From: Nakamurella endophytica
GTDB lineage: Bacteria > Actinomycetota > Actinomycetes > Mycobacteriales > Nakamurellaceae
Assembly: GCF_014646215.1 (NCBI RefSeq)
Contig: NZ_BMNA01000003.1
Span: 372,001-436,000, forward strand
Reading direction: 5' to 3'
DNA: 64,000 nt
The position numbers and the translations under genes are program-made. Shown here piece after piece: positions 1-64,000 of this stretch. A model generated the notes under the pieces. The model saw nothing but the letters and a program-made list of their open reading frames with translations, had not been told where the DNA came from and did not search any database. Each line of letters begins with the position of its first letter. The first letter of the stretch is position 1.

Positions 1-66
1 TTCACCCGCGTGCACGCGGAACGGCCGGCGGCCGCCGTCGCCATGGAGGAGGCAGGAGCTCGATGA
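1..66 (+). CDS. C-terminal tail of an ABC transporter permease (partial)
   Basis: Frame 1 is open from the window edge to a TGA at 64-66 and gives a 21-residue tail. The stop overlaps the ATG of the next gene in an ATGA arrangement, which is typical of translational coupling. The downstream gene is a polar amino-acid ABC ATPase, so the natural reading is the end of its membrane permease. That identity is inferred from position only, because the visible residues carry no diagnostic motif. Confidence 0.5.
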
Positions 67-842
67 CCGGGTCGACCACCGTGACGCCGATGGTGCACGC
101 CGACAACGTCTGGAAGTCGTTCGGGCACCTGGACGTCCTCAAGGGCATCAGCCTGGACGTGCTGCCCGGCGAGGTCGTCTGCCTGCTCGGCTCCTCCGGG
201 TCCGGGAAGACCACGTTCCTGCGGTGCATCAACCACCTGGAACGCATCTCGGGCGGCGAGATCCTCGTCGACGGCCAGCGGATCGGCTACCGCGAACAGA
301 AGGGCACGCTGGTCGAGCTGCCGGAGCGGGAGACGGCCCGTCGCCGCGCGGAGACCGCCATGGTGTTCCAGCAGTTCAACCTGTTCCCGCACCGCACCGT
401 GCTGGAGAACCTCGTCGAGGCACCGATCCTGGTGAAGAGGGAGCCCCGCGCCGAGGCCACCCAGCGGGCGCTGGGCATGCTCGCCCGGGTGGGGCTGTCC
501 GACAAGGCCGGCGCCTACCCCAACCAGCTGTCCGGCGGGCAGCAGCAGCGGGTGGCGATCGCCCGGGCGCTGACCATGCGGCCGAAGCTGATGCTGTTCG
601 ACGAGCCGACCAGCGCCCTCGACCCGGAGCTGGTCGGCGAGGTGCTCGAGGTCATGCGGGATCTGGCGCGCGGCGGCATGACCATGGTGGTGGTCACCCA
701 CGAGATGTCCTTCGCCAGGGACGTCGCGGACCGGGTCGTGGTGATGGACGACGGCGTCATCGTCGAGTCCGGTCCGCCCGAGCAGGTCTTCCACCACCCC
801 GAGCACGCCCGGACGCGGGCCTTCCTGGCCAAGGTCGGCTGA
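63..842 (+). CDS. Polar amino-acid ABC transporter ATP-binding protein (GlnQ/HisP type)
   Basis: This 259-residue cytoplasmic ATPase would power import of a polar amino acid or a related solute. Walker A is GSSGSGKTT at residues 43-51, the Q-loop FQQ lies near 102-104, the signature LSGGQQQR is at 156-163, Walker B LMLFDE is at 176-181 and the switch histidine is in THEMS near 213. An insert before the Q-loop (about 77-98) is typical of the GlnQ/HisP branch. The start at 63 follows a GGAGGAGGCAGGAG Shine-Dalgarno region and overlaps the upstream stop by four bases, which suggests a permease-ATPase operon. The substrate cannot be told from sequence. Confidence 0.93.
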
Positions 843-868
843 GGGCCGCGTCGGGTCCGGCCGGGGTC

Positions 869-885
869 GCGGGCACGGAGCCCGC
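869..885 (+). terminator. Short GC-rich hairpin after the ABC ATPase
   Basis: GCGGGC (869-874) and GCCCGC (880-885) form a perfect six-base stem with a five-base loop, 27 bases after the ATPase stop. There is a run of four A but no T tract behind it. It may terminate or stabilise the 3' end. Confidence 0.4.
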
Positions 886-935
886 CACGCCAAAAGGCCG
901 CTGTGCCGGTCCGCGCGGTCGACCCTGCGCCGGTC

Positions 936-941
936 TACGGT
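936..941 (+). promoter_or_regulatory. -10 hexamer of a probable leaderless promoter
   Basis: TACGGT ends exactly six bases before the GTG at 948, and no Shine-Dalgarno sequence precedes that GTG. The same hexamer and spacing recur on the minus strand at 6277-6272. Confidence 0.5.
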
Positions 942-947
942 CCCTCC

Positions 948-1277
948 GTGCAGGACGCCACGGACCCGCCCGTCACCCCCGACGGCCGGTACATCGTGGT
1001 GCGGGGCCGGCTCTGGCGGCGATCGGACCCCCGGCTGACGCCCGAGGAGCGGCAGGACGCCGTCGACCGGCTCATGACGGCCCGCCGCGCGGTCGGCACG
1101 GCGCGGCGCCGCGGTGATACCGCGGCCCTGACCGCGGCCCGCGCCGACGTGGACGCGGCGAAGCGGGCGCTCGGCGAGCGCGGGCCGGTGTGGTGGGACG
1201 ACGGCGCACCGGACCTGACCCGGCACATGGCCCATACGACCCGGTACGCGGCCTGGTGGGCGGGCCTGGACGGGTGA
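948..1277 (+). CDS. Conserved hypothetical protein (about 109 residues)
   Basis: This small soluble protein carries the stretch DGRYIVVRGRLWRRSDP near its start and GERGPVWWDDGAPDLTRHM near its end. I recognise the pattern from a widespread bacterial family of unknown function that is sometimes misannotated as a Tol biopolymer transporter; it has no membrane segment or signal peptide. The middle is a charged, Ala/Arg-rich, probably helical segment. An upstream in-frame start exists at 903. GTG 948 is preferred because a -10-like TACGGT lies six bases upstream and no ribosome site is visible, which implies a leaderless message. Confidence 0.7.
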   Translation: MQDATDPPVTPDGRYIVVRGRLWRRSDPRLTPEERQDAVDRLMTARRAVGTARRRGDTAALTAARADVDAAKRALGERGPVWWDDGAPDLTRHMAHTTRYAAWWAGLDG

Positions 1278-1323
1278 GCCGCGGCAGCACGGGCAGCCGG
1301 GCCACATCCGGCCCGCTCGCTGC

Positions 1324-1354
1324 TTGACCTCCAGCGCTTGAGGTTACCCAGACT
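1324..1354 (+). promoter_or_regulatory. MerR-type promoter with 19-bp spacer and dyad operator
   Basis: A -35 TTGACC (1324-1329) and a -10 CAGACT (1349-1354) are separated by 19 bases. This over-long spacer is the hallmark of promoters activated by MerR-family proteins through DNA untwisting. ACCTC (1327-1331) and GAGGT (1340-1344) form a dyad between the two elements. The -10 ends seven bases before the ATG at 1362, so the MerR message is probably leaderless and autoregulated. Confidence 0.75.
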
Positions 1355-1361
1355 GGACCGC

Positions 1362-1823
1362 ATGCGTGCAGCGAGCAGTGCCGGACGGGGCCAGGACGGC
1401 GCCCTGACCATCCAGCAGGTCGCCCGCCGGACCGGGCTGAGCGTCCCGACGCTGCGGTACTACGAGCAGATCGGCCTCGTCCCGCCGGTGCCGCGCGACC
1501 CGAGCAGTGGGCACCGACGCTACCCCGGATCCGCCGTGGAGCGGATCGAGTCGCTGGCGCACCTGCGGGCCGCCGGACTGTCGATCGACGCCATGCGCAC
1601 CCTGATGTCCACCGGCGGGCACGACGCGGACGGGATCACCGCCAAGCTCGGCCAGCTGGTCGCCCACCGCGACCGGGTCGCCGTCGAGATCGCCGCGCTG
1701 ACCACCCGTCTGCGGTACCTGGACAACCGGATCGACTACTGGCGCGCCGAACTCGCCGGTGACGCGGCCACGGCCGCCAAGCTCGCGCACGCCGCGGACG
1801 TGCTCGTCCGCGAGCTCACCTGA
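1362..1823 (+). CDS. MerR family transcriptional regulator
   Basis: The protein has an N-terminal winged-helix domain (LTIQQVARRTGLSVPTLRYY, then a GHRRYP wing) followed by a long dimerisation helix with IAALTTRLRYLDNRIDYW, a layout seen in drug-sensing or metabolite-sensing MerR proteins. There is no cysteine cluster for metal sensing. A TTG start at 1338 would lie inside the promoter spacer, so ATG 1362 (153 residues) is chosen. The next gene is an MFS exporter starting 38 bases downstream in the same direction, so the regulator probably controls export of the compound that it senses. Confidence 0.9.
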   Translation: MRAASSAGRGQDGALTIQQVARRTGLSVPTLRYYEQIGLVPPVPRDPSSGHRRYPGSAVERIESLAHLRAAGLSIDAMRTLMSTGGHDADGITAKLGQLVAHRDRVAVEIAALTTRLRYLDNRIDYWRAELAGDAATAAKLAHAADVLVRELT

Positions 1824-1861
1824 CCGACCTCGTACTGCGCGCGGGCGACCGTCCCGCCGGC

Positions 1862-3382
1862 ATGCCCGCGCGCGCCCGACCGGAGGAATCCGCCTTGCCG
1901 CCCACCACCCGTCCACGGGCCGTCTTCGCGCTGGTCGCGACGGCCCAGTTCATGGTCGTCCTGGACACCGCGATCATCAACGTCGCACTGCCCTCGATGG
2001 AGCACTACCTCGCCGTCGGCGACGACACGGCCCAGTGGCTCGTCACCGCCTACGTCCTGGCCTTCGGAAGCTGCCTGCTGCTGGGCGGCCGTGCGGGCGA
2101 CCTGTTCGGTCGCCGCCGCGTCCTTCTGGCCGGGACGGCCGCGTTCACCCTGCTGTCGCTGGCCATCGGCGTCGGAACCACCCTGCCCGAGCTGGTGATC
2201 CTGCGAGCGTTGCAGGGCTTGTCGGCCGCGATGATGGCACCGACCGCGCTCTCGGTGCTGCTGGCGGTGTTCCCCGCGGCGCCGGGACGCGGCCGGGCGC
2301 TCGGGTTCTGGTCGATGATCGCCACGGGCGGGGCCGCGGTGGGTCTGCTCCTGGGCGGCGTGCTGACGCATGTCGCCGGCTGGCGGTGGACCTTCTGGAT
2401 CAACGTCCCGGTCGGCCTGGTCCTCCTCCCGCTGCTCGCCCGTGTCCTGCCCAGGGACCGGCCCACCGGCGACCGGGCCCGGCTGGACCTGCCGGGGGCG
2501 GTCACGGTCACGCTCGCGCTGCTCGCGGCGGTGCTGGGGTTCAGCCGGGCACCGGTCGACGGGTGGTCCAGTGCGCGTGTCGTCGTCAGCTTCGTGGTCG
2601 CGGCCGGTGCGCTGGCGTCCTTCGTGCTCGTCGAGCGGCGGGTCGCCCGGCCGTTGGTCGACCTCTCCGTCTTCCGGTACCGCAAGGCCGTCGCCGCCGA
2701 TGTGGTGATGGCTGCGGTCTACGCCGGCAATCTCGGGTTCTTCTTCGTGCTGACGCTGTGGATGCAGGACGTGCAGCGCTGGCCGGCGCTGCAGACAGGA
2801 CTGGCGTTCCTGCCTTTTCCGGTCGTCCTCGGCGCGGTGTCGTCGCGGATGGGCGGGCTGCTGCACCGCTACGGGTACCGGCGGTTCCTGGTCCTGGGTC
2901 CGTGCGTGGTGGCTGCCGGCATGCTGTGGCTGTGCTTCCTGCCGGCCGCGGGAACGTATGCGGTGTCGGTGCTTCCGGGACTGCTCGTGATGGCTGTCGG
3001 GTACGGGCTGACGTTCGCGCCGGTCTACAGCTGCGCGACCGGGAGGCTGCCGCCCCGCTTGCTGGGGACCGCCTCGGGGCTCGTCACCACCGCGCAGCAG
3101 ATCGGTGGAGCCGTCGGTCTGGCGGTGCTGTCGGGCGTGGCGGCGTCCGTGGCACGGGCACGCGGCGGCCGCGGCTCCGCGCAGGCCCTCACCGCCGGCT
3201 ACGACACCGCCATGGCCGTGGCGGCCGGATTCACCCTGCTCGCGGTGCTCGTCGCGGTGGCGGTCGTCAGGACGCCGTCCGGTGAGCGTGGCGCCACCCG
3301 GGCGGAGCGGGACGGGGCCGGTGCGCTACCGGTCCGCCGCGGGACGGAGACCGTCGAGCAGCAGGGCCAGCATCCGCGGTGA
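1862..3382 (+). CDS. MFS drug/solute exporter, DHA2 (EmrB/QacA) family
   Basis: This 506-residue integral membrane protein has the length and hydrophobic pattern of a 14-helix proton-driven exporter. Helix 1 carries FMVVLDTAIINVALP (DHA2 motif D1 region), and motif A is seen as GGRAGDLFGRRRV. It probably exports a toxic or signalling compound. It follows the MerR gene by 38 bases with no strong ribosome site, so it may be co-transcribed. Its last 57 bases overlap the convergent TetR gene on the other strand. The substrate is unknown. Confidence 0.9.
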   Translation: MPARARPEESALPPTTRPRAVFALVATAQFMVVLDTAIINVALPSMEHYLAVGDDTAQWLVTAYVLAFGSCLLLGGRAGDLFGRRRVLLAGTAAFTLLSLAIGVGTTLPELVILRALQGLSAAMMAPTALSVLLAVFPAAPGRGRALGFWSMIATGGAAVGLLLGGVLTHVAGWRWTFWINVPVGLVLLPLLARVLPRDRPTGDRARLDLPGAVTVTLALLAAVLGFSRAPVDGWSSARVVVSFVVAAGALASFVLVERRVARPLVDLSVFRYRKAVAADVVMAAVYAGNLGFFFVLTLWMQDVQRWPALQTGLAFLPFPVVLGAVSSRMGGLLHRYGYRRFLVLGPCVVAAGMLWLCFLPAAGTYAVSVLPGLLVMAVGYGLTFAPVYSCATGRLPPRLLGTASGLVTTAQQIGGAVGLAVLSGVAASVARARGGRGSAQALTAGYDTAMAVAAGFTLLAVLVAVAVVRTPSGERGATRAERDGAGALPVRRGTETVEQQGQHPR

Positions 3383-3868
3383 CCGGTCCTCGGGACCGGC
3401 GTCGGCACGCCACAGTGCACCGGTGAACTGCAGGAAGTCGCCAGGATCCGCATCCGTGCGGACGGCGCCGGCCGCCTTGCCGGCGTCCAGCAGTGCGGTG
3501 ATCGCCGCGAGGACGGGGCCGTGCGTCCGCTCCGAGATCGCCTGATGGGCGCCGGCACTCAGCGCGTCGCCGAGCCCGTGCTTCCGGCGCATGGCCGCCA
3601 CCAGCTCGGTGGTCCACCGGCGCAGCGCGTCGACGGCGGGCATCGTCGCCAGCAGTTCCGGAACCAGCTCGACGATCCGTGCCACCTCGTCCTGGTAGAC
3701 GCCCAGCAGCAACGCTTCTCGGGTTGGGAAGTTGCGGTACAGGGTTCCGGCGCCGACCCCGGCGCGCTGCGCCACCTGGTTCATCGACGTGTGGCCGTCC
3801 TCGGTGAGCGCCGCCCGGGCTGCCGCGAGGATCCGCTCCCGGTTGTCCCGAGCGTCCGACCGGACCAT
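3326..3868 (-). CDS. TetR/AcrR family transcriptional regulator
   Basis: The 180-residue protein has an N-terminal helix-turn-helix (ERILAAARAALTEDG followed by NQVAQRAGVGAGTLYRNFPTREAL) and a helical ligand domain. It is divergent from the aldo-keto reductase at 3947, with two palindromes between them (3887-3925), which suggests that it represses the reductase and itself. An AAGGAAG sequence lies six bases before the start at 3868. The 3' end overlaps the end of the MFS gene by 57 bases tail-to-tail, which is unusual but compatible with convergent genes. Confidence 0.9.
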   Translation of the reverse strand: MVRSDARDNRERILAAARAALTEDGHTSMNQVAQRAGVGAGTLYRNFPTREALLLGVYQDEVARIVELVPELLATMPAVDALRRWTTELVAAMRRKHGLGDALSAGAHQAISERTHGPVLAAITALLDAGKAAGAVRTDADPGDFLQFTGALWRADAGPEDRSPRMLALLLDGLRPAADR

Positions 3869-3886
3869 CGACCACTTCCTTGCTAT

Positions 3887-3925
3887 GTGGAGAAGTCTCC
3901 ACTACGGTCACGGAGAACTCTCCAC
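3887..3925. promoter_or_regulatory. Two palindromic operators between tetR and the aldo-keto reductase gene
   Basis: GTGGAGA-AG-TCTCCAC (3887-3902) is a perfect 7-2-7 palindrome. GGAGA-AC-TCTCC (3912-3923) is a second 5-2-5 copy flanked by CAC. Their centres are 23 bases apart. The outermost half-sites also match each other as ATGTGGAGA and TCTCCACAT. This is the expected target of the divergent TetR protein. Confidence 0.75.
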
Positions 3926-3946
3926 ATATCCTAGAGGAGGACCGCT

Positions 3947-4996
3947 GTGCGGTACGTCAAACTCGGTACCACCGGCCTGGACGTGTCCCCTGTCGCGATC
4001 GGGGCGATGACCTACGGCGAGCCGGACCGCGGGCACCCGGTGTGGTCCAAGGGCGAGGACGAGGCCCGGCCGCTCCTGCGTCACGCCGTCGAGGCCGGGA
4101 TCAACTTCTTCGACACCGCGAACATGTACTCGAACGGCTCCAGCGAGGAGATCCTCGGCCGGGCGCTGAAGGACTTCGCCGACCGCGACGCCGTCGTGAT
4201 CGCGACGAAGCTGCGTCACCCGATGCGGCCAGGGCCCAACGGACGTGGGCTGTCGCGCAAGGCGGTGCTGACCGAGGTGGACCATTCGCTGCGGCGGCTG
4301 GGCACCGACTACATCGACCTGTACCAGATCCACCGCAACGACCACGCGACGCCGTGGGAGGAGACCCTCGAGGCGTTGGACGTTCTCGTCAGGGCGGGCA
4401 AGGTCCGCTACCTGGGCGCGTCGTCCATGCACGCCTGGGAGTTCGCCACCGCGCTGCACCTGCAGGAGCAGCACGGATGGGCGCGGTTCGTGTCGATGCA
4501 GGACCACTACAACCTGCTCGCCCGCGAGGAGGAGCGCGAGATGATCCCGCTGTGCCTGGATCGGGGCGTCGGCGCGATCATCTGGTCGCCACTGGCCCGC
4601 GGTCGGCTGGCCCGCCCGTGGCACGACGCGCGCAGCACCACCCGCTCCGAGACCGACGGCGCCTACGCCGATCTGCTGTACTCGCCGGCGGAGGAGCAGT
4701 CCAACCGCGCGATCATCGACGCGGTCGGCCGGGTCGCCGACGCGCACGGCGTCAGCCGCGCACAGGTGGCCCTGGCCTGGCTGCTGCGGCAGCCGGTCGT
4801 CACCGCGCCGCTGGTCGGGGCCGGGTCCGTCCAGCAGATCGACGACGCCGTGGCAGCTGTCGACCTCGTCCTGACCGACGACGAGGTCCGCGCCCTGGAG
4901 GCGCCGTACACGCCGAGATACGACTGGCAGGGCATCTCGGACGAGGCCGAACTGGAGGCCATCCGGCGGCGGGTCCCGGGCATGGCGCTGGCCTGA
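3947..4996 (+). CDS. Aldo/keto reductase (AKR family)
   Basis: The 349-residue protein is a predicted NADPH-dependent (beta/alpha)8 oxidoreductase that would reduce an aldehyde or ketone. The catalytic tetrad is visible as D56 and Y61 (FDTANMY), K88 (ATKL) and H129 (QIH). GTG 3947 follows a strong GAGGAGG site at 3934-3940. Divergence from a TetR gene with shared operators points to induction by the compound sensed by TetR, perhaps a reactive carbonyl, although the substrate is an inference. Confidence 0.92.
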   Translation: MRYVKLGTTGLDVSPVAIGAMTYGEPDRGHPVWSKGEDEARPLLRHAVEAGINFFDTANMYSNGSSEEILGRALKDFADRDAVVIATKLRHPMRPGPNGRGLSRKAVLTEVDHSLRRLGTDYIDLYQIHRNDHATPWEETLEALDVLVRAGKVRYLGASSMHAWEFATALHLQEQHGWARFVSMQDHYNLLAREEEREMIPLCLDRGVGAIIWSPLARGRLARPWHDARSTTRSETDGAYADLLYSPAEEQSNRAIIDAVGRVADAHGVSRAQVALAWLLRQPVVTAPLVGAGSVQQIDDAVAAVDLVLTDDEVRALEAPYTPRYDWQGISDEAELEAIRRRVPGMALA

Positions 4997-5024
4997 CCGC
5001 TGCCGCGACTCCGAGCCGCCCTCC

Positions 5025-5438
5025 TCAGCCGCCCATCCTGCGTCGCTGCTCGACGCCCTGCCACCCCACCCGGCTCCAGGCGGACGACAGCCCGGTTCCG
5101 GCCAGCACGATCAGCGGCAGCAGGCGATCGACGCCGGACACCCACGACGCCACGCCGACCGTCGCGGCCACGATGCTCAGGACGGTCCGGATCCACACCG
5201 CCCGCGGCACCGATCCTCTCGGCGGCGACGTCCGCTCGTGGCGCGTCACCGCGACGACGGCGACGACGGCCGCGGACACCGGTGCGGACACCAGCAGCCA
5301 GACGAGCGCGTCCGGGCGGATCGTGCCGGCGCCACCGAGGTCAGGGCCAGCCGTCCGGGTTCGAGCCGGTCTCGTAGCAGACCGGCGTCTCGTGTGTCCA
5401 TGGCCGACCGGTCGGGGCGCCGTACGCGTCCGGGGCAA
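5025..5438 (-). CDS. Small hydrophobic protein, start uncertain
   Basis: The C-terminal part reads as two membrane helices (LVWLLVSAPVSAAVVAVVAV and VLSIVAATVGVASWV) joined by a charged loop, with an Arg-rich tail. The only in-frame ATG (5438) would place 98 bases inside the preceding DUF4240 gene and give an Arg-rich N-terminus unlike the rest. A GTG further in, near the first helix, is also possible. I do not recognise a family. The hydrophobic segments support a real gene, but the exact start does not resolve. Confidence 0.4.
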   Translation of the reverse strand: MPRTRTAPRPVGHGHTRRRSATRPARTRTAGPDLGGAGTIRPDALVWLLVSAPVSAAVVAVVAVTRHERTSPPRGSVPRAVWIRTVLSIVAATVGVASWVSGVDRLLPLIVLAGTGLSSAWSRVGWQGVEQRRRMGG

Positions 5439-5790
5439 CGGTCAGCAGCCACTCACGTCGAAGGCCGCCCAGACGCCGGCCATTCGCGTCGGGTCGTCCC
5501 GGACCCCGCTGCCACGTCGGACGTCCGGCCGCCACGACGGCGCACCGGGCGTAGCGGAACAGGTCGTCGGACATGGTCATCGGCTCCGGGCCGGCGGTGG
5601 GGTCGACGATGAGCTGGTCGGCGCCCGTGGAGGTGTCGATCGCGTACAGCGCCGCGGCCAGATGATCGGCGAATCCTGTGACGGCGTCCTCGCCGCGCGC
5701 CCGCAGCTGGTCGGCGAGGCCCTCCGCGGCGATGCGGTCGATGCTTCCGCCCAGAGCTGCGATCAGCGTCCAGAAATCGCCCTCGGTCAC
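5341..5790 (-). CDS. DUF4240-like protein
   Basis: The 149-residue soluble protein begins MTEGDFWTLIAALGG, the characteristic opening of DUF4240 proteins (function unknown; often found in actinobacteria and linked to WGR or immunity-type genes). The remainder contains SDDLFRYARCAVVAAGRPTW, also typical of the family. GTG 5790 has no ribosome site; a weak -10-like CAGGCT lies six bases upstream, matching the leaderless pattern seen elsewhere in the window. Confidence 0.7.
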   Translation of the reverse strand: MTEGDFWTLIAALGGSIDRIAAEGLADQLRARGEDAVTGFADHLAAALYAIDTSTGADQLIVDPTAGPEPMTMSDDLFRYARCAVVAAGRPTWQRGPGRPDANGRRLGGLRREWLLTVAPDAYGAPTGRPWTHETPVCYETGSNPDGWP

Positions 5791-5884
5791 CAGGACAGCC
5801 TGGCACCGCCAGGGCGGCTCGGGTCCGTGGTCGCTGAGGGCGACACCCGATCGGGAAGGACCGGCACACCGCAGGGATCGCGCG

Positions 5885-6265
5885 TCACGGGTTGCCGTGG
5901 ACGCCGGCGAGCCAGCCCAGGGCCACCGCGACGGCCACGACGGTGACGACCTCGGCGACGATGACGATCCGCAGCGATGCCGGCTCGGAGGCCGGCGGCC
6001 GGGAGCGTCGTCGCCACTGGGTCCACCATGGCCAGATCAGGACGGCGACGTAGGCGCCCCAACCCGTCAGGAGCTCGAAGAGGAACAGATTGGTGATGTG
6101 CCGGCCGTGCAGGTGCGGCACGCGGTGGTGCGCGAAGTAGGCGGCCACCAGGACGGCGAGCGTCGCGATCCAGGCGAGGACGAACGGCGGCTGCAGCAGC
6201 AGCGGCGGTCCGCCGTGCCGCCCCTCGTCGGCCGGCCGGTTGCGGTCGGAGCCGGGGCGGGGCAC
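5885..6265 (-). CDS. Small three-helix membrane protein of unknown function
   Basis: The 126-residue protein has a charged N-terminus and three likely membrane helices (around FVLAWIATLAVLVAAYFA, ITNLFLFELLTGWGAYVAVL and IVIVAEVVTVVAVAVALGW). A His-rich turn, HHRVPHLHGRH, lies between helices 1 and 2 and could bind metal. GTG 6265 is chosen because TACGGT sits six bases upstream and no Shine-Dalgarno is seen. I do not recognise the family. Confidence 0.6.
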   Translation of the reverse strand: MPRPGSDRNRPADEGRHGGPPLLLQPPFVLAWIATLAVLVAAYFAHHRVPHLHGRHITNLFLFELLTGWGAYVAVLIWPWWTQWRRRSRPPASEPASLRIVIVAEVVTVVAVAVALGWLAGVHGNP

Positions 6266-6271
6266 CTGCTC

Positions 6272-6277
6272 ACCGTA
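6272..6277 (-). promoter_or_regulatory. -10 hexamer of a probable leaderless promoter
   Basis: On the minus strand TACGGT (6277-6272) is followed by six bases and then the GTG at 6265. It is identical in sequence and spacing to the element at 936-941. Confidence 0.5.
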
Positions 6278-6337
6278 GGACGCCCGGCACCGGGGCGCGC
6301 CGGGCTCTGCGGCGGACCGGTGGTCGCGCGGTCGGGC

Positions 6338-6640
6338 TCACGCCCGCGGCTCCGCGGGACCCCCGGCGCTGCCGGTCCTGTCGGGCTCCGCCCGCAGCGG
6401 CGCCAGCCGCATCCACAGCAGCATGCCCAGACCCACCACCAGCAGGCCGATTCCGGTCCACAGGTTGAGCCGGATGCCGGCACCCTTGGCGATGTCCTCG
6501 CTGGAGTCCCAGAAGCTCATGACGAGCAGGACGACCCCGTAGACGGTCAGCAGACCGCCGACGATGAGCCGGATGTCGAACAAGCGGGTGATGCGGCTGC
6601 TCTGGGCGCCGGTGTCGGTGCCGGCACCGTTGTCGGTCAT
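6338..6640 (-). CDS. Small two-helix membrane protein downstream of the SSS symporter
   Basis: The 100-residue protein has two predicted membrane helices (LIVGGLLTVYGVVLLVMSF and LWTGIGLLVVGLGMLLWM) separated by a short loop with WDSSEDIAKGAG. A strong AGAGGGGAG ribosome site precedes ATG 6640, and only 14 bases separate it from the symporter stop, so the two are surely co-transcribed. Small partner proteins of this size often accompany solute symporters in actinobacteria. A role in symporter assembly or regulation is an inference. Confidence 0.8.
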   Translation of the reverse strand: MTDNGAGTDTGAQSSRITRLFDIRLIVGGLLTVYGVVLLVMSFWDSSEDIAKGAGIRLNLWTGIGLLVVGLGMLLWMRLAPLRAEPDRTGSAGGPAEPRA

Positions 6641-6654
6641 GGCGGGCTCCCCTC

Positions 6655-8295
6655 TCACGCGAAGACGACGTTGAGGACGACGCCCAGGGCGAGGACCACG
6701 CCCCCGAGCAGGACCGGTCTGCGCCACCACACCGGATCCCGCGGCTCGCTCGCCCGGTTCCTGCGCGACCAGACGATGTCCGCGATGGCGGCCGGATCCG
6801 GCTTCGGCGTGACGGCGGTGACCACCAGGCTGACCACGATGTCCACGACGAAGGCGACACCCGCCTGGATGAAGGTGGCGTAGATCGCCGACGCCACGCT
6901 GAACACACCGGTCTGGAACAGGAAGAAGGTGGCCGAGCCGCTGACCACGCCGGCCAGCAGACCCCAGAAGCCGCCCCACGCCGAGGTCTTCCTCAGGAAC
7001 ATGCCCAGGATGAACGTCGCGAAGATCGGGGCGTTGAAGATCGAGAACAGCGACTGCAGGTACACCATGATGTTGTTGAAGTGCGACGCCAGGATGGCGG
7101 TGAAGACGGCGATGACGATGCCCACCACGGTGACCAGCCGGCCGGTGCGCAGGTAGAACGAGTCGCTGCGGTTCCGGCGGAGGTACGGCTGCACCAGATC
7201 GTAGGTCACCACGGTGTTCAGCGACGAGACGTTGGCCGCCACACCGGCCATGAACGACGCGAACAGCCCGGTGATCGCGATCCCCAGCACGCCCGAGGGC
7301 AGCAGTCGCTGCATCAGGGCCGGAATGGCGTCGTTGTAGGTCAGGCCGCTGCTGGTGCCGAAATCGGGAATGGCGACCAGCGCGACCAGACCCGGGATCA
7401 CCGTGACGGCCGGGATCAGGAGCTTGGGGTAGGCGGCGATCAGCGGCGTGCGGCGCGCTGCGGACAGATCCTTGGCCGACAGCGCCCGCTGCACCTCCGC
7501 GAAGTTCGTCGTCCAGTACCCGAAGGACAGCACGAAGCCCAGGCCGAGGACGATGCCGATCCAGTTGGCCCCGATCGGGTTCGGGTCGACGGCGCCCACC
7601 CCGGTGCCCTTCCACGCGTGCAGGCCGTTGTCGCCCAGCGCGGTCCGGGTGACCTTGTCGGCCAGCGCGGAGAAGCCGCCGACGTTCTTCACCGCAGCGA
7701 TCGACAGCGGGATGAGACCGGCCAGGATGATGAAGAACTGCAGCACCTCGCCGTAGATCGCGCTGGAGAGCCCGCCGGCGCCGATGTAGGCGAGGACGAA
7801 CGCCGCCGACACCACGATGCCCAGGTAGAGGTTGATGCCCAGCAGCGCCTGCAGCACGATGGCCAGGGCGTAGAGGTTGACCCCGGCGATCAGCACGGCC
7901 GAGATGGCGAACACCACGGCGTTGAGCACGTGCGTCGGGTTGTTGAACCGCACTTTGAGGAACTCCGGGACCGACCGCACCTTGGCCCGGAAGTAGAACG
8001 GCATCATGACGATGCCCAGGAACACCATGGCCGGCACGGCGCCGACCCAGTAGTAGTGCACCGTCGCCACGCCGTACTGCGCCCCGTTGGCCGCCATCCC
8101 CAGGATCTCCGTCGCCCCGAGGTTGGCGCTGACGAAGGCCAACCCGGTGATCCACGCGGGCAGCGACCGTCCGGCCAGGAGGAAGTCGGCGCTGGTGCCG
8201 ACCGCGCGCCGCGCGAAGAAGCCGATGCCCAGCACGGTGAGGAAGTACAGGGCCAGCAGCACGATGTCCAAGGCGCTGGGATGCAGTCGCAGCAT
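6655..8295 (-). CDS. Sodium:solute symporter, SSS family
   Basis: The 546-residue membrane protein is a predicted Na+-coupled importer with about 13-14 helices. Its N-terminus (LYFLTVLGIGFFARR, then LAGRSLPAWITGLAFVSANLG) is typical of the SglT/monosaccharide branch, and GGLSSAIYGEVLQFF is a conserved SSS segment. ATG 8295 is preferred over GTG 8310 because GAGAGGAC lies five bases upstream. A sugar or monocarboxylate is the likely substrate, but I cannot choose between them. Confidence 0.9.
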   Translation of the reverse strand: MLRLHPSALDIVLLALYFLTVLGIGFFARRAVGTSADFLLAGRSLPAWITGLAFVSANLGATEILGMAANGAQYGVATVHYYWVGAVPAMVFLGIVMMPFYFRAKVRSVPEFLKVRFNNPTHVLNAVVFAISAVLIAGVNLYALAIVLQALLGINLYLGIVVSAAFVLAYIGAGGLSSAIYGEVLQFFIILAGLIPLSIAAVKNVGGFSALADKVTRTALGDNGLHAWKGTGVGAVDPNPIGANWIGIVLGLGFVLSFGYWTTNFAEVQRALSAKDLSAARRTPLIAAYPKLLIPAVTVIPGLVALVAIPDFGTSSGLTYNDAIPALMQRLLPSGVLGIAITGLFASFMAGVAANVSSLNTVVTYDLVQPYLRRNRSDSFYLRTGRLVTVVGIVIAVFTAILASHFNNIMVYLQSLFSIFNAPIFATFILGMFLRKTSAWGGFWGLLAGVVSGSATFFLFQTGVFSVASAIYATFIQAGVAFVVDIVVSLVVTAVTPKPDPAAIADIVWSRRNRASEPRDPVWWRRPVLLGGVVLALGVVLNVVFA

Positions 8296-8600
8296 CGGGG
8301 GTCCTCTCACGGCGCGTCCTGGCAGACGACTCCGCTACGGTCACCGGTCCGTAGAGCGCCTAAACACTGCACCGTGCCGGCGTCGGAGCACGGCGGGACG
8401 CCGGAGCGGCCGAGGACTTCAGAACGGTCGCTCGACCGGCGGTGGGTGCGGGGCGGACCCTTGAGCGTCGGTCACGACCGTGGTCGGCGGAGCCCTCGCG
8501 GCGAGCGCCGGAGCGACCCGGGCGTCGCCGCCGAGTCGCCCGACGCTGCTCGTCGCGTCCTAGGGGTGCTGACGGAGCGGATCGGCTCCGAGCGGGTTTG
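8296..8600. other. Intergenic region between symporter and MarR gene
   Basis: About 300 bases with no convincing gene. The part next to the symporter contains the palindrome at 8335-8354 and would hold the symporter promoter on the minus strand. The remainder is GC-rich and contains the 3' flank of the marR gene. I saw no RNA gene here. Confidence 0.5.
8335..8354. promoter_or_regulatory. Palindrome upstream of the symporter gene
   Basis: CTACGG (8335-8340) and CCGTAG (8349-8354) are perfect inverted repeats around an eight-base centre. The element lies 40-59 bases upstream of the symporter start, a normal position for an operator. Confidence 0.45.
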
Positions 8601-9086
8601 CTACGAGTCCGACTCCGCGAGGTGGGAGCGGAGCGCACCGGTCGCGGCCGCCAGGTGGTCCAGCTGCGGTGCGGTGAAGGCGTCGACGAAGACCTCCCGC
8701 ACCGCGCGCAGGTGCGGGACGGTGGCCGCCCGGAACGCGCGCTCGCCGGTGTCGGTGAGCGAGATCTCCGCGCCACGGTTGTCGGTCGCGCACTCGTCGC
8801 GCCGGACCAGGTCCCGTCGCTCCATGCGCCCGAGGTGGTGCGACAGCCGGCTCCGCTCCCACCCGATCGTCGCCGCCAGCTCCGAGGACCGCAGCGCGCG
8901 CGGGCGGGCCTCGCTCAGCGCCAGCAGCACCTGGTAGTCGCCGATCGACAGCGACGACTCGGCCTGCAGCCGTGCGGCGAGCCGCGACCGCAGCCGCTCC
9001 GCCGTCTCGATGTACTCCCGCCACACCCGCAGCTCGTCCGTCGACGGCAACTGCCGACGCCGGACGGATCCCGTTGCCCGTGTCAC
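8601..9086 (-). CDS. MarR family transcriptional regulator
   Basis: This protein of about 161 residues has the MarR winged helix: LSIGDYQVLLALSEA, then LRSSELAATIGWERSRLSHH and a wing with DNRGAEISLTDTG. It is divergent from the flavin-dependent oxidoreductase at 9200, and a perfect palindrome lies just upstream of its start. GTG 9086 is preferred over GTG 9095 because GAGAGG (9100-9095) would be optimally spaced (eight bases) only from 9086. It probably represses itself and the divergent oxidoreductase genes. Confidence 0.9.
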   Translation of the reverse strand: MTRATGSVRRRQLPSTDELRVWREYIETAERLRSRLAARLQAESSLSIGDYQVLLALSEARPRALRSSELAATIGWERSRLSHHLGRMERRDLVRRDECATDNRGAEISLTDTGERAFRAATVPHLRAVREVFVDAFTAPQLDHLAAATGALRSHLAESDS

Positions 9087-9101
9087 CTCGGCCACCTCTC
9101 A

Positions 9102-9140
9102 TTGACATATCAACGATATGCCGCATGCTGGACGTGTCAA
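9102..9140. promoter_or_regulatory. Divergent promoter/operator between marR and the LLM oxidoreductase
   Basis: CATATC-AAC-GATATG (9106-9120) is a perfect 6-3-6 palindrome. TTGACA occurs on the plus strand at 9102-9107 and on the minus strand at 9140-9135, so the site has mirror-image -35 elements. On the minus strand TATCGT (9118-9113) follows with a 16-base spacer as a -10. A MarR dimer bound to the palindrome would block that -10 and the plus-strand -35. Confidence 0.7.
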
Positions 9141-9199
9141 CCAGCGGCGGGCCGGTCCGGTGATCGGCCCGCCGGCGACAAAGAGCGAGTGGCGCCGCC

Positions 9200-10261
9200 A
9201 TGACCGGCATCGAGTTCGGCATCGACAGTTTCGGCGACCTGCCGCGGGACGACCGTGGCCAGGTCGTCTCCCAGGCCGCCGCCATCCGGGCCGCCGTCGA
9301 CGAGGCCGTGCTGGCCGACCAGGTCGGCATCGACGCCGTGGCCCTCGGCGAGCACCACCGTCCCGAGTACTCCATCTCCACCCCGGAGACCGTGCTCGCC
9401 GGCATCGCCACCCGGACGGAACGGATCCGGCTGGGCTCCGGCGTCACGGTGCTGTCCTCCGACGATCCCGTCCGGGTCTTCCAGCGGTTCGCGACGCTGG
9501 ACGCGCTGTCCCACGGCCGGGCCGAGGTCATCCTGGGACGCGGCTCGTTCACCGAGTCCTTCCCGCTCTTCGGCTACGACCTGTCCGACTACGACCTGCT
9601 CTTCGACGAGAAGATCGACCTGTTCTCCCGGTTGCTCGACGAACGGCCGGTGACGTGGGAAGGCACGACGCGCGCCGCGCTGCACGAGGCCGACGTGTAC
9701 CCGAAGACCGAGTCCGGGCGGCTGACCACCTGGGTCGGCGTCGGCGGATCGCCGCAGTCGGTCATCCGCACCGCGCACTACGGCTTCCGGCTCATGCTCG
9801 CGATCATCGGCGGCAACCCCGCCCGGTTCGCCCCGTACGTCGACCTCTACCGGCGTGCCGCCGAGCAGCTCGGTACGACCGCCCATCCGGTCGGCATGCA
9901 CTCGCCCGGTTTCGTCGCCGACACGGACAAGGAAGCGGTGGAGCTGTACTACCCCGGCTACCGCGAGACCCGCGACCGCATCGGCGCTCTGCGGGGCTGG
10001 CCGCCGTTGCGCCGGCAGGAGTTCGACGCCGAGGTGCAGCACGGCTCCCTCTACGTCGGGTCGCCCGAAACCGTGGCACGCCGGATCGCCGGGGCCGTCC
10101 GCGCCCTCGACGTCGGCCGGTTCGACCTCATCTACTCGTCCGCGGGCGCGGTGTCCGCCGGTGCCCGGCTGCGTGCCGTCGAGCTGTACGGCACCAAGGT
10201 GGTGCCGCTCGTCCGCGAGATGCTCGCCGAGGACCGGGTCGTGCTGCAGGCTGCTCGGTGA
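9200..10261 (+). CDS. LLM-class flavin-dependent oxidoreductase (luciferase-like)
   Basis: The 353-residue protein has the bacterial-luciferase-like TIM-barrel pattern: [20 protein letters not shown] near residue 40, [21 protein letters not shown], and [14 protein letters not shown]. Such enzymes are FMN- or F420-dependent monooxygenases or reductases. It is followed seven bases later by an F420:NADP-reductase-like gene, which suggests that the pair handles reduced flavin or F420. Expression is probably controlled by the divergent MarR protein. Confidence 0.88.
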
Positions 10262-10268
10262 CCGCGCA

Positions 10269-10916
10269 GTGACAGTCCAGCGGACGATCGGGATCCTGGG
10301 TGCCGGCAAGGTCGGCACCGTGCTGGCGCGGCTGGCCGTCGCAGCCGGGTACCGCGTCCTCCTCGCCGGATCCGGGGACCCGGCACGGATCGCGCTGATC
10401 GCCGAGGTGCTGGTGCCGGGCGCGGTGGCCGCCTGGGTTGCGGACGCGGCCCGCGAGGCGGACGTGATCCTCCTGGCGTTGCCGCTGGGCCGGTACCGCA
10501 CGCTGCCGGTGGACGAGCTCGACGGCAGGCTCGTGCTCGACGCGATGAACTACTGGTGGGAGACGGACGGCGTCCGCGACGATCTCGCCGAACCGCGCAC
10601 CACGACCAGCGAGCTGGTGCAGGACTTCCTGGCCGGTTCGCGAGTGGTCAAGGCGTTCAACCACATGGGCTACCACGACCTCGAGGAGGAGGCGCGGCCG
10701 TCGGGTACTCCAGGCCGCAAGGCGATCGCCGTGGCCGGCGACCGCGACGAGGACGTCTCCGCGGCGGCGGCCGTCGTCGACGCCCTGGGCTTCGACCCGG
10801 TGGTGGCCGGACCGCTCGCCGCGGGGGCGCTGCTGCAGCCGGGGACCCCGACGTTCGGTGCCGACGTCCCCGCCGACGAACTGCGCGTTCTGATCGGACT
10901 GGCCGCTCGCCGGTGA
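10269..10916 (+). CDS. NADP oxidoreductase, coenzyme F420-dependent-like (NAD-binding)
   Basis: The 215-residue protein begins with a Rossmann motif, [17 protein letters not shown], and continues with [13 protein letters not shown] and [18 protein letters not shown], as in F420-dependent NADP reductases and related proteins. Such proteins move hydride between NADP(H) and a flavin-type carrier. GTG 10269 lies seven bases after the LLM oxidoreductase stop, so the two form an operon. Whether it uses F420 or another partner cannot be decided from sequence alone. Confidence 0.82.
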
Positions 10917-11064
10917 GACGGCGCCCAGCTCGGCGGCGCAGTCCTGGTCACGGTGGCCCGTCAAGGGACCGGTCGACCCTGGCGGTGAAGAGTTGTCCGA
11001 GCCGAAGCGGCTCCAGAAGCCGGACGGTCGGGCGTTGTCCGTCGGACGGGCCGCGCCCCGCGTT

Positions 11065-11490
11065 CTACTTGCCGGTCGGCGCCGTCGAGTGCGCCTGCAA
11101 CCAGCTCCGCCACCCGCTCGAAGCGAGGACCGGCGCCATGGCCGACGTCACCGCCCAGCCGGACCGCCCGTCGACAACCGCGGTCAGCACGCAGGCCGCC
11201 GACACCACCACCGCAGCGGCGAGCCCGAAGGTGAGCCAGGGCGAGACCGGCCTCACCGGACGGCGTTCCCACTCGGGATGCACGGTCAGCACGACGATCC
11301 ACGTCACTCCCAGGACCGCGCCGATCGCCGCTGCCGCGGTGAAGGTCGTGGCGAAGGCCACCGGCGGGGGTGCGCCGTCCCGCGGCAGCCAGGAGCCCAC
11401 GGCGACGCCCGGACAAGCGCACAGCAGCAACGCCGCTGTCACCCGCGACGAGTCGGTCCCTCGGGCGAACCAGGGCGGGCGACGGGACAC
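11065..11490 (-). CDS. Small membrane protein of unknown function
   Basis: The 141-residue protein has three hydrophobic stretches: VTAALLLCACPGVAVG, TFTAAAAIGAVLGVTWIVVL and WLTFGLAAAVVVSAACVLTA. A linker HPEWERRPVRPVS separates the last two. GTG 11490 is chosen because TATCGT lies exactly six bases upstream; the reading frame could be extended upstream, but that would overlap the VOC gene with unconvincing sequence. I do not recognise a family. Confidence 0.6.
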   Translation of the reverse strand: MSRRPPWFARGTDSSRVTAALLLCACPGVAVGSWLPRDGAPPPVAFATTFTAAAAIGAVLGVTWIVVLTVHPEWERRPVRPVSPWLTFGLAAAVVVSAACVLTAVVDGRSGWAVTSAMAPVLASSGWRSWLQAHSTAPTGK

Positions 11491-11496
11491 CGCTGC

Positions 11497-11502
11497 ACGA
11501 TA
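11497..11502 (-). promoter_or_regulatory. -10 hexamer of a probable leaderless promoter
   Basis: On the minus strand TATCGT (11502-11497) ends six bases before GTG 11490. No Shine-Dalgarno sequence is present. Confidence 0.5.
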
Positions 11503-11530
11503 AGCCCGATTCGCCGCGTCCGAGACCGAC

Positions 11531-11884
11531 TCAGTCCCCCGCCGGTTCCCAGAGCTCGACCCGGCTGCCCTCGGGGTCCCGGACCCAGGCGAAGGTGCCG
11601 ACGCCGTCCTGGCTCTCCGGCCCCTGCACCTCGACACCCCGGTCGCGGAGCCGGTCCAGCAATCCGGCCAGGTCGCGCACGCGGAAGTTGAGCATCAGCT
11701 GCTGCCCGGGCCCGAAGTAGTCGGTGTCCCGCGGGAAGGGTGCGAGCACCATCGGACCGGCCTCCTGCTGCCATGCCCCGCCGGGTGGGTCGACGATGCC
11801 CAGGACGTCGGCGTACCAGGACCGCAGGCGTTCGGGGTCGTCCGCCCGCCAGAACACGCCGCCGACGCCGGTCACCTCTGCCAT
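11531..11884 (-). CDS. VOC-family (glyoxalase/bleomycin-resistance-like) protein
   Basis: The 117-residue single-domain protein shows the vicinal-oxygen-chelate pattern: DDPERLRSWYADVLGI near residues 15-30, LMLNFRVRDLAGLLDRLRDRGVEV in the middle and WVRDPEGSRVELWEPA at the end, where the glutamate is a typical metal ligand. Such proteins bind a divalent metal and act on small molecules, or sequester them. A GGGAGG ribosome site precedes ATG 11884. The substrate is unknown. Confidence 0.85.
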   Translation of the reverse strand: MAEVTGVGGVFWRADDPERLRSWYADVLGIVDPPGGAWQQEAGPMVLAPFPRDTDYFGPGQQLMLNFRVRDLAGLLDRLRDRGVEVQGPESQDGVGTFAWVRDPEGSRVELWEPAGD

Positions 11885-12075
11885 CGCGCCCTCCCCGTGC
11901 CCGCGACTCCCGTCCTTCCGAGGGCATCAGGCGCCGACCGGCGGCGCAACTCGACGCGCAGCGGCACCGTGCCGACCGGCGCAAGTCTCCGGGCGCCGTC
12001 AGTGGTGCAACGCACGGTGCGGCCTGCTCCGTCGACGGTGCAGGGCGAGCCGGTCGCCCGCGGAGGGTTGGGGAG

Positions 12076-13098
12076 ATGGAGATGCGACCGGTCCTGCTGG
12101 CCCTGTGGGTCGTCGTCGCTGCGGCCCTGCTGAGCGCCTGTGGCACTGCCCGGTCGGGTGTCGGACCTGCCGTCGCCACCGCCGCGGCGCGGACGTCGAC
12201 AACCGACCCGACGCAGGCTTCGCCCGGTCCGGCGCGCTCCGTCCGATCCGATCCGACGGCCTCGTCCGTCCCGGTCGCACCCGGGCCGGCACGGACCACC
12301 GCGACCACGGGGGGCGGCACCGGCACCGGCACCGGCACCGATGCCGATGCCGAGGCGCGGGCGGCCGCGGCGGCGGCGGTCGAGCGGGCCATCCGGGTGG
12401 TGCCCGTCGTCCCCGGCGCCGTCCCCGTCCCGAGATCACCGGTTGCACTCCTGGACGGTGCCGACACCGTCCCGGCGTCCGGCCACCTGGTCGTCCGGAC
12501 CCGATGGTGGACGACCGACCGACCGGCGAACCGGGTGCTGGCCTGGGCACGGCAACATCTGCCCCCTGGAGCCTTCATCAGGGGCAGCGGAACCACCACG
12601 ACGCCGACCGCGCGGGCCGACACCATCGACATCGGCCTCGGACCGGTGACCCTGCTGTTCACGGCCACCGCCACACCGACGGGGTCCGCCGTGCGAGCCG
12701 ACGCGCAGATGGTGTGGGTACCCCGCAAGAGCGCCGGCGAGCTCATCCCGGCGACGGTCACCTCGGTCGACATCGCCGTGCAACGGGGGAGCCGTGCGGC
12801 GGCGGTGCGCCGCGTCCTCGGCGCCGCGGCAGCGAGACGCCTGGCCGCCGTCGTCAACGCCACGCCCGTGCTCGACGACACCGGCGAGCGGTCGTGTCCG
12901 GCGGACCTCGGCGGCACGGACAGTCTCGTCTTCCGGGCGCGCGGCGCCGAGTACGACGTCACCGTGGCGGCGAGTGGGTGCGGCGGCGAGTCGCTCCGCG
13001 GACCGGCCGGCAGCGGGCACTGGACCTACGGGCAGGCCACGGACGCCGCCGCCCTGCGCGCACTCGGATTGCCCGAGGACTACGGCAATCACTTCTGA
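12076..13098 (+). CDS. Predicted secreted lipoprotein, unknown function
   Basis: The 340-residue protein has a signal peptide ending in a lipobox, ALLSAC, with the lipidated cysteine at residue 22. A Thr/Ala/Pro/Gly-rich linker of about 80 residues follows and then a folded domain beginning near WTTDRPANRVLAWARQHLPP. Two more cysteines (CPADLGG and SGCGGES) could form a disulfide. ATG 12076 and ATG 12082 are both possible after the GGAGGGTTGGGGAG site. I do not recognise the folded domain. It should sit on the outer face of the membrane. Confidence 0.75.
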   Translation: MEMRPVLLALWVVVAAALLSACGTARSGVGPAVATAAARTSTTDPTQASPGPARSVRSDPTASSVPVAPGPARTTATTGGGTGTGTGTDADAEARAAAAAAVERAIRVVPVVPGAVPVPRSPVALLDGADTVPASGHLVVRTRWWTTDRPANRVLAWARQHLPPGAFIRGSGTTTTPTARADTIDIGLGPVTLLFTATATPTGSAVRADAQMVWVPRKSAGELIPATVTSVDIAVQRGSRAAAVRRVLGAAAARRLAAVVNATPVLDDTGERSCPADLGGTDSLVFRARGAEYDVTVAASGCGGESLRGPAGSGHWTYGQATDAAALRALGLPEDYGNHF

Positions 13099-13237
13099 GT
13101 TGCACGGTGGCCTGCGACCTCCGAGGACGGCAGCCACCGCGTCCCGGTGAGACGGTCCGGCGGGCCTTCACTGCACCGGGCCGTGGAGCAGGGCCGTCGA
13201 CCGGGCACCGAAGCGGCCGGATCAGCTGGTGCCGGCA

Positions 13238-13277
13238 TTGCCGCGGATTACTCGTAGCCGTATAGTCGGCCACGAGT
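13238..13277 (+). promoter_or_regulatory. padR promoter with overlapping palindromic operator
   Basis: TTGCCG (13238-13243), a 17-base spacer and TATAGT (13261-13266) make a good vegetative promoter. The inverted repeat ACTCGT (13250-13255) and ACGAGT (13272-13277), with inner GCC and GGC, is centred on the -10, so a bound dimer would block transcription. Autorepression by the PadR protein is the simple reading. Confidence 0.7.
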
Positions 13278-13290
13278 GACAGGAGGCCCG

Positions 13291-13944
13291 ATGCCCGGAC
13301 GACGGAAGGTCGGCAACCTGCTGGCGCTGGCCGTGCTGTCCACGTTGTGGACGCGGCCGATGCACCGGTACGAGGTGGCCTCCGTGATGCGTGCCCGCGG
13401 CAAGGACCAGGACATGCAGATCAAGTGGGGATCGCTGTACACGGTTGTCGACAACATGGCCCGCCACGGGCTCGTCGAGGCGGTCGAGACCAGCCGGCAG
13501 GGTGCCCGCCCGGAGCGCACCACGTTCCGGATCACCGACGAGGGGCGCGCGGAGCTCCTCGACTGGACCCGCGAGCTGATCGCGGACCCGGCGAGCGAGA
13601 ACCCGCGCTTCGCCGCCGGTCTGTCGGTGCTGGCGGTCCTGCCGCCGGACGACGCCGCGGCCCTCCTGCACGGCCGGCTCCGGCAGGTCGAGGCCGATAT
13701 CGCCGCCCGTGCCGCGGCCTTCGACGCCGTGGCCGCCGAGGTCCCGCGGCTGTTCCTCCTCGAAGAGGACTACCGGATGGCCGTGATGCGCGCCGAAGCC
13801 GCCTGGATCGCGGGGCTGGTGGCCGAACTCGACTCCGGCGGTTTTCCCGGCCTGGAGGCCTGGCGGTCGTGGCACGTCTCGGGTGAGCTGCCCGCGGACC
13901 TCGCCGAACTGGCGGAGAGGGGAGCCACCACGGATCACGACTGA
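13291..13944 (+). CDS. PadR family transcriptional regulator
   Basis: The 217-residue protein has the PadR winged helix (VGNLLALAVLSTLWTRPMHRYEVA, then KWGSLYTVVDNMARHGLVEAV and a wing with RTTFRITDEGR) and a C-terminal helical domain with the EEDYRMAVMRAEAAWI segment common in PadR-s2 proteins. AGGAGG lies just before ATG 13291. The FAD monooxygenase gene downstream is the likely target together with padR itself; the strong hairpin between them argues for at least partly separate transcription. Confidence 0.9.
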   Translation: MPGRRKVGNLLALAVLSTLWTRPMHRYEVASVMRARGKDQDMQIKWGSLYTVVDNMARHGLVEAVETSRQGARPERTTFRITDEGRAELLDWTRELIADPASENPRFAAGLSVLAVLPPDDAAALLHGRLRQVEADIAARAAAFDAVAAEVPRLFLLEEDYRMAVMRAEAAWIAGLVAELDSGGFPGLEAWRSWHVSGELPADLAELAERGATTDHD

Positions 13945-13950
13945 CACCAC

Positions 13951-13986
13951 GTCCCGGGGGCGGTGCGGCAACACCGCACCCGGGAC
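13951..13986 (+). terminator. Strong hairpin after padR
   Basis: GTCCCGGG (13951-13958) pairs with CCCGGGAC (13979-13986), and inner GCGGTG and CACCGC extend the stem around a six-base loop. It starts six bases after the padR stop. No T tract follows, as is usual for actinobacterial terminators. Confidence 0.65.
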
Positions 13987-14121
13987 GTCCCGACGCCATC
14001 GACGTCCGTCCCGCTTGCCCGGACGAAGCCGGCCCCGAGTTGGCCCTTGCAGGATACCGGCACGCCGCGCAGGCATCCATCCGCGCGCGCCCCCGTGCGC
14101 GCACGCCTGCAAGGAGAACCC

Positions 14122-15336
14122 ATGCCCGCCATCCGCACTGCGCTCGTCATCGGAGGTGGCATCGCCGGACCGGTGACCGCCACGGCCCTCGCGCGAGCCG
14201 GGATCCGCGCCACCGTCCACGAGGCCTACCCCGAGGTGTCCAACGGCATCGGCAGCGCCCTCGCCCTGGCCCCCAACGGGCTCGCAGCCCTCGACATCCT
14301 CGGCGCCGGTGACGCCGTCCGCGCCGCCGGCCTGCCCATCACCGAGTCCTCGATGTCCATCGGCGGCCGGACGGTGCCCGTTCCGGCGCCGGAGGGACTG
14401 GAGCCGCTCAGGATGATCGACCGCGGCCGACTGCACGGTGCACTGCACGACACCGCCCGGGCCGCCGGCGTTCGGTACGAGTTCGGCCGGCAGCTGGTCT
14501 CGGTCGACGAGTACCCGGACCGCGTCACCGCCCGGTTCGCCGACGGATCGCAGGCCACCGCCGACATCCTGATCGGCGCGGACGGGGTCCGATCGACGGT
14601 GCGCCGGATCATCGACCCCGGCGCACCGGACGCCGGCTCCACCGGACTGCTCGGCTTCGGCGCGCTCGTGGACGCCGACATCCCCGGCGGGCCCGGCACG
14701 ATGACCTTCGCGTTCGGCCGCCGCGCCTACTACCTGTACTGGAAGACGGTGGATGGACGAACCGCGTGGGGCGTGAACCTGCCGTCCGCGGACCACCTCT
14801 CGCTCCGGCAGGCACGGGAGATCCCCGCCGGGGAGTGGCTGGCGCGGATCCGCGAGACCTACCGGGGTGACGAGCCCGGCGAGGCGCTGGCGCACGCCAC
14901 CACCGCGCGCACCCTGGAGGTGCTCGGAGCGATCCACATCATGCCGCCGGTCCCGCACTGGTACCGGGACCGCCTGGTGCTGGTCGGCGACGCGGTGCAC
15001 GCCCCGTCCAACAGCACCGGACAGGGTGCGTCGCTGGCCATCGAGAGCTCGATCGAACTTGCCCGGTGCCTGCGCGACCTCCCCGATCCGGCAGCAGCGT
15101 TCGAGGAGTACGAACGACTGCGCCGCGACCGGGTCGAGCGGATCACCCGACGCGGGGCCCGCATGAACCACACCAAGACGCCCGGCCCGGTCGGCCGCGG
15201 GCTGCTGCGGTTCCTGATGCCGCTGGCGATCCGGGCGATGAGCCCGGAGCGGACACAGGGGTGGATCCAGCGGCACCGGATCGACTGGGACGCCCGTGTC
15301 CGTCCCCTCTCGGCGGAGGCCGGAACGCCTGACTGA
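14122..15336 (+). CDS. FAD-dependent monooxygenase (PHBH/TetX-like)
   Basis: The 404-residue flavoprotein has the dinucleotide motif VIGGGIAGPVTATALARAG at residues 8-26, the DG motif IGADGVRSTVR in the middle, and the FAD-ribityl motif LVGDAVHAPSNSTGQGAS near 290. These define class A hydroxylases that use NAD(P)H and oxygen on aromatic or polycyclic compounds, including tetracycline-inactivating members. AAGGAG precedes ATG 14122. A PadR regulator upstream fits response to a phenolic or drug-like substrate, but the true substrate is unknown. Confidence 0.88.
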   Translation: MPAIRTALVIGGGIAGPVTATALARAGIRATVHEAYPEVSNGIGSALALAPNGLAALDILGAGDAVRAAGLPITESSMSIGGRTVPVPAPEGLEPLRMIDRGRLHGALHDTARAAGVRYEFGRQLVSVDEYPDRVTARFADGSQATADILIGADGVRSTVRRIIDPGAPDAGSTGLLGFGALVDADIPGGPGTMTFAFGRRAYYLYWKTVDGRTAWGVNLPSADHLSLRQAREIPAGEWLARIRETYRGDEPGEALAHATTARTLEVLGAIHIMPPVPHWYRDRLVLVGDAVHAPSNSTGQGASLAIESSIELARCLRDLPDPAAAFEEYERLRRDRVERITRRGARMNHTKTPGPVGRGLLRFLMPLAIRAMSPERTQGWIQRHRIDWDARVRPLSAEAGTPD

Positions 15337-15380
15337 TCCGTTGCGCTGCCGTCCCGCGCCCGGCCGGCCGGCGGAAGTTC

Positions 15381-16031
15381 CTAGACGCGGGCCAGGACGC
15401 CGGCCAACGGCGCCGGCGTCCGGTCCGGGTCGAGGGCCTCCGCGAACAGCCGCGCGTACCGCTCCTTGTTGCCGGAGCGCCCGCTGAGAAAGCGCCGCAC
15501 CTGGTCGTGCGTGGGACGGTCCCGCTGCGCGGGCTGGCGTTGCAGCCTGCGGAGCGACCGCAGCTCGCCCTGGGCGTCGATGACGTCGAGCGCGCCCGCG
15601 ACCCCGACGGCGGTGATCAACTCGTCCTCGAGGTCCGCGCGACAGACCCGGAACCCGGCCTCCCGTACCGTACCGAGGCCCGCATCCTGGAGAACCGCAG
15701 CGACGTAACCTTCCTCGGCGGCGTCGCACAGCCCGGCGATCCGGAGGTCCGGTCCGGTCGGTCCGTACCGCCGGAGGTGCGTCCGCAGGTTGGTGATGCC
15801 GTGCATGGCCACGACGGCCACTCGCTCGGCGGACAGGTCGCGGCCCCGGCGGCGCGCGAGCACCTCGAGGGCAACCCGGTCGCTGGTGCCTTCGACCAGC
15901 ACCACGGCGCTGACGGTGCCGAGCGTGCCCGGCGCGCTCACCGTGCCGAGCGTGCCCGGCGTGCTCACCGTGGCGCCGGGAACGGACCCGGGCGGGGGCG
16001 GGGCCGCGACGACGCGGTCGGACGGGATCAC
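15381..16031 (-). CDS. Orphan TOPRIM-domain protein (OLD-nuclease-like TOPRIM)
   Basis: The 216-residue protein contains a TOPRIM domain: AVVLVEGTSDRVALEVLARR with the catalytic glutamate, VAMHGITNLRTHL, and a GLCDAAEEGYV segment where D-x-D is usually seen in relatives. This TOPRIM type is found in OLD-family nucleases, but the ATPase half is absent here and no ATPase lies nearby. The N-terminus carries two 27-base direct repeats (15916-15969) that encode a duplicated Pro/Gly/Thr segment. GTG 16031 is preceded by TAGACC six bases upstream and no ribosome site. Confidence 0.78.
   Translation of the reverse strand: MIPSDRVVAAPPPPGSVPGATVSTPGTLGTVSAPGTLGTVSAVVLVEGTSDRVALEVLARRRGRDLSAERVAVVAMHGITNLRTHLRRYGPTGPDLRIAGLCDAAEEGYVAAVLQDAGLGTVREAGFRVCRADLEDELITAVGVAGALDVIDAQGELRSLRRLQRQPAQRDRPTHDQVRRFLSGRSGNKERYARLFAEALDPDRTPAPLAGVLARV
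15916..15969 (-). repeat. Two 27-base direct repeats inside the TOPRIM gene
   Basis: Copies at 15916-15942 and 15943-15969 differ at one base. They are in frame and encode the repeated PGTLGTVSA segment before the TOPRIM core. This looks like a recent slippage duplication. Confidence 0.85.
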
Positions 16032-16037
16032 CGTGCC

Positions 16038-16043
16038 GGTCTA
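16038..16043 (-). promoter_or_regulatory. -10 hexamer of a possible leaderless promoter
   Basis: On the minus strand TAGACC (16043-16038) ends six bases before GTG 16031. It lacks the final T of a good -10, so support is weaker than at other sites. Confidence 0.35.
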
Positions 16044-16096
16044 CCGCACCTCGGTGCCGGCCGCCGCCGATATCCGGGTCGACGCGTCGTCGGTGG

Positions 16097-16912
16097 TCAG
16101 CCGGCGTACGTGGGCATGTCGTCGCCACCGACGTACACGGACACCGGATGGGCGACGTCGCGGGCCACGTCCGGCCCGGCAACCCGGCTGGCATCGTCCG
16201 CCGGCCGGTATCCCAGGGCCCGCGCGGCGTCGAGACTCCACTGCCGCTCGGCGTTGTCGGAGACACCCCAGACGACGTGGAAACCCTCCGCGGACAGCGC
16301 CGCCTCGAACAGCCGGCCGGCGTCGTCCGGCGAGAGCCACGTCTCGAGCATCCGAGCGTTCCGCGGCCGGTCGAAGCACGAGCCGATCCGGACGCACACC
16401 ACGTGCAGCCCGTACCGGTCGTGGTACAGGCTGCCCAGCGCCTCGCCGAACGCCTTGCTGGCGCCGTAGAACGAGTCCGGGCGTGGCACCAGGTGGTCGG
16501 GCAGCACGGTGGAGGGTTCCTGCCGGTGGTACCCGACCGCGTGGTTGCTGCTGGCGTAGACGATGCGGCGGACGCCGGCCGTGCGTGCGGCCTCGAACAG
16601 GGTGTTGGTGCCGCGCACGTTGACGTCGATGATGCGATCCCAGCGGTCCTCGCCGGACAGTCCGCCGAGGTGCACGACGGTGTCCACTCCCGCCATGGCG
16701 GCCGCCATGGCGTCCGGGTCGGTGACCGACGCGCGGACGAACTCCTCACCCGCGGTCAACGGCTCCGCGGGCGTCCGGAGGTCGATCAGCCGCAGCGTCC
16801 GGCCCGGTCGGGACAACCGGGGCCGCAACATCCCGCCGACCAGGCCCGCGGCGCCGGTGACGGCGACGACGTGACCGCCGGCGGTGTCCTCGGGTGCTGC
16901 GTCCACGGTCAT
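16097..16912 (-). CDS. udh: Uronate dehydrogenase-like NAD-dependent epimerase/dehydratase
   Basis: The 271-residue short-chain dehydrogenase has GAAGLVG (residues 20-26) for NAD binding, S122 and the YxxxK pair Y149/K153. Its length and the segments HLGGLSGEDRWDRIIDVNV and YASSNHAVGYH match bacterial uronate dehydrogenase, which oxidises D-glucuronate or D-galacturonate to an aldarolactone. The start ATG 16912 overlaps the IclR stop in an ATGA. The divergent operon at 17832 encodes the later steps of the same pathway, which supports the assignment. Confidence 0.85.
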   Translation of the reverse strand: MTVDAAPEDTAGGHVVAVTGAAGLVGGMLRPRLSRPGRTLRLIDLRTPAEPLTAGEEFVRASVTDPDAMAAAMAGVDTVVHLGGLSGEDRWDRIIDVNVRGTNTLFEAARTAGVRRIVYASSNHAVGYHRQEPSTVLPDHLVPRPDSFYGASKAFGEALGSLYHDRYGLHVVCVRIGSCFDRPRNARMLETWLSPDDAGRLFEAALSAEGFHVVWGVSDNAERQWSLDAARALGYRPADDASRVAGPDVARDVAHPVSVYVGGDDMPTYAG

Positions 16913-17709
16913 CGCTGCACGATCCGGAGGCTGGCCGCGAGGTCGGCGGTGTACCGCGCCAGCGTCTCGGCGATGTGCCGCTGGCGGTCGCCGGAGAAGC
17001 GGGCCAGCGGGACGGAACAGCTGATGGCGTCCCGGGGAACCGCCCGCGACGGCACCGTGACCGCGATGCAGCCGAGTCCGACGCTGTTCTCCTCGTGCTC
17101 CAGGGACCATCCGCGGACCCGGGTCTCCGCGAGATCCGCGAGCAGGGTCGGCAGGTCGGTGATGGTGTGGTCGGTCGCCGGTGTCATGACGTCCGGCACC
17201 AGGCCGGCCACCTCCGCGTCGGTGCGGGCGGCCAGCAGCGCCTTGCCCAGGGCGCAGGTGTACGCCGGCAGTCGCCGGCCGATCCGGGACGACGTGCGCA
17301 GGTGGTGCGCGGACTCCTTGCTCGCCAGGTAGACGACGTCACCACGGTCCAGGCGTGCGAGATGGACGGTCTCGTCGAGCTCGTCGCGCAGCGCGGTCAG
17401 CACCGGGGCGGCCAGCTGCACGACGGGATCCTTCTCCAGGTAGGAGGTCCCGGCCAGCAACGCGCGCACGCCGATGCTGTACGAGGTGGCCGACTCGTCC
17501 GTCTGCAGCCATCCGCAGGCCGTCAGCGTCCGCAGCAGGACGTGCAGGCTCGACTTGGGATAGTTGAGCGCCCGGTGGATCTCGGCGAGGGTGACCGGAC
17601 GGTCCGCCTGCGCCAGCAGTTCCAGCAGCTCGATCGTGCGCGCCGCCGACTTGACCGAGGCGCCGGCCGGTTCCGCGGCGACCTTGAGGGTCGGTGCCGT
17701 CCTGTCCAT
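16909..17709 (-). CDS. IclR family transcriptional regulator
   Basis: The protein (about 266 residues) has an N-terminal winged helix (RTIELLELLAQADRPVTLAEIHRAL, then KSSLHVLLRTLTACGWL) and the C-terminal IclR effector domain with ALGKALLAAR. ATG 17709 is preferred because GAGAGGG lies six bases before it. It is translationally coupled to the uronate dehydrogenase gene and divergent from the catabolic operon at 17832. It probably regulates both units in response to a hexuronate or pathway intermediate. Confidence 0.9.
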   Translation of the reverse strand: MDRTAPTLKVAAEPAGASVKSAARTIELLELLAQADRPVTLAEIHRALNYPKSSLHVLLRTLTACGWLQTDESATSYSIGVRALLAGTSYLEKDPVVQLAAPVLTALRDELDETVHLARLDRGDVVYLASKESAHHLRTSSRIGRRLPAYTCALGKALLAARTDAEVAGLVPDVMTPATDHTITDLPTLLADLAETRVRGWSLEHEENSVGLGCIAVTVPSRAVPRDAISCSVPLARFSGDRQRHIAETLARYTADLAASLRIVQR

Positions 17710-17789
17710 CGCCATCCCTCTCCGCCGTGCGGCCGGCACGGGCACCGGGCTCGGACGGTTGACACCGCCGGACGACCGCCCTACCGTAG

Positions 17790-17814
17790 CGTACACATAC
17801 GTGAACGGCGTACA
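17790..17814. promoter_or_regulatory. Candidate IclR-binding region
   Basis: The intergenic region between the IclR gene and the catabolic operon carries CGTACA at 17790-17795 and again at 17809-17814, with ACGTGAACG between. The direct copies are 19 bases apart, close to two helical turns. The second copy lies just upstream of the AAGGACG ribosome site of the dehydratase gene. Confidence 0.4.
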
Positions 17815-17831
17815 TCAGTAAGGACGGTTTC

Positions 17832-18800
17832 GTGCTCTCTGGTCTGCTCTTCTTCCCCGTCACACCGTATCGACCGGATGGCGGGATCCACACGGACGTG
17901 CTCGCCGAGCACATCCGCCGCGGCGTGGCCGCCGGGGCCGGCGCGGTGTTCGTCGCGTGCGGCACGGGGGAGTTCCACGCTCTTGGTGAGCAGGAGTACC
18001 GGACCGTCCTGCGGGTCGCGGTCGAGACCGTCGGCGGGGCCGTGCCGGTGTACGCGGGCGTGGGGGGATCGGTCGCCACCGCCAAGGAACTCGCCGCGGT
18101 CGCCGGGTCCACCGGCGTCGACGGGTTGCTGCTGCTGCCGCCGTACCTGGTGCGAGGGCCCGTGTCCGGGCTGGTCTCCTACGTCCGCGACGTCACCTCG
18201 TCGTCGCCCCTGCCGGTGATCGTCTACCAGCGGGACATGGCCGTCTTCACGCCGGCGGCCGCCGCCGAGGTGGCCACCTTCCCGACCGTGGTCGGGTTCA
18301 AGGACGGCATCGGCGACCTGGTGCTGCTGGCCGACATCATCCGGGCGGTGCGCAAGGTCGACCGGACGGGACAGTTCCAGTTCTTCAACGGACTGCCGAC
18401 GGCCGAGCTCAGCCAGGTGACGTACGGCCGCATCGGGGTGGACCTGTACTCCTCGGCGGTGTTCGCGTTCGCCCCCGAGATCGCCCTGGCGTTCTACGCC
18501 GCGCTGCAGGCGGGGGACGAGTACACGATCGACGTCCTGCTGCGCGAGTTCTACGAGCCGTTCGGCCAGCTGCGGCTCCGGGTCCCGGGCCATGCGGTGG
18601 GCCTGGTCAAGGCAGGCGCGCGGATGCGGGGCCTGGACGTCGGTGGTGTCCGGCCGCCGTTGATGGATCCGGACGAGGACGACCTGCGCGCCCTCGAGGC
18701 GCTGCTGCACCGTGGGCTGCGCGCCCTGCACGAGCTCGGCTCGCCCGACCTGCCTTCGCTCGAGACCGACCTGCGGGGAGCAGTCCGCTCCGCGTCCTGA
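17832..18800 (+). CDS. kdgD: 5-dehydro-4-deoxyglucarate dehydratase (DapA/DHDPS superfamily)
   Basis: The 322-residue class I aldolase-fold enzyme carries the Schiff-base lysine K157 in GFKDGIGD and the conserved Y132 in IVYQRD. The N-terminal SGLLFFPVTPY and GTGEFHAL segments match 5-dehydro-4-deoxyglucarate dehydratases, which dehydrate and decarboxylate that acid to 2,5-dioxopentanoate. It is the first gene of an eight-gene run and lies opposite the IclR/uronate dehydrogenase pair. AAGGACG lies upstream of GTG 17832. Confidence 0.9.
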   Translation: MLSGLLFFPVTPYRPDGGIHTDVLAEHIRRGVAAGAGAVFVACGTGEFHALGEQEYRTVLRVAVETVGGAVPVYAGVGGSVATAKELAAVAGSTGVDGLLLLPPYLVRGPVSGLVSYVRDVTSSSPLPVIVYQRDMAVFTPAAAAEVATFPTVVGFKDGIGDLVLLADIIRAVRKVDRTGQFQFFNGLPTAELSQVTYGRIGVDLYSSAVFAFAPEIALAFYAALQAGDEYTIDVLLREFYEPFGQLRLRVPGHAVGLVKAGARMRGLDVGGVRPPLMDPDEDDLRALEALLHRGLRALHELGSPDLPSLETDLRGAVRSAS

Positions 18801-18829
18801 TCCGCCGTCGCCATCATCAAAGGTGATCG

Positions 18830-19762
18830 ATGACCCTCACAGCTCCAGTACCCGCACCCGTCCGGCCGGCGCCAACGCGCCGGCCGCGCCGCCGCGGCTG
18901 GTCGCCGTACCTGTTGATCGCGCCGACCGTGGTGCTGATCGCGGCGTTCCTGCTGTATCCGATCGGCAGCGTCTTCTACTACAGCCTGCAGAACTACAAC
19001 GTCACCCAGCCCTACGACGACGGTTTCGCGGGCCTGGCGAACTTCCGGCACATGTTCACCGCGGACCCGCTGTTCTGGCAGAGCCTGCGGACGACCGTGA
19101 TCTGGGTCGTGGCGCAGGTCGTGCTGCAGCTGCTCCTCGGCCTGCTGCTGGCGTTGATCGTCAACGAGCGCTTCAAGGCTCGCGGGTTCGTCCGTGCCCT
19201 GGTGTTCTCCCCCTGGGCCGTCTCCGGAGTGCTCGCCACCGGTATCTGGGTGCTGCTGTACAACCCGACGACCGGCGCCGCGCACGCACTGTCGTTGATG
19301 GGGATCGGGTCCGGCGACACTGCGGTGCTGTCCCAACCGACGTCGGCATTCATCGCGGTGATCGTGGCGGAGTTGTGGCGCGGCGTGCCCTTCTTCGCCA
19401 TCCTGATCCTGGCGGACCTGCAGTCCGTCCCCGCCGACCTGTACGAGGCGGCGAACACGGACGGTGCCGGCCGCTGGCAGCGGTTCCGCTACGTCACCCT
19501 GCCGCACCTGCGTGGTGCGATCGTGCTGACCTGCCTGCTGCGCGCGGTGTGGGAGTTCAACAACGTCGACCTCATCTACACCATGACCGGCGGGGGTCCG
19601 GCCAACGAGACGACGACGCTGCCCCTCTACGTCGCCCGGCAGGCACTGACGGATTTCAACTTCGGGTACGGATCGGCACTCACGGTGGTGTCCTTCCTCA
19701 TCCTCCTGGTCTTCTCGGTCGTCTTCCTCCGGGTCACCAAGTACAACGCGGGAAGGGACTGA
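18830..19762 (+). CDS. Sugar ABC transporter permease, MalF/UgpA type
   Basis: This 310-residue inner-membrane protein has six predicted helices and the permease EAA loop (YEAANTDGAGRWQRFRYVTLP). It begins 29 bases after the dehydratase gene and is followed one base after its stop by the second permease. With the binding protein at 20753 it forms a CUT1-type importer. The operon location suggests a hexuronate or uronate-containing oligosaccharide as substrate. Confidence 0.9.
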   Translation: MTLTAPVPAPVRPAPTRRPRRRGWSPYLLIAPTVVLIAAFLLYPIGSVFYYSLQNYNVTQPYDDGFAGLANFRHMFTADPLFWQSLRTTVIWVVAQVVLQLLLGLLLALIVNERFKARGFVRALVFSPWAVSGVLATGIWVLLYNPTTGAAHALSLMGIGSGDTAVLSQPTSAFIAVIVAELWRGVPFFAILILADLQSVPADLYEAANTDGAGRWQRFRYVTLPHLRGAIVLTCLLRAVWEFNNVDLIYTMTGGGPANETTTLPLYVARQALTDFNFGYGSALTVVSFLILLVFSVVFLRVTKYNAGRD

Positions 19763-19763
19763 C

Positions 19764-20660
19764 ATGACCTCGCTCCCACTGACCCGATCCGGGGTCCAGG
19801 CGCAGCGCTCCGCGGGTGGTCGGGTGCCGGTGCGCGCGAATCCCTGGCCGGGCCGGCTGTCCCGCGTGGCCCGCCTGTACGGACCGCTTGCGCTGTACGG
19901 GCTGTTCACCCTCATCCCGTTCTACTGGATGCTGGTGTTCGCCTTCCGGCCGGCCGGGTCGGACCGTCCGGTGCCGTGGCCGCTGTCGTTCGCCAACTTT
20001 GACACCGTCTGGAACGGCGTCGGTTTCTCGACGTTCTTCCTGAACAGCGTGCTGGTGGCGGTGTCGGTCATGATCGCCACCACGTTCGTCGCAGTTGCCG
20101 CCGGCTACGCCCTGGCCAGGTTCCGGTTCCGCGGCAAGGGCGTGTTCGTCCTGGTGCTGCTGTGCACGCAGTTCGTGCCGGGCGCGATGCTGCTGATCCC
20201 GCTGTTCGTGATCTTCAAGCAGATCGCCCTGATCAACAACCTGGGCAGCCTGATCGTCATCGACACGGTGTTCCAGATCCCGCTCGCCGCGATGCTGATG
20301 AGCACCTTCATCCGCGGCATCCCGTTCGAGCTGGAGGAAGCGGCCATGCTCGACGGCTGCTCGCGGTTGCAGGCGTTCCGGGCGACGATCCTGCCGCTGA
20401 TGCAGCCGGCACTGGTGGCCGTCGGGTCGTTCGCCTTCATCGGCGCCTGGAACAACTTCCTCTTCGCGCTGATGTTCATCAGCCGGCAGGACCGGTTCAC
20501 CATCCCCGTCGGGCTCAGCTACACGCTCGGCCAGTACAACATCGACTTCGGCGCCCTGGCCGCCGGTGGGGTGGTCGCCGCCGTCCCCGTGGTGGCCGTC
20601 TTCGCCGTCGTGCAGCGGTACCTCGTCCAGGGTCTGAGTGCGGGCGCCGTCAAGGGCTGA
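19764..20660 (+). CDS. Sugar ABC transporter permease, MalG/UgpE type
   Basis: The 298-residue protein has six predicted helices and the EAA loop EEAAMLDGCSRLQAFRATIL. It pairs with the preceding permease, from which it is separated by one base. No ATPase gene is present in the operon, so a shared housekeeping ATPase such as MsiK (as known for Streptomyces CUT1 systems) is likely used. Confidence 0.9.
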   Translation: MTSLPLTRSGVQAQRSAGGRVPVRANPWPGRLSRVARLYGPLALYGLFTLIPFYWMLVFAFRPAGSDRPVPWPLSFANFDTVWNGVGFSTFFLNSVLVAVSVMIATTFVAVAAGYALARFRFRGKGVFVLVLLCTQFVPGAMLLIPLFVIFKQIALINNLGSLIVIDTVFQIPLAAMLMSTFIRGIPFELEEAAMLDGCSRLQAFRATILPLMQPALVAVGSFAFIGAWNNFLFALMFISRQDRFTIPVGLSYTLGQYNIDFGALAAGGVVAAVPVVAVFAVVQRYLVQGLSAGAVKG

Positions 20661-20752
20661 GCCCGGCCGACGTTGCAGCACCACCACCGTCACCCGTCCG
20701 GACACCATTCCGGCGTCCGCCCGAACCACCGACGTTCTCACCGAGGAGAGCC

Positions 20753-22084
20753 ATGCCCCGATCCCTCCGATCCACCGCCACGCGCGTCGTGTCCGCGGCA
20801 CTGGTGGCCGCCACCGCACTGACGCTGTCCGGCTGCGGTGGGTCGTCGTCCGGCAGCAGCAGCAACGGGGTCACCACGATCTCGTTCTGGGACAACAACG
20901 GCGGTCCGACCCGGACGCCGTACTACCAGGAGCTGATCAAGCGGTTCGAGGCCGCCAACCCGTCCATCAAGGTCGACTACCTGGGCCTGCCCGCGGACTC
21001 GGTGCAGCAGAAGTACGACACGGCCATCGCCGGGGGTGGCACGCCGGACATCGGCGGGGTGCAGCAGTCCTACGTGGCCGGGCTCATCGCCCGCAACGCC
21101 CTCGAGCCGATCGACGACGTGGCGGACTCCGCCACGCTCAAGGGGAACATCGACCCCAAGGTCCTCGACACGATCCGGTCGACCGCGTCCGACAAGAAGC
21201 TCTACATGCTGCCGGTCTCGGTGAACCTCGACATCCTCTGGTACCGGTCCGACGAGTTCGCCGCCAAGAAGCTCACCCCGCCGAACACCTGGGACGACTT
21301 CTTCACCGCCGCACAGGCACTCACCGACCCGGCCGCGAACACCTTCGGGTTCAGCATCCGCGGAGGAGCCGGCGGCACCCAGGCGCTGCTGAGCATCATG
21401 TACGCCTACTCGGGCGTGCAGACGTCCTTCGATTCCTCCGGCAAGTCGACGATCAACGACCCGAAGAACGTCGAGGCCATCGAGAAGATCGCCGCGCTCT
21501 ACGGCAAGGAGACCTCCAAGGCCGACGTCACCAACGGCTACAAGGAGATGTCCGCCGAGTTCGACGGTGGCACGGCAGCCATGATGGTGCACAACCTCGG
21601 GTCCTACGCCGACCACCAGAAGAACCTGGGCGCCGGCAAGTTCGCCGCCGAGGCCATGCCCGCCGCGCCGGACGGCACCCGGACCCTGGTCGCGAACGCG
21701 CCCGACGGGTTCGCCGTGTTCCAGGCCAGCCAGCACAAGGCCGAGGCCAAGAAGTTCCTCGAGTTCATGCTGTCCAAGGACAGCAACAGTTACTGGAACC
21801 AGAACGTCGGCCAGCTGCCGAGCAACCTTCAGGCGCAGAAGGACGCCTGGGTGCAGGCCAACCCCGCGCTCAAGGTCGGCCAGACCACGCTGGCCGCGAG
21901 CACGACGCACATCGTCGACGTCCCGCGGTACCTGCCGCAGTACGGCTCCATCGTGGAGTCGCAGATGGGTCCGAAGTGGCAGCAGGTGCTGCTCGGCAAG
22001 CTGTCCGCCAAGGACTTCGCCGACCAGTGGGCCGATCTGACCACCAAGGCGCAGGCCGACTGGGTCGCCAAGCACCCCGGGTGA
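20753..22084 (+). CDS. Sugar ABC transporter substrate-binding lipoprotein
   Basis: The 443-residue extracellular lipoprotein has a signal peptide ending at the lipobox LTLSGC (C28), a short Ser/Gly linker, then the family 1 solute-binding fold starting TISFWDNNGG. Features such as DNLGSYAD-like and APDGFAVFQAS segments fit the MalE/UgpB group. GAGGAGAG precedes ATG 20753. Its stop overlaps the next start by four bases (GTGA). Confidence 0.9.
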   Translation: MPRSLRSTATRVVSAALVAATALTLSGCGGSSSGSSSNGVTTISFWDNNGGPTRTPYYQELIKRFEAANPSIKVDYLGLPADSVQQKYDTAIAGGGTPDIGGVQQSYVAGLIARNALEPIDDVADSATLKGNIDPKVLDTIRSTASDKKLYMLPVSVNLDILWYRSDEFAAKKLTPPNTWDDFFTAAQALTDPAANTFGFSIRGGAGGTQALLSIMYAYSGVQTSFDSSGKSTINDPKNVEAIEKIAALYGKETSKADVTNGYKEMSAEFDGGTAAMMVHNLGSYADHQKNLGAGKFAAEAMPAAPDGTRTLVANAPDGFAVFQASQHKAEAKKFLEFMLSKDSNSYWNQNVGQLPSNLQAQKDAWVQANPALKVGQTTLAASTTHIVDVPRYLPQYGSIVESQMGPKWQQVLLGKLSAKDFADQWADLTTKAQADWVAKHPG

Positions 22085-23343
22085 CCGTGCACCCCGACGT
22101 CCCGAGTGACCCCGGCCGGTCGGCAGCCGACCGGCCGGGGTCACCGGACCCTGCCCGGGGAGCCGGCGTCATCGACCTGCTCGGGTACGCCTACCCGTGG
22201 GACCTGGAGCCCGGCGGTGGCGCGTCCCCGCTGGTCGACTGGTTCGGGCTGCACCGGGTCGCGGTGGCCGCCGCCTACCACTCGGTGCGCGCCGCGACTC
22301 CGCGCCACCAGCGGCGCCGGTTCGTCGAGGCGCCGCACTCGGCGGTGTACTTCGGGCTGCGTCCCGAGGTCTGGCGGGGGCGTCGACTGGTTCCGTCCCC
22401 CGCGGAGTGGATGGCGGCCGACGCCTTCTCGACCGCGTGCCGCGCGGTCAGGGCGGGCGGCGCCCGCCCGCTCGCCTGGGTGGTGCTCACCCACAACAGC
22501 CGGCTCGGCGCCGCGCATCCGGACCTCACCGTCCGGAACGCGTTCGGCGACCGTTACCGGCACGCCCTCTGCCCCGCTCGACCCGAGGTCGTCGAGTACG
22601 CCGCCACCCTCGCATCGGAGGCGGTGCTGGCCGGACCCGCGGACGGCGTCGTCCTGGAGGCGGCGGCTGCGCTCGGCGTCCAGCATGGAGCGGCGCACGA
22701 CAAGATGGGACTCGCGCCGTCGCGCACCGACCAGCTGTCGGTGTGCTTCTGCCCGGCCTGCGACACCGCCTACCGGACAGCCGGACTCGAGCCGGACGAG
22801 CTGGCCGGCAGCATCGCTCGCGCGGTCCGGGACGACGTGGACGCCGCCCTGGAAGAGCTGTGGGGAACCGACGCGGCCGCGGCGGTCCTCGACGCCCGCC
22901 AGGACGCGGCCCGCAGGCTGATCGCCGCGGTGGTCGACGCGGTCCGCGACGTGCGCCCCGACGCGGAGACCGTCGCGCACACCAGCAGCCGGACGGCCGA
23001 CTGGTCGGCGAGCGGCCTGACGCCGGCAGCGGCCGATGCCACGGACCGCACCGCGTGCTGGCTCCGCGACGGCAGCACTCCCGGCACGGCCGAGGAGACC
23101 TCGACCGCTCGGGCCTGGATCGTCGAGCACACGCACGCCGCCTGGCGGGATCCCGCGACCGCCGACCGGCTGGTCGCCGACGTGGCGGCGTCCGGGGTGC
23201 GCGAGCTGCAGCTGTACCACCTCGGCCTGCTCCGCCGGGACACCGTGGACACGGTCACGCACGCGATCCGGGCCGCCCGGCGGACCGGATCGGTGGCTCC
23301 ACCTCCGGTGGTACCGACCGACGACCGTGCCGTCCCCGCATGA
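22081..23343 (+). CDS. Conserved protein of unknown family in the hexuronate operon
   Basis: This 420-residue protein has no signal peptide or membrane helix. It starts, after a disordered Pro/Asp-rich segment, with LLGYAYPWDLEPGG and AVAAAYHSVRAATPRH, and contains VLEAAAALG followed by a cysteine cluster CFCPAC. The alternating hydrophobic segments look like a TIM barrel related to uncharacterised glycoside-hydrolase-like or sugar-active proteins of actinobacteria. Its GTG overlaps the binding-protein stop by four bases, so it is translationally coupled to the importer. A role in processing the imported uronate or oligosaccharide is an inference from position. Confidence 0.75.
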   Translation: MTVHPDVPSDPGRSAADRPGSPDPARGAGVIDLLGYAYPWDLEPGGGASPLVDWFGLHRVAVAAAYHSVRAATPRHQRRRFVEAPHSAVYFGLRPEVWRGRRLVPSPAEWMAADAFSTACRAVRAGGARPLAWVVLTHNSRLGAAHPDLTVRNAFGDRYRHALCPARPEVVEYAATLASEAVLAGPADGVVLEAAAALGVQHGAAHDKMGLAPSRTDQLSVCFCPACDTAYRTAGLEPDELAGSIARAVRDDVDAALEELWGTDAAAAVLDARQDAARRLIAAVVDAVRDVRPDAETVAHTSSRTADWSASGLTPAAADATDRTACWLRDGSTPGTAEETSTARAWIVEHTHAAWRDPATADRLVADVAASGVRELQLYHLGLLRRDTVDTVTHAIRAARRTGSVAPPPVVPTDDRAVPA

Positions 23344-23381
23344 GCAGTACCGGCACGCGATGCCGTGGCCGGTCGCCGGCG

Positions 23382-23450
23382 AGCGACACAGCGACACAGG
23401 ACTGCAGCGACCAGGACTGCAGCGACACAGCGATGCAGTCACACAGCGAC
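23382..23450 (+). repeat. Degenerate short tandem repeats upstream of the enolase-family gene
   Basis: Imperfect copies of GACTGCAGCGACCAG and AGCGACACAG lie between the unknown ORF and the enolase-superfamily gene. The pieces are uneven and too short for CRISPR repeats. They probably arose by slippage in the operon spacer. Confidence 0.7.
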
Positions 23451-23469
23451 GACGAGGAGAGATGACACC

Positions 23470-24633
23470 GTGCAGGCACAGATAGCCACCGTGACCGTCC
23501 GCGTGTTCGAGACCCTGGCCTGGACGATGGTCGACAGCGACGGCCACGCGCATCCCGGGCCGGAGCGCACGACGGCGCAGGCGCTGGTCGAGATCACCGA
23601 CACGGACGGCTGTACCGGCTACTGCCTGGCCCAGCCGGCGGACGCGGTGCGACAGGAGCTGATCGACCACTACGTGCGACCGATCCTGGTCGGCAGGGAC
23701 GCCTTCGACCGGGAGTGGCTGTGGCAGCGGCTCGCCCGGGAGCAGCGAGGCAGCATGGGCGCGTTGCTCGACCGCACGCTCAGCGCGGTCGAGCAGGCCC
23801 TGTGGGACCTGGCCGGCCGCAAGCTCGATGTCCCGGTCTGGAAGCTGCTCGGCGGCGCCCGCTCGGCCGTCCCGGCGTACGGCAGCACGATGTGCGGCGA
23901 CGAGATCGAGGGCGGCCTGCGCACTCCCGAGGACTACGGCACCTTCGCGGTGCAGCTCCTCGAGCAGGGGTACCGGGCGATCAAGCTGCACACCTGGATG
24001 CCGCCGGTGTCCTTCGCGCCCGACCCCAGGATGGACGCCAAGGCCTGCGCCGCCGTCCGGGACGCGGTCGGACCGGACGTCCCGCTGATGCTCGACGCGA
24101 ACCACTGGTACACCCGCATGGAGGCGCTGTACCTCGGGAAGGCGCTGCAGGAACTCGACTTCACCTGGTACGAGGAGCCGATGGACGAGGCGTCCATGCA
24201 GTCCTACCGATGGCTGGCCGACCAGCTCGACATCCCGGTCATCGGCCCGGAGACCGCGTTCGGAAAGTACGCGGTCCGCGCCGAGTGGATCATGGCCGGT
24301 GCCTGCGACATCGTCCGGGCCGGCGTGAACACCGGCGCCGGCATCACCCCGACGATGAAATCCATCCATGTCGCCGAGGCGTTCGGCATGGAGTGCGAGA
24401 TCCACGGTGGTGGGTCGGGCAACCTCGCGCTGCTCGGCGCCATGGCCAACGGGCGCTGGTACGAGCGCGGTCTGCTGCACCCGCACTTCGACTACGACCG
24501 CGTGCCGCCGCACCTGCACTCCATCGTCGACCCGCTCGACGCCGACGGCTGCGTGGCGATGACGGACCGGCCCGGGCTGGGCGACGACTACGACTTCGAC
24601 CACATCGCGGCCCACACCGTGGCGACGTGGTGA
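23470..24633 (+). CDS. Enolase-superfamily (mandelate racemase type) sugar-acid enzyme; candidate aldarolactone cycloisomerase
   Basis: The 387-residue protein has the MR/MLE layout. K172-x-H174 lies on strand 2, D209 with N211, E235 and E261 are the expected Mg2+ ligands or partners, and H312 sits in EIHGGGSG. Such enzymes abstract a proton next to a carboxylate to dehydrate or isomerise sugar acids. In the oxidative hexuronate pathway a member of this family (galactarolactone cycloisomerase) converts the lactone made by uronate dehydrogenase into the substrate of the dehydratase. That role fits the operon, but sugar-acid dehydratase activity is equally possible. Confidence 0.85.
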   Translation: MQAQIATVTVRVFETLAWTMVDSDGHAHPGPERTTAQALVEITDTDGCTGYCLAQPADAVRQELIDHYVRPILVGRDAFDREWLWQRLAREQRGSMGALLDRTLSAVEQALWDLAGRKLDVPVWKLLGGARSAVPAYGSTMCGDEIEGGLRTPEDYGTFAVQLLEQGYRAIKLHTWMPPVSFAPDPRMDAKACAAVRDAVGPDVPLMLDANHWYTRMEALYLGKALQELDFTWYEEPMDEASMQSYRWLADQLDIPVIGPETAFGKYAVRAEWIMAGACDIVRAGVNTGAGITPTMKSIHVAEAFGMECEIHGGGSGNLALLGAMANGRWYERGLLHPHFDYDRVPPHLHSIVDPLDADGCVAMTDRPGLGDDYDFDHIAAHTVATW

Positions 24634-24688
24634 CGGCCGCCCGGCGCGGTGGCGCGCAGCTCGGCACCGACCCCGGTGCGGCGCCCCG

Positions 24689-25633
24689 GTGATCCGCCTC
24701 GGCACCTCGGACCTCGAGGTCTCTCCGCTGTGCCTGGGCGGGACCGTCCTGGGTTGGACCGCGGACGAGCAGCGGTCGACGGCTGTGCTGGACGCCTACA
24801 CCGAGGCGGGCGGCAACTTCCTCGACACCGCCGACATGTACTCGTCCTGGGTGCCCGGCCACTCCGGCGGCGAATCCGAGGAGACGATCGGCCGCTGGAT
24901 GCAGCTGCGGGGCAACCGTGACGGCCTCGTCGTGGCCACCAAGGTCGGAAAGATGCCGGGGCTGCAGGGGACGTCGTCGTCGGTCACGGCGCGGGCGGTC
25001 GAGGATTCGTTGCGCCGCCTGCGGACCGACCGCATCGACCTGTACTACGTCCACTTCGACGACACCGCGGTGCCCGTGGAGGAGACCCTGTCGGGCCTGG
25101 ACACGCTGGTGCGGCAGGGCAAGGTGCGGTACGTCGGCGCGTCCAACTTCACGGCGGACCGGTTGGCCGAGTCGCTGGCGGCGAGCGACCGGAACGGCTG
25201 GGTGCGGTACGTGGCCGTGCAGCAGGAGTACAACCTGCTGCACCGCACCGAGTTCGAGTCGGGCATGGCCTCCGTCCTGGCCGAGCACGGGTTGTCGAAC
25301 GTGCCGCACACCGCGCTGGCGAAGGGCTTCCTCACCGGCAAGTACCGGCCGGGCCTGACGGTGGACAGCCATCGCGCGGCGGACAACGAGAGCCGTCTCG
25401 ACGCACGCGGTCTGGCGGTGCTGGCCGCCCTGGACCGGATCGCCGACGCGCACCGGACCACCGTGGCCGCCGTCGCACTGGCCTGGCTCGCCGCGCAGCC
25501 CAGCACGGCGAGTCCGATCGCCAGCGCGCGGCGGGTCGAGCAACTCGCCGACCTGCTGCCGGTGGCGGAGCTCCGCCTGACCGGGACGGAACTCGAGTCG
25601 CTGTCCGCGGCCGGGTCCGTCCCGGCCCGCTGA
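24689..25633 (+). CDS. Aldo/keto reductase in the hexuronate operon
   Basis: The 314-residue AKR has the catalytic residues D46 and Y51 (LDTADMY), K85 (ATK) and H122 (YVH). It is a predicted NAD(P)-dependent oxidoreductase acting on a sugar or uronate. GTG 24689 has only a weak ribosome site, and the gene starts 55 bases after the enolase-family gene. It is different in sequence and context from the AKR at 3947. An alternative entry route for uronates or reduction of an aldehyde by-product is possible. Confidence 0.87.
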   Translation: MIRLGTSDLEVSPLCLGGTVLGWTADEQRSTAVLDAYTEAGGNFLDTADMYSSWVPGHSGGESEETIGRWMQLRGNRDGLVVATKVGKMPGLQGTSSSVTARAVEDSLRRLRTDRIDLYYVHFDDTAVPVEETLSGLDTLVRQGKVRYVGASNFTADRLAESLAASDRNGWVRYVAVQQEYNLLHRTEFESGMASVLAEHGLSNVPHTALAKGFLTGKYRPGLTVDSHRAADNESRLDARGLAVLAALDRIADAHRTTVAAVALAWLAAQPSTASPIASARRVEQLADLLPVAELRLTGTELESLSAAGSVPAR

Positions 25634-25708
25634 CGGGATGGGCGCCACGCCGCCGGCGCCCACCCGTCAGGACCGACCCACCAGTACCGAACGAGAAGGA
25701 GCCAGGCC

Positions 25709-27211
25709 ATGACCGCCGTCGTGGAACAGGTGGTGCGGGCCGTCGACCCGCGGACGGGGCAGGAGATCGGCGACCCGGTCGCCGTCAGCACCCCGGAACA
25801 GGTGGACGCAGCGGTACGCGCTGCGGCCGACGCGGGCGACCGATGGGCCGGGACGCCCGCTGGCGACCGCGCCGCCGTCCTGGAGGCGGTGGCCGCCGCA
25901 CTGGACGCCGCCCGCGACCAGCTCGTCGAACTCGCCGACCGCGAGACCGCGCTCGGCGCCGCCCGGCTCGGCGGGGAGGTGGCCCGGACCACCGGTCAGC
26001 TACGGATGTTCGCCGGTCTGCTGCGCGAGGGTGCCTTCCTGGACGCCGTCGTCACACCCGCGGACCCGGTCACCGGCACGCCCGATCTGCGCCGGATCCG
26101 GATCCCGATCGGAGTGGTCGGCGTCTGGGCGGCCAGCAACTTCCCGTTCGCCTTCTCCGTGGCCGGTGGGGACACCGCCTCCGCGCTCGCCGCCGGCTGC
26201 GGCGTGGTGGTCAAGACGCACGAGGCGCACCCTGCCACCTCGGTCGCCAGCGCGGACGTGGTCCGGCGGGCACTGGCCGCAGCGGGCGCGCCGGAGGACC
26301 TGCTGTGCGTCGTCCACGGCCGCGACGCCGGCCTCGAGTTGATCGACCACCCGCTGCTGCGAGCCGGTGGGTTCACCGGATCGCAGCAGGGCGGGCGGGC
26401 GCTGGCGGACCGGGCCGCCGCCCGACCGGACCCGATTCCGTTCCACGGGGAGCTGGGCAGCGTCAATCCGGTGTTCGTGACCCGGGCCGCGGCACAGGCC
26501 CGCGCCGGCGAGATCGCCGACGGGTACGTCGCTTCGCTGACACTCGGGGCCGGGCAGTTCTGCACGAACCCGGGCGTGCTGGTGGTCCCCGACGACGACG
26601 CCCTGCTGTCGGCGCTCGCCGATGCGGTCGCACGGTCCGCGGGTGTGCCCATGCTGACGCCGCGGATGGCGCGGACCTACGCGGAGACGGTCCGGGCGCG
26701 CGGCGGCCTCACCGCGGTGGCGACCGGGCGTCCCGGCGCGGGCCCGCAGGCGCCGGCGCCGGTGGCCTGGACGGTGACGGTGGACAGGTACCTGTCCGAA
26801 CCGTCGCTCGGTGAGGAGGTGTTCGGTCCGGCCGGTCTGGTGGTGACCTACCGCGACGACGCCGACCTGGCCGCCGTGGCGCGGGGGATGGCGGGCGCCC
26901 TGACCGCCACGGTGCACGCCGAACCCGGGGACCGCGAGCTGGTGGCCGGTCTCGTGCCGACGCTGCAGCGGCGGGCCGGCCGGTTGATCTACAACGGTTG
27001 GCCCACCGGGGTTGCCGTGGCCTGGGCGCAGCAGCATGGTGGCCCGTGGCCGGCGACGACGGCGCCGCACTGGACCTCGGTCGGCGGCCGGGCCATCGAC
27101 CGGTGGCTGGTGCCGGTCGCGTTCCAGGGTTTCCCCGACCACCTGCTTCCCGTCGAACTGGCGCAGGACAACCCGCTCGGGGTGCCGCGGACGGTGCAAC
27201 CAGGGTCCTGA
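25709..27211 (+). CDS. 2-oxoglutarate semialdehyde (2,5-dioxovalerate) dehydrogenase, NADP-type aldehyde dehydrogenase
   Basis: The 500-residue protein belongs to the ALDH superfamily. N144 (AASNFPF), K169, the general base E248 (HGELG) and the catalytic C285 (GAGQFCTNPG) are visible. The long C-terminal region with WPTGVAV and HGGPWPATT is characteristic of the ketoglutarate-semialdehyde dehydrogenase branch. It would oxidise 2,5-dioxopentanoate, the product of the dehydratase at 17832, to 2-oxoglutarate. GAAGGAG precedes ATG 25709. Confidence 0.9.
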   Translation: MTAVVEQVVRAVDPRTGQEIGDPVAVSTPEQVDAAVRAAADAGDRWAGTPAGDRAAVLEAVAAALDAARDQLVELADRETALGAARLGGEVARTTGQLRMFAGLLREGAFLDAVVTPADPVTGTPDLRRIRIPIGVVGVWAASNFPFAFSVAGGDTASALAAGCGVVVKTHEAHPATSVASADVVRRALAAAGAPEDLLCVVHGRDAGLELIDHPLLRAGGFTGSQQGGRALADRAAARPDPIPFHGELGSVNPVFVTRAAAQARAGEIADGYVASLTLGAGQFCTNPGVLVVPDDDALLSALADAVARSAGVPMLTPRMARTYAETVRARGGLTAVATGRPGAGPQAPAPVAWTVTVDRYLSEPSLGEEVFGPAGLVVTYRDDADLAAVARGMAGALTATVHAEPGDRELVAGLVPTLQRRAGRLIYNGWPTGVAVAWAQQHGGPWPATTAPHWTSVGGRAIDRWLVPVAFQGFPDHLLPVELAQDNPLGVPRTVQPGS

Positions 27212-27260
27212 CGGCCGGGCCCACCAGCCACATCGCTGCTGCCACGGGCCCGTCCCGACC

Positions 27261-27296
27261 ACCGCGGCGACCGGTGGTGCTCCCGGTCGCCGCGGT
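27261..27296. terminator. Bidirectional 14-base perfect hairpin
   Basis: The arms at 27261-27274 and 27283-27296 are perfect complements around an eight-base loop. The structure sits between the convergent ends of the aldehyde dehydrogenase gene and the small secreted-protein gene, so it can serve both strands. Confidence 0.8.
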
Positions 27297-27304
27297 TCGA
27301 CCGG

Positions 27305-27538
27305 TCAGGAGTCGGCGGGGTCCTCGGGCGCCTCCGGCGCCGTCGGAGCGGATGGATCGGTCGGAGTGGACGGGGCGGCGGGAGCGGCGAGCGTGTCCTG
27401 AGCACCGGACGGCGACGCCCCGGCCGCGCCGAGAGCGCTGCGGGCGGCGTGGGACGCCCCGGCAGCGGCCTGCGTCGCGGCGAGGATGCCGCCGGCGGTG
27501 GTCACTGCCAGGGCGACGGCGGCCAGTCGGATCTTCAT
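27305..27538 (-). CDS. Small secreted Ala/Pro/Thr-rich protein under a c-di-GMP riboswitch
   Basis: The 77-residue protein begins with a clear signal peptide (MKIRLAAVALAVTTAGGILA, then ATQAAAGA). The mature part is low complexity, rich in Ala, Pro, Ser and Thr, and ends in an acidic Pro-rich stretch (APEAPEDPADS). There is no lipobox and no cysteine. AGAGGAG at 27553-27547 is a strong ribosome site eight bases before ATG 27538. Just upstream is a class I c-di-GMP riboswitch. An exported surface or matrix peptide controlled by the motile-sessile signal is a reasonable inference, but the family is not known to me. Confidence 0.78.
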   Translation of the reverse strand: MKIRLAAVALAVTTAGGILAATQAAAGASHAARSALGAAGASPSGAQDTLAAPAAPSTPTDPSAPTAPEAPEDPADS

Positions 27539-27962
27539 GGATGGTGCTCCTCTGCTTCGGTGGCCCGGCTGACCCGTGGGGTTCCGTGGCTTGCGTCCCC
27601 GACTCGCGTCGGGTTTGCCGTTTCGGTGTCGGCCCCGAGTTGCCGATGCGTCGATCGGCAGTGGCATCTCTCCAACAGCCCAACCGGACCTTCGACAGTC
27701 CCGTAGAAGAAGACGCAGCGAAGGCTGTCCGCCGAAAGTCACCGCGACGGCCGCCGGCCGGATTTCCTGCGGGTACCGGACCGGAGGAGCGGCACGGCTG
27801 GACGGAACCGTGCACGGCCTCGGTTCGCAACGGAGCCCGACGGCCCGATGACCACCTCCGCCCATCGCCTCCGAGACCGCCTCGGACGACCGTGGACCGT
27901 CGGTGACCGGACCGCTCCGCCTCACCGGTGAACGGCGCCGGGCCGGGGTCGACAGCTGGAAG
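27539..27962 (-). other. Long leader region upstream of the small secreted-protein gene
   Basis: The first 90 bases on the minus strand next to the start hold the riboswitch described separately. The rest (about 27626-27962) has no convincing reading frame and somewhat lower GC than the flanking genes. It should contain the promoter, but I could not pick out reliable -35 and -10 elements. Confidence 0.5.
27555..27625 (-). promoter_or_regulatory. Cyclic-di-GMP-I (GEMM-I) riboswitch
   Basis: Read on the minus strand, the GEMM-I conserved blocks are in order. GGCAAACC (27619-27612) is followed by the hairpin CCCGAC-GCGA-GTCGGG with a GNRA tetraloop. Next come GGACGCAAGCC (27598-27588), a second helix with ACCC-CAC-GGGT, and finally AGCCGGGCCACCGA (27570-27557), matching the family's AGCNGGGNNACCGA. 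These are the residues known to form the ligand pocket and tetraloop contact in class I c-di-GMP aptamers. The aptamer ends three bases before the ribosome site of the 77-residue secreted-protein gene, so control of translation initiation is likely. No terminator hairpin fits between them. Confidence 0.87.
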
Positions 27963-28178
27963 TCAGTCGCTGAGCCGGACCCACAGGAACATCAGGATCA
28001 GGAACGTCACGAAGATCGGCGTCACGATCACCCAGATCCACGGGATGTCGACGTGCTCGACGAGCTTGAGCAACAGCGCGGCCGCCAGGAGGACGAGGAA
28101 GAAGACCGCGGCGAAGACGAGGGCGAAGCGCCGCTGGTTGCGCGGGATGGATCCCGATCGGTGTTCGGGTGCGGGCAT
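27963..28178 (-). CDS. Small two-helix membrane protein downstream of the OhrR-like gene
   Basis: The 71-residue protein has a basic N-terminus (IPRNQRRF) and two predicted helices, FALVFAAVFFLVLLAAALLL and IWVIVTPIFVTFLILMFLW. AGGAG lies eight bases before ATG 28178. It begins 26 bases after the OhrR-like gene, so they form an operon. I do not recognise the family. Confidence 0.72.
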   Translation of the reverse strand: MPAPEHRSGSIPRNQRRFALVFAAVFFLVLLAAALLLKLVEHVDIPWIWVIVTPIFVTFLILMFLWVRLSD

Positions 28179-28204
28179 GGCACAACTCCTGGGACGGTGC
28201 CGGA

Positions 28205-28687
28205 CTAGTTGCGCCCGGGGCTGGCGGGTGAGAGGTCGGTGGCGGCCGCGATCACGCGGGTCAGTGCGGTGTGCAGGCCGGCCAGCTCCTCCGTCGACAT
28301 GCCGAGCCGTTCCGCGACCGCTGCCGGGATGCGCAGTGCTTCGTCGCGCAGCGTGCGCCCGGGCTCGGTCAGATCGACGGCCAGGAACCGCTCGTCCTGC
28401 GGATCCCGGCCACGACGGACCAGCCCGGCGGACTCCAGTCGCTTGAGCAGCGGCGACAGCGTGCCGGGATCGAGTTGGAGCAACCCGCTGAGCGCCTTGA
28501 CCGAGAGCGGCGCCCGCTCCCACAGTGCCAGCATGACGAGGTATTGCGGGTGGGTCAGCCCGAGCGGTTCGAGCACCGGGCGGTAGAGCGCCACGACGTT
28601 GCGCGCCGCGACGACCAGTGCGAAGCAGACCTGGCGGTCCAGCGCCAGCGGGTCGGATCCGTCCGGCCGGTCGACCGCGTCCGCCAT
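28205..28687 (-). CDS. MarR family regulator, OhrR-like (peroxide-sensing type)
   Basis: The 160-residue protein resembles OhrR. Near the start, LDRQVCFALVVAARNVVALY carries the reactive cysteine position of organic-hydroperoxide sensors (QVCFAL), followed by LGLTHPQYLVMLALWE and the helix LSVKALSGLLQLDPGTLSPLLKRLE. OhrR proteins are repressors released when the cysteine is oxidised. No ohr gene is adjacent; the linked gene is a 71-residue membrane protein. ATG 28687 has no ribosome site but TACGCT lies six bases upstream. Confidence 0.88.
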   Translation of the reverse strand: MADAVDRPDGSDPLALDRQVCFALVVAARNVVALYRPVLEPLGLTHPQYLVMLALWERAPLSVKALSGLLQLDPGTLSPLLKRLESAGLVRRGRDPQDERFLAVDLTEPGRTLRDEALRIPAAVAERLGMSTEELAGLHTALTRVIAAATDLSPASPGRN

Positions 28688-28693
28688 ACAGTT

Positions 28694-28699
28694 AGCGTA
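28694..28699 (-). promoter_or_regulatory. -10 hexamer of a probable leaderless promoter
   Basis: On the minus strand TACGCT (28699-28694) ends six bases before ATG 28687. The same hexamer with the same spacing precedes the S1C protease gene (37085-37080). Confidence 0.55.
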
Positions 28700-28710
28700 C
28701 CAATCATTGG
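28700..28710. promoter_or_regulatory. Palindromic operator of the OhrR-like gene
   Basis: CCAAT-C-ATTGG (28700-28710) is a perfect 5-1-5 palindrome flanked on both sides by GCGTA/CGTAC sequence. It lies directly upstream of the -10 hexamer, consistent with autorepression. Confidence 0.6.
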
Positions 28711-28782
28711 CGTACACGGACGCTCTTGCGGGTGAGGGTCACAGCACCGACCCACGGGTGCGGTGGCCGGCACCCCGGCGGC

Positions 28783-30027
28783 TCAGGCCGGGACGGTGCC
28801 GTCGTCCAGCCTGGACACCCGGACCTCGCCGCCCACCAGGACCAGCCGCAGGTGGGTGTCCGGGTCGGCGAGGACGGCGGGATCGGCCAGCGGGTCGCCG
28901 CTGACGGCCACGAGATCGGCCGTCATCCCGACCTCGACCCGGCCCACCCGGTCCGCGATGCCGAGCAGCTCCGCGGCCACCGTGGTGGCGCTGCGCAAGG
29001 TCTCGAGCGGCGTCTCGACCGCTGCGCGCAACGAGAATTCGTCGCTCTGGTGCACCTGCATGGCCCCGAGCAGGTCGGTACCGAAGGCCACCCGGACGCC
29101 GGCGCGGCGGGCCAGTCGGAGGGCGGCGAGACCGGCGTCGTAGAGGTCGCCCAGCTTCGCGAGACTGCCGGCCGGCAGCCCGGCCGCGGTGCCCTCGCGG
29201 CCCAGCCAGTAGTAGGTGGCCAGCGTGGGGACCAGGTACGCGTCGTGGTCGACGAGCGCCTGCGCCGCCGCGTCGTCGAGGTGGTTGCCGTGCTCGAAAC
29301 TGCGGACGCCCAGCGCCGCACCGCGCTGCATCGAGGCGGCGGTGTACGCATGGGCCGCGACGTAGATGCCGCCGCGATGCGCCTCCTCCACGGCAGCGGC
29401 GATCTCGGCGTCGGAGTACTGGTCCTGCTCGAGGACATCCGACGGGGAGGCGACCCCGCCGGACAGCATGATCTTGATGTGCGACGCCCCGCGGCGGCGC
29501 TCCTCGCGCACCGCCGTGCGGACGGCATCGACCCCGTCGGCCACCCGGCCGATCCCGCCCGCCGCGGCGCAGCCGCAGTCGTCGCCACGGCCCCGGCTGT
29601 CGCCGTGACCGCCGGTCTGGCTCAACGCCTTGCCGCCGAAGTGCAGGAACGGGCCGTCGAACAGGCGGTCCTGTCCGGCCTGCGCCAGGCCCCAGTCGGC
29701 GCCGCCGACGTCGCGGACGCGGGTGAACCCGCGGTGCAGCATGGCCGTGAGGTTCGCGGCCGCGGCGATGCCGGTGTACCCCGCCGTCCAGGACGACATC
29801 GACGCCAGGTCGGCGGTCCAGGCCGCGGCGTGCACGTGGCAGTCGATCAGTCCGGGGACCAGGTGGGCACCGTCGAGCCGCAGGTGCCGGGCCCCGGCCG
29901 GAGCGGCTTCCGCCCCGATCGAGGCAATGCGGCCGTCCTGCACGACGACCGAGGTGGGGGCGGACACCGCCCCGGTGGCGACGTCGACGACCCGGCAGTC
30001 GTCCAGGACCAGCGCGGCCGTGGTCAT
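28783..30027 (-). CDS. Amidohydrolase family protein (Xaa-Pro dipeptidase/imidazolonepropionase-like)
   Basis: The 414-residue metal-dependent hydrolase has the HxH motif in LIDCHVHAA, the carboxylated-lysine region HIKIMLSGG, AAHAYT and SFEHG histidines, and the conserved aspartate in FGTD. This is the amidohydrolase TIM barrel with a binuclear metal site. The C-terminal part returns to the small beta-sandwich (ADLVAVSGDPLADP). GAGGAG precedes ATG 30027. It would cleave an amide, imide or cyclic compound; the substrate is unknown. Confidence 0.9.
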   Translation of the reverse strand: MTTAALVLDDCRVVDVATGAVSAPTSVVVQDGRIASIGAEAAPAGARHLRLDGAHLVPGLIDCHVHAAAWTADLASMSSWTAGYTGIAAAANLTAMLHRGFTRVRDVGGADWGLAQAGQDRLFDGPFLHFGGKALSQTGGHGDSRGRGDDCGCAAAGGIGRVADGVDAVRTAVREERRRGASHIKIMLSGGVASPSDVLEQDQYSDAEIAAAVEEAHRGGIYVAAHAYTAASMQRGAALGVRSFEHGNHLDDAAAQALVDHDAYLVPTLATYYWLGREGTAAGLPAGSLAKLGDLYDAGLAALRLARRAGVRVAFGTDLLGAMQVHQSDEFSLRAAVETPLETLRSATTVAAELLGIADRVGRVEVGMTADLVAVSGDPLADPAVLADPDTHLRLVLVGGEVRVSRLDDGTVPA

Positions 30028-30226
30028 CGGCGGTCTCCTCTCGGCGGTGCGGGCGGCGGGAGGTGCGTCGTCGTCCCGCGGCGGGTCCGTCCCGTCGTCG
30101 CATCCGGAGCTCTCGCTCCGGACCGCGGTCGACCCGGGTTCGGCGGACCGGTGGACCATGATCCTCCCGCCGCCGCGCGCTCGACCCGGCGGGTGTGCGG
30201 CACGGTCGGCGGCAGCGCCGCGGCCC

Positions 30227-31807
30227 TCACCGGTTCGGCTGCACCAGATCCAGACTGCCGACGGTCTGCACGGACACCGCGTTCAACTGCTCCCACGCCA
30301 GGGTCGCGCGGACCTGGTCGGCATGCATGTGCTCGTGGACGAGCCAGATGCGACCGCCGGGATGCCGCAGTGCCCGGGTGCGTGCGGCATTCAGCGTCGC
30401 ATCGATGGTCTCCGGGGTCGTGTCGGAGGCGAGCAGGATGTCGGGCTGGTCCGGGAAGACGGCGACGAAGCCCTGCAGATTGTCGGCGGACGGCGCCGTC
30501 ACGGGCCGGCCGATCGGCCAGTAATAGGCGAAACCCCAGTTGCTGGCGGAGTTGACGACCACGACGTCGCCGGGCCGGCGGAGGGCGAGGATGTCCTGCA
30601 CCGGTGTCCGGACGTCCTCGTGCGGCAGCGGATGGCCGTGGACCAGGTGCCGCACGCCGACGGTGAAGAACGCGATCGCGACGGTCGCGCAGACCAGCGC
30701 GGCCTGCACCCGCCAGCGGGAGAGCGCCAGGCACGCCCCGGCGACACCGACGGCGGCGGTGACGGCCAGCGCGGTGAGCGCGAAGTGCGACGTGCGCAGG
30801 TTGAACAGCGGGTACTGCCGGACCGCGCCCAGCACCAGCAGCTCGACCAGCAGGACCGGTACCACCAGGGCGACGTCGGGCCGGCCCAGCCTGACCACCG
30901 TCAGCACGCCGAGGGAGACCAGCAGCACCGTCAGCACGACCGGGCCGGTCCCGAGGTCGGCGTCGAGCGCGGCGATGCCGTGCGCGACGAACCGCCACAC
31001 CGCCGCCGGACCCCGCGACAGCGGCAGGTAGTTGCCCGACCAGTAGTCGGTGAGGCCCTGCGGCATGCCAGGGCGGTAGAGCAGGACGAACACTGCGAGC
31101 AGCGGCACCGCGGCGCCGGCACCGACCGCGGCCGTCCGTGCCGCGTCGGCCCAGCGGCGGGCCACCAGCTGGGTCAGCCCGATGCTGGCCAGGACGGCGC
31201 CCAGGACGAACACCGCCACCGCGCTGAACAGGAAGCCGACCACCGCTGTCACCGCGAGCGGGAGCAGGGCACGCCACGGCGGGTGGCGGCTGTCCCGGCC
31301 GACCCGGGTGGTCAGGCCGAGCAGCAGCACGGTGACGAAGGCGTCGGCGGTGTACTGCTTGAGGTCGTCCCGGTACAGCGCCGAGGGCAGCAGCAACGCC
31401 GCCACTCCGGTCAGCACGCCGGCGATCCGCGCCGCGAGCAGCCGCGGCCACGGCAGGGTGCGCCCGTACCAGTACGCGGCGGCCACGGTCGCGGCGGCGA
31501 ACAGCAGCGGCACGAGCCGCAGCCGCTCCGGGCCACCGACGACCACCAGCCGCAACAGCAACGACCAGCCGACCGGCGTCGACGCGGTGATGCGCGGCAG
31601 TTCCGACAGCGGGAGCCGGGTCGAGATGGCGACCCAGGCCTCGTCCGTCCAGAACGGCGCGGTGAGCAGGTACGGCACGTCGTGGACCACGAACGTCAGC
31701 AGGGTGAGCACCGACGCCAGCGCGGCGTCCACCGCCGTCGGCCGCCGCACCACGGATCGGACGCGATCGGCCCAGGTCTCCCGGGCAGGCCGAGCGAGCA
31801 CCGCCAC
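30227..31807 (-). CDS. GT-C fold membrane glycosyltransferase-like protein
   Basis: The 526-residue protein has about ten to twelve predicted helices. The first periplasmic loop carries FWTDEAWVA, the Asp-Glu pair that is typical of GT-C transferases (PMT/ArnT/GT39-like), and YRDDLKQYTADAF follows a few helices later. The C-terminal soluble part resembles the extracytoplasmic domain of lipid-sugar dependent transferases. It probably moves a sugar from a polyprenyl carrier onto a cell-envelope acceptor. The GTG start has only a weak ribosome site. Confidence 0.78.
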   Translation of the reverse strand: MAVLARPARETWADRVRSVVRRPTAVDAALASVLTLLTFVVHDVPYLLTAPFWTDEAWVAISTRLPLSELPRITASTPVGWSLLLRLVVVGGPERLRLVPLLFAAATVAAAYWYGRTLPWPRLLAARIAGVLTGVAALLLPSALYRDDLKQYTADAFVTVLLLGLTTRVGRDSRHPPWRALLPLAVTAVVGFLFSAVAVFVLGAVLASIGLTQLVARRWADAARTAAVGAGAAVPLLAVFVLLYRPGMPQGLTDYWSGNYLPLSRGPAAVWRFVAHGIAALDADLGTGPVVLTVLLVSLGVLTVVRLGRPDVALVVPVLLVELLVLGAVRQYPLFNLRTSHFALTALAVTAAVGVAGACLALSRWRVQAALVCATVAIAFFTVGVRHLVHGHPLPHEDVRTPVQDILALRRPGDVVVVNSASNWGFAYYWPIGRPVTAPSADNLQGFVAVFPDQPDILLASDTTPETIDATLNAARTRALRHPGGRIWLVHEHMHADQVRATLAWEQLNAVSVQTVGSLDLVQPNR

Positions 31808-31984
31808 CGCAGCACCCCCAGCCCCGCACGCGCCGGCGCCGACCCGGTGCGGTCGCCGATCACCGCGGGATGGTGCCAGGGGGACGGAGCGCCCGACGTG
31901 AGGTCATCGGACGTGTCGCCGGGTCGCGCTGCCCCGAACCCGCCCAGGCACCGGCCCGAGTGTCGCGGTCAGGACACCCGTGGG

Positions 31985-33097
31985 TCAGCGCCTCGCGCCG
32001 GCCCGGGTGGGCGTCGACACCGGCCGCGTCCGCACCCGTCCCCACCACAGCGACAGCGCCAGCGCGACGGCGAGCAGCAGGCCGCCCGCCCCGGCGAACC
32101 ACGACGCCACGTCGACCTGGCGGTGGGCGACCGTCACGTGGTGGGGGAGGTCGGCGAGGGCGCCGCTGAGCTGGTCGGCGTTCTCGGCCCGGTAGTACCG
32201 GCCGCCGGTCACGTCCGCGACCTGCTGCAGTGCCGGCTCGTCGATCACCAAGGGGTTGCGGCCGCCGCCGAACCCGCCGCCGCCGTAGCCGCCGCCCCCG
32301 TAACCGCCGCCTCCGTAGCCACCCCCGCCGCCGGCGTAGCCCTCCACCTGTGCCCCGGTGCACGCCATGCGGGTGGGGCTGGTGGTGCCGAACCCGATCG
32401 TGAAGACACGCAGGCCGCGGGCGGCCGCCTCGTCCGCGGCGGTGGCCGGTGCCACGCCCTGCGTGTTGGCGCCGTCGGTGAGCACGACGACGACGTCCGC
32501 GGCGTAGCCCTGGCGCGGGGTCGCCGCGACGTCCACGCCGGTCGGTGCGACGGCGGGATCCACGGCGGCGATGGCGTCGATCGAGGTGAGGATGGCGGCG
32601 CCGATGGCGGTGCCACGGGCGACGGAGAGCTTCTCGATCGCGTCGACCAACCGGTCGGTGTCCGTGGTCGGCGGGACCTGCAGGCCCGCCACGCCCGCGA
32701 AGGCGACGAGTCCGATGCGGGCGCCGCCCGACTGGGACCGGATGAAGTCGATCGCGGCCCGCTCCGCGACGGTGATCCGGTTCGGGTCCACGTCCGTCGC
32801 GCACATGGACGCCGACACGTCCAGCGCCAGCAGGATGGTCGTCGAGTTGGCCGCCACCGGGACGGTGGCCTGCGGACGGGCGGCCCCGACGCCGAGCGTG
32901 AGCAGGCCGAGCACCAGCAGCACGGTGGGGATCAGCCGGCTCCACCGGGTGCGGCGGGGCAGCGCGGCCCGCACGGCGGCGATCGAACTGACCCGGACCG
33001 CCGCGCGGCGCCGGCGACGACGTGACCACCAGGCCACCGCCAGCAGCAGCGGGACCAGGAGCAGGGACAGCAGCGCCCACGGCCAGGAGAACGTCAT
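31985..33097 (-). CDS. VWA-domain membrane protein (BatA-like) with Gly-Tyr repeat loop
   Basis: The 370-residue protein starts with two helices (WALLSLLLVPLLLAVAWW and IPTVLLVLGLLTLGVG), followed by a von Willebrand A domain with the MIDAS motif DVSAS, TDGANT and TIGFG. An insert of four GGGGY-type repeats interrupts the domain before NPLVIDEPALQQVADVTGG. A C-terminal helix closes the protein. Its ATG overlaps the stop of the upstream VWA gene by four bases. It belongs to a MoxR/DUF58/VWA cluster that acts with the AAA ATPase in protein assembly or metal insertion. Confidence 0.9.
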   Translation of the reverse strand: MTFSWPWALLSLLLVPLLLAVAWWSRRRRRRAAVRVSSIAAVRAALPRRTRWSRLIPTVLLVLGLLTLGVGAARPQATVPVAANSTTILLALDVSASMCATDVDPNRITVAERAAIDFIRSQSGGARIGLVAFAGVAGLQVPPTTDTDRLVDAIEKLSVARGTAIGAAILTSIDAIAAVDPAVAPTGVDVAATPRQGYAADVVVVLTDGANTQGVAPATAADEAAARGLRVFTIGFGTTSPTRMACTGAQVEGYAGGGGGYGGGGYGGGGYGGGGFGGGRNPLVIDEPALQQVADVTGGRYYRAENADQLSGALADLPHHVTVAHRQVDVASWFAGAGGLLLAVALALSLWWGRVRTRPVSTPTRAGARR

Positions 33098-34068
33098 ACC
33101 AGTCTCCCGGTCCGGGCGACGGTGAGGACCGCGCCGACGCCCAGCAACAGCAGCGCCACGGCGGTGAAGGCGCCGGCCAGCGGCACGTCCTCGTCGGCCA
33201 CGGTGAGCCGCAGGTCGATCGTCGACGCCACGCCGTCCAGCTGCGCGGCGTCCGCTGCCGGGTGGTAGCTGCCGCCGGTGGTCGTCGCGATCGTGGTCAG
33301 CGCTTCCTGGTCGAGCGCCGTGTGCACCTGGTAGCCGCCGACCTCGACGGTGGTGCCGGCCGTGGTCCCCACCCCGACGGTCTCGATGTGGATGCCGGCG
33401 TTCTGCGCTGCCGTCGCGGCGGCGACGGTCGCGTCCGCGGCGGCGGCGTCGCCCTGACCACCGCCGTCGGAGAACACCACGATCGTCGCCGACGGCCAGA
33501 AGCCGAGGTCGGGGACGGTGCCGTCCCGGGACAGCGCCACGGTCCGGCCGGTGATGGCCGACAGCGAGGCCAGGATGGCCGCGGTCAGCGAGGTGCCGCC
33601 GGCCACCCGCAGGTTGTCGACCGCGGCGACGGCGGTCGCCCGGTCCGGGCCGGGCAGCGACGTCGCCAGTGCGCCCTGGTCGAACCCGACGACGCCGATG
33701 TCGACGGTGGCCGGCTGGGCGTCGATGAACCGGCGCGCGGCGTCCTGCGCCGCGGCCAGCCGGGTGGGCGCGACGTCGGTGGCGCCCATGCTGTTGGACA
33801 CGTCCATCGCGAGGATGACCGTGCCCGCCTGCCGCCCGACGGGCAGCGACGCGAGCGGCCCGGCGAGTGCGACGGCCAGCACGGCGACGCCCGCGACGGT
33901 GAACCAGCGCCCCGGCTGGCGCCGGCGGCCACCGGGCAGGGCCACGCCGGCGGCGGCCAGCGCGGCCGATCGACGCCGCGCCGACACGACGACGGCGGCC
34001 ACCAGGACGGCCACCGCGAGGATCCCCGGTACCAGCAGCAGCGGCGACGACAGGCTCACCGATGCCAC
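33094..34068 (-). CDS. VWA-domain membrane protein (BatA/BatB-like)
   Basis: The 324-residue protein has an N-terminal helix, a second helix (WFTVAGVAVLAVALAGPL), the VWA domain with MIDAS residues DVSNS, VVFSDGGG and GVGTT, and a C-terminal helix. It is the second VWA member of the cluster. The GTG at 34068 lies 25 bases after the DUF58 stop, and the 3' end overlaps the next VWA gene by four bases. Confidence 0.9.
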   Translation of the reverse strand: MASVSLSSPLLLVPGILAVAVLVAAVVVSARRRSAALAAAGVALPGGRRRQPGRWFTVAGVAVLAVALAGPLASLPVGRQAGTVILAMDVSNSMGATDVAPTRLAAAQDAARRFIDAQPATVDIGVVGFDQGALATSLPGPDRATAVAAVDNLRVAGGTSLTAAILASLSAITGRTVALSRDGTVPDLGFWPSATIVVFSDGGGQGDAAAADATVAAATAAQNAGIHIETVGVGTTAGTTVEVGGYQVHTALDQEALTTIATTTGGSYHPAADAAQLDGVASTIDLRLTVADEDVPLAGAFTAVALLLLGVGAVLTVARTGRLV

Positions 34069-34093
34069 CGTCCCCGGTCGGGCACGACGGAGC

Positions 34094-35002
34094 TCATGCG
34101 CGGCTCCGCTGCGTCGTGGCCACGATGCGCAGCAACGCCTCCACCAGGTCGGTGCGGGTGTCGACCCGGTGCAGCGGCACGCCGGCGCGCCGCATGCCGG
34201 CCAGCAGGGCGGCGTCGCGAGCGTCGACGCCCTCGGCGAAGCGCGCGCGGAACAGCGGGTCGGCGGAATCGACCAGCACCGACTCGCCGGTCTCGGCGTC
34301 CTCGACGACGACGAGGCCGACCTCCGGCAGGGTGTCGTCGGCGTCGTCGGCCACCCGCAGCGCGACGACCTCGTTGCGGTGGGTCAGCCGCAGCAGCGGC
34401 CGCTCCCAGTCGCCGGTGCCCACCCAGTCCGAGACGACCAGCACCAGGCTGCGTCGCGCCAGCGACGCGACGGCCTCCAGCATCGCGGCGAGATCCGTGG
34501 TCGCGCCGGCCCCCGCGCCGGGCGCCGTCCGCCCCAGTTCCTGGCCGATGCGCAGCGCCTGTCCGCGGCCGGAGCCGGGCCGGACGATCCGCACCGCGCC
34601 GGTGTCGTACAGCACGGCACCGACCCGGTTGCCGTTGCGGCCCAGCAGTCTCGCCAGGACCAGCGCCAGTTCGGCGAGCACGTCGTGCTTCCCGCGACCG
34701 GGGACGCCGAGTGCCATGGAGGCGGACCGGTCCAGCACCAGCCACGAGATGAGCTCGCGGTCCTCGGTGAACTCGCGCACCTGCAGCTCGTCCAGCCGGG
34801 CGGTGACGTTCCAGTCGATGTGCCGGGCGTCGTCACCGTCGAGGTAGGGGTGCAGCCCGGCGAAGTCCAGGCCGGACCCGCGGCGCGCGGTGCGGTACGC
34901 ACCCTGCAGCCGCCCGTCGAGCCGTCGCAGGACCCGCCATTCCAGGCGGAGCAACAGGCGGTCGGTGGCCGCGGTCACGGGTCGAGGTCCCGGTGGCTGC
35001 AC
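34094..35002 (-). CDS. DUF58 domain protein
   Basis: This soluble protein (302 residues) carries the DUF58 signature YRTARRGSGLDFAGLHPYLDGDDARHIDWNVTAR, split here over residues 35-70, followed by WLVLDRSASM, a VWA-like metal site. DUF58 proteins pair with MoxR ATPases and VWA proteins. It starts nine bases after the MoxR gene. An alternative GTG at 34978 is possible. The N-terminus at 35002 lacks a clear ribosome site. Confidence 0.88.
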   Translation of the reverse strand: MQPPGPRPVTAATDRLLLRLEWRVLRRLDGRLQGAYRTARRGSGLDFAGLHPYLDGDDARHIDWNVTARLDELQVREFTEDRELISWLVLDRSASMALGVPGRGKHDVLAELALVLARLLGRNGNRVGAVLYDTGAVRIVRPGSGRGQALRIGQELGRTAPGAGAGATTDLAAMLEAVASLARRSLVLVVSDWVGTGDWERPLLRLTHRNEVVALRVADDADDTLPEVGLVVVEDAETGESVLVDSADPLFRARFAEGVDARDAALLAGMRRAGVPLHRVDTRTDLVEALLRIVATTQRSRA

Positions 35003-35011
35003 ACGGTGTGC

Positions 35012-36037
35012 TCACCGATCCCGCAGGACGACGTCCGGCACCGGCACGCTGCGCAGCACCCGCACCAGAACGGTGTCGGCGTCCACGCTGTCGGCCAGCG
35101 CCTCGTACGAGAGCACGATGCGGTGACGGAGCACGTCCAGCGCCACCTCGTCGAGGTCGTGCGGCAGGACGTAGTCCCGGCCGCGCAGGAACGCCAGCGC
35201 CCGGCCGGCCAGCACCAGCGAGATCGACGCGCGCGGGCTGGCGCCGTAGGTCACGTAGCGGTCCAGGTCCGGCTGACCGGCGCGACCGGGGGAGCGGGTG
35301 GCGGCCACCAGCCGCACCGAGTAGTCGATGACAGCCGGGTCGACGTACACCCGCTGCACAGCACCCTGCATGGCCGTCAGGGACTCGGGTGTCAGCATGG
35401 CCTGCACGGGCGGCGCGGGTTGCAGGGACCGTTCGACGATGGCGTACTCCTCCGGCTGCGCCGGATAGCCCACCAGGACCTTCATCATGAAGCGGTCGAC
35501 CTGCGCCTCGGGGAGCGGGTAGGTGCCGTCGGACTCGATCGGGTTCTGCGTCGCCATCACCAGGAACGGCTCGGGCACCCGGTGGGTCTCCCGCCCGATG
35601 GTGACCTGGCGCTCCTGCATGACCTCGAGCAGGGCGCTCTGCACCTTGGCCGGCGCACGGTTGATCTCGTCGGCGAGCAGCAGGTTGGTGAAGACCGGGC
35701 CCAACGACGTCTGGAACTCGCCGGTGGGCTGGTGGTAGATCCGGGTGCCGACCAGGTCGGCGGGGACCAGGTCCGGGGTGAACTGGATGCGGTGGAACTG
35801 GCCGCCGATGGCCGCGGCCAGCGACTTGACCGCGAGCGTCTTGGCCAGCCCGGGGACACCCTCGACCAGCAGGTGCCCACCGGCCAGCAGCGCCACCGCC
35901 ATCCGCTCCAGCAGCAGGTCCTGCCCGACGATCGTCCGCTTGACCTCGAAGAGCACGTGCTCCAACGGGTTCGGGCCGGCGAGACCGGTCGGGCCACCGT
36001 TGTAGTAGCGGGCCAGATGCGCCGGGGTGGAGTTCAC
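35012..36037 (-). CDS. MoxR family AAA+ ATPase
   Basis: The 341-residue ATPase has Walker A GVPGLAKT, Walker B LLADEINRAP, sensor 1 ATQNPIE and the arginine-containing LPEAQVDRF segment of MoxR proteins. MoxR ATPases act as chaperones on VWA-domain substrates, and the three genes that follow (DUF58, VWA, VWA) are the classic partners. The GTG at 36037 follows GAAGGGA by eight bases. The gene starts 49 bases after the S1C protease. Confidence 0.93.
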   Translation of the reverse strand: MNSTPAHLARYYNGGPTGLAGPNPLEHVLFEVKRTIVGQDLLLERMAVALLAGGHLLVEGVPGLAKTLAVKSLAAAIGGQFHRIQFTPDLVPADLVGTRIYHQPTGEFQTSLGPVFTNLLLADEINRAPAKVQSALLEVMQERQVTIGRETHRVPEPFLVMATQNPIESDGTYPLPEAQVDRFMMKVLVGYPAQPEEYAIVERSLQPAPPVQAMLTPESLTAMQGAVQRVYVDPAVIDYSVRLVAATRSPGRAGQPDLDRYVTYGASPRASISLVLAGRALAFLRGRDYVLPHDLDEVALDVLRHRIVLSYEALADSVDADTVLVRVLRSVPVPDVVLRDR

Positions 36038-36086
36038 GGACGTGTCCCTTCTCGGTGCCGGGGTGCGGGCGGGCGGTGCCGGCGGG

Positions 36087-37073
36087 TCATATCTGCGGAC
36101 CGCCACCCGGCCCGTCGCCGGACCCCCCGCCGACGGCGGCGGCGATCGGCACCGCGAAACCGATGCCGGCGAAGGCGTCGTCGCCGCCCGGATCGGCGAT
36201 GGAGACGACCACGCCCACCACCGAACCCTGAGCGTCCAGCAGCGGACCGCCGGAGCTGCCCGGGTTGACCGCGGCGTCGAACTGGATGAGCCCGGAGATC
36301 CTTCCGGCGTCGGTCTTCTCGGTCCGGTCCAGGCCGGAGACCACGCCCGCCGTGGTGCTGTCGCGCAGCCCGAGCGGATTGCCGACGGCCACGACGTCGG
36401 CGCCGACCCGGACGCCACCGCCGAGGGTGGCCGGGACGACCACCTCCGGCAGCTTCTGCGGGGTCAGCGTGGCGATGTCGCTCGACGGGTCCGTGGTGGC
36501 CACGGTGGCCGGCGCCCTGGTGCCGTCGGAGAACACCACGGTCACGGCGCCGCCGCCGGAGACGACGTGGTTGGCGGTCAGGACGGTGCCGGTGGCCGTC
36601 ACCACCGTCCCGGACCCGAGCGATCCCTTGGACGTGGTGATCAGCACGACGGAGGGCGCGATCCGGGTGTAGACGTCGGCGACCGCCAGCGTGGTCGCCG
36701 TCGTCGTCGCCGTGGGGCTGGCGGCGGGCCCGGCCGAGGGCTGCTGCGTCGACGTCGCGCCGGCCCGGAAGCCGAGCACGGCGATGAGCCCCATGGCGAC
36801 CACGAGGACGGCTGCCAGGGACGCCCAGCGCCAGCGCGCGGAAGTCGGCGGGGGCGTGGTGGGGCTGCTGCCGGTGTCCCTCGCGGGGCCGGCGCCGGTC
36901 GCGGCGGGTGCGGGGTCCTCGGGAGGCGGCGCCCGGAAGCCGCGCTGCGGCCCGCCGGGGCGGTCGTCCGGCTCGACCCGGAAGCCGCGGCCGCCACCGG
37001 CCGGTCGCACACCGCCGCCCGCGCCGGCGCCGCCGGTCGCGATCGGGGTACGGCTCCGGACGTCCGGCTCCAT
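36087..37073 (-). CDS. Membrane-anchored trypsin-like serine protease (S1C/HtrA-like, no PDZ)
   Basis: The 328-residue protein has a Pro/Gly-rich cytoplasmic N-terminus, one membrane helix (WASLAAVLVVAMGLIAVLGF) and an extracellular trypsin-like domain. The triad is visible as H (LTANHVV), D (DPSSDIATL) and S (NPGSSGGP). A PDZ domain expected in full HtrA proteins is missing; the chain ends in a Gly-rich tail. ATG 37073 follows TACGCT by six bases, so it is likely leaderless. It may act as envelope quality control alongside the MoxR/VWA cluster. Confidence 0.88.
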   Translation of the reverse strand: MEPDVRSRTPIATGGAGAGGGVRPAGGGRGFRVEPDDRPGGPQRGFRAPPPEDPAPAATGAGPARDTGSSPTTPPPTSARWRWASLAAVLVVAMGLIAVLGFRAGATSTQQPSAGPAASPTATTTATTLAVADVYTRIAPSVVLITTSKGSLGSGTVVTATGTVLTANHVVSGGGAVTVVFSDGTRAPATVATTDPSSDIATLTPQKLPEVVVPATLGGGVRVGADVVAVGNPLGLRDSTTAGVVSGLDRTEKTDAGRISGLIQFDAAVNPGSSGGPLLDAQGSVVGVVVSIADPGGDDAFAGIGFAVPIAAAVGGGSGDGPGGGPQI

Positions 37074-37079
37074 GCCAGC

Positions 37080-37085
37080 AGCGTA
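37080..37085 (-). promoter_or_regulatory. -10 hexamer of a probable leaderless promoter
   Basis: On the minus strand TACGCT (37085-37080) ends six bases before ATG 37073 of the protease gene. No Shine-Dalgarno sequence is present. Confidence 0.55.
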
Positions 37086-37095
37086 GAGCGGCTTC

Positions 37096-37143
37096 CTGAG
37101 GGCGGGCTGTGGCCCGCTGTGGGCGCTGGCAGACCGCCCTCAG
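37096..37143 (-). terminator. Hairpin overlapping the end of the 31-residue ORF
   Basis: CTGAGGGCGG (37096-37105) and CCGCCCTCAG (37134-37143) are perfect ten-base arms around a 28-base loop. The distal arm includes the stop codon of the small ORF at 37140. The loop contains further GC-rich self-complementary sequence. It may stop transcription before the protease promoter. Confidence 0.5.
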
Positions 37144-37235
37144 CAGCCGCCGGCGCACCCCACGATGACCTGCGCCGGCAACAGGTGCGGCTGGGACGCC
37201 CAGGTCTGGAAGAAGCTCACGATCGCGTGCCACAT
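37140..37235 (-). CDS. 31-residue peptide ending in GCAGGC
   Basis: A short frame encodes an amphipathic peptide (MWHAIVSFFQTWASQPHLLP, then AQVIVGCAGGC). A textbook GAGGAG lies seven bases before ATG 37235, which is the main support. The C-terminal Gly/Cys motif is unusual and could be a modification or metal-binding site. No modification enzyme is adjacent. A perfect hairpin follows at once. It could be a membrane-associated regulatory peptide or a peptide precursor; the function is unknown. Confidence 0.5.
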   Translation of the reverse strand: MWHAIVSFFQTWASQPHLLPAQVIVGCAGGC

Positions 37236-37372
37236 GCCGGTCTCCTCGTCAGTGCGTGCCCGCTCCGGCGTGGGAGCCGGGACCGGTCGAGCCTCGCCCC
37301 GGTGCCGGCCCGCGTCGCCCGGCCGACCGGTGGATCCGGGTGTGGACGCCGGTGTCCGCCGGTCGGTGGACG

Positions 37373-37417
37373 CCGGGGACACCGGGGACACCGGGGACAC
37401 CGGGGACGCTGACCACA
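37373..37417. repeat. Five tandem copies of a nine-base repeat
   Basis: CCGGGGACA is repeated head to tail at 37373, 37382, 37391, 37400 and, with a final G, at 37409. It lies between the DUF4188-type gene and the 31-residue ORF. Confidence 0.9.
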
Positions 37418-37509
37418 CCGGAGCCCGCTGCGGTCGAACCCGGCACACCGATCGGACGCGTCCGACGCACTGCCACCGTCGAGCGCTCCGGGCGGGACAG
37501 CGGTCGCGA

Positions 37510-37549
37510 GTGCTCGTCAGTGCTCGTCCGTGCTCGTCCGTGCTCGTCA
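37510..37549. repeat. Four tandem copies of a ten-base repeat
   Basis: GTGCTCGTCA/C is repeated at 37510, 37520, 37530 and 37540. The last copy contains the stop codon of the DUF4188-type gene (37547-37549). Confidence 0.9.
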
Positions 37550-38044
37550 GCGGCCGCCGGCGCCACCGGCGCCACCGGCCATCCGCTGCGCCGACGTCCG
37601 GTTCCCGGCCCCGACCGGCAGGTGCTCGCCGGCGGCGGCCAGTCCGAAGGCCGGCATGTTGGCGTACACGGCCTCGTAGTCGCCGGGGCGGACGGTGTAC
37701 AGCTCGTGCCAGACGCCGACGGCACCGCTGGAGCCGATCTCGCGGACGTACCGTCGCCAGGCCTCGGCGTGCGGCGCATCCGGGTCGGACGCGAAACGCT
37801 GGACGTCGGCGGTGGATCGCCAGTAGGACAGCAGGATCGTCGTGCGACCGAGCCAGCTGTGCACGCTCAGCAGCCCGGACTCGGGGTGCTGGAACAGGTG
37901 TCGCAGCATGCGCGGCATGGCCGACGCCACCACGCGGGCCTTGGGCAGGGCCCGAAGGGTGTTGACGCGCATGCCGATCAGGAACAGCGCGGTGGCGTCG
38001 TTCGGCGTCCGCGCGGTGTACCGACCGGGGAAGACCTCGGGCAT
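37547..38044 (-). CDS. DUF4188-type (monooxygenase-like ferredoxin-fold) protein
   Basis: The 165-residue protein has GRYTARTPNDATALFLIGMRVN near its start, SWLGRTTILLSYWRSTADVQRFA in the centre and GVWHELYTVRPGDYEAVYANMP later, which match DUF4188 proteins. These are related to dimeric alpha+beta barrel monooxygenases or heme-binding proteins. GAGGAG precedes ATG 38044. It is divergent from a TetR gene with a strong operator between, so it is probably induced by the ligand of that regulator. The C-terminal Gly/Ala tail is low complexity. Confidence 0.8.
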   Translation of the reverse strand: MPEVFPGRYTARTPNDATALFLIGMRVNTLRALPKARVVASAMPRMLRHLFQHPESGLLSVHSWLGRTTILLSYWRSTADVQRFASDPDAPHAEAWRRYVREIGSSGAVGVWHELYTVRPGDYEAVYANMPAFGLAAAGEHLPVGAGNRTSAQRMAGGAGGAGGR

Positions 38045-38066
38045 CGTCGCTCCTCGTCCGTGGATT

Positions 38067-38094
38067 CGTAACAGTGTTTCAAAACGTCGTTACG
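38067..38094. promoter_or_regulatory. TetR operator between the DUF4188-type gene and tetR
   Basis: CGTAACAGTGTTT (38067-38079) and AAACGTCGTTACG (38082-38094) form an inverted repeat with ten matches of thirteen per arm around a CA centre. It lies immediately upstream of the -10 of tetR and covers the start-proximal promoter of the divergent gene. Confidence 0.75.
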
Positions 38095-38095
38095 G

Positions 38096-38101
38096 TAGCA
38101 T
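38096..38101 (+). promoter_or_regulatory. -10 hexamer of a probable leaderless promoter
   Basis: TAGCAT ends six bases before GTG 38108 of the TetR gene, and no Shine-Dalgarno sequence is present. Confidence 0.5.
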
Positions 38102-38107
38102 CGCGAC

Positions 38108-38722
38108 GTGGGCAGGCCAAGAGTGCACGACGACGAGCTGAGGGAACGGCTGCTCGCCACCGCTGGTCGGCTGATCACCGAGCGGGGCGTCACCGGGCTG
38201 TCGCTGCGGGTGCTGGCTGCCGAGGAGGGGACGTCGACGACCGCGGTGTACTCGCTGTTCGGTGGCCGCACCGGGCTGCTGACCGCGCTGTTCCAGCAGT
38301 CCTTCTCGAGCTTCGGCGCTGCGCAGCGGGCCGTGCCGGTGACGGACGACGCGCACGCGGACCTCGTCGCCCTCGGCTGGGCCTACCGCGACTGGGCGCT
38401 GGCCCATCCGCACGCCTACCGGGTGATGTTCGGCGGCGCGCTGACCGGCTTCGAGCCGACCCCGCAGGAGTGGGAGTTCGCCGGCGCCACCATCGGGCCA
38501 CTGCGCGAGGCCGTCGCCCGGGCGATCCGGGCCGGCGTGGTGGCGGACCTTCCGGACGTGATCACGCACTCGTTGTGGGCCACCGTCCACGGGCTGGTCT
38601 CGCTGGTATTGGCCGACTGCGCACCGCCGGACGAGCAGGACCGGCGGGTGTACGGGCGCGCGCTGGAGGCCATCGTCTGCGGGTTCGCGGCTCCGGCCGG
38701 TCCGCCCCCCCGCTCGACCTGA
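38108..38722 (+). CDS. TetR family regulator (TetR_C_33-like)
   Basis: The 204-residue protein begins GRPRVHDDELRERLLATAGRLI, then the helix-turn-helix LSLRVLAAEEGTSTTAVYSLFGGRTGLL. The C-terminal helical domain with WAYRDWALAHPHAYRVMFGG is typical of a widespread TetR branch that often controls monooxygenase-type genes. The divergent gene encodes a DUF4188-type protein. GTG 38108 follows TAGCAT by six bases. Confidence 0.9.
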   Translation: MGRPRVHDDELRERLLATAGRLITERGVTGLSLRVLAAEEGTSTTAVYSLFGGRTGLLTALFQQSFSSFGAAQRAVPVTDDAHADLVALGWAYRDWALAHPHAYRVMFGGALTGFEPTPQEWEFAGATIGPLREAVARAIRAGVVADLPDVITHSLWATVHGLVSLVLADCAPPDEQDRRVYGRALEAIVCGFAAPAGPPPRST

Positions 38723-38782
38723 CGGCCCCCCCGGCTCCGACGCCTCCGCGGCCGGGAGTGTCGACGCCCGTCGACGGCTCGG

Positions 38783-39514
38783 TCAGTCGCGATCCGGGGA
38801 GGCCTGCGCCGCGACACCGGCGATCAGCATCTCGATGCCGAAGTCGAACCGCTCGTCGCCGGTGCCGGCCATCATCGCGCCGAGATTCGCCAGCAGCACC
38901 GGGTAGCGGCCGGCGGGCAGGGTGGCGAACCGTTCCGCGACCCCGGCGAAGTACTCGTGCCCCAGCTGCTCCGGATCCCGGCCGGACCCGTCGTCGAAGC
39001 GCTGGCCGAGCAGCCATCCCTCGTAGGCGTCGGCGGCGACGTACAGCGACACCACGTCCAGCGTCCAGGCGGCCACCTGTGCCGGGACGCCGGCGGCGAG
39101 CATGAGCTCCATCAGGCGCTCGGTGTAGTCGAGGGCCTTCGTCCCCTCCGGGACGAAGCCGAAGCTGAGCCGGGCGGCGTCGTTGTGCCGCCGGTAGGTG
39201 TCGCGGATCGTGTGCGAGCCGGCGCGCAGCAGCTCCTGCCAGGTGTCGCAGTCCGGTATCTCGATCTCGTCGACGATCCGGTCGTGCACCAGCGTGAGCA
39301 GCTGGTCCTTGTTCGCCACGTGCGCGTAGAGGCTGGCCGGCCCGGTCGAGAACTCGGCGGCCACCCGGCGCATCGACACGGCGTCCACGCCCTCGCTGTC
39401 GACGATGCGCAGCGCGGCGTCGACGATGGCGTCCACGCCGAGCACCCGCTCCCGCCGCGGCCGGTCCGGGCGCGCGCGCGGACGCCTCGGATCTCCCGGC
39501 AGCGCTCTGGTCAC
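38783..39514 (-). CDS. TetR family regulator (TetR_C_1-like)
   Basis: The protein of about 243 residues has an Arg/Pro-rich N-terminal extension, then IVDAALRIVDSEGVDAVSMRRVAAEFSTGP with ASLYAHVANKDQLL as the helix-turn-helix. The C-terminal domain is that of TetR proteins controlling exporters. GTG 39514 is preferred: TACCAT lies six bases upstream. It is divergent from an MFS exporter with three tandem palindromes in between, so it probably represses both. Confidence 0.9.
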   Translation of the reverse strand: MTRALPGDPRRPRARPDRPRRERVLGVDAIVDAALRIVDSEGVDAVSMRRVAAEFSTGPASLYAHVANKDQLLTLVHDRIVDEIEIPDCDTWQELLRAGSHTIRDTYRRHNDAARLSFGFVPEGTKALDYTERLMELMLAAGVPAQVAAWTLDVVSLYVAADAYEGWLLGQRFDDGSGRDPEQLGHEYFAGVAERFATLPAGRYPVLLANLGAMMAGTGDERFDFGIEMLIAGVAAQASPDRD

Positions 39515-39520
39515 CCGGCG

Positions 39521-39526
39521 ATGGTA
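39521..39526 (-). promoter_or_regulatory. -10 hexamer of a probable leaderless promoter
   Basis: On the minus strand TACCAT (39526-39521) ends six bases before GTG 39514. The identical hexamer occurs at 60149-60154 with the same spacing to a GTG. Confidence 0.5.
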
Positions 39527-39540
39527 GGGGTGCCGGCGCC

Positions 39541-39597
39541 TTGACACGAACAGCGTTCGCCGCTAGAACACTGTTCGTCAGAAACGAACGCCGTTCG
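39541..39597. promoter_or_regulatory. MFS promoter with three tandem TetR operators
   Basis: TTGACA (39541-39546), a 17-base spacer and TAGAAC (39564-39569) form a near-consensus promoter for the exporter. Three palindromes of the form (C)GAAC-NNN-GTTC(G) lie at 39547-39559, 39566-39576 and 39585-39597. Their centres are 18 and 20 bases apart. The first lies in the spacer, the second covers the -10 and the third lies over the transcription start, so repression should be tight. Confidence 0.85.
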
Positions 39598-39624
39598 ATC
39601 GCGACCAGAACCGAGGAGAGCCCC

Positions 39625-41115
39625 ATGTCTTCGACCGCGTCCGAGGACCCCGGTGCCGCCACCGCGACGGCACCGGCCGGGACCGTGTCGGCGGCCTACG
39701 CGTTGCGCTGGCCCGCGCTGTTCGTCATCCTCGCCGCCGAGGTGATGGACCTGCTCGACGCTCTCGTCACCTCGATCGCCGGGCCGACCATCGTCCGCGA
39801 CCTGGGTGGGGGCGGCACACTCATCCAGTGGCTCGCGGCCGGGTACACCGTCGCCATGGCCACCGGCCTGCTGATCGGCGGCCGGCTCGGCGACATCCAC
39901 GGCCGGCGCCGCATGTTCCTCATCGGCATGGCCGGCTTCACGGCGATGTCGCTGGCCTGCGCGCTGTCCCAGTCGCCGGGCATGCTGCTCACCTTCCGGG
40001 TGCTGCAGGGGCTGCTCGGCGCCGTGATGCTGCCGCAGGGACTGGGGCTGATCAAGGAGATGTTCCCGCCGCACGAGGCCGCCAAGGCGTTCGGCGCCTT
40101 CGGGCCGATCATGGGACTGTCCGCCGTCGGCGGCCCGATCCTGGCCGGTTGGCTGGTCGACGTCGACCTGTTCGGCTGGGGCTGGCGCACCATCTTCGCG
40201 ATCAACGTGCCGATCGGCCTGACGGCGTTGGTGTTCGGGCTCCGGGTGCTGCCCGCCTCCCGGCCCGACCGCCGGTTGCACGTCGAACTGACCAGCGCGG
40301 CGATCGCGTCCGGCTCGATGTTCCTGTTGATCTTCCCGCTCATCCAGGGTCGCGAACTGGATTGGCCGGCCTGGTGTTTCGTGATGCTCGCCGGCGGGCT
40401 CGTCGGATTCGTGCTGCTCGCCCGGGTCGAGGTGCTGCGCGACCGCGCCGGCCTGGTCACGCTGATCACACCGTCGCTGTTCCGGAAGCGGGCCTTCACC
40501 GGCGGTCTGGCCGCCGGCATGGCGCTGTTCGGCGCGCTCATGGGCATGAGCATCGTCTTCACCCTGTTCGTCCAGCTGGGGCTGGGCTTCTCGCCGCTCA
40601 AGGCCGGGCTCGCCGGGATCGGCCAGGCCGCCGCGATGGTGGTCGGGTTCGTCGTCAGCCAGCCGCTCAACGCGCGGTTCGGCCGCACGCTCATGCACGT
40701 GGGCGAGCTGCTCGCGGGCGCCGGCTTCGCGCTCTTCGTGCTGACCCTGCACCTGGCCGGCGACGCGGTCGGCATCGGGACGATGACCCCCGCGCTGGCC
40801 GTGCTGGGGCTGGGCATGGGACTGACCATGGCGCCGTTCTTCGACATCGTCCTGGCCGGCGTGGACGACCGGGAATCGGGGTCGGCGTCCGGGGCGATGA
40901 CCTCGGTGCAGCAGCTCGGCGGGGCCTTCGGGATCGCCGTCCTGGGCACCGTGTTCTTCGACGTGCTGTCCGGGAGCGGGGCGACGTCCCGGGTCGGCGT
41001 CTTCCGCGACGCCGCCGGCACGGCGATGTGGGTGGCGGCCGCGATGATCGGCCTGACCTTCGTGCTGACGTTCCTGCTGCCGCGCCGCGCCCGGGAGGAC
41101 GCGGGCGGGCACTGA
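39625..41115 (+). CDS. MFS drug exporter, DHA2 (EmrB/QacA) family
   Basis: The 496-residue membrane protein has about 14 predicted helices. Helix 1 carries AEVMDLLDALVTSIAGPTI in place of the usual DTTIVNVALP, and motif A is GGRLGDIHGRRRMFLIGM. CGAGGAGAG precedes ATG 39625. A TetR gene lies divergent, with three operators, so the pair is a classic inducible efflux module. The substrate is unknown. Confidence 0.9.
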   Translation: MSSTASEDPGAATATAPAGTVSAAYALRWPALFVILAAEVMDLLDALVTSIAGPTIVRDLGGGGTLIQWLAAGYTVAMATGLLIGGRLGDIHGRRRMFLIGMAGFTAMSLACALSQSPGMLLTFRVLQGLLGAVMLPQGLGLIKEMFPPHEAAKAFGAFGPIMGLSAVGGPILAGWLVDVDLFGWGWRTIFAINVPIGLTALVFGLRVLPASRPDRRLHVELTSAAIASGSMFLLIFPLIQGRELDWPAWCFVMLAGGLVGFVLLARVEVLRDRAGLVTLITPSLFRKRAFTGGLAAGMALFGALMGMSIVFTLFVQLGLGFSPLKAGLAGIGQAAAMVVGFVVSQPLNARFGRTLMHVGELLAGAGFALFVLTLHLAGDAVGIGTMTPALAVLGLGMGLTMAPFFDIVLAGVDDRESGSASGAMTSVQQLGGAFGIAVLGTVFFDVLSGSGATSRVGVFRDAAGTAMWVAAAMIGLTFVLTFLLPRRAREDAGGH

Positions 41116-41216
41116 CCGGCCCGGCCGCGGGGTCGGTCCGCCCACCCCCGGCGCCCGGCTCCGGGGGCACACTGGAGGGCGTTGCACGACGCGACCGCAT
41201 CGGCAGGAGGACCACC

Positions 41217-41612
41217 GTGAGCGAGCACGAATCGTCGGGGATCGACCCGGAGGACCTGGAGCGCTTCGCGCGGGCGGCGGCCGAGCAGCTGCGCGGTGCG
41301 TTCGGCCAGTTCGGCAGGTTGTTCGAGGGCACCGGCGGGACACCGTCGTGGTCCGGGCTGTTCGACGACGCAGGCCGCCGGCCGCGCTCCCGGCCCGAGC
41401 CGGAGACGACCGGCGCGACCGGTGACGGAGTCTGGGTGGTCTACACCGTGGACGGGTCCGGCTCCGCCCGCATCGAGCAGGTCTACGCCGCCGAGCTGGA
41501 CGCGCTGCGGGCCAACCGGAACAACACCGACGAGAGCCGGAAGGTGCGGTTCCTGCCCTACGGGATGCCGGTCAGCGTCCTGGACACCCCCGAGGACGGC
41601 GCGGAGGCGTAG
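41217..41612 (+). CDS. Conserved small actinobacterial protein, unknown function
   Basis: The 131-residue soluble protein opens with an acidic helix (DPEDLERFARAAAEQLRGAF) and a Gly/Pro-rich linker, then a conserved block WVVYTVDGSGSARIEQVYAAELDALRANRNN split across residues 74-104, followed by KVRFLPYGMPVSVLD. The block is seen in many uncharacterised actinobacterial proteins. CAGGAGG lies seven bases before GTG 41217. Confidence 0.72.
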   Translation: MSEHESSGIDPEDLERFARAAAEQLRGAFGQFGRLFEGTGGTPSWSGLFDDAGRRPRSRPEPETTGATGDGVWVVYTVDGSGSARIEQVYAAELDALRANRNNTDESRKVRFLPYGMPVSVLDTPEDGAEA

Positions 41613-41645
41613 CGCCGGACGGCCGCCGCGGAGCCGGTCAGCCGG

Positions 41646-41966
41646 TCAGCGGACCTCGAACTCGGTGAGCCGGTCCCAGTGGTCGCCCGGCAGGACGACG
41701 TTGCGGATCATCGGCGTCTCCACCAGGTACTGCGGCAACTCTGCCTGGGCCTTCTTGAAATGCGGGCTGGTGACGTGCGCCTCGGCCGCGTCCTCGGCGA
41801 AGGCCTCGATCAGGACGTACTCGGTCGGATCCTCGACGTTGCGCGACCAGTCGTAGAAGATGTTGCCCGGTTCGGCGCGCGTCCCCTCGGTGAAGTCCCG
41901 GGTCAGCTCGACCCATCGGTCGGCGTACTCCGGCCTGACCTTCCACTTCACGCAGATGAAGATCAT
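41646..41966 (-). CDS. Antibiotic-biosynthesis-monooxygenase (ABM) domain protein
   Basis: The 106-residue protein has the ferredoxin-like ABM fold: MIFICVKWKVRPEYADRW, then EPGNIFYDWSRNVEDPTEYV and AHVTSPHFKKAQAELPQYL. Small quinol monooxygenases of this type act as dimers without a cofactor. GAGGAG precedes ATG 41966; an upstream in-frame extension to 42002 is less likely. Confidence 0.88.
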   Translation of the reverse strand: MIFICVKWKVRPEYADRWVELTRDFTEGTRAEPGNIFYDWSRNVEDPTEYVLIEAFAEDAAEAHVTSPHFKKAQAELPQYLVETPMIRNVVLPGDHWDRLTEFEVR

Positions 41967-42040
41967 CCAAGGCTCCTCGGGGGCGGGGACGTGCAGGCGC
42001 ACAGCCGGTTCCGTCGCGATCGTGCCACGCGGGCCCCCGG

Positions 42041-42226
42041 ATGAGCGAGCGACCCGAGGACGGCGTCGTCGACCGCTGGGGCCAGGCGCACGACGTGCCC
42101 GGCCTGTTCGTCTGCGACGGGTCGGTGATGACCAGCGGCGCCGCGGCCAACCCGACGCTCACCATCGTCGCGCTGGCCATCCGGCAGGCCGAGTACATCG
42201 CGGACCAGTTGGGCACGAGCGCGTAG
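42041..42226 (+). pseudogene. C-terminal remnant of a GMC oxidoreductase
   Basis: The 61-residue frame matches only the extreme C-terminus of glucose-methanol-choline oxidoreductases: VPGLFVCDGSVMTSGAAANP, then TLTIVALAIRQAEYIADQL. In intact proteins this segment holds the FAD-binding and catalytic Asn region of a chain of more than 500 residues. Nothing upstream on this strand continues the family. There is no promoter or ribosome site, so it is most likely a relic of a deleted gene. Confidence 0.75.
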
Positions 42227-42292
42227 CCGCTGCTCCCAGCCGGGGCTTGGTCCGAAGTGCCGGGATGCGCCCGGAACGACGGGTTCCGGTGC

Positions 42293-42298
42293 GATGCT
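42293..42298 (+). promoter_or_regulatory. -10 hexamer of a possible leaderless promoter
   Basis: GATGCT ends six bases before GTG 42305, and no Shine-Dalgarno sequence is present. Confidence 0.4.
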
Positions 42299-42304
42299 CG
42301 GCCG

Positions 42305-42949
42305 GTGAAGACCCATGACATCCGTTCCGCCGATGTGCAGCTGTTGGTCGACGAAATCCACCGACGGGTCGGTACGGACTGGGCCAAGTGGCCCGGTGGC
42401 TGGCCCGGTGAGGTCGAGGTGGCGCTCATCGACGCGGTGCTCTCGATTCGGGCTCGGTACGGATCCCCCGACACCGGAGTCCGAGGCGCCATCGGCCGCT
42501 ACCGGAACCACTCAGGTCGTTCCGGACACCTGGACGACCTGTCGGCGCTGGCTGCTACGGATCCCGCGGAACTCGCTGCGACACTTCACAACCGGCAGAA
42601 GGTCTCCGGCACGTTCAAGGCAGACCTGATCGTCCTCGCTGCGCAGGGGCTCCTCGCAAGCGGTGTGGATCACGCCGAGGACGTGCACGGCGACTCGGCT
42701 GATCAACGACGTGCCTACACCCGGATCCACGGACTCGGGCCGGTCACCTGGGAGTACTTCACGATGCTGCTGGGTCACCCAGGGGTCAAGGCGGACACGT
42801 GGATCGTTCGCTTCGTCCAACAGGCCATCGGGCGCTCGGCCAGCGCCGGTGAAGCGGCAGCGTTGGTCAAGGCTGCCGCCGCTCAGCTGGAGAAGGAGTC
42901 GAGCCACCTGGACCACGCCATCTGGAGCGTTGCCCGACGTTCGGGCTGA
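42305..42949 (+). CDS. Helix-hairpin-helix protein, DNA-glycosylase-like
   Basis: The 214-residue soluble protein contains IHGLGPVTWEYFTMLLGHPG followed by VKADTWIVRF, which has the form of a helix-hairpin-helix with the later aspartate found in HhH-GPD base-excision glycosylases. The N-terminal half is helical (QLLVDEIHRRV, LIDAVLSIRARYG). The catalytic lysine and the Fe-S cysteines of endonuclease III are absent. Codon use is slightly less GC-biased than in the neighbours. A DNA-repair or DNA-modification role is plausible but unproven. Confidence 0.6.
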   Translation: MKTHDIRSADVQLLVDEIHRRVGTDWAKWPGGWPGEVEVALIDAVLSIRARYGSPDTGVRGAIGRYRNHSGRSGHLDDLSALAATDPAELAATLHNRQKVSGTFKADLIVLAAQGLLASGVDHAEDVHGDSADQRRAYTRIHGLGPVTWEYFTMLLGHPGVKADTWIVRFVQQAIGRSASAGEAAALVKAAAAQLEKESSHLDHAIWSVARRSG

Positions 42950-42986
42950 CCCGAGCGAGACGGACCCGAGTGTCCGCGGCTGTCGC

Positions 42987-43373
42987 TCACCCACCCGCTG
43001 CGGCCCGGCGCGCCGCGTCGAACGGTGCGCGGTCGAAGACGATGCGCAGGTGCACGATCCGGCCGTCCTGCACGGTGTGGCACTCGGCGCCCGGGGCGTC
43101 GGCGACCGGGACGGTGCGGGTGTCGTACATCAGTACCGCGGTCCGGTCGTCGCCGAACGCGGCGATCAGGCCGGAGGCCAGCACCAGGCGGGAGAACGGC
43201 CCCATGAACGCGCGGAAGGCGTCGGCGCCGTCGAGCCTGCCGGCGGGGGCCAGGCAGACGATGTCGGGGTCGACGAACCCCATGGCGGCGTCGAAGTCCC
43301 CGCCGGTCCAGGCCTGGTGGTAGGCGAGGGCCACCTGCAGGGCGGTGCCGGTGCTGTCGGGGGTCTCGGGCAT
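42987..43373 (-). CDS. NTF2-like (SnoaL/steroid-isomerase fold) protein
   Basis: The 128-residue single-domain protein has the NTF2-like pattern ALAYHQAWTGGDFDAAMGFV, then GRLDGADAFRAFMGPF and the C-terminal CHTVQDGRIVHLRIVFDR. This cone-shaped fold binds small hydrophobic molecules or acts as an isomerase or cyclase. GAGAGG precedes ATG 43373. It is divergent from an ECF sigma factor that carries its own NTF2-like tail, a common and probably meaningful pairing. Confidence 0.85.
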   Translation of the reverse strand: MPETPDSTGTALQVALAYHQAWTGGDFDAAMGFVDPDIVCLAPAGRLDGADAFRAFMGPFSRLVLASGLIAAFGDDRTAVLMYDTRTVPVADAPGAECHTVQDGRIVHLRIVFDRAPFDAARRAAAGG

Positions 43374-43471
43374 GGTGGTTCCTCTCGGTCGGGGTGTGCA
43401 CAGGTATGGACACCGGCCGGGCGGCGAACGGAACGGTGGCGTCGGAGACACCCTCGGTGCCGGACGCGTGG

Positions 43472-43477
43472 CAGCAT
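43472..43477 (+). promoter_or_regulatory. -10 hexamer of a possible leaderless promoter
   Basis: CAGCAT ends six bases before GTG 43484 of the sigma-factor gene, and no Shine-Dalgarno sequence is present. Confidence 0.4.
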
Positions 43478-43483
43478 CCCTGC

Positions 43484-44452
43484 GTGGTCCCGACGCCGTC
43501 CGCACCGACCGCGCCGGGTGACGGCCGTGCGTTCGGTGACCTCGTCGCCCCGTACCGCCGCGAGCTGCACCTGTACTGCTACCGGATGCTCGGCTCGCTG
43601 ACCGACGCCGACGACGTGCTGCAGGACGTGCTGCTGGCGGCCTGGCGCGGGCTGGACGGTTTCGCCGGCCGGTCGTCGCTGCGGACCTGGCTCTACAGCA
43701 TCGCCACCCGTCGCTGCCTGAATGCGGTCCGCGGTCGTGGCCGGCGCGCCCGCCACGAACTGGTGCCGCCGTTCCGGCCGCCGGAACCGTCCCGCCGCGG
43801 CGACGTGCCGTGGCTGCAGCCGTACCCGGACGCCGAGCTCGCCCGCGACGACGGCCCGGCCGAGCTGCACGAGCGACGGGAGACGGTGTCGCTGGCGGCG
43901 CTGGCCGCGCTGCAGCGCCTGCCACCCCGGCAGACCGCGGCGCTGGTGCTCTGCGACGTCCTGGGCTTCCCGGTCGCGGACGCCGCCGGGATGCTCGACG
44001 TCACGCCCACCGCCGCGAAGGGCCTGCTGCAACGAGCACGTGCCGCGTCGGCCCCGGCGGTGACGGGCGGTGCGGGGTCCGCGACCGAGCTCCGGTGGGC
44101 GGCGCGGTTCGCCGAGGCCTACACCCGGGACGACGTCGACGGGCTGGTCGCGCTGCTCACCGACGACGCGTGGCTCGCGATGCCGCCCGCTCCGCACGAG
44201 TACGTCGGGCGGGACGCCGTCGCCGGCTTCCTGCGGGCGAGCAGGGACGGGCGGGCCGGCCGCCGCTTCCTCCTGGTGCCGACCCGCGCGAACGGGCAGC
44301 CGGCGTGGGGCTGCTTCCTCGACCGGCCCGGCGCCGCGCCGACGCCGGTGGGCATCGTCGTGGTGACCGTCGACGACAGCGGCATCCGCGGGGTGACGCG
44401 CTTTCTCGACCCGGCGCTGGTGGACCGGTTCGGCGTCGCCGGGCCTCGCTAG
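43484..44452 (+). CDS. ECF sigma factor with C-terminal NTF2-like domain (SigG/SigJ-like)
   Basis: The 322-residue protein has sigma region 2 (YRRELHLYCYRMLGSLTDADDVLQDV), region 4 (LQRLPPRQTAALVLCDVLGFPVADAAGML) and an NTF2-like C-terminal domain starting near FAEAYTRDDVDGLVALL. Such fused domains replace a separate anti-sigma factor and are thought to sense ligands. An upstream start at 43394 or 43406 is possible, but GTG 43484 leaves the usual 20-25 residues before region 2 and is preceded by CAGCAT six bases away. Confidence 0.88.
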   Translation: MVPTPSAPTAPGDGRAFGDLVAPYRRELHLYCYRMLGSLTDADDVLQDVLLAAWRGLDGFAGRSSLRTWLYSIATRRCLNAVRGRGRRARHELVPPFRPPEPSRRGDVPWLQPYPDAELARDDGPAELHERRETVSLAALAALQRLPPRQTAALVLCDVLGFPVADAAGMLDVTPTAAKGLLQRARAASAPAVTGGAGSATELRWAARFAEAYTRDDVDGLVALLTDDAWLAMPPAPHEYVGRDAVAGFLRASRDGRAGRRFLLVPTRANGQPAWGCFLDRPGAAPTPVGIVVVTVDDSGIRGVTRFLDPALVDRFGVAGPR

Positions 44453-44494
44453 TGGGTGGTCGCAGCTCGGACCGCCCGGCGGCCGCGGCCGGTC

Positions 44495-45540
44495 TCAGCC
44501 CGCCGGGATCCGGTCGTCAGGAGCCGGACCGGTCGATCCGCGGACGATCAGCGTGGTGTGCAGGACCTGGTGCGGGTGGTGCGCGTCGCCGGTGATCGCC
44601 GAGACCAGGAAGTCCGCCGCGACCCTGCCCTTGGCCTCGATGGACTGCCGGACGGTGGTCAGCTGCGGGCGAGCGTAGGAGGCGTCGGGCTGGTCGTCGT
44701 AGCCGGTGACGGACAGCTCGCCCGGCACGTCGATGCCGGCGTCACGGGCGGCGTCGAGGGCACCCAGCGCCAGGATGTCGCTGAAGGTCACGATCGCCGT
44801 CGGCCGGTCGGCGCGGGCCAGCAGCGCGGCGACGGCGTCGTACCCGGCGCCGCGCGTGCACGGCACCTCGACCAGGTCGATGCCGGGCGCGGACAGCGAC
44901 AGACCGACGCGCCGCAGCGCCTCGTCGGCCCCCGCCAACCGCCGGGCGAGCGGCCCGCGGTAGCCCGTCGCCCGGTCCGGCCCGGCCTCGAACGACAGCA
45001 GCGCGATCCGGCGGTGGCCGAGTTCCAGCACGTGCTGGACGACGTCGGCCATGCCCTGGCGGTCGGTGACCTCGACGCTGGGGACGCCCTCCGGCGCATC
45101 GGAGTCGACCAGCACGAACGGCACGTGCCGGCGCTGCAGGGCGGCCACCTCACCGCGGTCCACCTCGAGGCCGGAGACGATGAAGCCGTCCACGGCGGCG
45201 TACGGGATGGCGGTCAGCATCGAACCGCGCAACGGGGGCGTCAGCAGCAGCGTCAGGCCCTCGCGTTGGCACACCTGACCGACGCCCTGCAGGAAGAGGT
45301 TGTAGTAGGGGTTCTCCAGCACCTCCGGGATGGGTTGCGGCAGCAGGAGTCCCAGGGCGTCGGTGGTGCCGCGGTTCAGTGCCCGGGCGACCGGGTGCGG
45401 GCTGTAGCCGAGCCGCTCGGCCTCGGCGAGGATGCGGCGACGGGTGTCGGCCGAGATCTTCGCCGGGTCGTTGAAGGCGAACGAGACCGCGGTCCGGGAG
45501 ACTCCTGCGGCCTCGGCGACCGATCGGGCGGTGGCGCGGG

Positions 45541-45544
<4 letters not shown>
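44495..45544 (-). CDS. LacI family transcriptional regulator
   Basis: The 349-residue protein has the LacI helix-turn-helix (RSVAEAAGVSRTAVSFAFNDPAKIS, then TRRRILAEAERLGY) and a periplasmic-binding-protein-like effector domain. GTG 45544 overlaps the GH13 stop by four bases, so it is the last gene of the ABC/GH13 operon. It probably represses that operon through the palindrome at 50199-50218 until maltose or an oligosaccharide is present. Confidence 0.92.
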
Positions 45545-46935
<1,391 letters not shown>

Positions 46936-46945
46936 GTCGGGTCCT

Positions 46946-47812
46946 CTACTTGAGTCCGGTGCTGGCGACGCCGCGGATGAAGGCGCGCTGCAGGAACAGG
47001 AAGATGACCAGGGCCGGGACGGCCGCGGTCACGGTGCCGGCCATCAACAGCTCCGGGTAGGTGCCGTACTTGCTGCTGAACGTGGACAGGCCCAGCTGGA
47101 TGGTGCGGTGGGTGTCGTCGGACGTCACCAGCAGGGGCCACAGGAAGTCGTTCCAGGCGTACAGGAAGCTGAACATGCCCACGGTGGCCAGCGCCGGCCG
47201 GCACAGCGGCAGCGTCACCGACCACAGGCTCCGCCACGGGCCGGCGCCGTCCAGCCGGGCTGCATCGTCCAGCTCGGCGGGAATCGACGCCATGAACGCG
47301 CGGAGCACCACGATCCCGAACACGTCGGCCATCCGGGGCACGATGAGAGCCGCGTAGCTGTCGTACCAGCCGAGCCGGATGACCAGGTCGTAGGCCGGGA
47401 GCACGGTGACGAACTGGGGGACCAGCATGGTGGCCACCAGCACCAGGAAGAGCGTGTTGCGGAGGGGGAAGCGCAGCCGGGCGAAGGCGTACGCGGCCAG
47501 GGTGTCGAGCATCACGTGCCCGACCAGGATGCCGCCGGTCATGATCAGCGAGTTGACGTAGTAGCCGGCGAACGGAGCGGCGTCCCAGGCCCGACCGTAG
47601 TTGCCGACGTGGAACTCCTGCGGCCACAGGTACGGCGGCCGGTAGACGTCGGCGTAGTCCTTGAGCGACGTGGTGACCATCCACGCGAAAGGTGCCACGA
47701 CAACGACGGCCAACGCCAGCAGCAGCAGTTGCCGGAGCACCGGGGCGGTCCGGCCGGTAGGCCGGGCGACGGTCGCCGGCCTCGGGACCGGGGTCGTGGT
47801 CACGGAGCTCAC
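46946..47812 (-). CDS. Sugar ABC transporter permease, MalG type
   Basis: The 288-residue protein has six predicted helices and the EAA loop LDDAARLDGAGPWRSLWSVTLP. GTG 47812 overlaps the MalF-type stop by four bases. With the next two genes it imports maltodextrin or a related oligosaccharide. No ATPase is encoded in the operon, so a shared MsiK-type ATPase is likely. Confidence 0.9.
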   Translation of the reverse strand: MSSVTTTPVPRPATVARPTGRTAPVLRQLLLLALAVVVVAPFAWMVTTSLKDYADVYRPPYLWPQEFHVGNYGRAWDAAPFAGYYVNSLIMTGGILVGHVMLDTLAAYAFARLRFPLRNTLFLVLVATMLVPQFVTVLPAYDLVIRLGWYDSYAALIVPRMADVFGIVVLRAFMASIPAELDDAARLDGAGPWRSLWSVTLPLCRPALATVGMFSFLYAWNDFLWPLLVTSDDTHRTIQLGLSTFSSKYGTYPELLMAGTVTAAVPALVIFLFLQRAFIRGVASTGLK

Positions 47813-48777
47813 GACGACCACCTCTCCCGGCCGCCCAGCCGCCACTGGATCAGCGTGACGCCCAGCACGAGGGCGAAGGCGGTGTAGGCCACTGCAGCGC
47901 CGTAGCCGAAGTGCGAGAGCCGGAAAGCCTCCCGGTAGGTCAGGAAGCCCAGTGTCTCGGTGCCGCCGAGGGGGCCGCCGCCGGTGAGTGCGTAGACCAG
48001 GTCGAAGCTCTGGAAGCTGGTGATCAAGCCCTCGATCACGACGAAGAAGGTCATCGGCGCCAGCAGCGGCACGGTGATCCGGCGGAGCTGCTGCCAGCGC
48101 GAGGCGCCGTCGACGGCGGCGGCCTCGTAGACGTCCGCGGGCAGTGTCTGCAGTGCCGTCAGGTACAGCACGACGTTCAGGCCGAGGCTCTTCCAGGCCG
48201 TCAGCAGCACCAGGCTGACCAGCGCCAGCGACGGGTCACCCAACCAGTTCGGGGCCGGGAGGTGCAGGAACCGGAGAACGGCGTCCAGCACGCCGGTGTC
48301 GCCGAACACGTACCGCCACACGGTCGCCGCTGCGATCGACGACGTCACCACGGGCAGGAAGAAGACCGCCCGGTACACGCCGCGACCGCGGAACGCGCCG
48401 TTGAGCAGCACGGCGATGCCCAGTCCGGACACCACGCCGGCCACGCACACTCCGGCCCCGTACAGCACCGTGACCCAGAGCGAGTTCAAGAAGGCCGGAT
48501 CACGGAACAGCCTGGTGTAGTTGCCCAGGCCGACCCACTTCTTGATCTCGCTGAAGCCGTCCCAGGACGTCAGGCTCAGGTAGCCGGTGCCGACGATCGG
48601 GTACACCACGAACACGCCGATCACCACCAGGGTGGGCGCGAGCATCAGTGCGGCGGTGCGGGTGTCGCCGGGACGGCTCCGCCGGCGCCGGATGCCTGCG
48701 GACGACGCCCCTCCCCGCCCGACGGATGTCGCCGAGCGGGGAGGGATCGGTGCCGGACGGGTGGCGGTGTCGGTCAC
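47809..48777 (-). CDS. Sugar ABC transporter permease, MalF type
   Basis: The 322-residue protein has a Ser/Arg-rich N-terminal extension, six predicted helices and the EAA loop YEAAAVDGASRWQQLRRITVP. GTG 48777 overlaps the binding-protein stop by four bases, showing tight coupling in the operon. Confidence 0.9.
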   Translation of the reverse strand: MTDTATRPAPIPPRSATSVGRGGASSAGIRRRRSRPGDTRTAALMLAPTLVVIGVFVVYPIVGTGYLSLTSWDGFSEIKKWVGLGNYTRLFRDPAFLNSLWVTVLYGAGVCVAGVVSGLGIAVLLNGAFRGRGVYRAVFFLPVVTSSIAAATVWRYVFGDTGVLDAVLRFLHLPAPNWLGDPSLALVSLVLLTAWKSLGLNVVLYLTALQTLPADVYEAAAVDGASRWQQLRRITVPLLAPMTFFVVIEGLITSFQSFDLVYALTGGGPLGGTETLGFLTYREAFRLSHFGYGAAVAYTAFALVLGVTLIQWRLGGRERWSS

Positions 48778-50180
48778 GGGGTCGCGGACAGGACCTGGTT
48801 GACGTCGGCCTCCGCGGCGGACAGCGCCTGCTCGACGGTCGCCTTTCCGTACAGCGCCTTCTCGACCTGCTTGGCGAAGGCCAGGGACGCCTCCGCGTAC
48901 TGGGGTGTGTTCGGCCGGGCGTGTGCGGTGGGCAGCGCATCGACGAAGGGCTGCATCCGCGGCGAGGTCTTGGCCACGAACGACTTGTACTCGGCGCCTT
49001 CGGCCACCGAGCGGCGTACCGGGAGGAAGCCGGTCTGCTCGCTCCACGACAGGTTCTGCGCCGGCCCGTCGAACCAGGCGAGGAAGTCGGCGGCCGCCTT
49101 CTCGCGCGCGTCGTCGGAGCTGTAGACGACCGCCTGCTCGCCGCCCAGGTTGGTGGCCTTGCGGCCGTCCGCAGGCGCGGGGATCTGTGCCGTGCCGAAG
49201 GTGAACGGCGGCTTGTCCGCCCAGATGCCGACCATCCAGGAACCCTCCTGCGCCGACGCGGCGTTGCCCTTCTCGAACTCGCCCCACGGCGCCAGCGGGC
49301 TGGCCTTGGCGTCGATCAGGTCGACCCAGTACTGCAGGGCCTTGCGGCCGGCGTCGGAGTTGAAAGCGGCCTTGGTGTTGCCCTCGTCGAGGAACTCGCC
49401 GCCGGCCTGCCACAGGCTGACCTGGAAGTTCCAGGTCAAACCCTCCCCGTTGTCGCCGGCCTGGGTGAAGAGCTCGAAGCCCGCCTTGCCGGTCTTGGCC
49501 TTGATCGCCGCCGCCGCGGTCTTCATCTCGTCCCAGGTGGTCGGCGGCTTCGCCGGATCGAACCCGGCCTGCCGGACCAGGTCTGCGTTGTACATCAGTC
49601 CGAGGTCGTTGGCCGAGACCGGGATCGACAGCTGCTGGTCGTCCTTGGTGCCGAAGCTCAGCATGGCCGGGTACATGTCCGACCAGTCGGCCTGCGGGAT
49701 CAACGGTGTGAGGTCGACCAGTCGACCGGTCTGCACGAGCCGCGGCACGTTGACCAGGTCGCCGATCGAGATGTCCGGGAGCGTCCGCGAGGAGACGGCG
49801 GCCTGCAGCTTGGTCATCATGTCGCTCCCGGGCACGTTGACCACCTTGATGGTCACCCCGGGATGGGCCGTCTGGTACTTCTGGGCCATCGCCGAGAACG
49901 TGTCGGCGTTCTTGCCGTCCCAGTAGTGCCAGACGGTCAGCTCGCCGGACCACGACGACGGTGCCGGCGAGGAGCTCGAGGCGGTGGTGGCGGCCGGCGA
50001 ACCGCTCGCCGAGCCGGCCGGGTCGCTCGTACCGGACGCACTCGACGACGCCGGGGACGACGAGGACGACGAGGACGACGAGGCGGCCGGACTGCTGGAC
50101 GAGCCGCACCCGGCGATCACGGTCAGGGCCGTGGCGACAGCCGCCACGGCGAACCAACGACGACGAAGCCTACGGGTCAC
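48774..50180 (-). CDS. Maltodextrin-type ABC substrate-binding lipoprotein
   Basis: The 468-residue lipoprotein has a signal peptide ending at VIAGC (C25), followed by about 50 residues of Ser/Ala/Pro that tether the domain through the cell wall. The binding fold starts at ELTVWHYWDGKN and contains AVVYSSDDAREKAAADFLAW. AGGAGG lies six bases before GTG 50180. It is the first gene of the operon and follows the LacI operator. Confidence 0.92.
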   Translation of the reverse strand: MTRRLRRRWFAVAAVATALTVIAGCGSSSSPAASSSSSSSSSPASSSASGTSDPAGSASGSPAATTASSSSPAPSSWSGELTVWHYWDGKNADTFSAMAQKYQTAHPGVTIKVVNVPGSDMMTKLQAAVSSRTLPDISIGDLVNVPRLVQTGRLVDLTPLIPQADWSDMYPAMLSFGTKDDQQLSIPVSANDLGLMYNADLVRQAGFDPAKPPTTWDEMKTAAAAIKAKTGKAGFELFTQAGDNGEGLTWNFQVSLWQAGGEFLDEGNTKAAFNSDAGRKALQYWVDLIDAKASPLAPWGEFEKGNAASAQEGSWMVGIWADKPPFTFGTAQIPAPADGRKATNLGGEQAVVYSSDDAREKAAADFLAWFDGPAQNLSWSEQTGFLPVRRSVAEGAEYKSFVAKTSPRMQPFVDALPTAHARPNTPQYAEASLAFAKQVEKALYGKATVEQALSAAEADVNQVLSATP

Positions 50181-50198
50181 CCTTGACCTCCTGGTTGC

Positions 50199-50218
50199 GG
50201 TTACTAACACGGTTAACC
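50199..50218 (-). promoter_or_regulatory. LacI-type operator upstream of the maltodextrin operon
   Basis: GGTTA (50199-50203) and TAACC (50214-50218) form an inverted repeat, and TAAC-ACG-GTTA (50205-50215) is a nested palindrome. It lies 19-38 bases upstream of the binding-protein start, between promoter and ribosome site, where a LacI protein would block transcription. Confidence 0.6.
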
Positions 50219-50399
50219 TGGCAGCTCGCGGCTCGGTGGGGAAGACGCCCGATCGGGTGAACTGAGACGAGGAGACGCCTTGGACCGGCGTCGTCCATCC
50301 ATGTCAGCGGTGCGGGTCGACGGAGCGGGTCCGAGGTCCGCGCGACACGAGGGCACGCAGGCGGCCGCCGGCTTCTGACGACGGCGTGAGACCCCGTGT

Positions 50400-50405
50400 G
50401 ATGAT
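50400..50405 (+). promoter_or_regulatory. -10 hexamer of a possible leaderless promoter
   Basis: GATGAT ends seven bases before ATG 50413 of the TerD-fusion gene, and no Shine-Dalgarno sequence is present. A matching -35 was not clear. Confidence 0.4.
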
Positions 50406-50412
50406 CCCTCGA

Positions 50413-52476
50413 ATGACTACGGGGGAGACATTGCCGCGGCGATTGGTGAAAGGTGCGAACGTCGCACTGCGCGATCTGGATGCCGAGCTTGGTTCGGTGA
50501 CAGTGGTGCTGGAGTCCGGGGGCACGTCCGACCTTCCGGTGGCGGCCGACGCCAGCGTGCTGCTGCTTGCGGCGGACGGGCGCGCACGATCGGACGACGA
50601 CCTGGTGTTCTACAACCAACCGGTCGCGCTGGGGGGTGCGATCCATCTTCGCGAGAAGGTGCGGTCGGATGCCGCCGACGATTCGGGCGAGGACGCATCG
50701 GCGGACATCATCACGCTGGAGCTGGACGACGTGCCGGATGACGTGGACCGTATCGTCCTGGCGGCGAGCATCGATCCGGGCTCGGATGCCACCTTCGGCG
50801 ATGCGACTGTCCTGTCCATGCGCCTCCAGCGCACGGCAGACGCACAGGACGTGCTGTCGTTCCCAGTCGAGGGCGCTTCCAGGGAGACGGCGCTGCTGTT
50901 CGGGGAGTTCTACCGCCGGAACGGCGAGTGGAGGGTTCGGGCGATCGGGCAGGGTTACGAGCACGGACTCGCGGCGCTCATTGCAGACCATGGCATTGCA
51001 GTTCAGGACGACAGTTCCTCCACGATGACCGATCCCCCGGAGGCTGGCACGGAGCCGGTCGGTGCTGTGGAGGCGATCCCCGCTGATGACGCTGGAGACG
51101 AGGCGGCAGGAGACTCCGCTTCTGTGCCCGGACCCGCCGCTCAGACGGCACAGCGTCGGCTGTCCGTACGGCGGCCCGCCCGAGCGCCGCGGATGCCGGC
51201 TGATTGGAACGCCACCATTCCCGCCGACGACGTCACCGATTGGCAGCGGGCACGGCTGTTCCCGGTTGCGGGCATCGGCGGTGGCGAGGAACAGGAGCGT
51301 CGGGCCACTTCGGCCCTGCTGGCGGTGATGTCGCTCGTCCGCGACTTCGGCCGAGCTCTGACCGCTCGCTGCGGCGCACCTGCGGGCATGGTCGAGACGT
51401 TCATCGAAGTGCCGTTCGGTCATGACGAGGAGGCCTATCGGCCGGACGGCGTCATCCGGGTGACCCGTGGTCAGCGCATGTGGCAGGCGTTGGTGGAGGC
51501 GAAGACCGCAACGGGTCAACTTCGAGCCGACCAGGTCGAGAGCTATCTCGGAATCGCCAAGGACAAGGGCTACGACGCCGTTGTCACGATCAGCAACGAG
51601 CTGGCCGGAGCTGAGGACAGTCCGGTGAGCGTCGACCGTCGGAAGCTCAAGAAGGTGAAGCTCATCCACCTCTCCTGGGATCAGATCCGAACGCAAGCGG
51701 TCCTCTTGACACGACATCACGGGGTCGCGGACCCGACCCAACGCCGGGTCCTGGACGAATTCGTGCGATACATGTCTCACCCCAAGTCGGGCCTGCACGG
51801 ATTCACCGACATGGGGCCCCGCTGGGTCGGCGTCCGCGACGCCGTCAAAGCAAGGACTCTGCGCAGCGGCGACCGGAACGCGGCGGAGGTCAGCGGCCGC
51901 TTCGACCAACTGGTCGAGCACGTCGCATTGCGGTTGTCCGCTCTGCTGGGCGTCGAGGTGCAATCGCTTCCGCCGCGGAACGCTCCGGATGCGGCAACTC
52001 GATGCCAACAGTTGGCCGACTCGGGTCTGCTGTTCGGGACTCTCCGGGTGCCTGGAGCCGTCGACGTTCTCGTGCTCAGCGCGGACCTGCGCGCGGAGCG
52101 GGTGGCTTGCTCCATCCAACTCGACGCTCCGCGCGACGGTCGGCCGCTGACTCGGGTGAATTGGCTGCTCCGGCAGCTGCCGGTCGGCGCCCGGGACAGC
52201 TTGCGTGTCGAGGCCGCACTCGCAGGCGGAAGGGGTGCGTCTACCGCCGCACTGGTCGGCGCGCTCCGGAAGAAGCCCGAACAACTGCTGCCCGCGGACG
52301 GCCGCGAAATCCGGGCCTTCCGGGTGGTCATGGAGGCGCCGATCGGGTCCCGGCGGTCCTCCGTCCCGGGAGGTCTCATCAAGTCGGTGCAGGACCTGAC
52401 AAACAGCTTCTACGCGGAAGTGGTGCAGAACCTCAGCCCTTGGAACGCGCGGCCGCCGCGCGTGCCGGCCCAGTGA
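50413..52476 (+). CDS. TerD domain fused to a PD-(D/E)xK-like nuclease domain
   Basis: The 687-residue protein has a TerD domain at about residues 10-195: LVKGANVAL, then DDDLVFYNQPVALGGAIHL and TLELDDVPDDVDRIVLAASI. TerD proteins bind Ca2+; here the usual GDNLTG loop is replaced by an acidic stretch (87-106). After an acidic, Pro-rich linker (200-275) comes VAGIGGGEEQERRATSALLA and a predicted nuclease core with P344-D345-G346, E362-x-K364 (VEAK) and Q374, the PD-(D/E)xK pattern. A third region (about 480-687) is of unknown fold. Ter-linked DNA-processing systems are known, so a stress or phage-defence role is plausible. In-frame starts at 50386 and 50401 are less likely. Confidence 0.78.
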   Translation: MTTGETLPRRLVKGANVALRDLDAELGSVTVVLESGGTSDLPVAADASVLLLAADGRARSDDDLVFYNQPVALGGAIHLREKVRSDAADDSGEDASADIITLELDDVPDDVDRIVLAASIDPGSDATFGDATVLSMRLQRTADAQDVLSFPVEGASRETALLFGEFYRRNGEWRVRAIGQGYEHGLAALIADHGIAVQDDSSSTMTDPPEAGTEPVGAVEAIPADDAGDEAAGDSASVPGPAAQTAQRRLSVRRPARAPRMPADWNATIPADDVTDWQRARLFPVAGIGGGEEQERRATSALLAVMSLVRDFGRALTARCGAPAGMVETFIEVPFGHDEEAYRPDGVIRVTRGQRMWQALVEAKTATGQLRADQVESYLGIAKDKGYDAVVTISNELAGAEDSPVSVDRRKLKKVKLIHLSWDQIRTQAVLLTRHHGVADPTQRRVLDEFVRYMSHPKSGLHGFTDMGPRWVGVRDAVKARTLRSGDRNAAEVSGRFDQLVEHVALRLSALLGVEVQSLPPRNAPDAATRCQQLADSGLLFGTLRVPGAVDVLVLSADLRAERVACSIQLDAPRDGRPLTRVNWLLRQLPVGARDSLRVEAALAGGRGASTAALVGALRKKPEQLLPADGREIRAFRVVMEAPIGSRRSSVPGGLIKSVQDLTNSFYAEVVQNLSPWNARPPRVPAQ

Positions 52477-52860
52477 CGTTCGGGGAAGTGCACCGATGAA
52501 CCCAGTCCTCGCCGTCGGATGAGCGAAGTCCGCGGTGCGTCGCAGTACGACAGGCTCCGCCCAAGTACCGCGCTCCCGTGGTCACCAGAGAACGGGGGGC
52601 TCGTCGACGTCGGGACGCCGTACAGGCCCGAGAAGTTCTGGCTGCTCACGAGCCACGAAACCACCGCACATCTACCGAGCACGGTGGACGGGTACCAGTA
52701 GGGTCGCATGCAGCACGGCGCCGTCCAGGCGTCGGTTGACCGCGTCGGTTGACCGTTCCGCACAATGTGCCGACCGGCCGGAGCCCCGAGGTCTGCTCCT
52801 GCGTGGCGTATCCGCGCGACCTGCCCGCGCTTCTTGCCGGAACCGGTAGCTGGGCCGACG
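52477..52860. other. Intergenic region downstream of the TerD-fusion gene
   Basis: About 380 bases of somewhat lower GC with no convincing gene. A 60-residue frame starting at 52519 lacks a ribosome site, a -10 and any recognisable motif. The region ends at the strong hairpin at 52861. Confidence 0.5.
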
Positions 52861-52908
52861 GACCGGCAGCGCCGGGAGACCCACGAGGATCTCCCGGCGC
52901 TGCCGGTC
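52861..52908. terminator. 19-base perfect hairpin
   Basis: The arms at 52861-52879 and 52890-52908 are perfect complements of GACCGGCAGCGCCGGGAGA around a ten-base loop. It lies 16 bases beyond the stop of the minus-strand secreted-protein gene and would terminate that transcript, and possibly one arriving from the other side. Confidence 0.85.
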
Positions 52909-52923
52909 GTCACTGCACCCGCG

Positions 52924-54729
52924 TCAGCACCGGGGCAGCATCATCGGAACCGCGCCCGCGCCGGAGGTCACGCCGGGCAGCGCGCACCCACCGAGCGGCG
53001 GCGGGGGTGGCGTGATGACGCGCCGGACGGTGACCGCCAGGTCCTTGGTCGCCACGGCTCCCGCGGCGTCGACAGCTTGGACGGTGAAACGGTTGACGAT
53101 CGCTGCGGAGTCGCCGACGGTGCCACTGAGGACACCGCTCGGGGACAGTGACAGCCCGACGGGCAGCGAACCGGAGATCACCGCCCAGGTGGTCGATCCC
53201 GTGCCGCCGACCGTCGACAGCGCGGCGCTGTAGGGGCGTCCCGGGAGCGCGGTCGGCAGCGTGTCGTCGACGATGCCCATCCGGTGCACCGCGATGCTGA
53301 ACGTCCGCGTGACCTGTGCCCCGGCGGCGTCGCGGACCACGACGTCGAACGAGGTGGTGCTGTCCTGACCGCCCGTCGCGTCGGGCGTGCCGGTGATCGT
53401 GCCGTCCTGGCCGAGGGTCAGGCCCGCCGGCAGCGGTCCAGCGGAGCTGAAGACGTACGGAGCCGTCCCGCCCGCGGCCGACACCCGTGCGGTGTAGGGC
53501 TGGCCCGCGACGGCAGCGGGGAGGGCGCCGGCGCGGATGCCCAGCGCCTCGAACAGCGTCCACTCCTTGCCCCAGATGTGCCAGGAGCCCAGGTTGAAGA
53601 CCAGCAGTCGGAGGCCGCCGTCGATGGACAGACCGGCGTAGGCCCGCAGCCACGGGACCTGGAAGGGATCTGCCGAGATCCCCACGTACCCCCGGGTATC
53701 CAGGCGCGGTCCGACGAGGGCGGCGACCTGCAGGCTGGCCGTGGCGGTGAGCCCGACCTCGAGCTTGCCCTTCGCGCTGATCTGTGGCGGCTGGTCGAAC
53801 GACCAGTTCGGACCGACGATGTGCGAGTACGGCGTCACCGCATTGGCCTTGACGTCCAAGCCGGCTCCGGCTTCGAAGTGCTCGTGGACACCCACCGAGG
53901 CCGAACCCTCGACCCCGACCGTCGCGTCGGCCGCGAGACCGATGCTGGCGGTGACCGGGACCGGCCCGATCGAGAAGGCGGGCAGGGTCAGGTCGACGAG
54001 CTTGAACGACGCCTTGCACGAGGCAGCGGCCTGCAAGCTCGCCTGCAGGACGGCGTCCTGCACGACGTTGACGTGGAAGGACGCGGACTGGATCCCGGGC
54101 AGGCCCCTGACCAGACCGATGACGAACGACAGGTCGACGGACGGCCGGATGGACAGCGCGCCGGACACCTTGACCTGACTGACCGACCCGCTGCAGGACA
54201 GCCACTTGTTGATCTGCACCGAGAACGACTTCGATCCGCCGGTGGAGGCCTCCGGGCGGACCGCGACGCCGGTGGACCGGGCCGTGATGCGCGCCTTGCC
54301 CGACGCCGTCCCACCCAGCTCGGCGTGGTGCGAGTAGGTGCCCGGGGCCAGGGCATCGGTCAACTGCGCCGGCGTCACGGTCAGCACGGTGTTCCCGCCG
54401 GCATGCCGGACCTGCCTCACCGTGACGAGCAACCCGTGGGCGGCGGCTCGCCCGGGACCGGACACCACGACGACACCGGGACGCAGCCCGGCCGGCGCAC
54501 CGCGCACGTCGAGGACCTGTGTCCCACCTGCCGGGCCGCGCACCGCGAGGATCGACGTCGGCGGCAGGACGTGCGGGGGTACGAAGGAGGGTGGTCGGGC
54601 CGGCGCGGTCATCGCAACGGCCGCCGGCGACGGATGGGCGCCGGTGGCGATGGCGGCGGCCGTCCCGGCGGCCGCCGTGGTGAGGTAGGCGCCGGCCACC
54701 AGGGCAGCGGCGAACTTCCAGAGTTTCAT
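52924..54729 (-). CDS. Large secreted protein with two C-terminal Ig-like (He_PIG) repeats
   Basis: The 601-residue protein has a signal peptide (WKFAAALVAGAYLTTAAAG), a long beta-rich central region with no recognised family, and two C-terminal Ig-like domains of the He_PIG type: AGQPYTARVSAAGGTAPYVF with LPAGLTL, and PGRPYSAALSTVGGTGSTTW with LPVGLSL. A Pro-rich linker leads to a short tail with two cysteines. The central cysteines (SCSG and SCKA) may pair. It is probably cell-surface or extracellular. ATG 54729 has only a weak ribosome site. Confidence 0.82.
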   Translation of the reverse strand: MKLWKFAAALVAGAYLTTAAAGTAAAIATGAHPSPAAVAMTAPARPPSFVPPHVLPPTSILAVRGPAGGTQVLDVRGAPAGLRPGVVVVSGPGRAAAHGLLVTVRQVRHAGGNTVLTVTPAQLTDALAPGTYSHHAELGGTASGKARITARSTGVAVRPEASTGGSKSFSVQINKWLSCSGSVSQVKVSGALSIRPSVDLSFVIGLVRGLPGIQSASFHVNVVQDAVLQASLQAAASCKASFKLVDLTLPAFSIGPVPVTASIGLAADATVGVEGSASVGVHEHFEAGAGLDVKANAVTPYSHIVGPNWSFDQPPQISAKGKLEVGLTATASLQVAALVGPRLDTRGYVGISADPFQVPWLRAYAGLSIDGGLRLLVFNLGSWHIWGKEWTLFEALGIRAGALPAAVAGQPYTARVSAAGGTAPYVFSSAGPLPAGLTLGQDGTITGTPDATGGQDSTTSFDVVVRDAAGAQVTRTFSIAVHRMGIVDDTLPTALPGRPYSAALSTVGGTGSTTWAVISGSLPVGLSLSPSGVLSGTVGDSAAIVNRFTVQAVDAAGAVATKDLAVTVRRVITPPPPPLGGCALPGVTSGAGAVPMMLPRC

Positions 54730-54817
54730 GGCAGCACTCGTTTTCCGTGGGGGACCACCGTCGGTGGTCGGGGAGGACGCCGCGGCACAGCCGATCGGCG
54801 GGAGACCCGACCCCGGT

Positions 54818-54847
54818 GTCGGGACGCACGGCGCCATGCGTCCCGAC
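54818..54847 (-). promoter_or_regulatory. Hairpin in the leader of the secreted-protein gene
   Basis: GTCGGGACGCA (54818-54828) and TGCGTCCCGAC (54837-54847) are perfect 11-base arms around an eight-base loop. It lies about 90-120 bases upstream of the start. It could be a leader structure or attenuator; it does not show the conserved blocks of a GEMM riboswitch. Confidence 0.45.
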
Positions 54848-54942
54848 CCTCACCCGGCGGTGATCCGGACGGCGTGTCCGGTGGAGTCGGCGGATCGAGG
54901 ATGCTTCCGGCGGTCGGCGACCCGCTACCGCGATTTCCCGCG

Positions 54943-54992
54943 TCTTTCGCACGGGTCCACCCGGTAGCTCGCCATGTCCGTTGTGCGAAAGA
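54943..54992. promoter_or_regulatory. Ten-base inverted repeat in the divergent region
   Basis: TCTTTCGCAC (54943-54952) and GTGCGAAAGA (54983-54992) are perfect arms separated by 30 bases, i.e. about four helical turns centre to centre. This is the layout of a two-site operator, or of a long-loop hairpin. Confidence 0.5.
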
Positions 54993-55115
54993 TGTCCCGC
55001 GGGTGTATCAACCGTCCCGTGCCGATGCTCGGTGGCACCGCGGTCGGCGAACCGGCCGGCTCGCGACGTCCCGTTGCCACCGTCTCGGCGCAGTGCGACA
55101 GGAGGCCGACTGTCC

Positions 55116-57662
55116 ATGTCCATGACCGACGAGCGGGCGACCAGCGGCGAGACGCCGGCCGGCCGAGAATCGCAGGACGATCACGACCGGTCCCAAGGAC
55201 CGCAGCCCCCGATGCCGTCGTCCTCGGCCATCGAGGAGCGTGGCCGGCGGCTCGGGGTGTACGCGTTGGCTACCGTTGCCACGAGCGGGGCGGTACTCGC
55301 CCTGGTGCTCGTCGTCGACGGGGTCACGGCCGGTCGCACGTGGCACCAAGGGATCTCGAATCCGGCGTTCCTCGTGACGGCCGGCCTGACCGTCGCCGTG
55401 GCCGTGACCGCCGTGCTCCGCCGACTGGCGCTGGCGGTGGTCGTGTCCATCGGTTCCCCACGGGTCCCGGCTCCGGCGGACCCGGCCGGCGGCGGACCGG
55501 GCGCCGGCCGGGGCGGCGGTGCCGCGGGGACGGCACCGCAGGACCGGCCGGACACCGTGATCTGCTGCTCCGGCGGCGGCATCAAGTCGGCCTCGTTCTG
55601 CCTCGGAGCACTCCAGGTACTGAACACGCCGACCACCCCGGGGGAGACGTCCACCCGGTACGAACGGGCCGATGCCGTCGTGGCCGTCAGTGGGGGTGGC
55701 TACACGGCCGCCGCCTTCGCCGCCCGGTACGCGCAGCCGGACCGGGATCGGAACCAGCGCCCGTTCGCCCCCGGCGGGAGCGACGTCGCCGAGCTCCGGC
55801 GCAACACGAACTACCTGGCCTCGACGGCGCGGGCGCGCTTCGACCTGGTGTCCTGGCTGTTCCTCGGCATCCTGGTGAACCTGCTGATCGCCGGCGCCGC
55901 CGTCTGCGTCGTCTCCTGGCTGCTCGTCGAGCACGTCCGTCTGGTGGGGCTGGTCGACGTGTCCGGCGGCGAGCACGCCCGCTGGCGGTTCGATCCGGGC
56001 GGCCGTTCCGCCATCGGGCTGTTCTGGATACCGAGTGCGCTGGCCTTGTCGTCCTTCGTGACGTTCCTGTGCTGCCAGCTGTTCCCGGGCCGACTGCGGC
56101 GCCTTGCGGACGGGATCGCACGCCGCCGACGCGACGGGGCGTCCCGCTCCGCCGACGGCTGGATCGGTGCGGCCGCGGCCTGGCTGGACAACACCCCGAA
56201 CACGCTGCTCGCGATCTCCGTTGCCGTGCTGGTCTTCTATCCCGGGGTGCCCTGGCTCGCGTGTCTGCTCCACGACTTCTGGCTTGCCCATCCGCTCGGC
56301 AGTTGGGCCGGCGGCATCACCGTCGCCGGCGTCCTCTCGGCCGTCAGCACGGTCGCCGCCCTCGTCAGGTCGTCGATGAAGGCGACGGCCGTCGGGCACG
56401 ACTCCTCCGTGGGGGCACGCATCCTGGCGTTCGTCCGCAGTCGTCTGGCGCCCAAACTGGGCGTCGCGGTGGCCGGGCTGCTCGGCTTCGTGCTGCTGGT
56501 GGCAGAGACCTCCTGGCTGCTGGCACCCGGTCGTTCAGCCGCCCTCGTCCTGACCGTCGCCTCGGTCCTGACGGCGGTGACGATCTTCCTGTCGGCCAAC
56601 AGCACCTCGATGCACACGTTCTACCGGAACCGGCTGGCCAAGGCCTTCCTGCCCGAGGCGCCCCCGACACCACCGGGGTCCGAACCGCGCCGCGGCGCCG
56701 CACTCGCGGTGGCGGCGCGAGGGGAGTCCGGACTGCACCCGCACCCACGGCTGGTGCTCTGCGCCACGGCCAACGTCCAGGACGGCGACCTGCTGCCGAC
56801 CGCGCGGAACGGGACCACGTTCGTTCTCGGTGACGAGATCGGTTTCACGGACGAGACGCTCGGCGATCTGTCGGGGACCGGGTGCCTGCCGACCGGGGAC
56901 TGGCGACCGTGGAATCTGTCCCACGACCCGATGACCCTCGACACGGCGATGGCCATCTCGGCGGCGGCCGTCGCACCGCTGGCCGGTCGGGCCGACAAGA
57001 CCTGGGGCGCCTACCGCCTGCTGCTGGCGCTGGCGAACATCCGCCTCGGCGTGTGGGTCCGCAATCCCTGCTGGATGCGACACCCGACCGACGCTGTCAC
57101 GGGGTCCTGGCGGAAGACCGTGCTGCGGCTCGACAGGTGGATGGGGGCCCTGACGCCGTTCCAGGTCGTCGCCGAGGCGTTCGGGACGGCGAGCATCTAC
57201 CGGCCGTTCCTGTACCTGACCGACGGCGGCCACTACGACAACCTGGGTCTCGTCGAGGGTCTGCGCCACAGGCCGCGGGAGATCGTCCTGCTGGACGGAT
57301 CGGGCGACGCCGAGGACACCTTCGCCGGGATGGGCGACGCCATCGCGTCGGCCCGGATGGACCTCGGAGTCGAGATCGACTTCGAGCCGGGACCGATGCA
57401 GCGCGGCGCCGGGGAGCGACCGGCGCGGGCCTGGACCTCCGCGACGGCCACCTGGCCGGGTGGGGCGACGACCGTCATCCACTACCTGAAGTGCGTTCTC
57501 CCTCAGGGCCTGTCCTGGGATCTGGAAAGCTATCGGAAGCGGCATCCGGGGTTCCCGGTGAGTCAGTACACGTACGAGATGTACGACGAGTTCGACTTCG
57601 AGGCCTACCGCAACCTGGGCGCCTCGGTGATGACCCGGGCGCTGGCCGCCCACTGGTGCTGA
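55116..57662 (+). CDS. Multi-pass membrane protein with patatin-like phospholipase domain
   Basis: The 848-residue protein has two N-terminal helices, a Gly/Pro linker and then a patatin-type core: the oxyanion motif GGGIKS (153-158), the nucleophile S192 in VSGGGY and the catalytic D703 in TDGGHYDN. Between S192 and D703 lie further membrane helices (around 248-270, 308-325, 370-395 and 440-500), so the catalytic domain is interrupted by membrane segments. Patatin domains are lipid acyl hydrolases. AGGAGG precedes ATG 55116. The two-component genes follow within five bases, which suggests a joint operon. Confidence 0.83.
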   Translation: MSMTDERATSGETPAGRESQDDHDRSQGPQPPMPSSSAIEERGRRLGVYALATVATSGAVLALVLVVDGVTAGRTWHQGISNPAFLVTAGLTVAVAVTAVLRRLALAVVVSIGSPRVPAPADPAGGGPGAGRGGGAAGTAPQDRPDTVICCSGGGIKSASFCLGALQVLNTPTTPGETSTRYERADAVVAVSGGGYTAAAFAARYAQPDRDRNQRPFAPGGSDVAELRRNTNYLASTARARFDLVSWLFLGILVNLLIAGAAVCVVSWLLVEHVRLVGLVDVSGGEHARWRFDPGGRSAIGLFWIPSALALSSFVTFLCCQLFPGRLRRLADGIARRRRDGASRSADGWIGAAAAWLDNTPNTLLAISVAVLVFYPGVPWLACLLHDFWLAHPLGSWAGGITVAGVLSAVSTVAALVRSSMKATAVGHDSSVGARILAFVRSRLAPKLGVAVAGLLGFVLLVAETSWLLAPGRSAALVLTVASVLTAVTIFLSANSTSMHTFYRNRLAKAFLPEAPPTPPGSEPRRGAALAVAARGESGLHPHPRLVLCATANVQDGDLLPTARNGTTFVLGDEIGFTDETLGDLSGTGCLPTGDWRPWNLSHDPMTLDTAMAISAAAVAPLAGRADKTWGAYRLLLALANIRLGVWVRNPCWMRHPTDAVTGSWRKTVLRLDRWMGALTPFQVVAEAFGTASIYRPFLYLTDGGHYDNLGLVEGLRHRPREIVLLDGSGDAEDTFAGMGDAIASARMDLGVEIDFEPGPMQRGAGERPARAWTSATATWPGGATTVIHYLKCVLPQGLSWDLESYRKRHPGFPVSQYTYEMYDEFDFEAYRNLGASVMTRALAAHWC

Positions 57663-57666
57663 GCCG

Positions 57667-59424
57667 GTGCGGGGGTCGGCAACGCAGCTCCGGCCTTGGC
57701 GGGGTCGCACCACCGCCACCGTGGTGGCCGTCGTGACGATCGCGGCCAAGGTGGCGTTGTCGGCGCCGCGGTTGTCGGGTGCCGCGGCGTCCGTCGCGAT
57801 CACCTGGCTGGTCGTCAGTGCGTTCGCCGTCACCGGCCTGGCTCTGCTGTCCACCGGCCTGCCGTCCGCCGCCGGGTGGGGATGCCTGTGGGTGGCTCTC
57901 GGCACGCTGCCCGGTGACCTGAACAACGACGTGTACGCCTCGGCGGGGCTCACGCCGCTCGGCTTCGTCCTGGAGCCGGTGTACCTGCCGCTGGCCGTCG
58001 CCCTGGTGCTGCGGTACCCGAGCGCTCGCCTCACCGCCGGCGGGCGCCGGATGGTCGTCGTGCTGGCGGTGTGGGCGGTCGCCACCCGGCTGCTCGCGGC
58101 GGGCACCACCGGGCTCCGTCCGGACGGCTTCCGGCGGCCGCCGCACTGGCCGTCGGTCCGCTCACCGTTCTGGCACGACGTCGTGGCCGTCGACCTCGGC
58201 CGCGGAGGTACGGCGGCGCTGCTGGTCGTCGCGGCCACGGCGATCGTCGTGCGCGTCGTCCACGCGCCGGGACTGACCCGGCGGGCGGCGCTCCCGCTCG
58301 CCTCGGTCGGCGTGGGCTGCGCCGCGGCCGCCGCTGTCGACCAGGCCGTGTGGGCCTTGGGACTCGCCGGTCCGGGGCTCGCGGCACCGGCACTGGTCCG
58401 CGACCTGCTGGCGGCCACGCTGCCGGTGACCTTGCTCGCGGACCTGCTCCGTCGCCGCATCGCTGCCGCCGCGGTGTCCGAGCAGGTGCTGGCCGCCGCC
58501 GCAGGCGCCGACCTCGCCCGGCTGCAGACCACCCTGCGCTCGGTGCTCGTCGACCCCGCACTCACCGTCGCGTCGCCTGCCGCGGGCACCGGGGCCGCGG
58601 CCGCGGAGCGCCGTCGCTGCGACGTCCGGCAGGACGACGGCACCCTCCTGCTGATGGTCGACGTCGACCGCCGGTTGGCGGAGGACCCGGTGCTGGACAC
58701 CGCCCTGCACGCCGTCCGGGTGGGCATGGAGAACGTGCGCCTGGCCGGTGAGCTGCGCGAGCGGGTGGTCCAGCTCGAGGCGGCCGGCGCGAGGATCGTG
58801 GAGGCCACGCTCGAGGAGCGCCGGCGGATCGAGAGAGACCTGCACGACGGCGCTCAGCAGGGCCTGCTGGCAGTGGCGGCCACCCTCGCCCGCAGTGATC
58901 TGGTGCCGCTCGCCGCGCTGCCCGCGGTCGTGGCGGAGGCCCGGTCGGGGCTGCGCGCCGCGCTCGCGGATCTCCGGGCCTTCGCCCGGGGAGTCCACCC
59001 GACCGTGTTGACCCAGCAGGGACTCCCGGCGGCGGTGCGCAGCCTTCCGGTGCCCGGTGACGTGCGACTGGACCTACGACTCGACGACCGGCTCACCGCG
59101 CACCGACCTCCGCCCGACGTGGAGAGCGCGCTGTTCTTCGTCGTGGCCGAAGCGGTGACGAACAGCGTCCGGCACGCGGCGGCGGAGTGCGTCCGGGTGT
59201 CGCTGCAGTGGGACGGAGTGGTCGTGCGCGCGGTGATCACCGACGACGGGACGGGCGCCGTGCGAGTGGTCCCGGGTGGAGGTCTGGCCGGGTTGACCGA
59301 CCGCATCCGGGCTCTCGGTGGCGCGCTCGACGTCCACGCGGATCCCTGTCCGCAGCACGACCGGTCGGGGAGCACGGTGCTGGCCGAACTACCCGTGCCG
59401 GGCGGAGAGGACGGGAGTCGATGA
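57667..59424 (+). CDS. Sensor histidine kinase, NarL-partner type (HisKA_3)
   Basis: The 585-residue protein has a membrane region of several helices, a cytoplasmic GAF-like linker, the dimerisation and phosphoacceptor segment EERRRIERDLHDGAQQ with H393, and a HATPase domain with EAVTNSVRHA and GGGLAGLTDRI. It would phosphorylate the response regulator, whose ATG overlaps its stop (ATGA). It starts five bases after the patatin-like gene, so the signal may come from the envelope. Confidence 0.9.
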   Translation: MRGSATQLRPWRGRTTATVVAVVTIAAKVALSAPRLSGAAASVAITWLVVSAFAVTGLALLSTGLPSAAGWGCLWVALGTLPGDLNNDVYASAGLTPLGFVLEPVYLPLAVALVLRYPSARLTAGGRRMVVVLAVWAVATRLLAAGTTGLRPDGFRRPPHWPSVRSPFWHDVVAVDLGRGGTAALLVVAATAIVVRVVHAPGLTRRAALPLASVGVGCAAAAAVDQAVWALGLAGPGLAAPALVRDLLAATLPVTLLADLLRRRIAAAAVSEQVLAAAAGADLARLQTTLRSVLVDPALTVASPAAGTGAAAAERRRCDVRQDDGTLLLMVDVDRRLAEDPVLDTALHAVRVGMENVRLAGELRERVVQLEAAGARIVEATLEERRRIERDLHDGAQQGLLAVAATLARSDLVPLAALPAVVAEARSGLRAALADLRAFARGVHPTVLTQQGLPAAVRSLPVPGDVRLDLRLDDRLTAHRPPPDVESALFFVVAEAVTNSVRHAAAECVRVSLQWDGVVVRAVITDDGTGAVRVVPGGGLAGLTDRIRALGGALDVHADPCPQHDRSGSTVLAELPVPGGEDGSR

Positions 59425-60092
59425 CCGATCCGCTGACCGTCGTGCTGGTCGACGACTCGGCACTGTTCCGGAGCGGCCTGGCCGCCCTGCTGCGGGCGGC
59501 CGGCATCGTGGTCGCCGCGGAGCTCGACTCGGCGGCGGGTGTGGCGGACGCCGTGACGACCCACCGGCCGGATGCGGTCGTCCTGGATGCGCGCATGCCG
59601 CCCACCCACACCGACGAGGGCATCCGGGCGGCAGTGGAACTGCGGCGGACCGCGGCCGGTGTCGGGGTCCTGGTGCTGTCCACGTATGCCGACGGCGACT
59701 GGGCCAGGACGCTGTTCGGGGCCGGTGCAGCCGGAACCGGCTACCTGCTCAAGGACCGGGTCGACGACACCGCGGCGCTGATCGACGCCCTGCGCCGGGT
59801 GGCGTCGGGAGGCAGTGCGGTGGACCCGGAGATCGTCGCCCACCTGCTGCAGCACCCGGCCCGCCGGTCCCCGCTCGGCGTGCTGTCGGAGCGGGAGACG
59901 CAGGTCCTGCAGCTGATGGCGGAGGGACGGTCGAACGCCGGGATCGCCGCCGCGCTGTACCTGTCGGCCAGGACGGTCGAGGCCTACGTGGCCTCCGTGT
60001 TCACGAAGCTGCCGATCCCCGGCGACGACAGGACGACGAATCGCCGCGTCCTCGCGGTGCTGACCTACCTGCAGGACCGCGCCGGCGGTTGA
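59421..60092 (+). CDS. NarL/FixJ family response regulator
   Basis: The 223-residue protein has an N-terminal receiver domain with D11/D12 and phosphoacceptor D56 (VVLDARMPP), the conserved lysine in GYLLKDR, and a C-terminal LuxR-type helix-turn-helix (LSERETQVLQLMAEGRSNAGIA, then SARTVEAYVASVFTKL). It overlaps the kinase gene by four bases. Confidence 0.93.
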   Translation: MTDPLTVVLVDDSALFRSGLAALLRAAGIVVAAELDSAAGVADAVTTHRPDAVVLDARMPPTHTDEGIRAAVELRRTAAGVGVLVLSTYADGDWARTLFGAGAAGTGYLLKDRVDDTAALIDALRRVASGGSAVDPEIVAHLLQHPARRSPLGVLSERETQVLQLMAEGRSNAGIAAALYLSARTVEAYVASVFTKLPIPGDDRTTNRRVLAVLTYLQDRAGG

Positions 60093-60148
60093 TCCGGTGC
60101 TGTCCGCGGGCGTCGGTCTTCGCTCCGACGGTGACGGCTCGTGCTCGT

Positions 60149-60154
60149 TACCAT
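60149..60154 (+). promoter_or_regulatory. -10 hexamer upstream of the 14-codon leader ORF
   Basis: TACCAT ends six bases before GTG 60161. The hexamer and spacing are the same as upstream of the TetR gene at 39514. Confidence 0.45.
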
Positions 60155-60160
60155 CCTGGC

Positions 60161-60205
60161 GTGCGGACGCGTGCGGCAGCGCCGACCGGGAGCGCGCCGG
60201 CGTGA
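60161..60205 (+). CDS. 14-residue leaderless upstream ORF coupled to the LAL regulator
   Basis: GTG 60161 opens a 14-codon frame (Met-Arg-Thr-Arg, then Ala/Pro/Thr/Gly-rich) that stops at TGA 60203-60205. The stop overlaps the GTG 60202 of the large regulator in a GTGA. With TACCAT six bases upstream, this looks like a leaderless leader peptide that delivers ribosomes to the downstream start, which has no ribosome site of its own. Confidence 0.4.
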   Translation: MRTRAAAPTGSAPA

Positions 60206-62928
60206 CCGGCGCGTCGTCGATCGTCGGACGGACCGCCGAGCTCGCCCTCCTCCGCACGGCCCTCGCGGCGGCCGACTCGGGGCGGTCCCAGTTCGTGCTG
60301 CTGACCGCGCCGGCGGGGATGGGCAAGAGCACTCTGGTCGAGGCGGCGCTGTCCGCGGTGCCGCACCGGCTGGTGCGGGTGCTCGCCGACCCTCTGGAAT
60401 CGTCCACCGAGTACGGCGCGCTGGCCCAACTGGCCCCCGTGCTGTCCGGGGCGGCGGCCGCCCCCTGGCCACACCTGGCCGCCGGAGCCCCCGTCGGGGC
60501 GTCGGTGCTGGCGGTCGGCGCGGAGCTGGTCCGGGTGCTCGGCGATCTCGAACCCGGCCGGCTGCTGGTGCTGCTCGTGGAGGACGCACAGTGGCTCGAC
60601 GGCGCGACAGCGGCGGCGGTGCAGTTCGCTGTCCGCCGGCTGACCGTCGAGAGGGCCCTGGTCGTGGTGACGACCCGCGGCGGAGTCCGCTCGGTGGACC
60701 TGGGCTGGCAGCGGCCCTCGACGGCCGCCGGGTCGGGCGCCGCCGTCGAACTGGGACCGCTCACCGAGGACGACGTGGCCGAACTGGCACGCCGGCACCA
60801 CGGCCGCCGGCTGGCGCCCGCCGCGGCCGCACGGCTGGCCGAGCAGACCGGCGGTCACCCGCTGCACGCCCGGTTGATCGTGGAAACCGCCTCCTGGGAA
60901 CAGCTGTCGGCCGTCTCCGGCCCGCTCCCGTTGTCCCGCAGCCTCGCCGGTGCGATAGCAGCGAGCTTCGAGGCGCTGAGCCCTGCTGCCCGATCCGTGG
61001 TGGCAGCGGCGGCCGTGGTCGGCAGGCCGGTGGAGATCCGCATGCTGCAGGCCGTCGCCGGCGTCGCCGACCCGACCCCCGTCGTCGAGGAAGCCGTCGC
61101 CGCCGGTCTGCTGCGGGAGACCCTGACAGCGTTGGGGCGCACGCTCGGCGTGCCTCACCCCCTGATCGTCACCGCCGTGCGCGACGCCCTGGAGCCGGCG
61201 CACCGGCGGGCGATCGAGGCGGCGGTCCTGCCGTTCCTGTCCGGGGAGACGGCGTTGCGTCACCGCCTCGGGGCCGTTCAGGGCTACGACGAGGCGCTTG
61301 CCGTCGAGGCGACCGAGGCGGCTGCGGCACGGGAGCTCGTCGGACATCTCGACGGCGCCATCGGCCTGCTGCTCTCCGCGGCCGATATCTCGCCGGACCC
61401 CGAGCTGCGCGCGCGACGGTTCCTGCGGGCGGTGGGCCTGATGGCGACACAGGGCGACATCGTGCGGGCGTTCAGCTGCCGTGCGGACGTGCTGGCCGCC
61501 CCGCCGTCGAGCGAGCGGACGGTCGTGCTGGCAGCGCTCACCCTGCTCGCCGGGCAGTTGTCGGCCGGCCGGGACCTGCTGGCACAGGCCCGCCAGGAAC
61601 TGGTGGAGACCCCGGACGCCCGGCTCGAGGCATCGGTCAGCCTGCTGGAGGCCACCCGCAAGGTGCTCACCGGCACGGACGGCATGGCCGACGTCGACGG
61701 CGTGCTCGCCAATCCGGGTGCGCACCCCGCCTGGCGGCAACTCGCGCGGGTGCTCGGGGCGATGAGCCAGATGATCGCCGGGCGTCCCGAGGACGCGGTC
61801 GCCATGGTCCAGGTGCCCCCGGCCGTGGGTGGAGTCCTCGACAGCGGGGACGTGCCGCTGCTCGCCACCCGCGGCGGTATCCGGCTGTGGACCGGTGACG
61901 ACGGGGCGGCGGCGGCGGATCTGGCGCTCGTCGAGCAGCACATCAGGGCGGGCCGTCCCGTTCCGGCCCTGCTGGCGCTCTCGCTCGCGCTGATCGCGGA
62001 GTGGCGCCTGCTCTCCGGGCACTGGACCGAGTCGATGGCCACGGTCGAGCTGCTGCTGGCCGTGGAGGAGGGCGACAGCAGGGCGGTGGAGCGTCCCATC
62101 GTCCATGCGGTAGCCGCCAGGGTGCTCGCGGAACACGGGCAGGACGAGCGGGCACTCGAGCAGCTGCAGGCGGCGCGTGCCTGGACGGAACTGCTCGGGT
62201 CGCAGACCAACCGGGTGTACGTCGCGATCGCCGCGGCGGTCCAGGCGTTGCTGAACGGCGATCCCGCGGCGGCAGCCGCGGAGCTGGATGCCGTCGAACG
62301 GCCCGAGATCCAGTTGCGGGCACGGGAACGTCGACTCCTGCGCGCATCGGCCCTGCTGGCCGCGGGCAGTCCGGGACCGGCCGCTCGGGTCGCCGGCGAC
62401 GTCGTCGGCCACCCGGGATCGGTGGCGGCGGAGGCCCTGGTGGTGCTGGCGGAGGCGACGCTGGCGGCCGGCGACCTGCCCGACGCCGATGCCGTGCTGC
62501 GCTCGGCGTCGTCGGCGATCCCCGCCGACAACGCTTTCCTGCGCGCCCGGGAGGCCCAGGTCCGCGGCGAGATGGCCCTGCGCACCGGCAATGTTCGGGC
62601 TGCGACGGCGGCGCTGACCGTCGCCCGGGGGCTCTTCGCCGGGATCGGGGCCTGGCCGCGGGTGGCGCAGTGCGAGAACCGCCTGGCGGACCTGCAGAGC
62701 GACCGGCCGCCGGCCGGTGGTCCTCCGCTGCTGAGCGACCGGGAGCTCGAGGTCGCGCGGCTCGTCGCCCTGGGCCTGTCCAACGGCGAGGCCGCCGCCC
62801 GGCTGTACGTCTCCCGCAAGGCCATCGAGTTCCACCTGACCAACGTCTACGCCAAGCTCGGAATTTCCTCGCGCCGGCAGCTGGCGGATCGACTGCAGCG
62901 ACTCCTGGGTTCACCGACCGGACGGTGA
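60202..62928 (+). CDS. LuxR family regulator with AAA ATPase domain (LAL type)
   Basis: The 908-residue protein begins with a STAND-type ATPase: Walker A LLTAPAGMGKST, Walker B LLVLLVEDAQWLDG, followed by a long helical TPR-like region and a C-terminal LuxR helix-turn-helix (LLSDRELEVARLVALGLSNG, then SRKAIEFHLTNVYAKLG). LAL proteins activate transcription after ATP-dependent assembly. A start at 60097 would add 35 residues with no motif; GTG 60202 fits the start of the ATPase fold (SIVGRTAELALL). It follows the response regulator by about 110 bases. Confidence 0.9.
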   Translation: MTGASSIVGRTAELALLRTALAAADSGRSQFVLLTAPAGMGKSTLVEAALSAVPHRLVRVLADPLESSTEYGALAQLAPVLSGAAAAPWPHLAAGAPVGASVLAVGAELVRVLGDLEPGRLLVLLVEDAQWLDGATAAAVQFAVRRLTVERALVVVTTRGGVRSVDLGWQRPSTAAGSGAAVELGPLTEDDVAELARRHHGRRLAPAAAARLAEQTGGHPLHARLIVETASWEQLSAVSGPLPLSRSLAGAIAASFEALSPAARSVVAAAAVVGRPVEIRMLQAVAGVADPTPVVEEAVAAGLLRETLTALGRTLGVPHPLIVTAVRDALEPAHRRAIEAAVLPFLSGETALRHRLGAVQGYDEALAVEATEAAAARELVGHLDGAIGLLLSAADISPDPELRARRFLRAVGLMATQGDIVRAFSCRADVLAAPPSSERTVVLAALTLLAGQLSAGRDLLAQARQELVETPDARLEASVSLLEATRKVLTGTDGMADVDGVLANPGAHPAWRQLARVLGAMSQMIAGRPEDAVAMVQVPPAVGGVLDSGDVPLLATRGGIRLWTGDDGAAAADLALVEQHIRAGRPVPALLALSLALIAEWRLLSGHWTESMATVELLLAVEEGDSRAVERPIVHAVAARVLAEHGQDERALEQLQAARAWTELLGSQTNRVYVAIAAAVQALLNGDPAAAAAELDAVERPEIQLRARERRLLRASALLAAGSPGPAARVAGDVVGHPGSVAAEALVVLAEATLAAGDLPDADAVLRSASSAIPADNAFLRAREAQVRGEMALRTGNVRAATAALTVARGLFAGIGAWPRVAQCENRLADLQSDRPPAGGPPLLSDRELEVARLVALGLSNGEAAARLYVSRKAIEFHLTNVYAKLGISSRRQLADRLQRLLGSPTGR

Positions 62929-62933
62929 ACGCG

Positions 62934-62955
62934 CCGACGGTACGCAGCCCGTCGG
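62934..62955 (+). terminator. Hairpin after the LAL regulator
   Basis: CCGACGG (62934-62940) and CCGTCGG (62949-62955) form a perfect seven-base stem with an eight-base loop, five bases after the stop. No T tract follows. Confidence 0.55.
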
Positions 62956-63147
62956 GTCGCCGCCCCGAGGAATGGTCCCAGGGTCCCCAGTCCGCTCCCT
63001 AGTCTTCGGGTCGCGCACTCCCAGTTTGCCTGCTTCCCTCTTCCGGGCGGCTGTACGGCGCTGACAGAGTCGGGCGGCCGGCGGTCCGGGCAGATGCCCT
63101 CCCGCCACGGCGCACCTCATCCGGCTCCGTGAACGGGATCCCCTGCC

Positions 63148-64000
63148 ATGAATCAGTTCCTCGACGCCCTCGGCCGGTTCAGTGCCCGGCACCGGTGGTC
63201 CGTCCTGCTGGTGTGGGTCGCGATCCTGGGTGCGCTGCTGGGTGTCCGGGCGGTCGCGGGTGGCACGTTCGCCAACGACTACTCGGTGCCCGGCAGCCCG
63301 TCCGCCGACGGACTGGCGGTGCTGCAGCAGGACTTTCCGCAGCAGGGCGGCTACGCCGGGCAGATCGTCTTCCACGCACCCACGGGCGCGGTCTCCGCGC
63401 AGACCGCGGCCGTCAACACCGCCATGGCCGACGTCGCGAAGCTGCCGCACGTCATCGCCTCCAGCAGCCCGTTCGCGACCCCGGGCTCGCCGCAGGTCGC
63501 CCGGGACGGCACCACGGCCTACGGGACGGTCTCCTGGGACGTCGTCCCCGCGGGACTGGACGAGCAGTACCTCGCCGACCTCGACGCCGCGGTGCAGCCG
63601 GCCAGGGCAGCGGGTCTGGAGGTCGAGTACGGCGCCGGCGCCGGACAGATCGGCCAGGCCGCCCACGACCTGACCTCCGAGGTCATCGGCCTGTCGTGCG
63701 CACTGCTGTTGCTGCTGTTCATGTTCGGCTCGATCGTCGCCGCTGTCGTCCCGCTGCTCTCGGCGCTGTTCAGCGTGCTCGCCGGGCTGTCGCTGGTGAC
63801 CATCCTGGCCTCGGCGGTCACCTTCCCCACCACGGCACCGACGGTGGCCACGCTGCTGGGTCTGGGCGTCGCCGTCGACTACGGGTTGTTCCTCATCGCC
63901 CGCCACCGCGAGAACCTCGACCACGGCATGGGCGTCGTCGAGTCGGTCGGACGGTCGACGGCGACGTCCGGTGCGGCGGTGGTGGTGGCGGGCGGCACGG
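63148..64000 (+). CDS. MMPL/RND family transporter (5' part, runs off the window)
   Basis: The first 284 residues are present. They show helix 1 (RWSVLLVWVAILGALLGV), a large external loop with YSVPGSPSADGLAVLQQDFP, and helices 2-4 with GLGVAVDYGLFLIARHRE, where the Asp-Tyr pair marks the proton-relay helix of MMPL proteins. Such transporters export lipids or drugs. ATG 63148 has only a weak GGGATC upstream. It is cut by the window end. Confidence 0.9.
   Translation, partial: MNQFLDALGRFSARHRWSVLLVWVAILGALLGVRAVAGGTFANDYSVPGSPSADGLAVLQQDFPQQGGYAGQIVFHAPTGAVSAQTAAVNTAMADVAKLPHVIASSSPFATPGSPQVARDGTTAYGTVSWDVVPAGLDEQYLADLDAAVQPARAAGLEVEYGAGAGQIGQAAHDLTSEVIGLSCALLLLLFMFGSIVAAVVPLLSALFSVLAGLSLVTILASAVTFPTTAPTVATLLGLGVAVDYGLFLIARHRENLDHGMGVVESVGRSTATSGAAVVVAGGT

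What the first reader, a model, noticed from the sequence alone, without database searches (positions are those of the whole stretch)
50413..52476. TerD stress domain fused to a PD-(D/E)xK-like nuclease: candidate defence or DNA-processing effector
One polypeptide joins a TerD domain with an altered Ca2+ loop to a region with D345, E362-x-K364 and Q374 in the spacing of restriction-type nucleases, plus a third unknown domain. Ter systems have been linked to DNA processing and phage resistance, but a single-chain TerD-nuclease is not a textbook form. The gene is solitary, of slightly lower GC, and flanked by non-coding DNA, as expected for an accessory cassette.
Basis: partly seen in the sequence, partly recalled or inferred. 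Interest (0 to 1): 0.78.

Follow-up and report, generated by a model that had tools for sequence, protein, structure and literature searches.

The report
Stress-sensor domain fused to DNA-cutting enzyme
One bacterial protein joins a stress-response TerD domain to what looks like an intact DNA-cutting enzyme and a partner-binding domain, an arrangement kept in various actinobacteria and some of their plasmids, which suggests that a stress or infection signal may be turned directly into DNA cleavage.

Summary
Window 50413-52476 (+) encodes 687 residues: TerD (10-192, Pfam E 2.7e-38), an acidic linker, a PD-(D/E)xK-type nuclease domain (about 277-456), and a third domain whose predicted fold is that of YbjN and type III secretion chaperones (about 488-681). 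E295, P344, D345, E362, K364, Q374 and Y378 are identical in 35 of 35 rows (window plus 34 relatives, two phyla); in the model D345 and E362 face each other on a beta hairpin. The nuclease-plus-chaperone-like module also exists without TerD in Actinomycetota and Pseudomonadota. The 19 TerD-fused rows examined lie on one side of one branch (support 96/89), so a single fusion suffices. All 19 lack the canonical GDN...GDDE acidic loop of TerD. In one relative the fusion sits inside a ter cluster, in another beside a TerF-like gene; in the window it is solitary. I found no direct evidence of phage defence. Most likely it is a TerD-gated nuclease effector of the Ter stress response; cleavage, ligand and trigger are untested. 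The main earlier survey of Ter systems could not be read, so priority is unsettled.

The parts
50413..52476 (+). whole gene: TerD-nuclease-chaperone-like fusion, 687 aa plus stop
   Evidence: relatives
50440..50988 (+). TerD domain, residues 10-192, without the canonical GDN...GDDE acidic loop
   Evidence: PF02342 E 2.7e-38; 2kxt E 1.2e-28; loop comparison
51010..51240 (+). acidic, Ala/Pro-rich linker, residues about 200-276, variable in length among relatives
   Evidence: sequence; linkers of relatives; pLDDT under 50 for residues 251-275
51241..51780 (+). PD-(D/E)xK-type nuclease domain, residues about 277-456, with E295, P344-D345, E362-x-K364, Q374-x3-Y378
   Evidence: 35 of 35 rows identical; model topology; fold matches; weak Pfam matches of relatives
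51445..51447 (+). codon of D345, just before model strand 2
51496..51504 (+). codons of E362-A-K364, end of model strand 3
51874..52455 (+). third domain, residues about 488-681, YbjN / type III secretion chaperone-like predicted fold
   Evidence: models and fold comparison; topology compared with passages of PMC3575483

Best explanation
It is a single-chain effector of the Ter stress response: an N-terminal TerD domain of the loop-less type senses a stress signal (a small, perhaps nucleotide-like ligand, or another Ter protein), and a flexible acidic linker joins it to a metal-dependent PD-(D/E)xK nuclease that cuts nucleic acid, probably DNA, when the signal comes. The C-terminal YbjN/chaperone-like domain would hold the nuclease in a dimer or bind a partner protein that restrains or targets it. 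SHOWN here by computation: the three-domain architecture, the invariant candidate catalytic set, restriction-endonuclease-like core topology in a model, a distribution that needs only one fusion event, absence of the canonical TerD loop in the 19 fusions examined, and ter-gene context in three relatives. INFERRED: nuclease activity, DNA as substrate, TerD as the trigger, ligand identity, role of the third domain. I put the domain reading at about 0.9 and the TerD-gated-nuclease mechanism at about 0.45.
For: Catalytic set identical in 35 of 35 rows, 7 of them from Pseudomonadota. Model (pLDDT 78.3, pTM 0.79): helix, three strands, helix, strand, strand, with D345 just before strand 2 and E362 at the end of strand 3. 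Nuclease part matches AspBHI, EcoT38I and MspJI by Foldseek (E 3.5e-3, 3.7e-3, 9.3e-3; prob 0.95-1.00) and FokI, PaqCI, BspD6I, Avs4, Card1, Cap4 and Hjc by VIA-align (Z 4.5-7.5). Relatives match VRR_NUC (13 of 28, best E 0.0018), Tox-REase-7 (3 of 28), Mrr_cat (1) and TnsA N (1). All 19 fused rows on one side of a branch, 96/89. L118: fusion inside a cluster with TerB, TerC/DUF475, several TerD genes and a C-C_Bond_Lyase gene; L009: a TerD plus vWA-TerF-like gene 234 bp downstream. Published proposals that TerD/TerB sense a nucleoside-like signal (PMC7824862 section 22 read; PMC7159879 passage).
Against: In 16 of 19 fused rows, window included, no further TerD-like gene clustered in the stretch examined (about 14-22 kb); only L009, L118 and L133 had one (in L122 my gene caller missed even the focal gene). 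The module exists without TerD in two phyla, so TerD may only modulate it. The window protein itself gives no Pfam match for the nuclease; the Pfam list of relatives also holds unrelated single weak hits (IL11 0.042, LEF-9 0.064, FliG_N 0.2 and others). No Foldseek hit reaches E 0.001 and TM-scores of the top nuclease rows are only about 0.2; every VIA Z for the nuclease is under 8, which the tool says may be only a common arrangement. The five models ranged from pLDDT 78.3 down to 56.5. The acidic loop is gone, so sensing of calcium in the canonical way is unlikely (calcium role of that loop recalled). No wet data.
Confidence: 0.45

Rival explanations
1. Anti-phage or anti-plasmid effector: the nuclease destroys invading DNA (or host DNA, as abortive infection), with TerD as the switch, as in CARF- or SAVED-gated nucleases.
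For: Patchy distribution (10 of 17 in the family; 19 of 396 in the phylum sample), 11 plasmid records, different genomic positions in near relatives. VIA matches to Avs4, Card1 and Cap4. TerD-less relatives near defence-like genes: SIR2-type in L158, Nhi/AbiO-like genes in L130 and L138, REase_II in L130. Literature speaks of a TerD-dependent anti-phage system (PMC3710099 passages).
Against: No PADLOC match for the protein; among 28 relatives only REase_II and PDC-M45A, one member each. Near neighbours 78 families from 138 proteins, far neighbours 56 from 128, with several models often naming one protein and only 25 families shown per list: inconclusive. No match in phage records or viral contigs (these scans rely on short patterns).
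Confidence: 0.25
2. DNA repair or DNA-end processing enzyme of the stress response: TerD reports oxidative or DNA damage, the nuclease trims or resolves damaged DNA, and the YbjN-like domain binds a DNA-repair partner, as DR1245 binds DdrB.
For: YbjN-fold DR1245 binds the ssDNA-binding protein DdrB (PMC3575483 passages); 4h5b (DR1245) matches the third domain, Z 6.8. Relatives hit a PHROG named Holliday junction resolvase (5 of 28, best E 0.0091). A minimal ter operon raised UVC survival about 5-fold in E. coli, although its authors favour an indirect effect (PMC8123226 passages).
Against: Patchy and partly plasmid-borne. No LexA-like match in the stretches scanned for 30 genes, but for L121-L123 that stretch lay inside the gene and for L140 there was almost none. 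I noticed no recurring DNA-repair neighbour in the gene lists, without a systematic search.
Confidence: 0.2
3. The TerD part is a passive docking or membrane-targeting module and the nuclease is constitutive, controlled only through the chaperone-like domain.
For: TerD-less forms keep the same active site and third domain; the fused TerDs have lost the canonical acidic loop.
Against: The fusion is kept over a range of Actinomycetota and TerD keeps the motifs GExY (18 of 19) and RAxGQG (19 of 19).
Confidence: 0.1

Closest known systems
TerD family (PF02342; 2kxt, 3ibz)
   Same: Full-length TerD match, motifs GExY and RAxGQG kept
   Different: Canonical GDN...GDDE acidic loop absent in the 19 fusions examined; carries two extra domains
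TerF (TerD plus vWA-TerF-like, PF10138)
   Same: Also a TerD domain with a C-terminal second domain; such a gene lies just downstream of the fusion in L009
   Different: The tail here is a nuclease plus chaperone-like domain, not vWA
Card1 and Cdn1 (CARF, recalled) and Cap4 (SAVED/CARF) signal-gated nucleases
   Same: Sensor domain plus restriction-type nuclease in one chain; the nuclease part matches 6wxw, 8z4i and 6wan with Z 6.0, 6.0 and 4.5
   Different: The sensor is TerD; no CARF or SAVED match. A cyclase or CRISPR link was not searched for
Restriction enzymes AspBHI, MspJI, EcoT38I, FokI
   Same: Predicted nuclease core
   Different: No methylase gene noticed nearby, not searched systematically; no significant sequence similarity
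YbjN / DR1245 / type III secretion chaperone (TY-chaperone) fold
   Same: Third domain: helix, three strands, helix, two strands, helix, as described in PMC3575483, with one further short strand and helix after the first helix; 27 of the first 32 VIA entries are of this group
   Different: No sequence match to a YbjN family; fused to a nuclease

Membership tests
TerD family | Match to PF02342 above its curated cut-off over the full domain | tested here: met
   131.8 bits against 25.3, profile 4-186 of 187
TerD family | Canonical acidic loop GDN...GDDE (calcium role recalled, not tested; a subtype feature, not part of the Pfam definition) | tested here: not met
   0 of 19 fused against 7 of 7 canonical TerDs
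PD-(D/E)xK superfamily | Conserved D, (D/E)xK and helix residues (motif recalled) | tested here: met
   E295, D345, E362, K364, Q374, Y378 in 35 of 35 rows
[quoted passage not shown]
   AlphaFold2 model, mean pLDDT 78.3; coordinates not available, site inferred from the DSSP string
PD-(D/E)xK superfamily | Significant profile or fold match | tested here: inconclusive
   best Pfam E 0.0018 among relatives, none for the window protein; Foldseek best E 3.5e-3 with low TM-scores; VIA Z under 8
PD-(D/E)xK superfamily | Metal-dependent cleavage | not testable with these tools
   needs purified protein
YbjN / type III secretion chaperone fold | Helix, three strands, helix, two strands, helix | tested here: met
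   models; 6vu7 Z 8.2, rmsd 3.5, 128 aligned; the top row 2a8e (Z 8.6) is an uncharacterised protein, tied within 1 Z
YbjN / type III secretion chaperone fold | Sequence family match (Pfam) | tested here: inconclusive
   no YbjN match; members are known for very low sequence similarity (PMC5398634 passages)
Ter system component | Encoded with ter genes | tested here: inconclusive
   yes in L118 and beside a TerF-like gene in L009, TerD about 2.5 kb away in L133; not in the window nor in 15 further fused rows
Known anti-phage defence system | Match to a PADLOC model | tested here: not met
   0 families at E up to 10 for the protein; two single-member weak hits among 28 relatives
CARF/SAVED-gated nucleases | CARF or SAVED sensor domain | tested here: not met
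   the N-terminal domain is TerD; no other Pfam family at E up to 10

The most novel reading that the evidence does not exclude
A third kind of signal-gated nuclease beside CARF- and SAVED-nucleases: loop-less TerD domains read a Ter-specific nucleotide-like messenger and switch on an attached PD-(D/E)xK nuclease, whose TY-chaperone domain keeps it silent or selects its target. This would make Ter a signalling immunity or damage-response system with a direct nucleic-acid-cutting output.
Probability: 0.25. Interest if true: 0.88.

Novelty: new variant of a known kind. Interest (0 to 1): 0.62.

Why it matters
What TerD senses and how Ter genes touch DNA are long-standing open questions. A protein in which TerD and an apparently intact nuclease share one chain gives a readout: TerD ligands or triggers can be screened by nuclease activity, and catalytic mutants separate sensing from cutting. 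The TerD-less relatives give a natural control. The YbjN/chaperone-like third domain is an unexpected partner and suggests a control step by protein binding.

Tried and rejected
Considered and rejected: chance resemblance of the ExK motif (35 of 35 rows conserved); artefact ORF (relatives, TerD match); prophage or viral origin (no match in phage records, or viral contigs). Considered, not supported: SOS control (no LexA-like match in the stretches scanned, of which four were not proper upstream regions); lower GC as a general mark (18 of 27 loci, sign test p 0.12, Wilcoxon p 0.023). A restriction-modification system was not searched for systematically; I noticed no methylase among the neighbours I read.

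Led nowhere: hmmsearch of the module profile against PDB sequences (two unrelated hits, E 0.62 and 0.73); NCBIfam (0 families); nine literature searches on TerD (two were empty, 37 listed 30 of 59): no title or abstract start shown names the fusion. Of papers I saw passages of PMC7159879, PMC3710099, PMC3575483, PMC5398634, PMC9503650 and PMC8123226, and section 22 of PMC7824862 in full. Anantharaman et al. 2012, the survey of Ter systems that PMC7159879 cites, is not held, so it may describe this fusion. The near/far neighbour comparison used my crude gene caller, and only the first 25 families of each list were shown. Rows dropped: alignment A1 and the tree left out L137 (in-frame stop) and L140 (contig edge); of 10 Pseudomonadota matches I used 7, dropping one with a stop, one partial and one weak; the match in G086 is weak, near masked bases, and was not used. 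Of 11 plasmid records I opened 6.

Full report
What is there. The ORF at window 50413-52476 (+) encodes 687 residues. Residues 10-192 match TerD (PF02342, E 2.7e-38) and the solved TerD 2kxt (E 1.2e-28). The window's genome (4.94 Mb, 30 contigs) holds five further TerD matches, none beside this gene. On the left lies a divergent sugar-transporter operon (named from reading the translations), on the right a convergent gene with putative Ig domains (He_PIG). GC is 67.7% against 72.6% for the window.

The family. The part behind TerD was used alone as a query. It occurs in 19 of 396 genomes sampled from the phylum, one of them a weak match, in 10 of 17 genomes of the family, once in the own genome, and on 11 of 72,556 plasmid records, 5 Rhodococcus and 6 Streptomyces. 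No match was found in phage records or viral contigs. In ten plasmid records the gene is annotated 'TerD family protein'; the eleventh has no annotation. Of the 18 good matches, seven are fused to TerD, ten are not, and one is cut by a contig edge. With a profile, 10 of 349 genomes matched in the phylum of G412, the genome of a Croceibacterium locus, hence Pseudomonadota; the seven that I took further are open frames of 444 to 559 codons, too short for the module plus a whole TerD. The seven genomes reached through loci included four non-actinobacterial ones without a match.

Catalytic residues. In 30 aligned rows (29 cover the site) E295, R297, P344, D345, E362, K364, Q374 and Y378 are identical. 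With the Pseudomonadota rows added, E295, P344, D345, E362, K364, Q374 and Y378 are identical in 35 of 35 rows, R297 in 33 of 35. Identity to the window falls to 37% in the rows of A1, so the site is under strong constraint.

Fold. A model of residues 251-687 from four sequences (window, L007, L008, L009) has mean pLDDT 78.3 and pTM 0.79; the five models had pLDDT 78.3, 77.3, 68.9, 61.5 and 56.5. Its first part runs helix 41-58, strands 76-82, 96-102 and 105-113, helix 122-135, strands 139-144 and 166-171. D345 is model residue 95, E362 is 112: in a hairpin that turns at 103-104 they face each other. E295 is in the first helix, Q374 and Y378 in the second. Foldseek's best matches are AspBHI, EcoT38I and MspJI (E 3.5e-3 to 9.3e-3, TM-scores about 0.2); none reaches 0.001. 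VIA-align lists many restriction-type nucleases at Z up to 7.5 over model residues of about 32-206. Relatives match VRR_NUC, Tox-REase-7, Mrr_cat and TnsA weakly, beside a few unrelated single hits. Each is modest; that they agree with the invariant motif is what convinces.

Third domain. Alone (residues 478-687) it models with pLDDT 78.5. Of the first 32 VIA entries, 27 are YbjN, DR1245 or type III secretion chaperones (some proteins more than once), best 6vu7 (YbjN) Z 8.2, rmsd 3.5, 128 aligned; 2a8e (Z 8.6) and 1yb3 (Z 8.2), both uncharacterised, stand at the top as well. Foldseek alone gives only 2a8e below E 0.1. The order of helices and strands agrees with that given for this fold in PMC3575483, with a further short strand and helix after the first helix. 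YbjN proteins are thought to act by protein binding (PMC5398634 passages with the abstract), and TY-chaperone domains are described in other conflict systems (PMC9503650 passage).

TerD part. All 19 fused TerDs examined lack GDN...GDDE, which 7 of 7 canonical TerDs have; RAxGQG is kept in 19 of 19 and GExY in 18 of 19. L121's open frame starts at about residue 36 of the domain; a frameshift or sequence error is possible.

Origin. In a tree of 35 rows the 19 fused rows lie on one side of one branch (support 96/89), needing one change of label (mean 11.9 in shuffles, 0 of 500 as low). The root is unknown, so fusion or fission could be the event, but TerD-less forms in a second phylum favour fusion. 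At DNA level the window shares only the gene itself with L115, L116, L117 and L007, not its flanks, whereas L116 and L117 share a position. This fits an accessory gene that moves.

Context. L118 (same genus) has the fusion in a cluster with TerB (PF05099), TerC/DUF475, several TerD genes and a C-C_Bond_Lyase gene. In L009 (Streptomyces flavofungini) the next gene is TerD plus vWA-TerF-like (PF10138 E 5.3e-58). L133 has a TerD gene about 2.5 kb away. The other 16 fused rows, window included, showed none. In six annotated plasmid stretches no further ter gene is listed, though that table is incomplete; two of six have a RES family NAD+ phosphorylase nearby. Some TerD-less relatives sit near defence-like genes: SIR2 type in L158, Nhi/AbiO-like genes in L130 and L138 with a weaker AbiO hit in L124, REase_II in L130. 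PADLOC families over 138 near and 128 far neighbours were 78 and 56; the number of proteins hit is not given and several models often name one protein, so I claim no enrichment and exclude none.

Interpretation. The Ter literature proposes that TerD and TerB sense a nucleoside-like signal (PMC7824862; PMC7159879) and mentions a TerD-dependent anti-phage system with McrBC-like parts (PMC3710099 passage). A TerD domain fused to a nuclease fits a sensor-effector of the type known from CARF and SAVED nucleases. That is a working likeness, not membership. The mechanism is inferred; identity of the domains is well supported.

Novelty. Nine literature searches on TerD (two empty) showed no title or abstract start that names this architecture, but the central survey of Ter systems could not be read. 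I therefore call it a new variant of a known kind.

Noticed in passing
L162 (G000:C3:12000-31900), about 7650-10119, minus strand: The window's genome has a TerD plus vWA (TerF-like by reading) ORF next to a TerD plus proline-rich ORF; these TerDs also lack the canonical loop by eye.
   Followed up: partly
L124:6883-8721, L130:4521-6632, L138:12988-14919: Genes of one similarity cluster near three TerD-less modules; two hit the PADLOC models Nhi and AbiO, the third AbiO weakly.
   Followed up: partly
L158:6381-9002: SIR2-domain gene (PF13289) with much lower GC3 (0.39) directly next to a TerD-less module in Pseudomonadota.
   Followed up: partly
window 54981-57662, +: 893-aa ORF that looks like a patatin-type lipase with membrane helices, by reading only.
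   Followed up: no
Nocardioides litoris genome (G416), contig C13 near 692 kb and 781 kb: Two matches to the module in one genome, each with one TAG reported inside.
   Followed up: no
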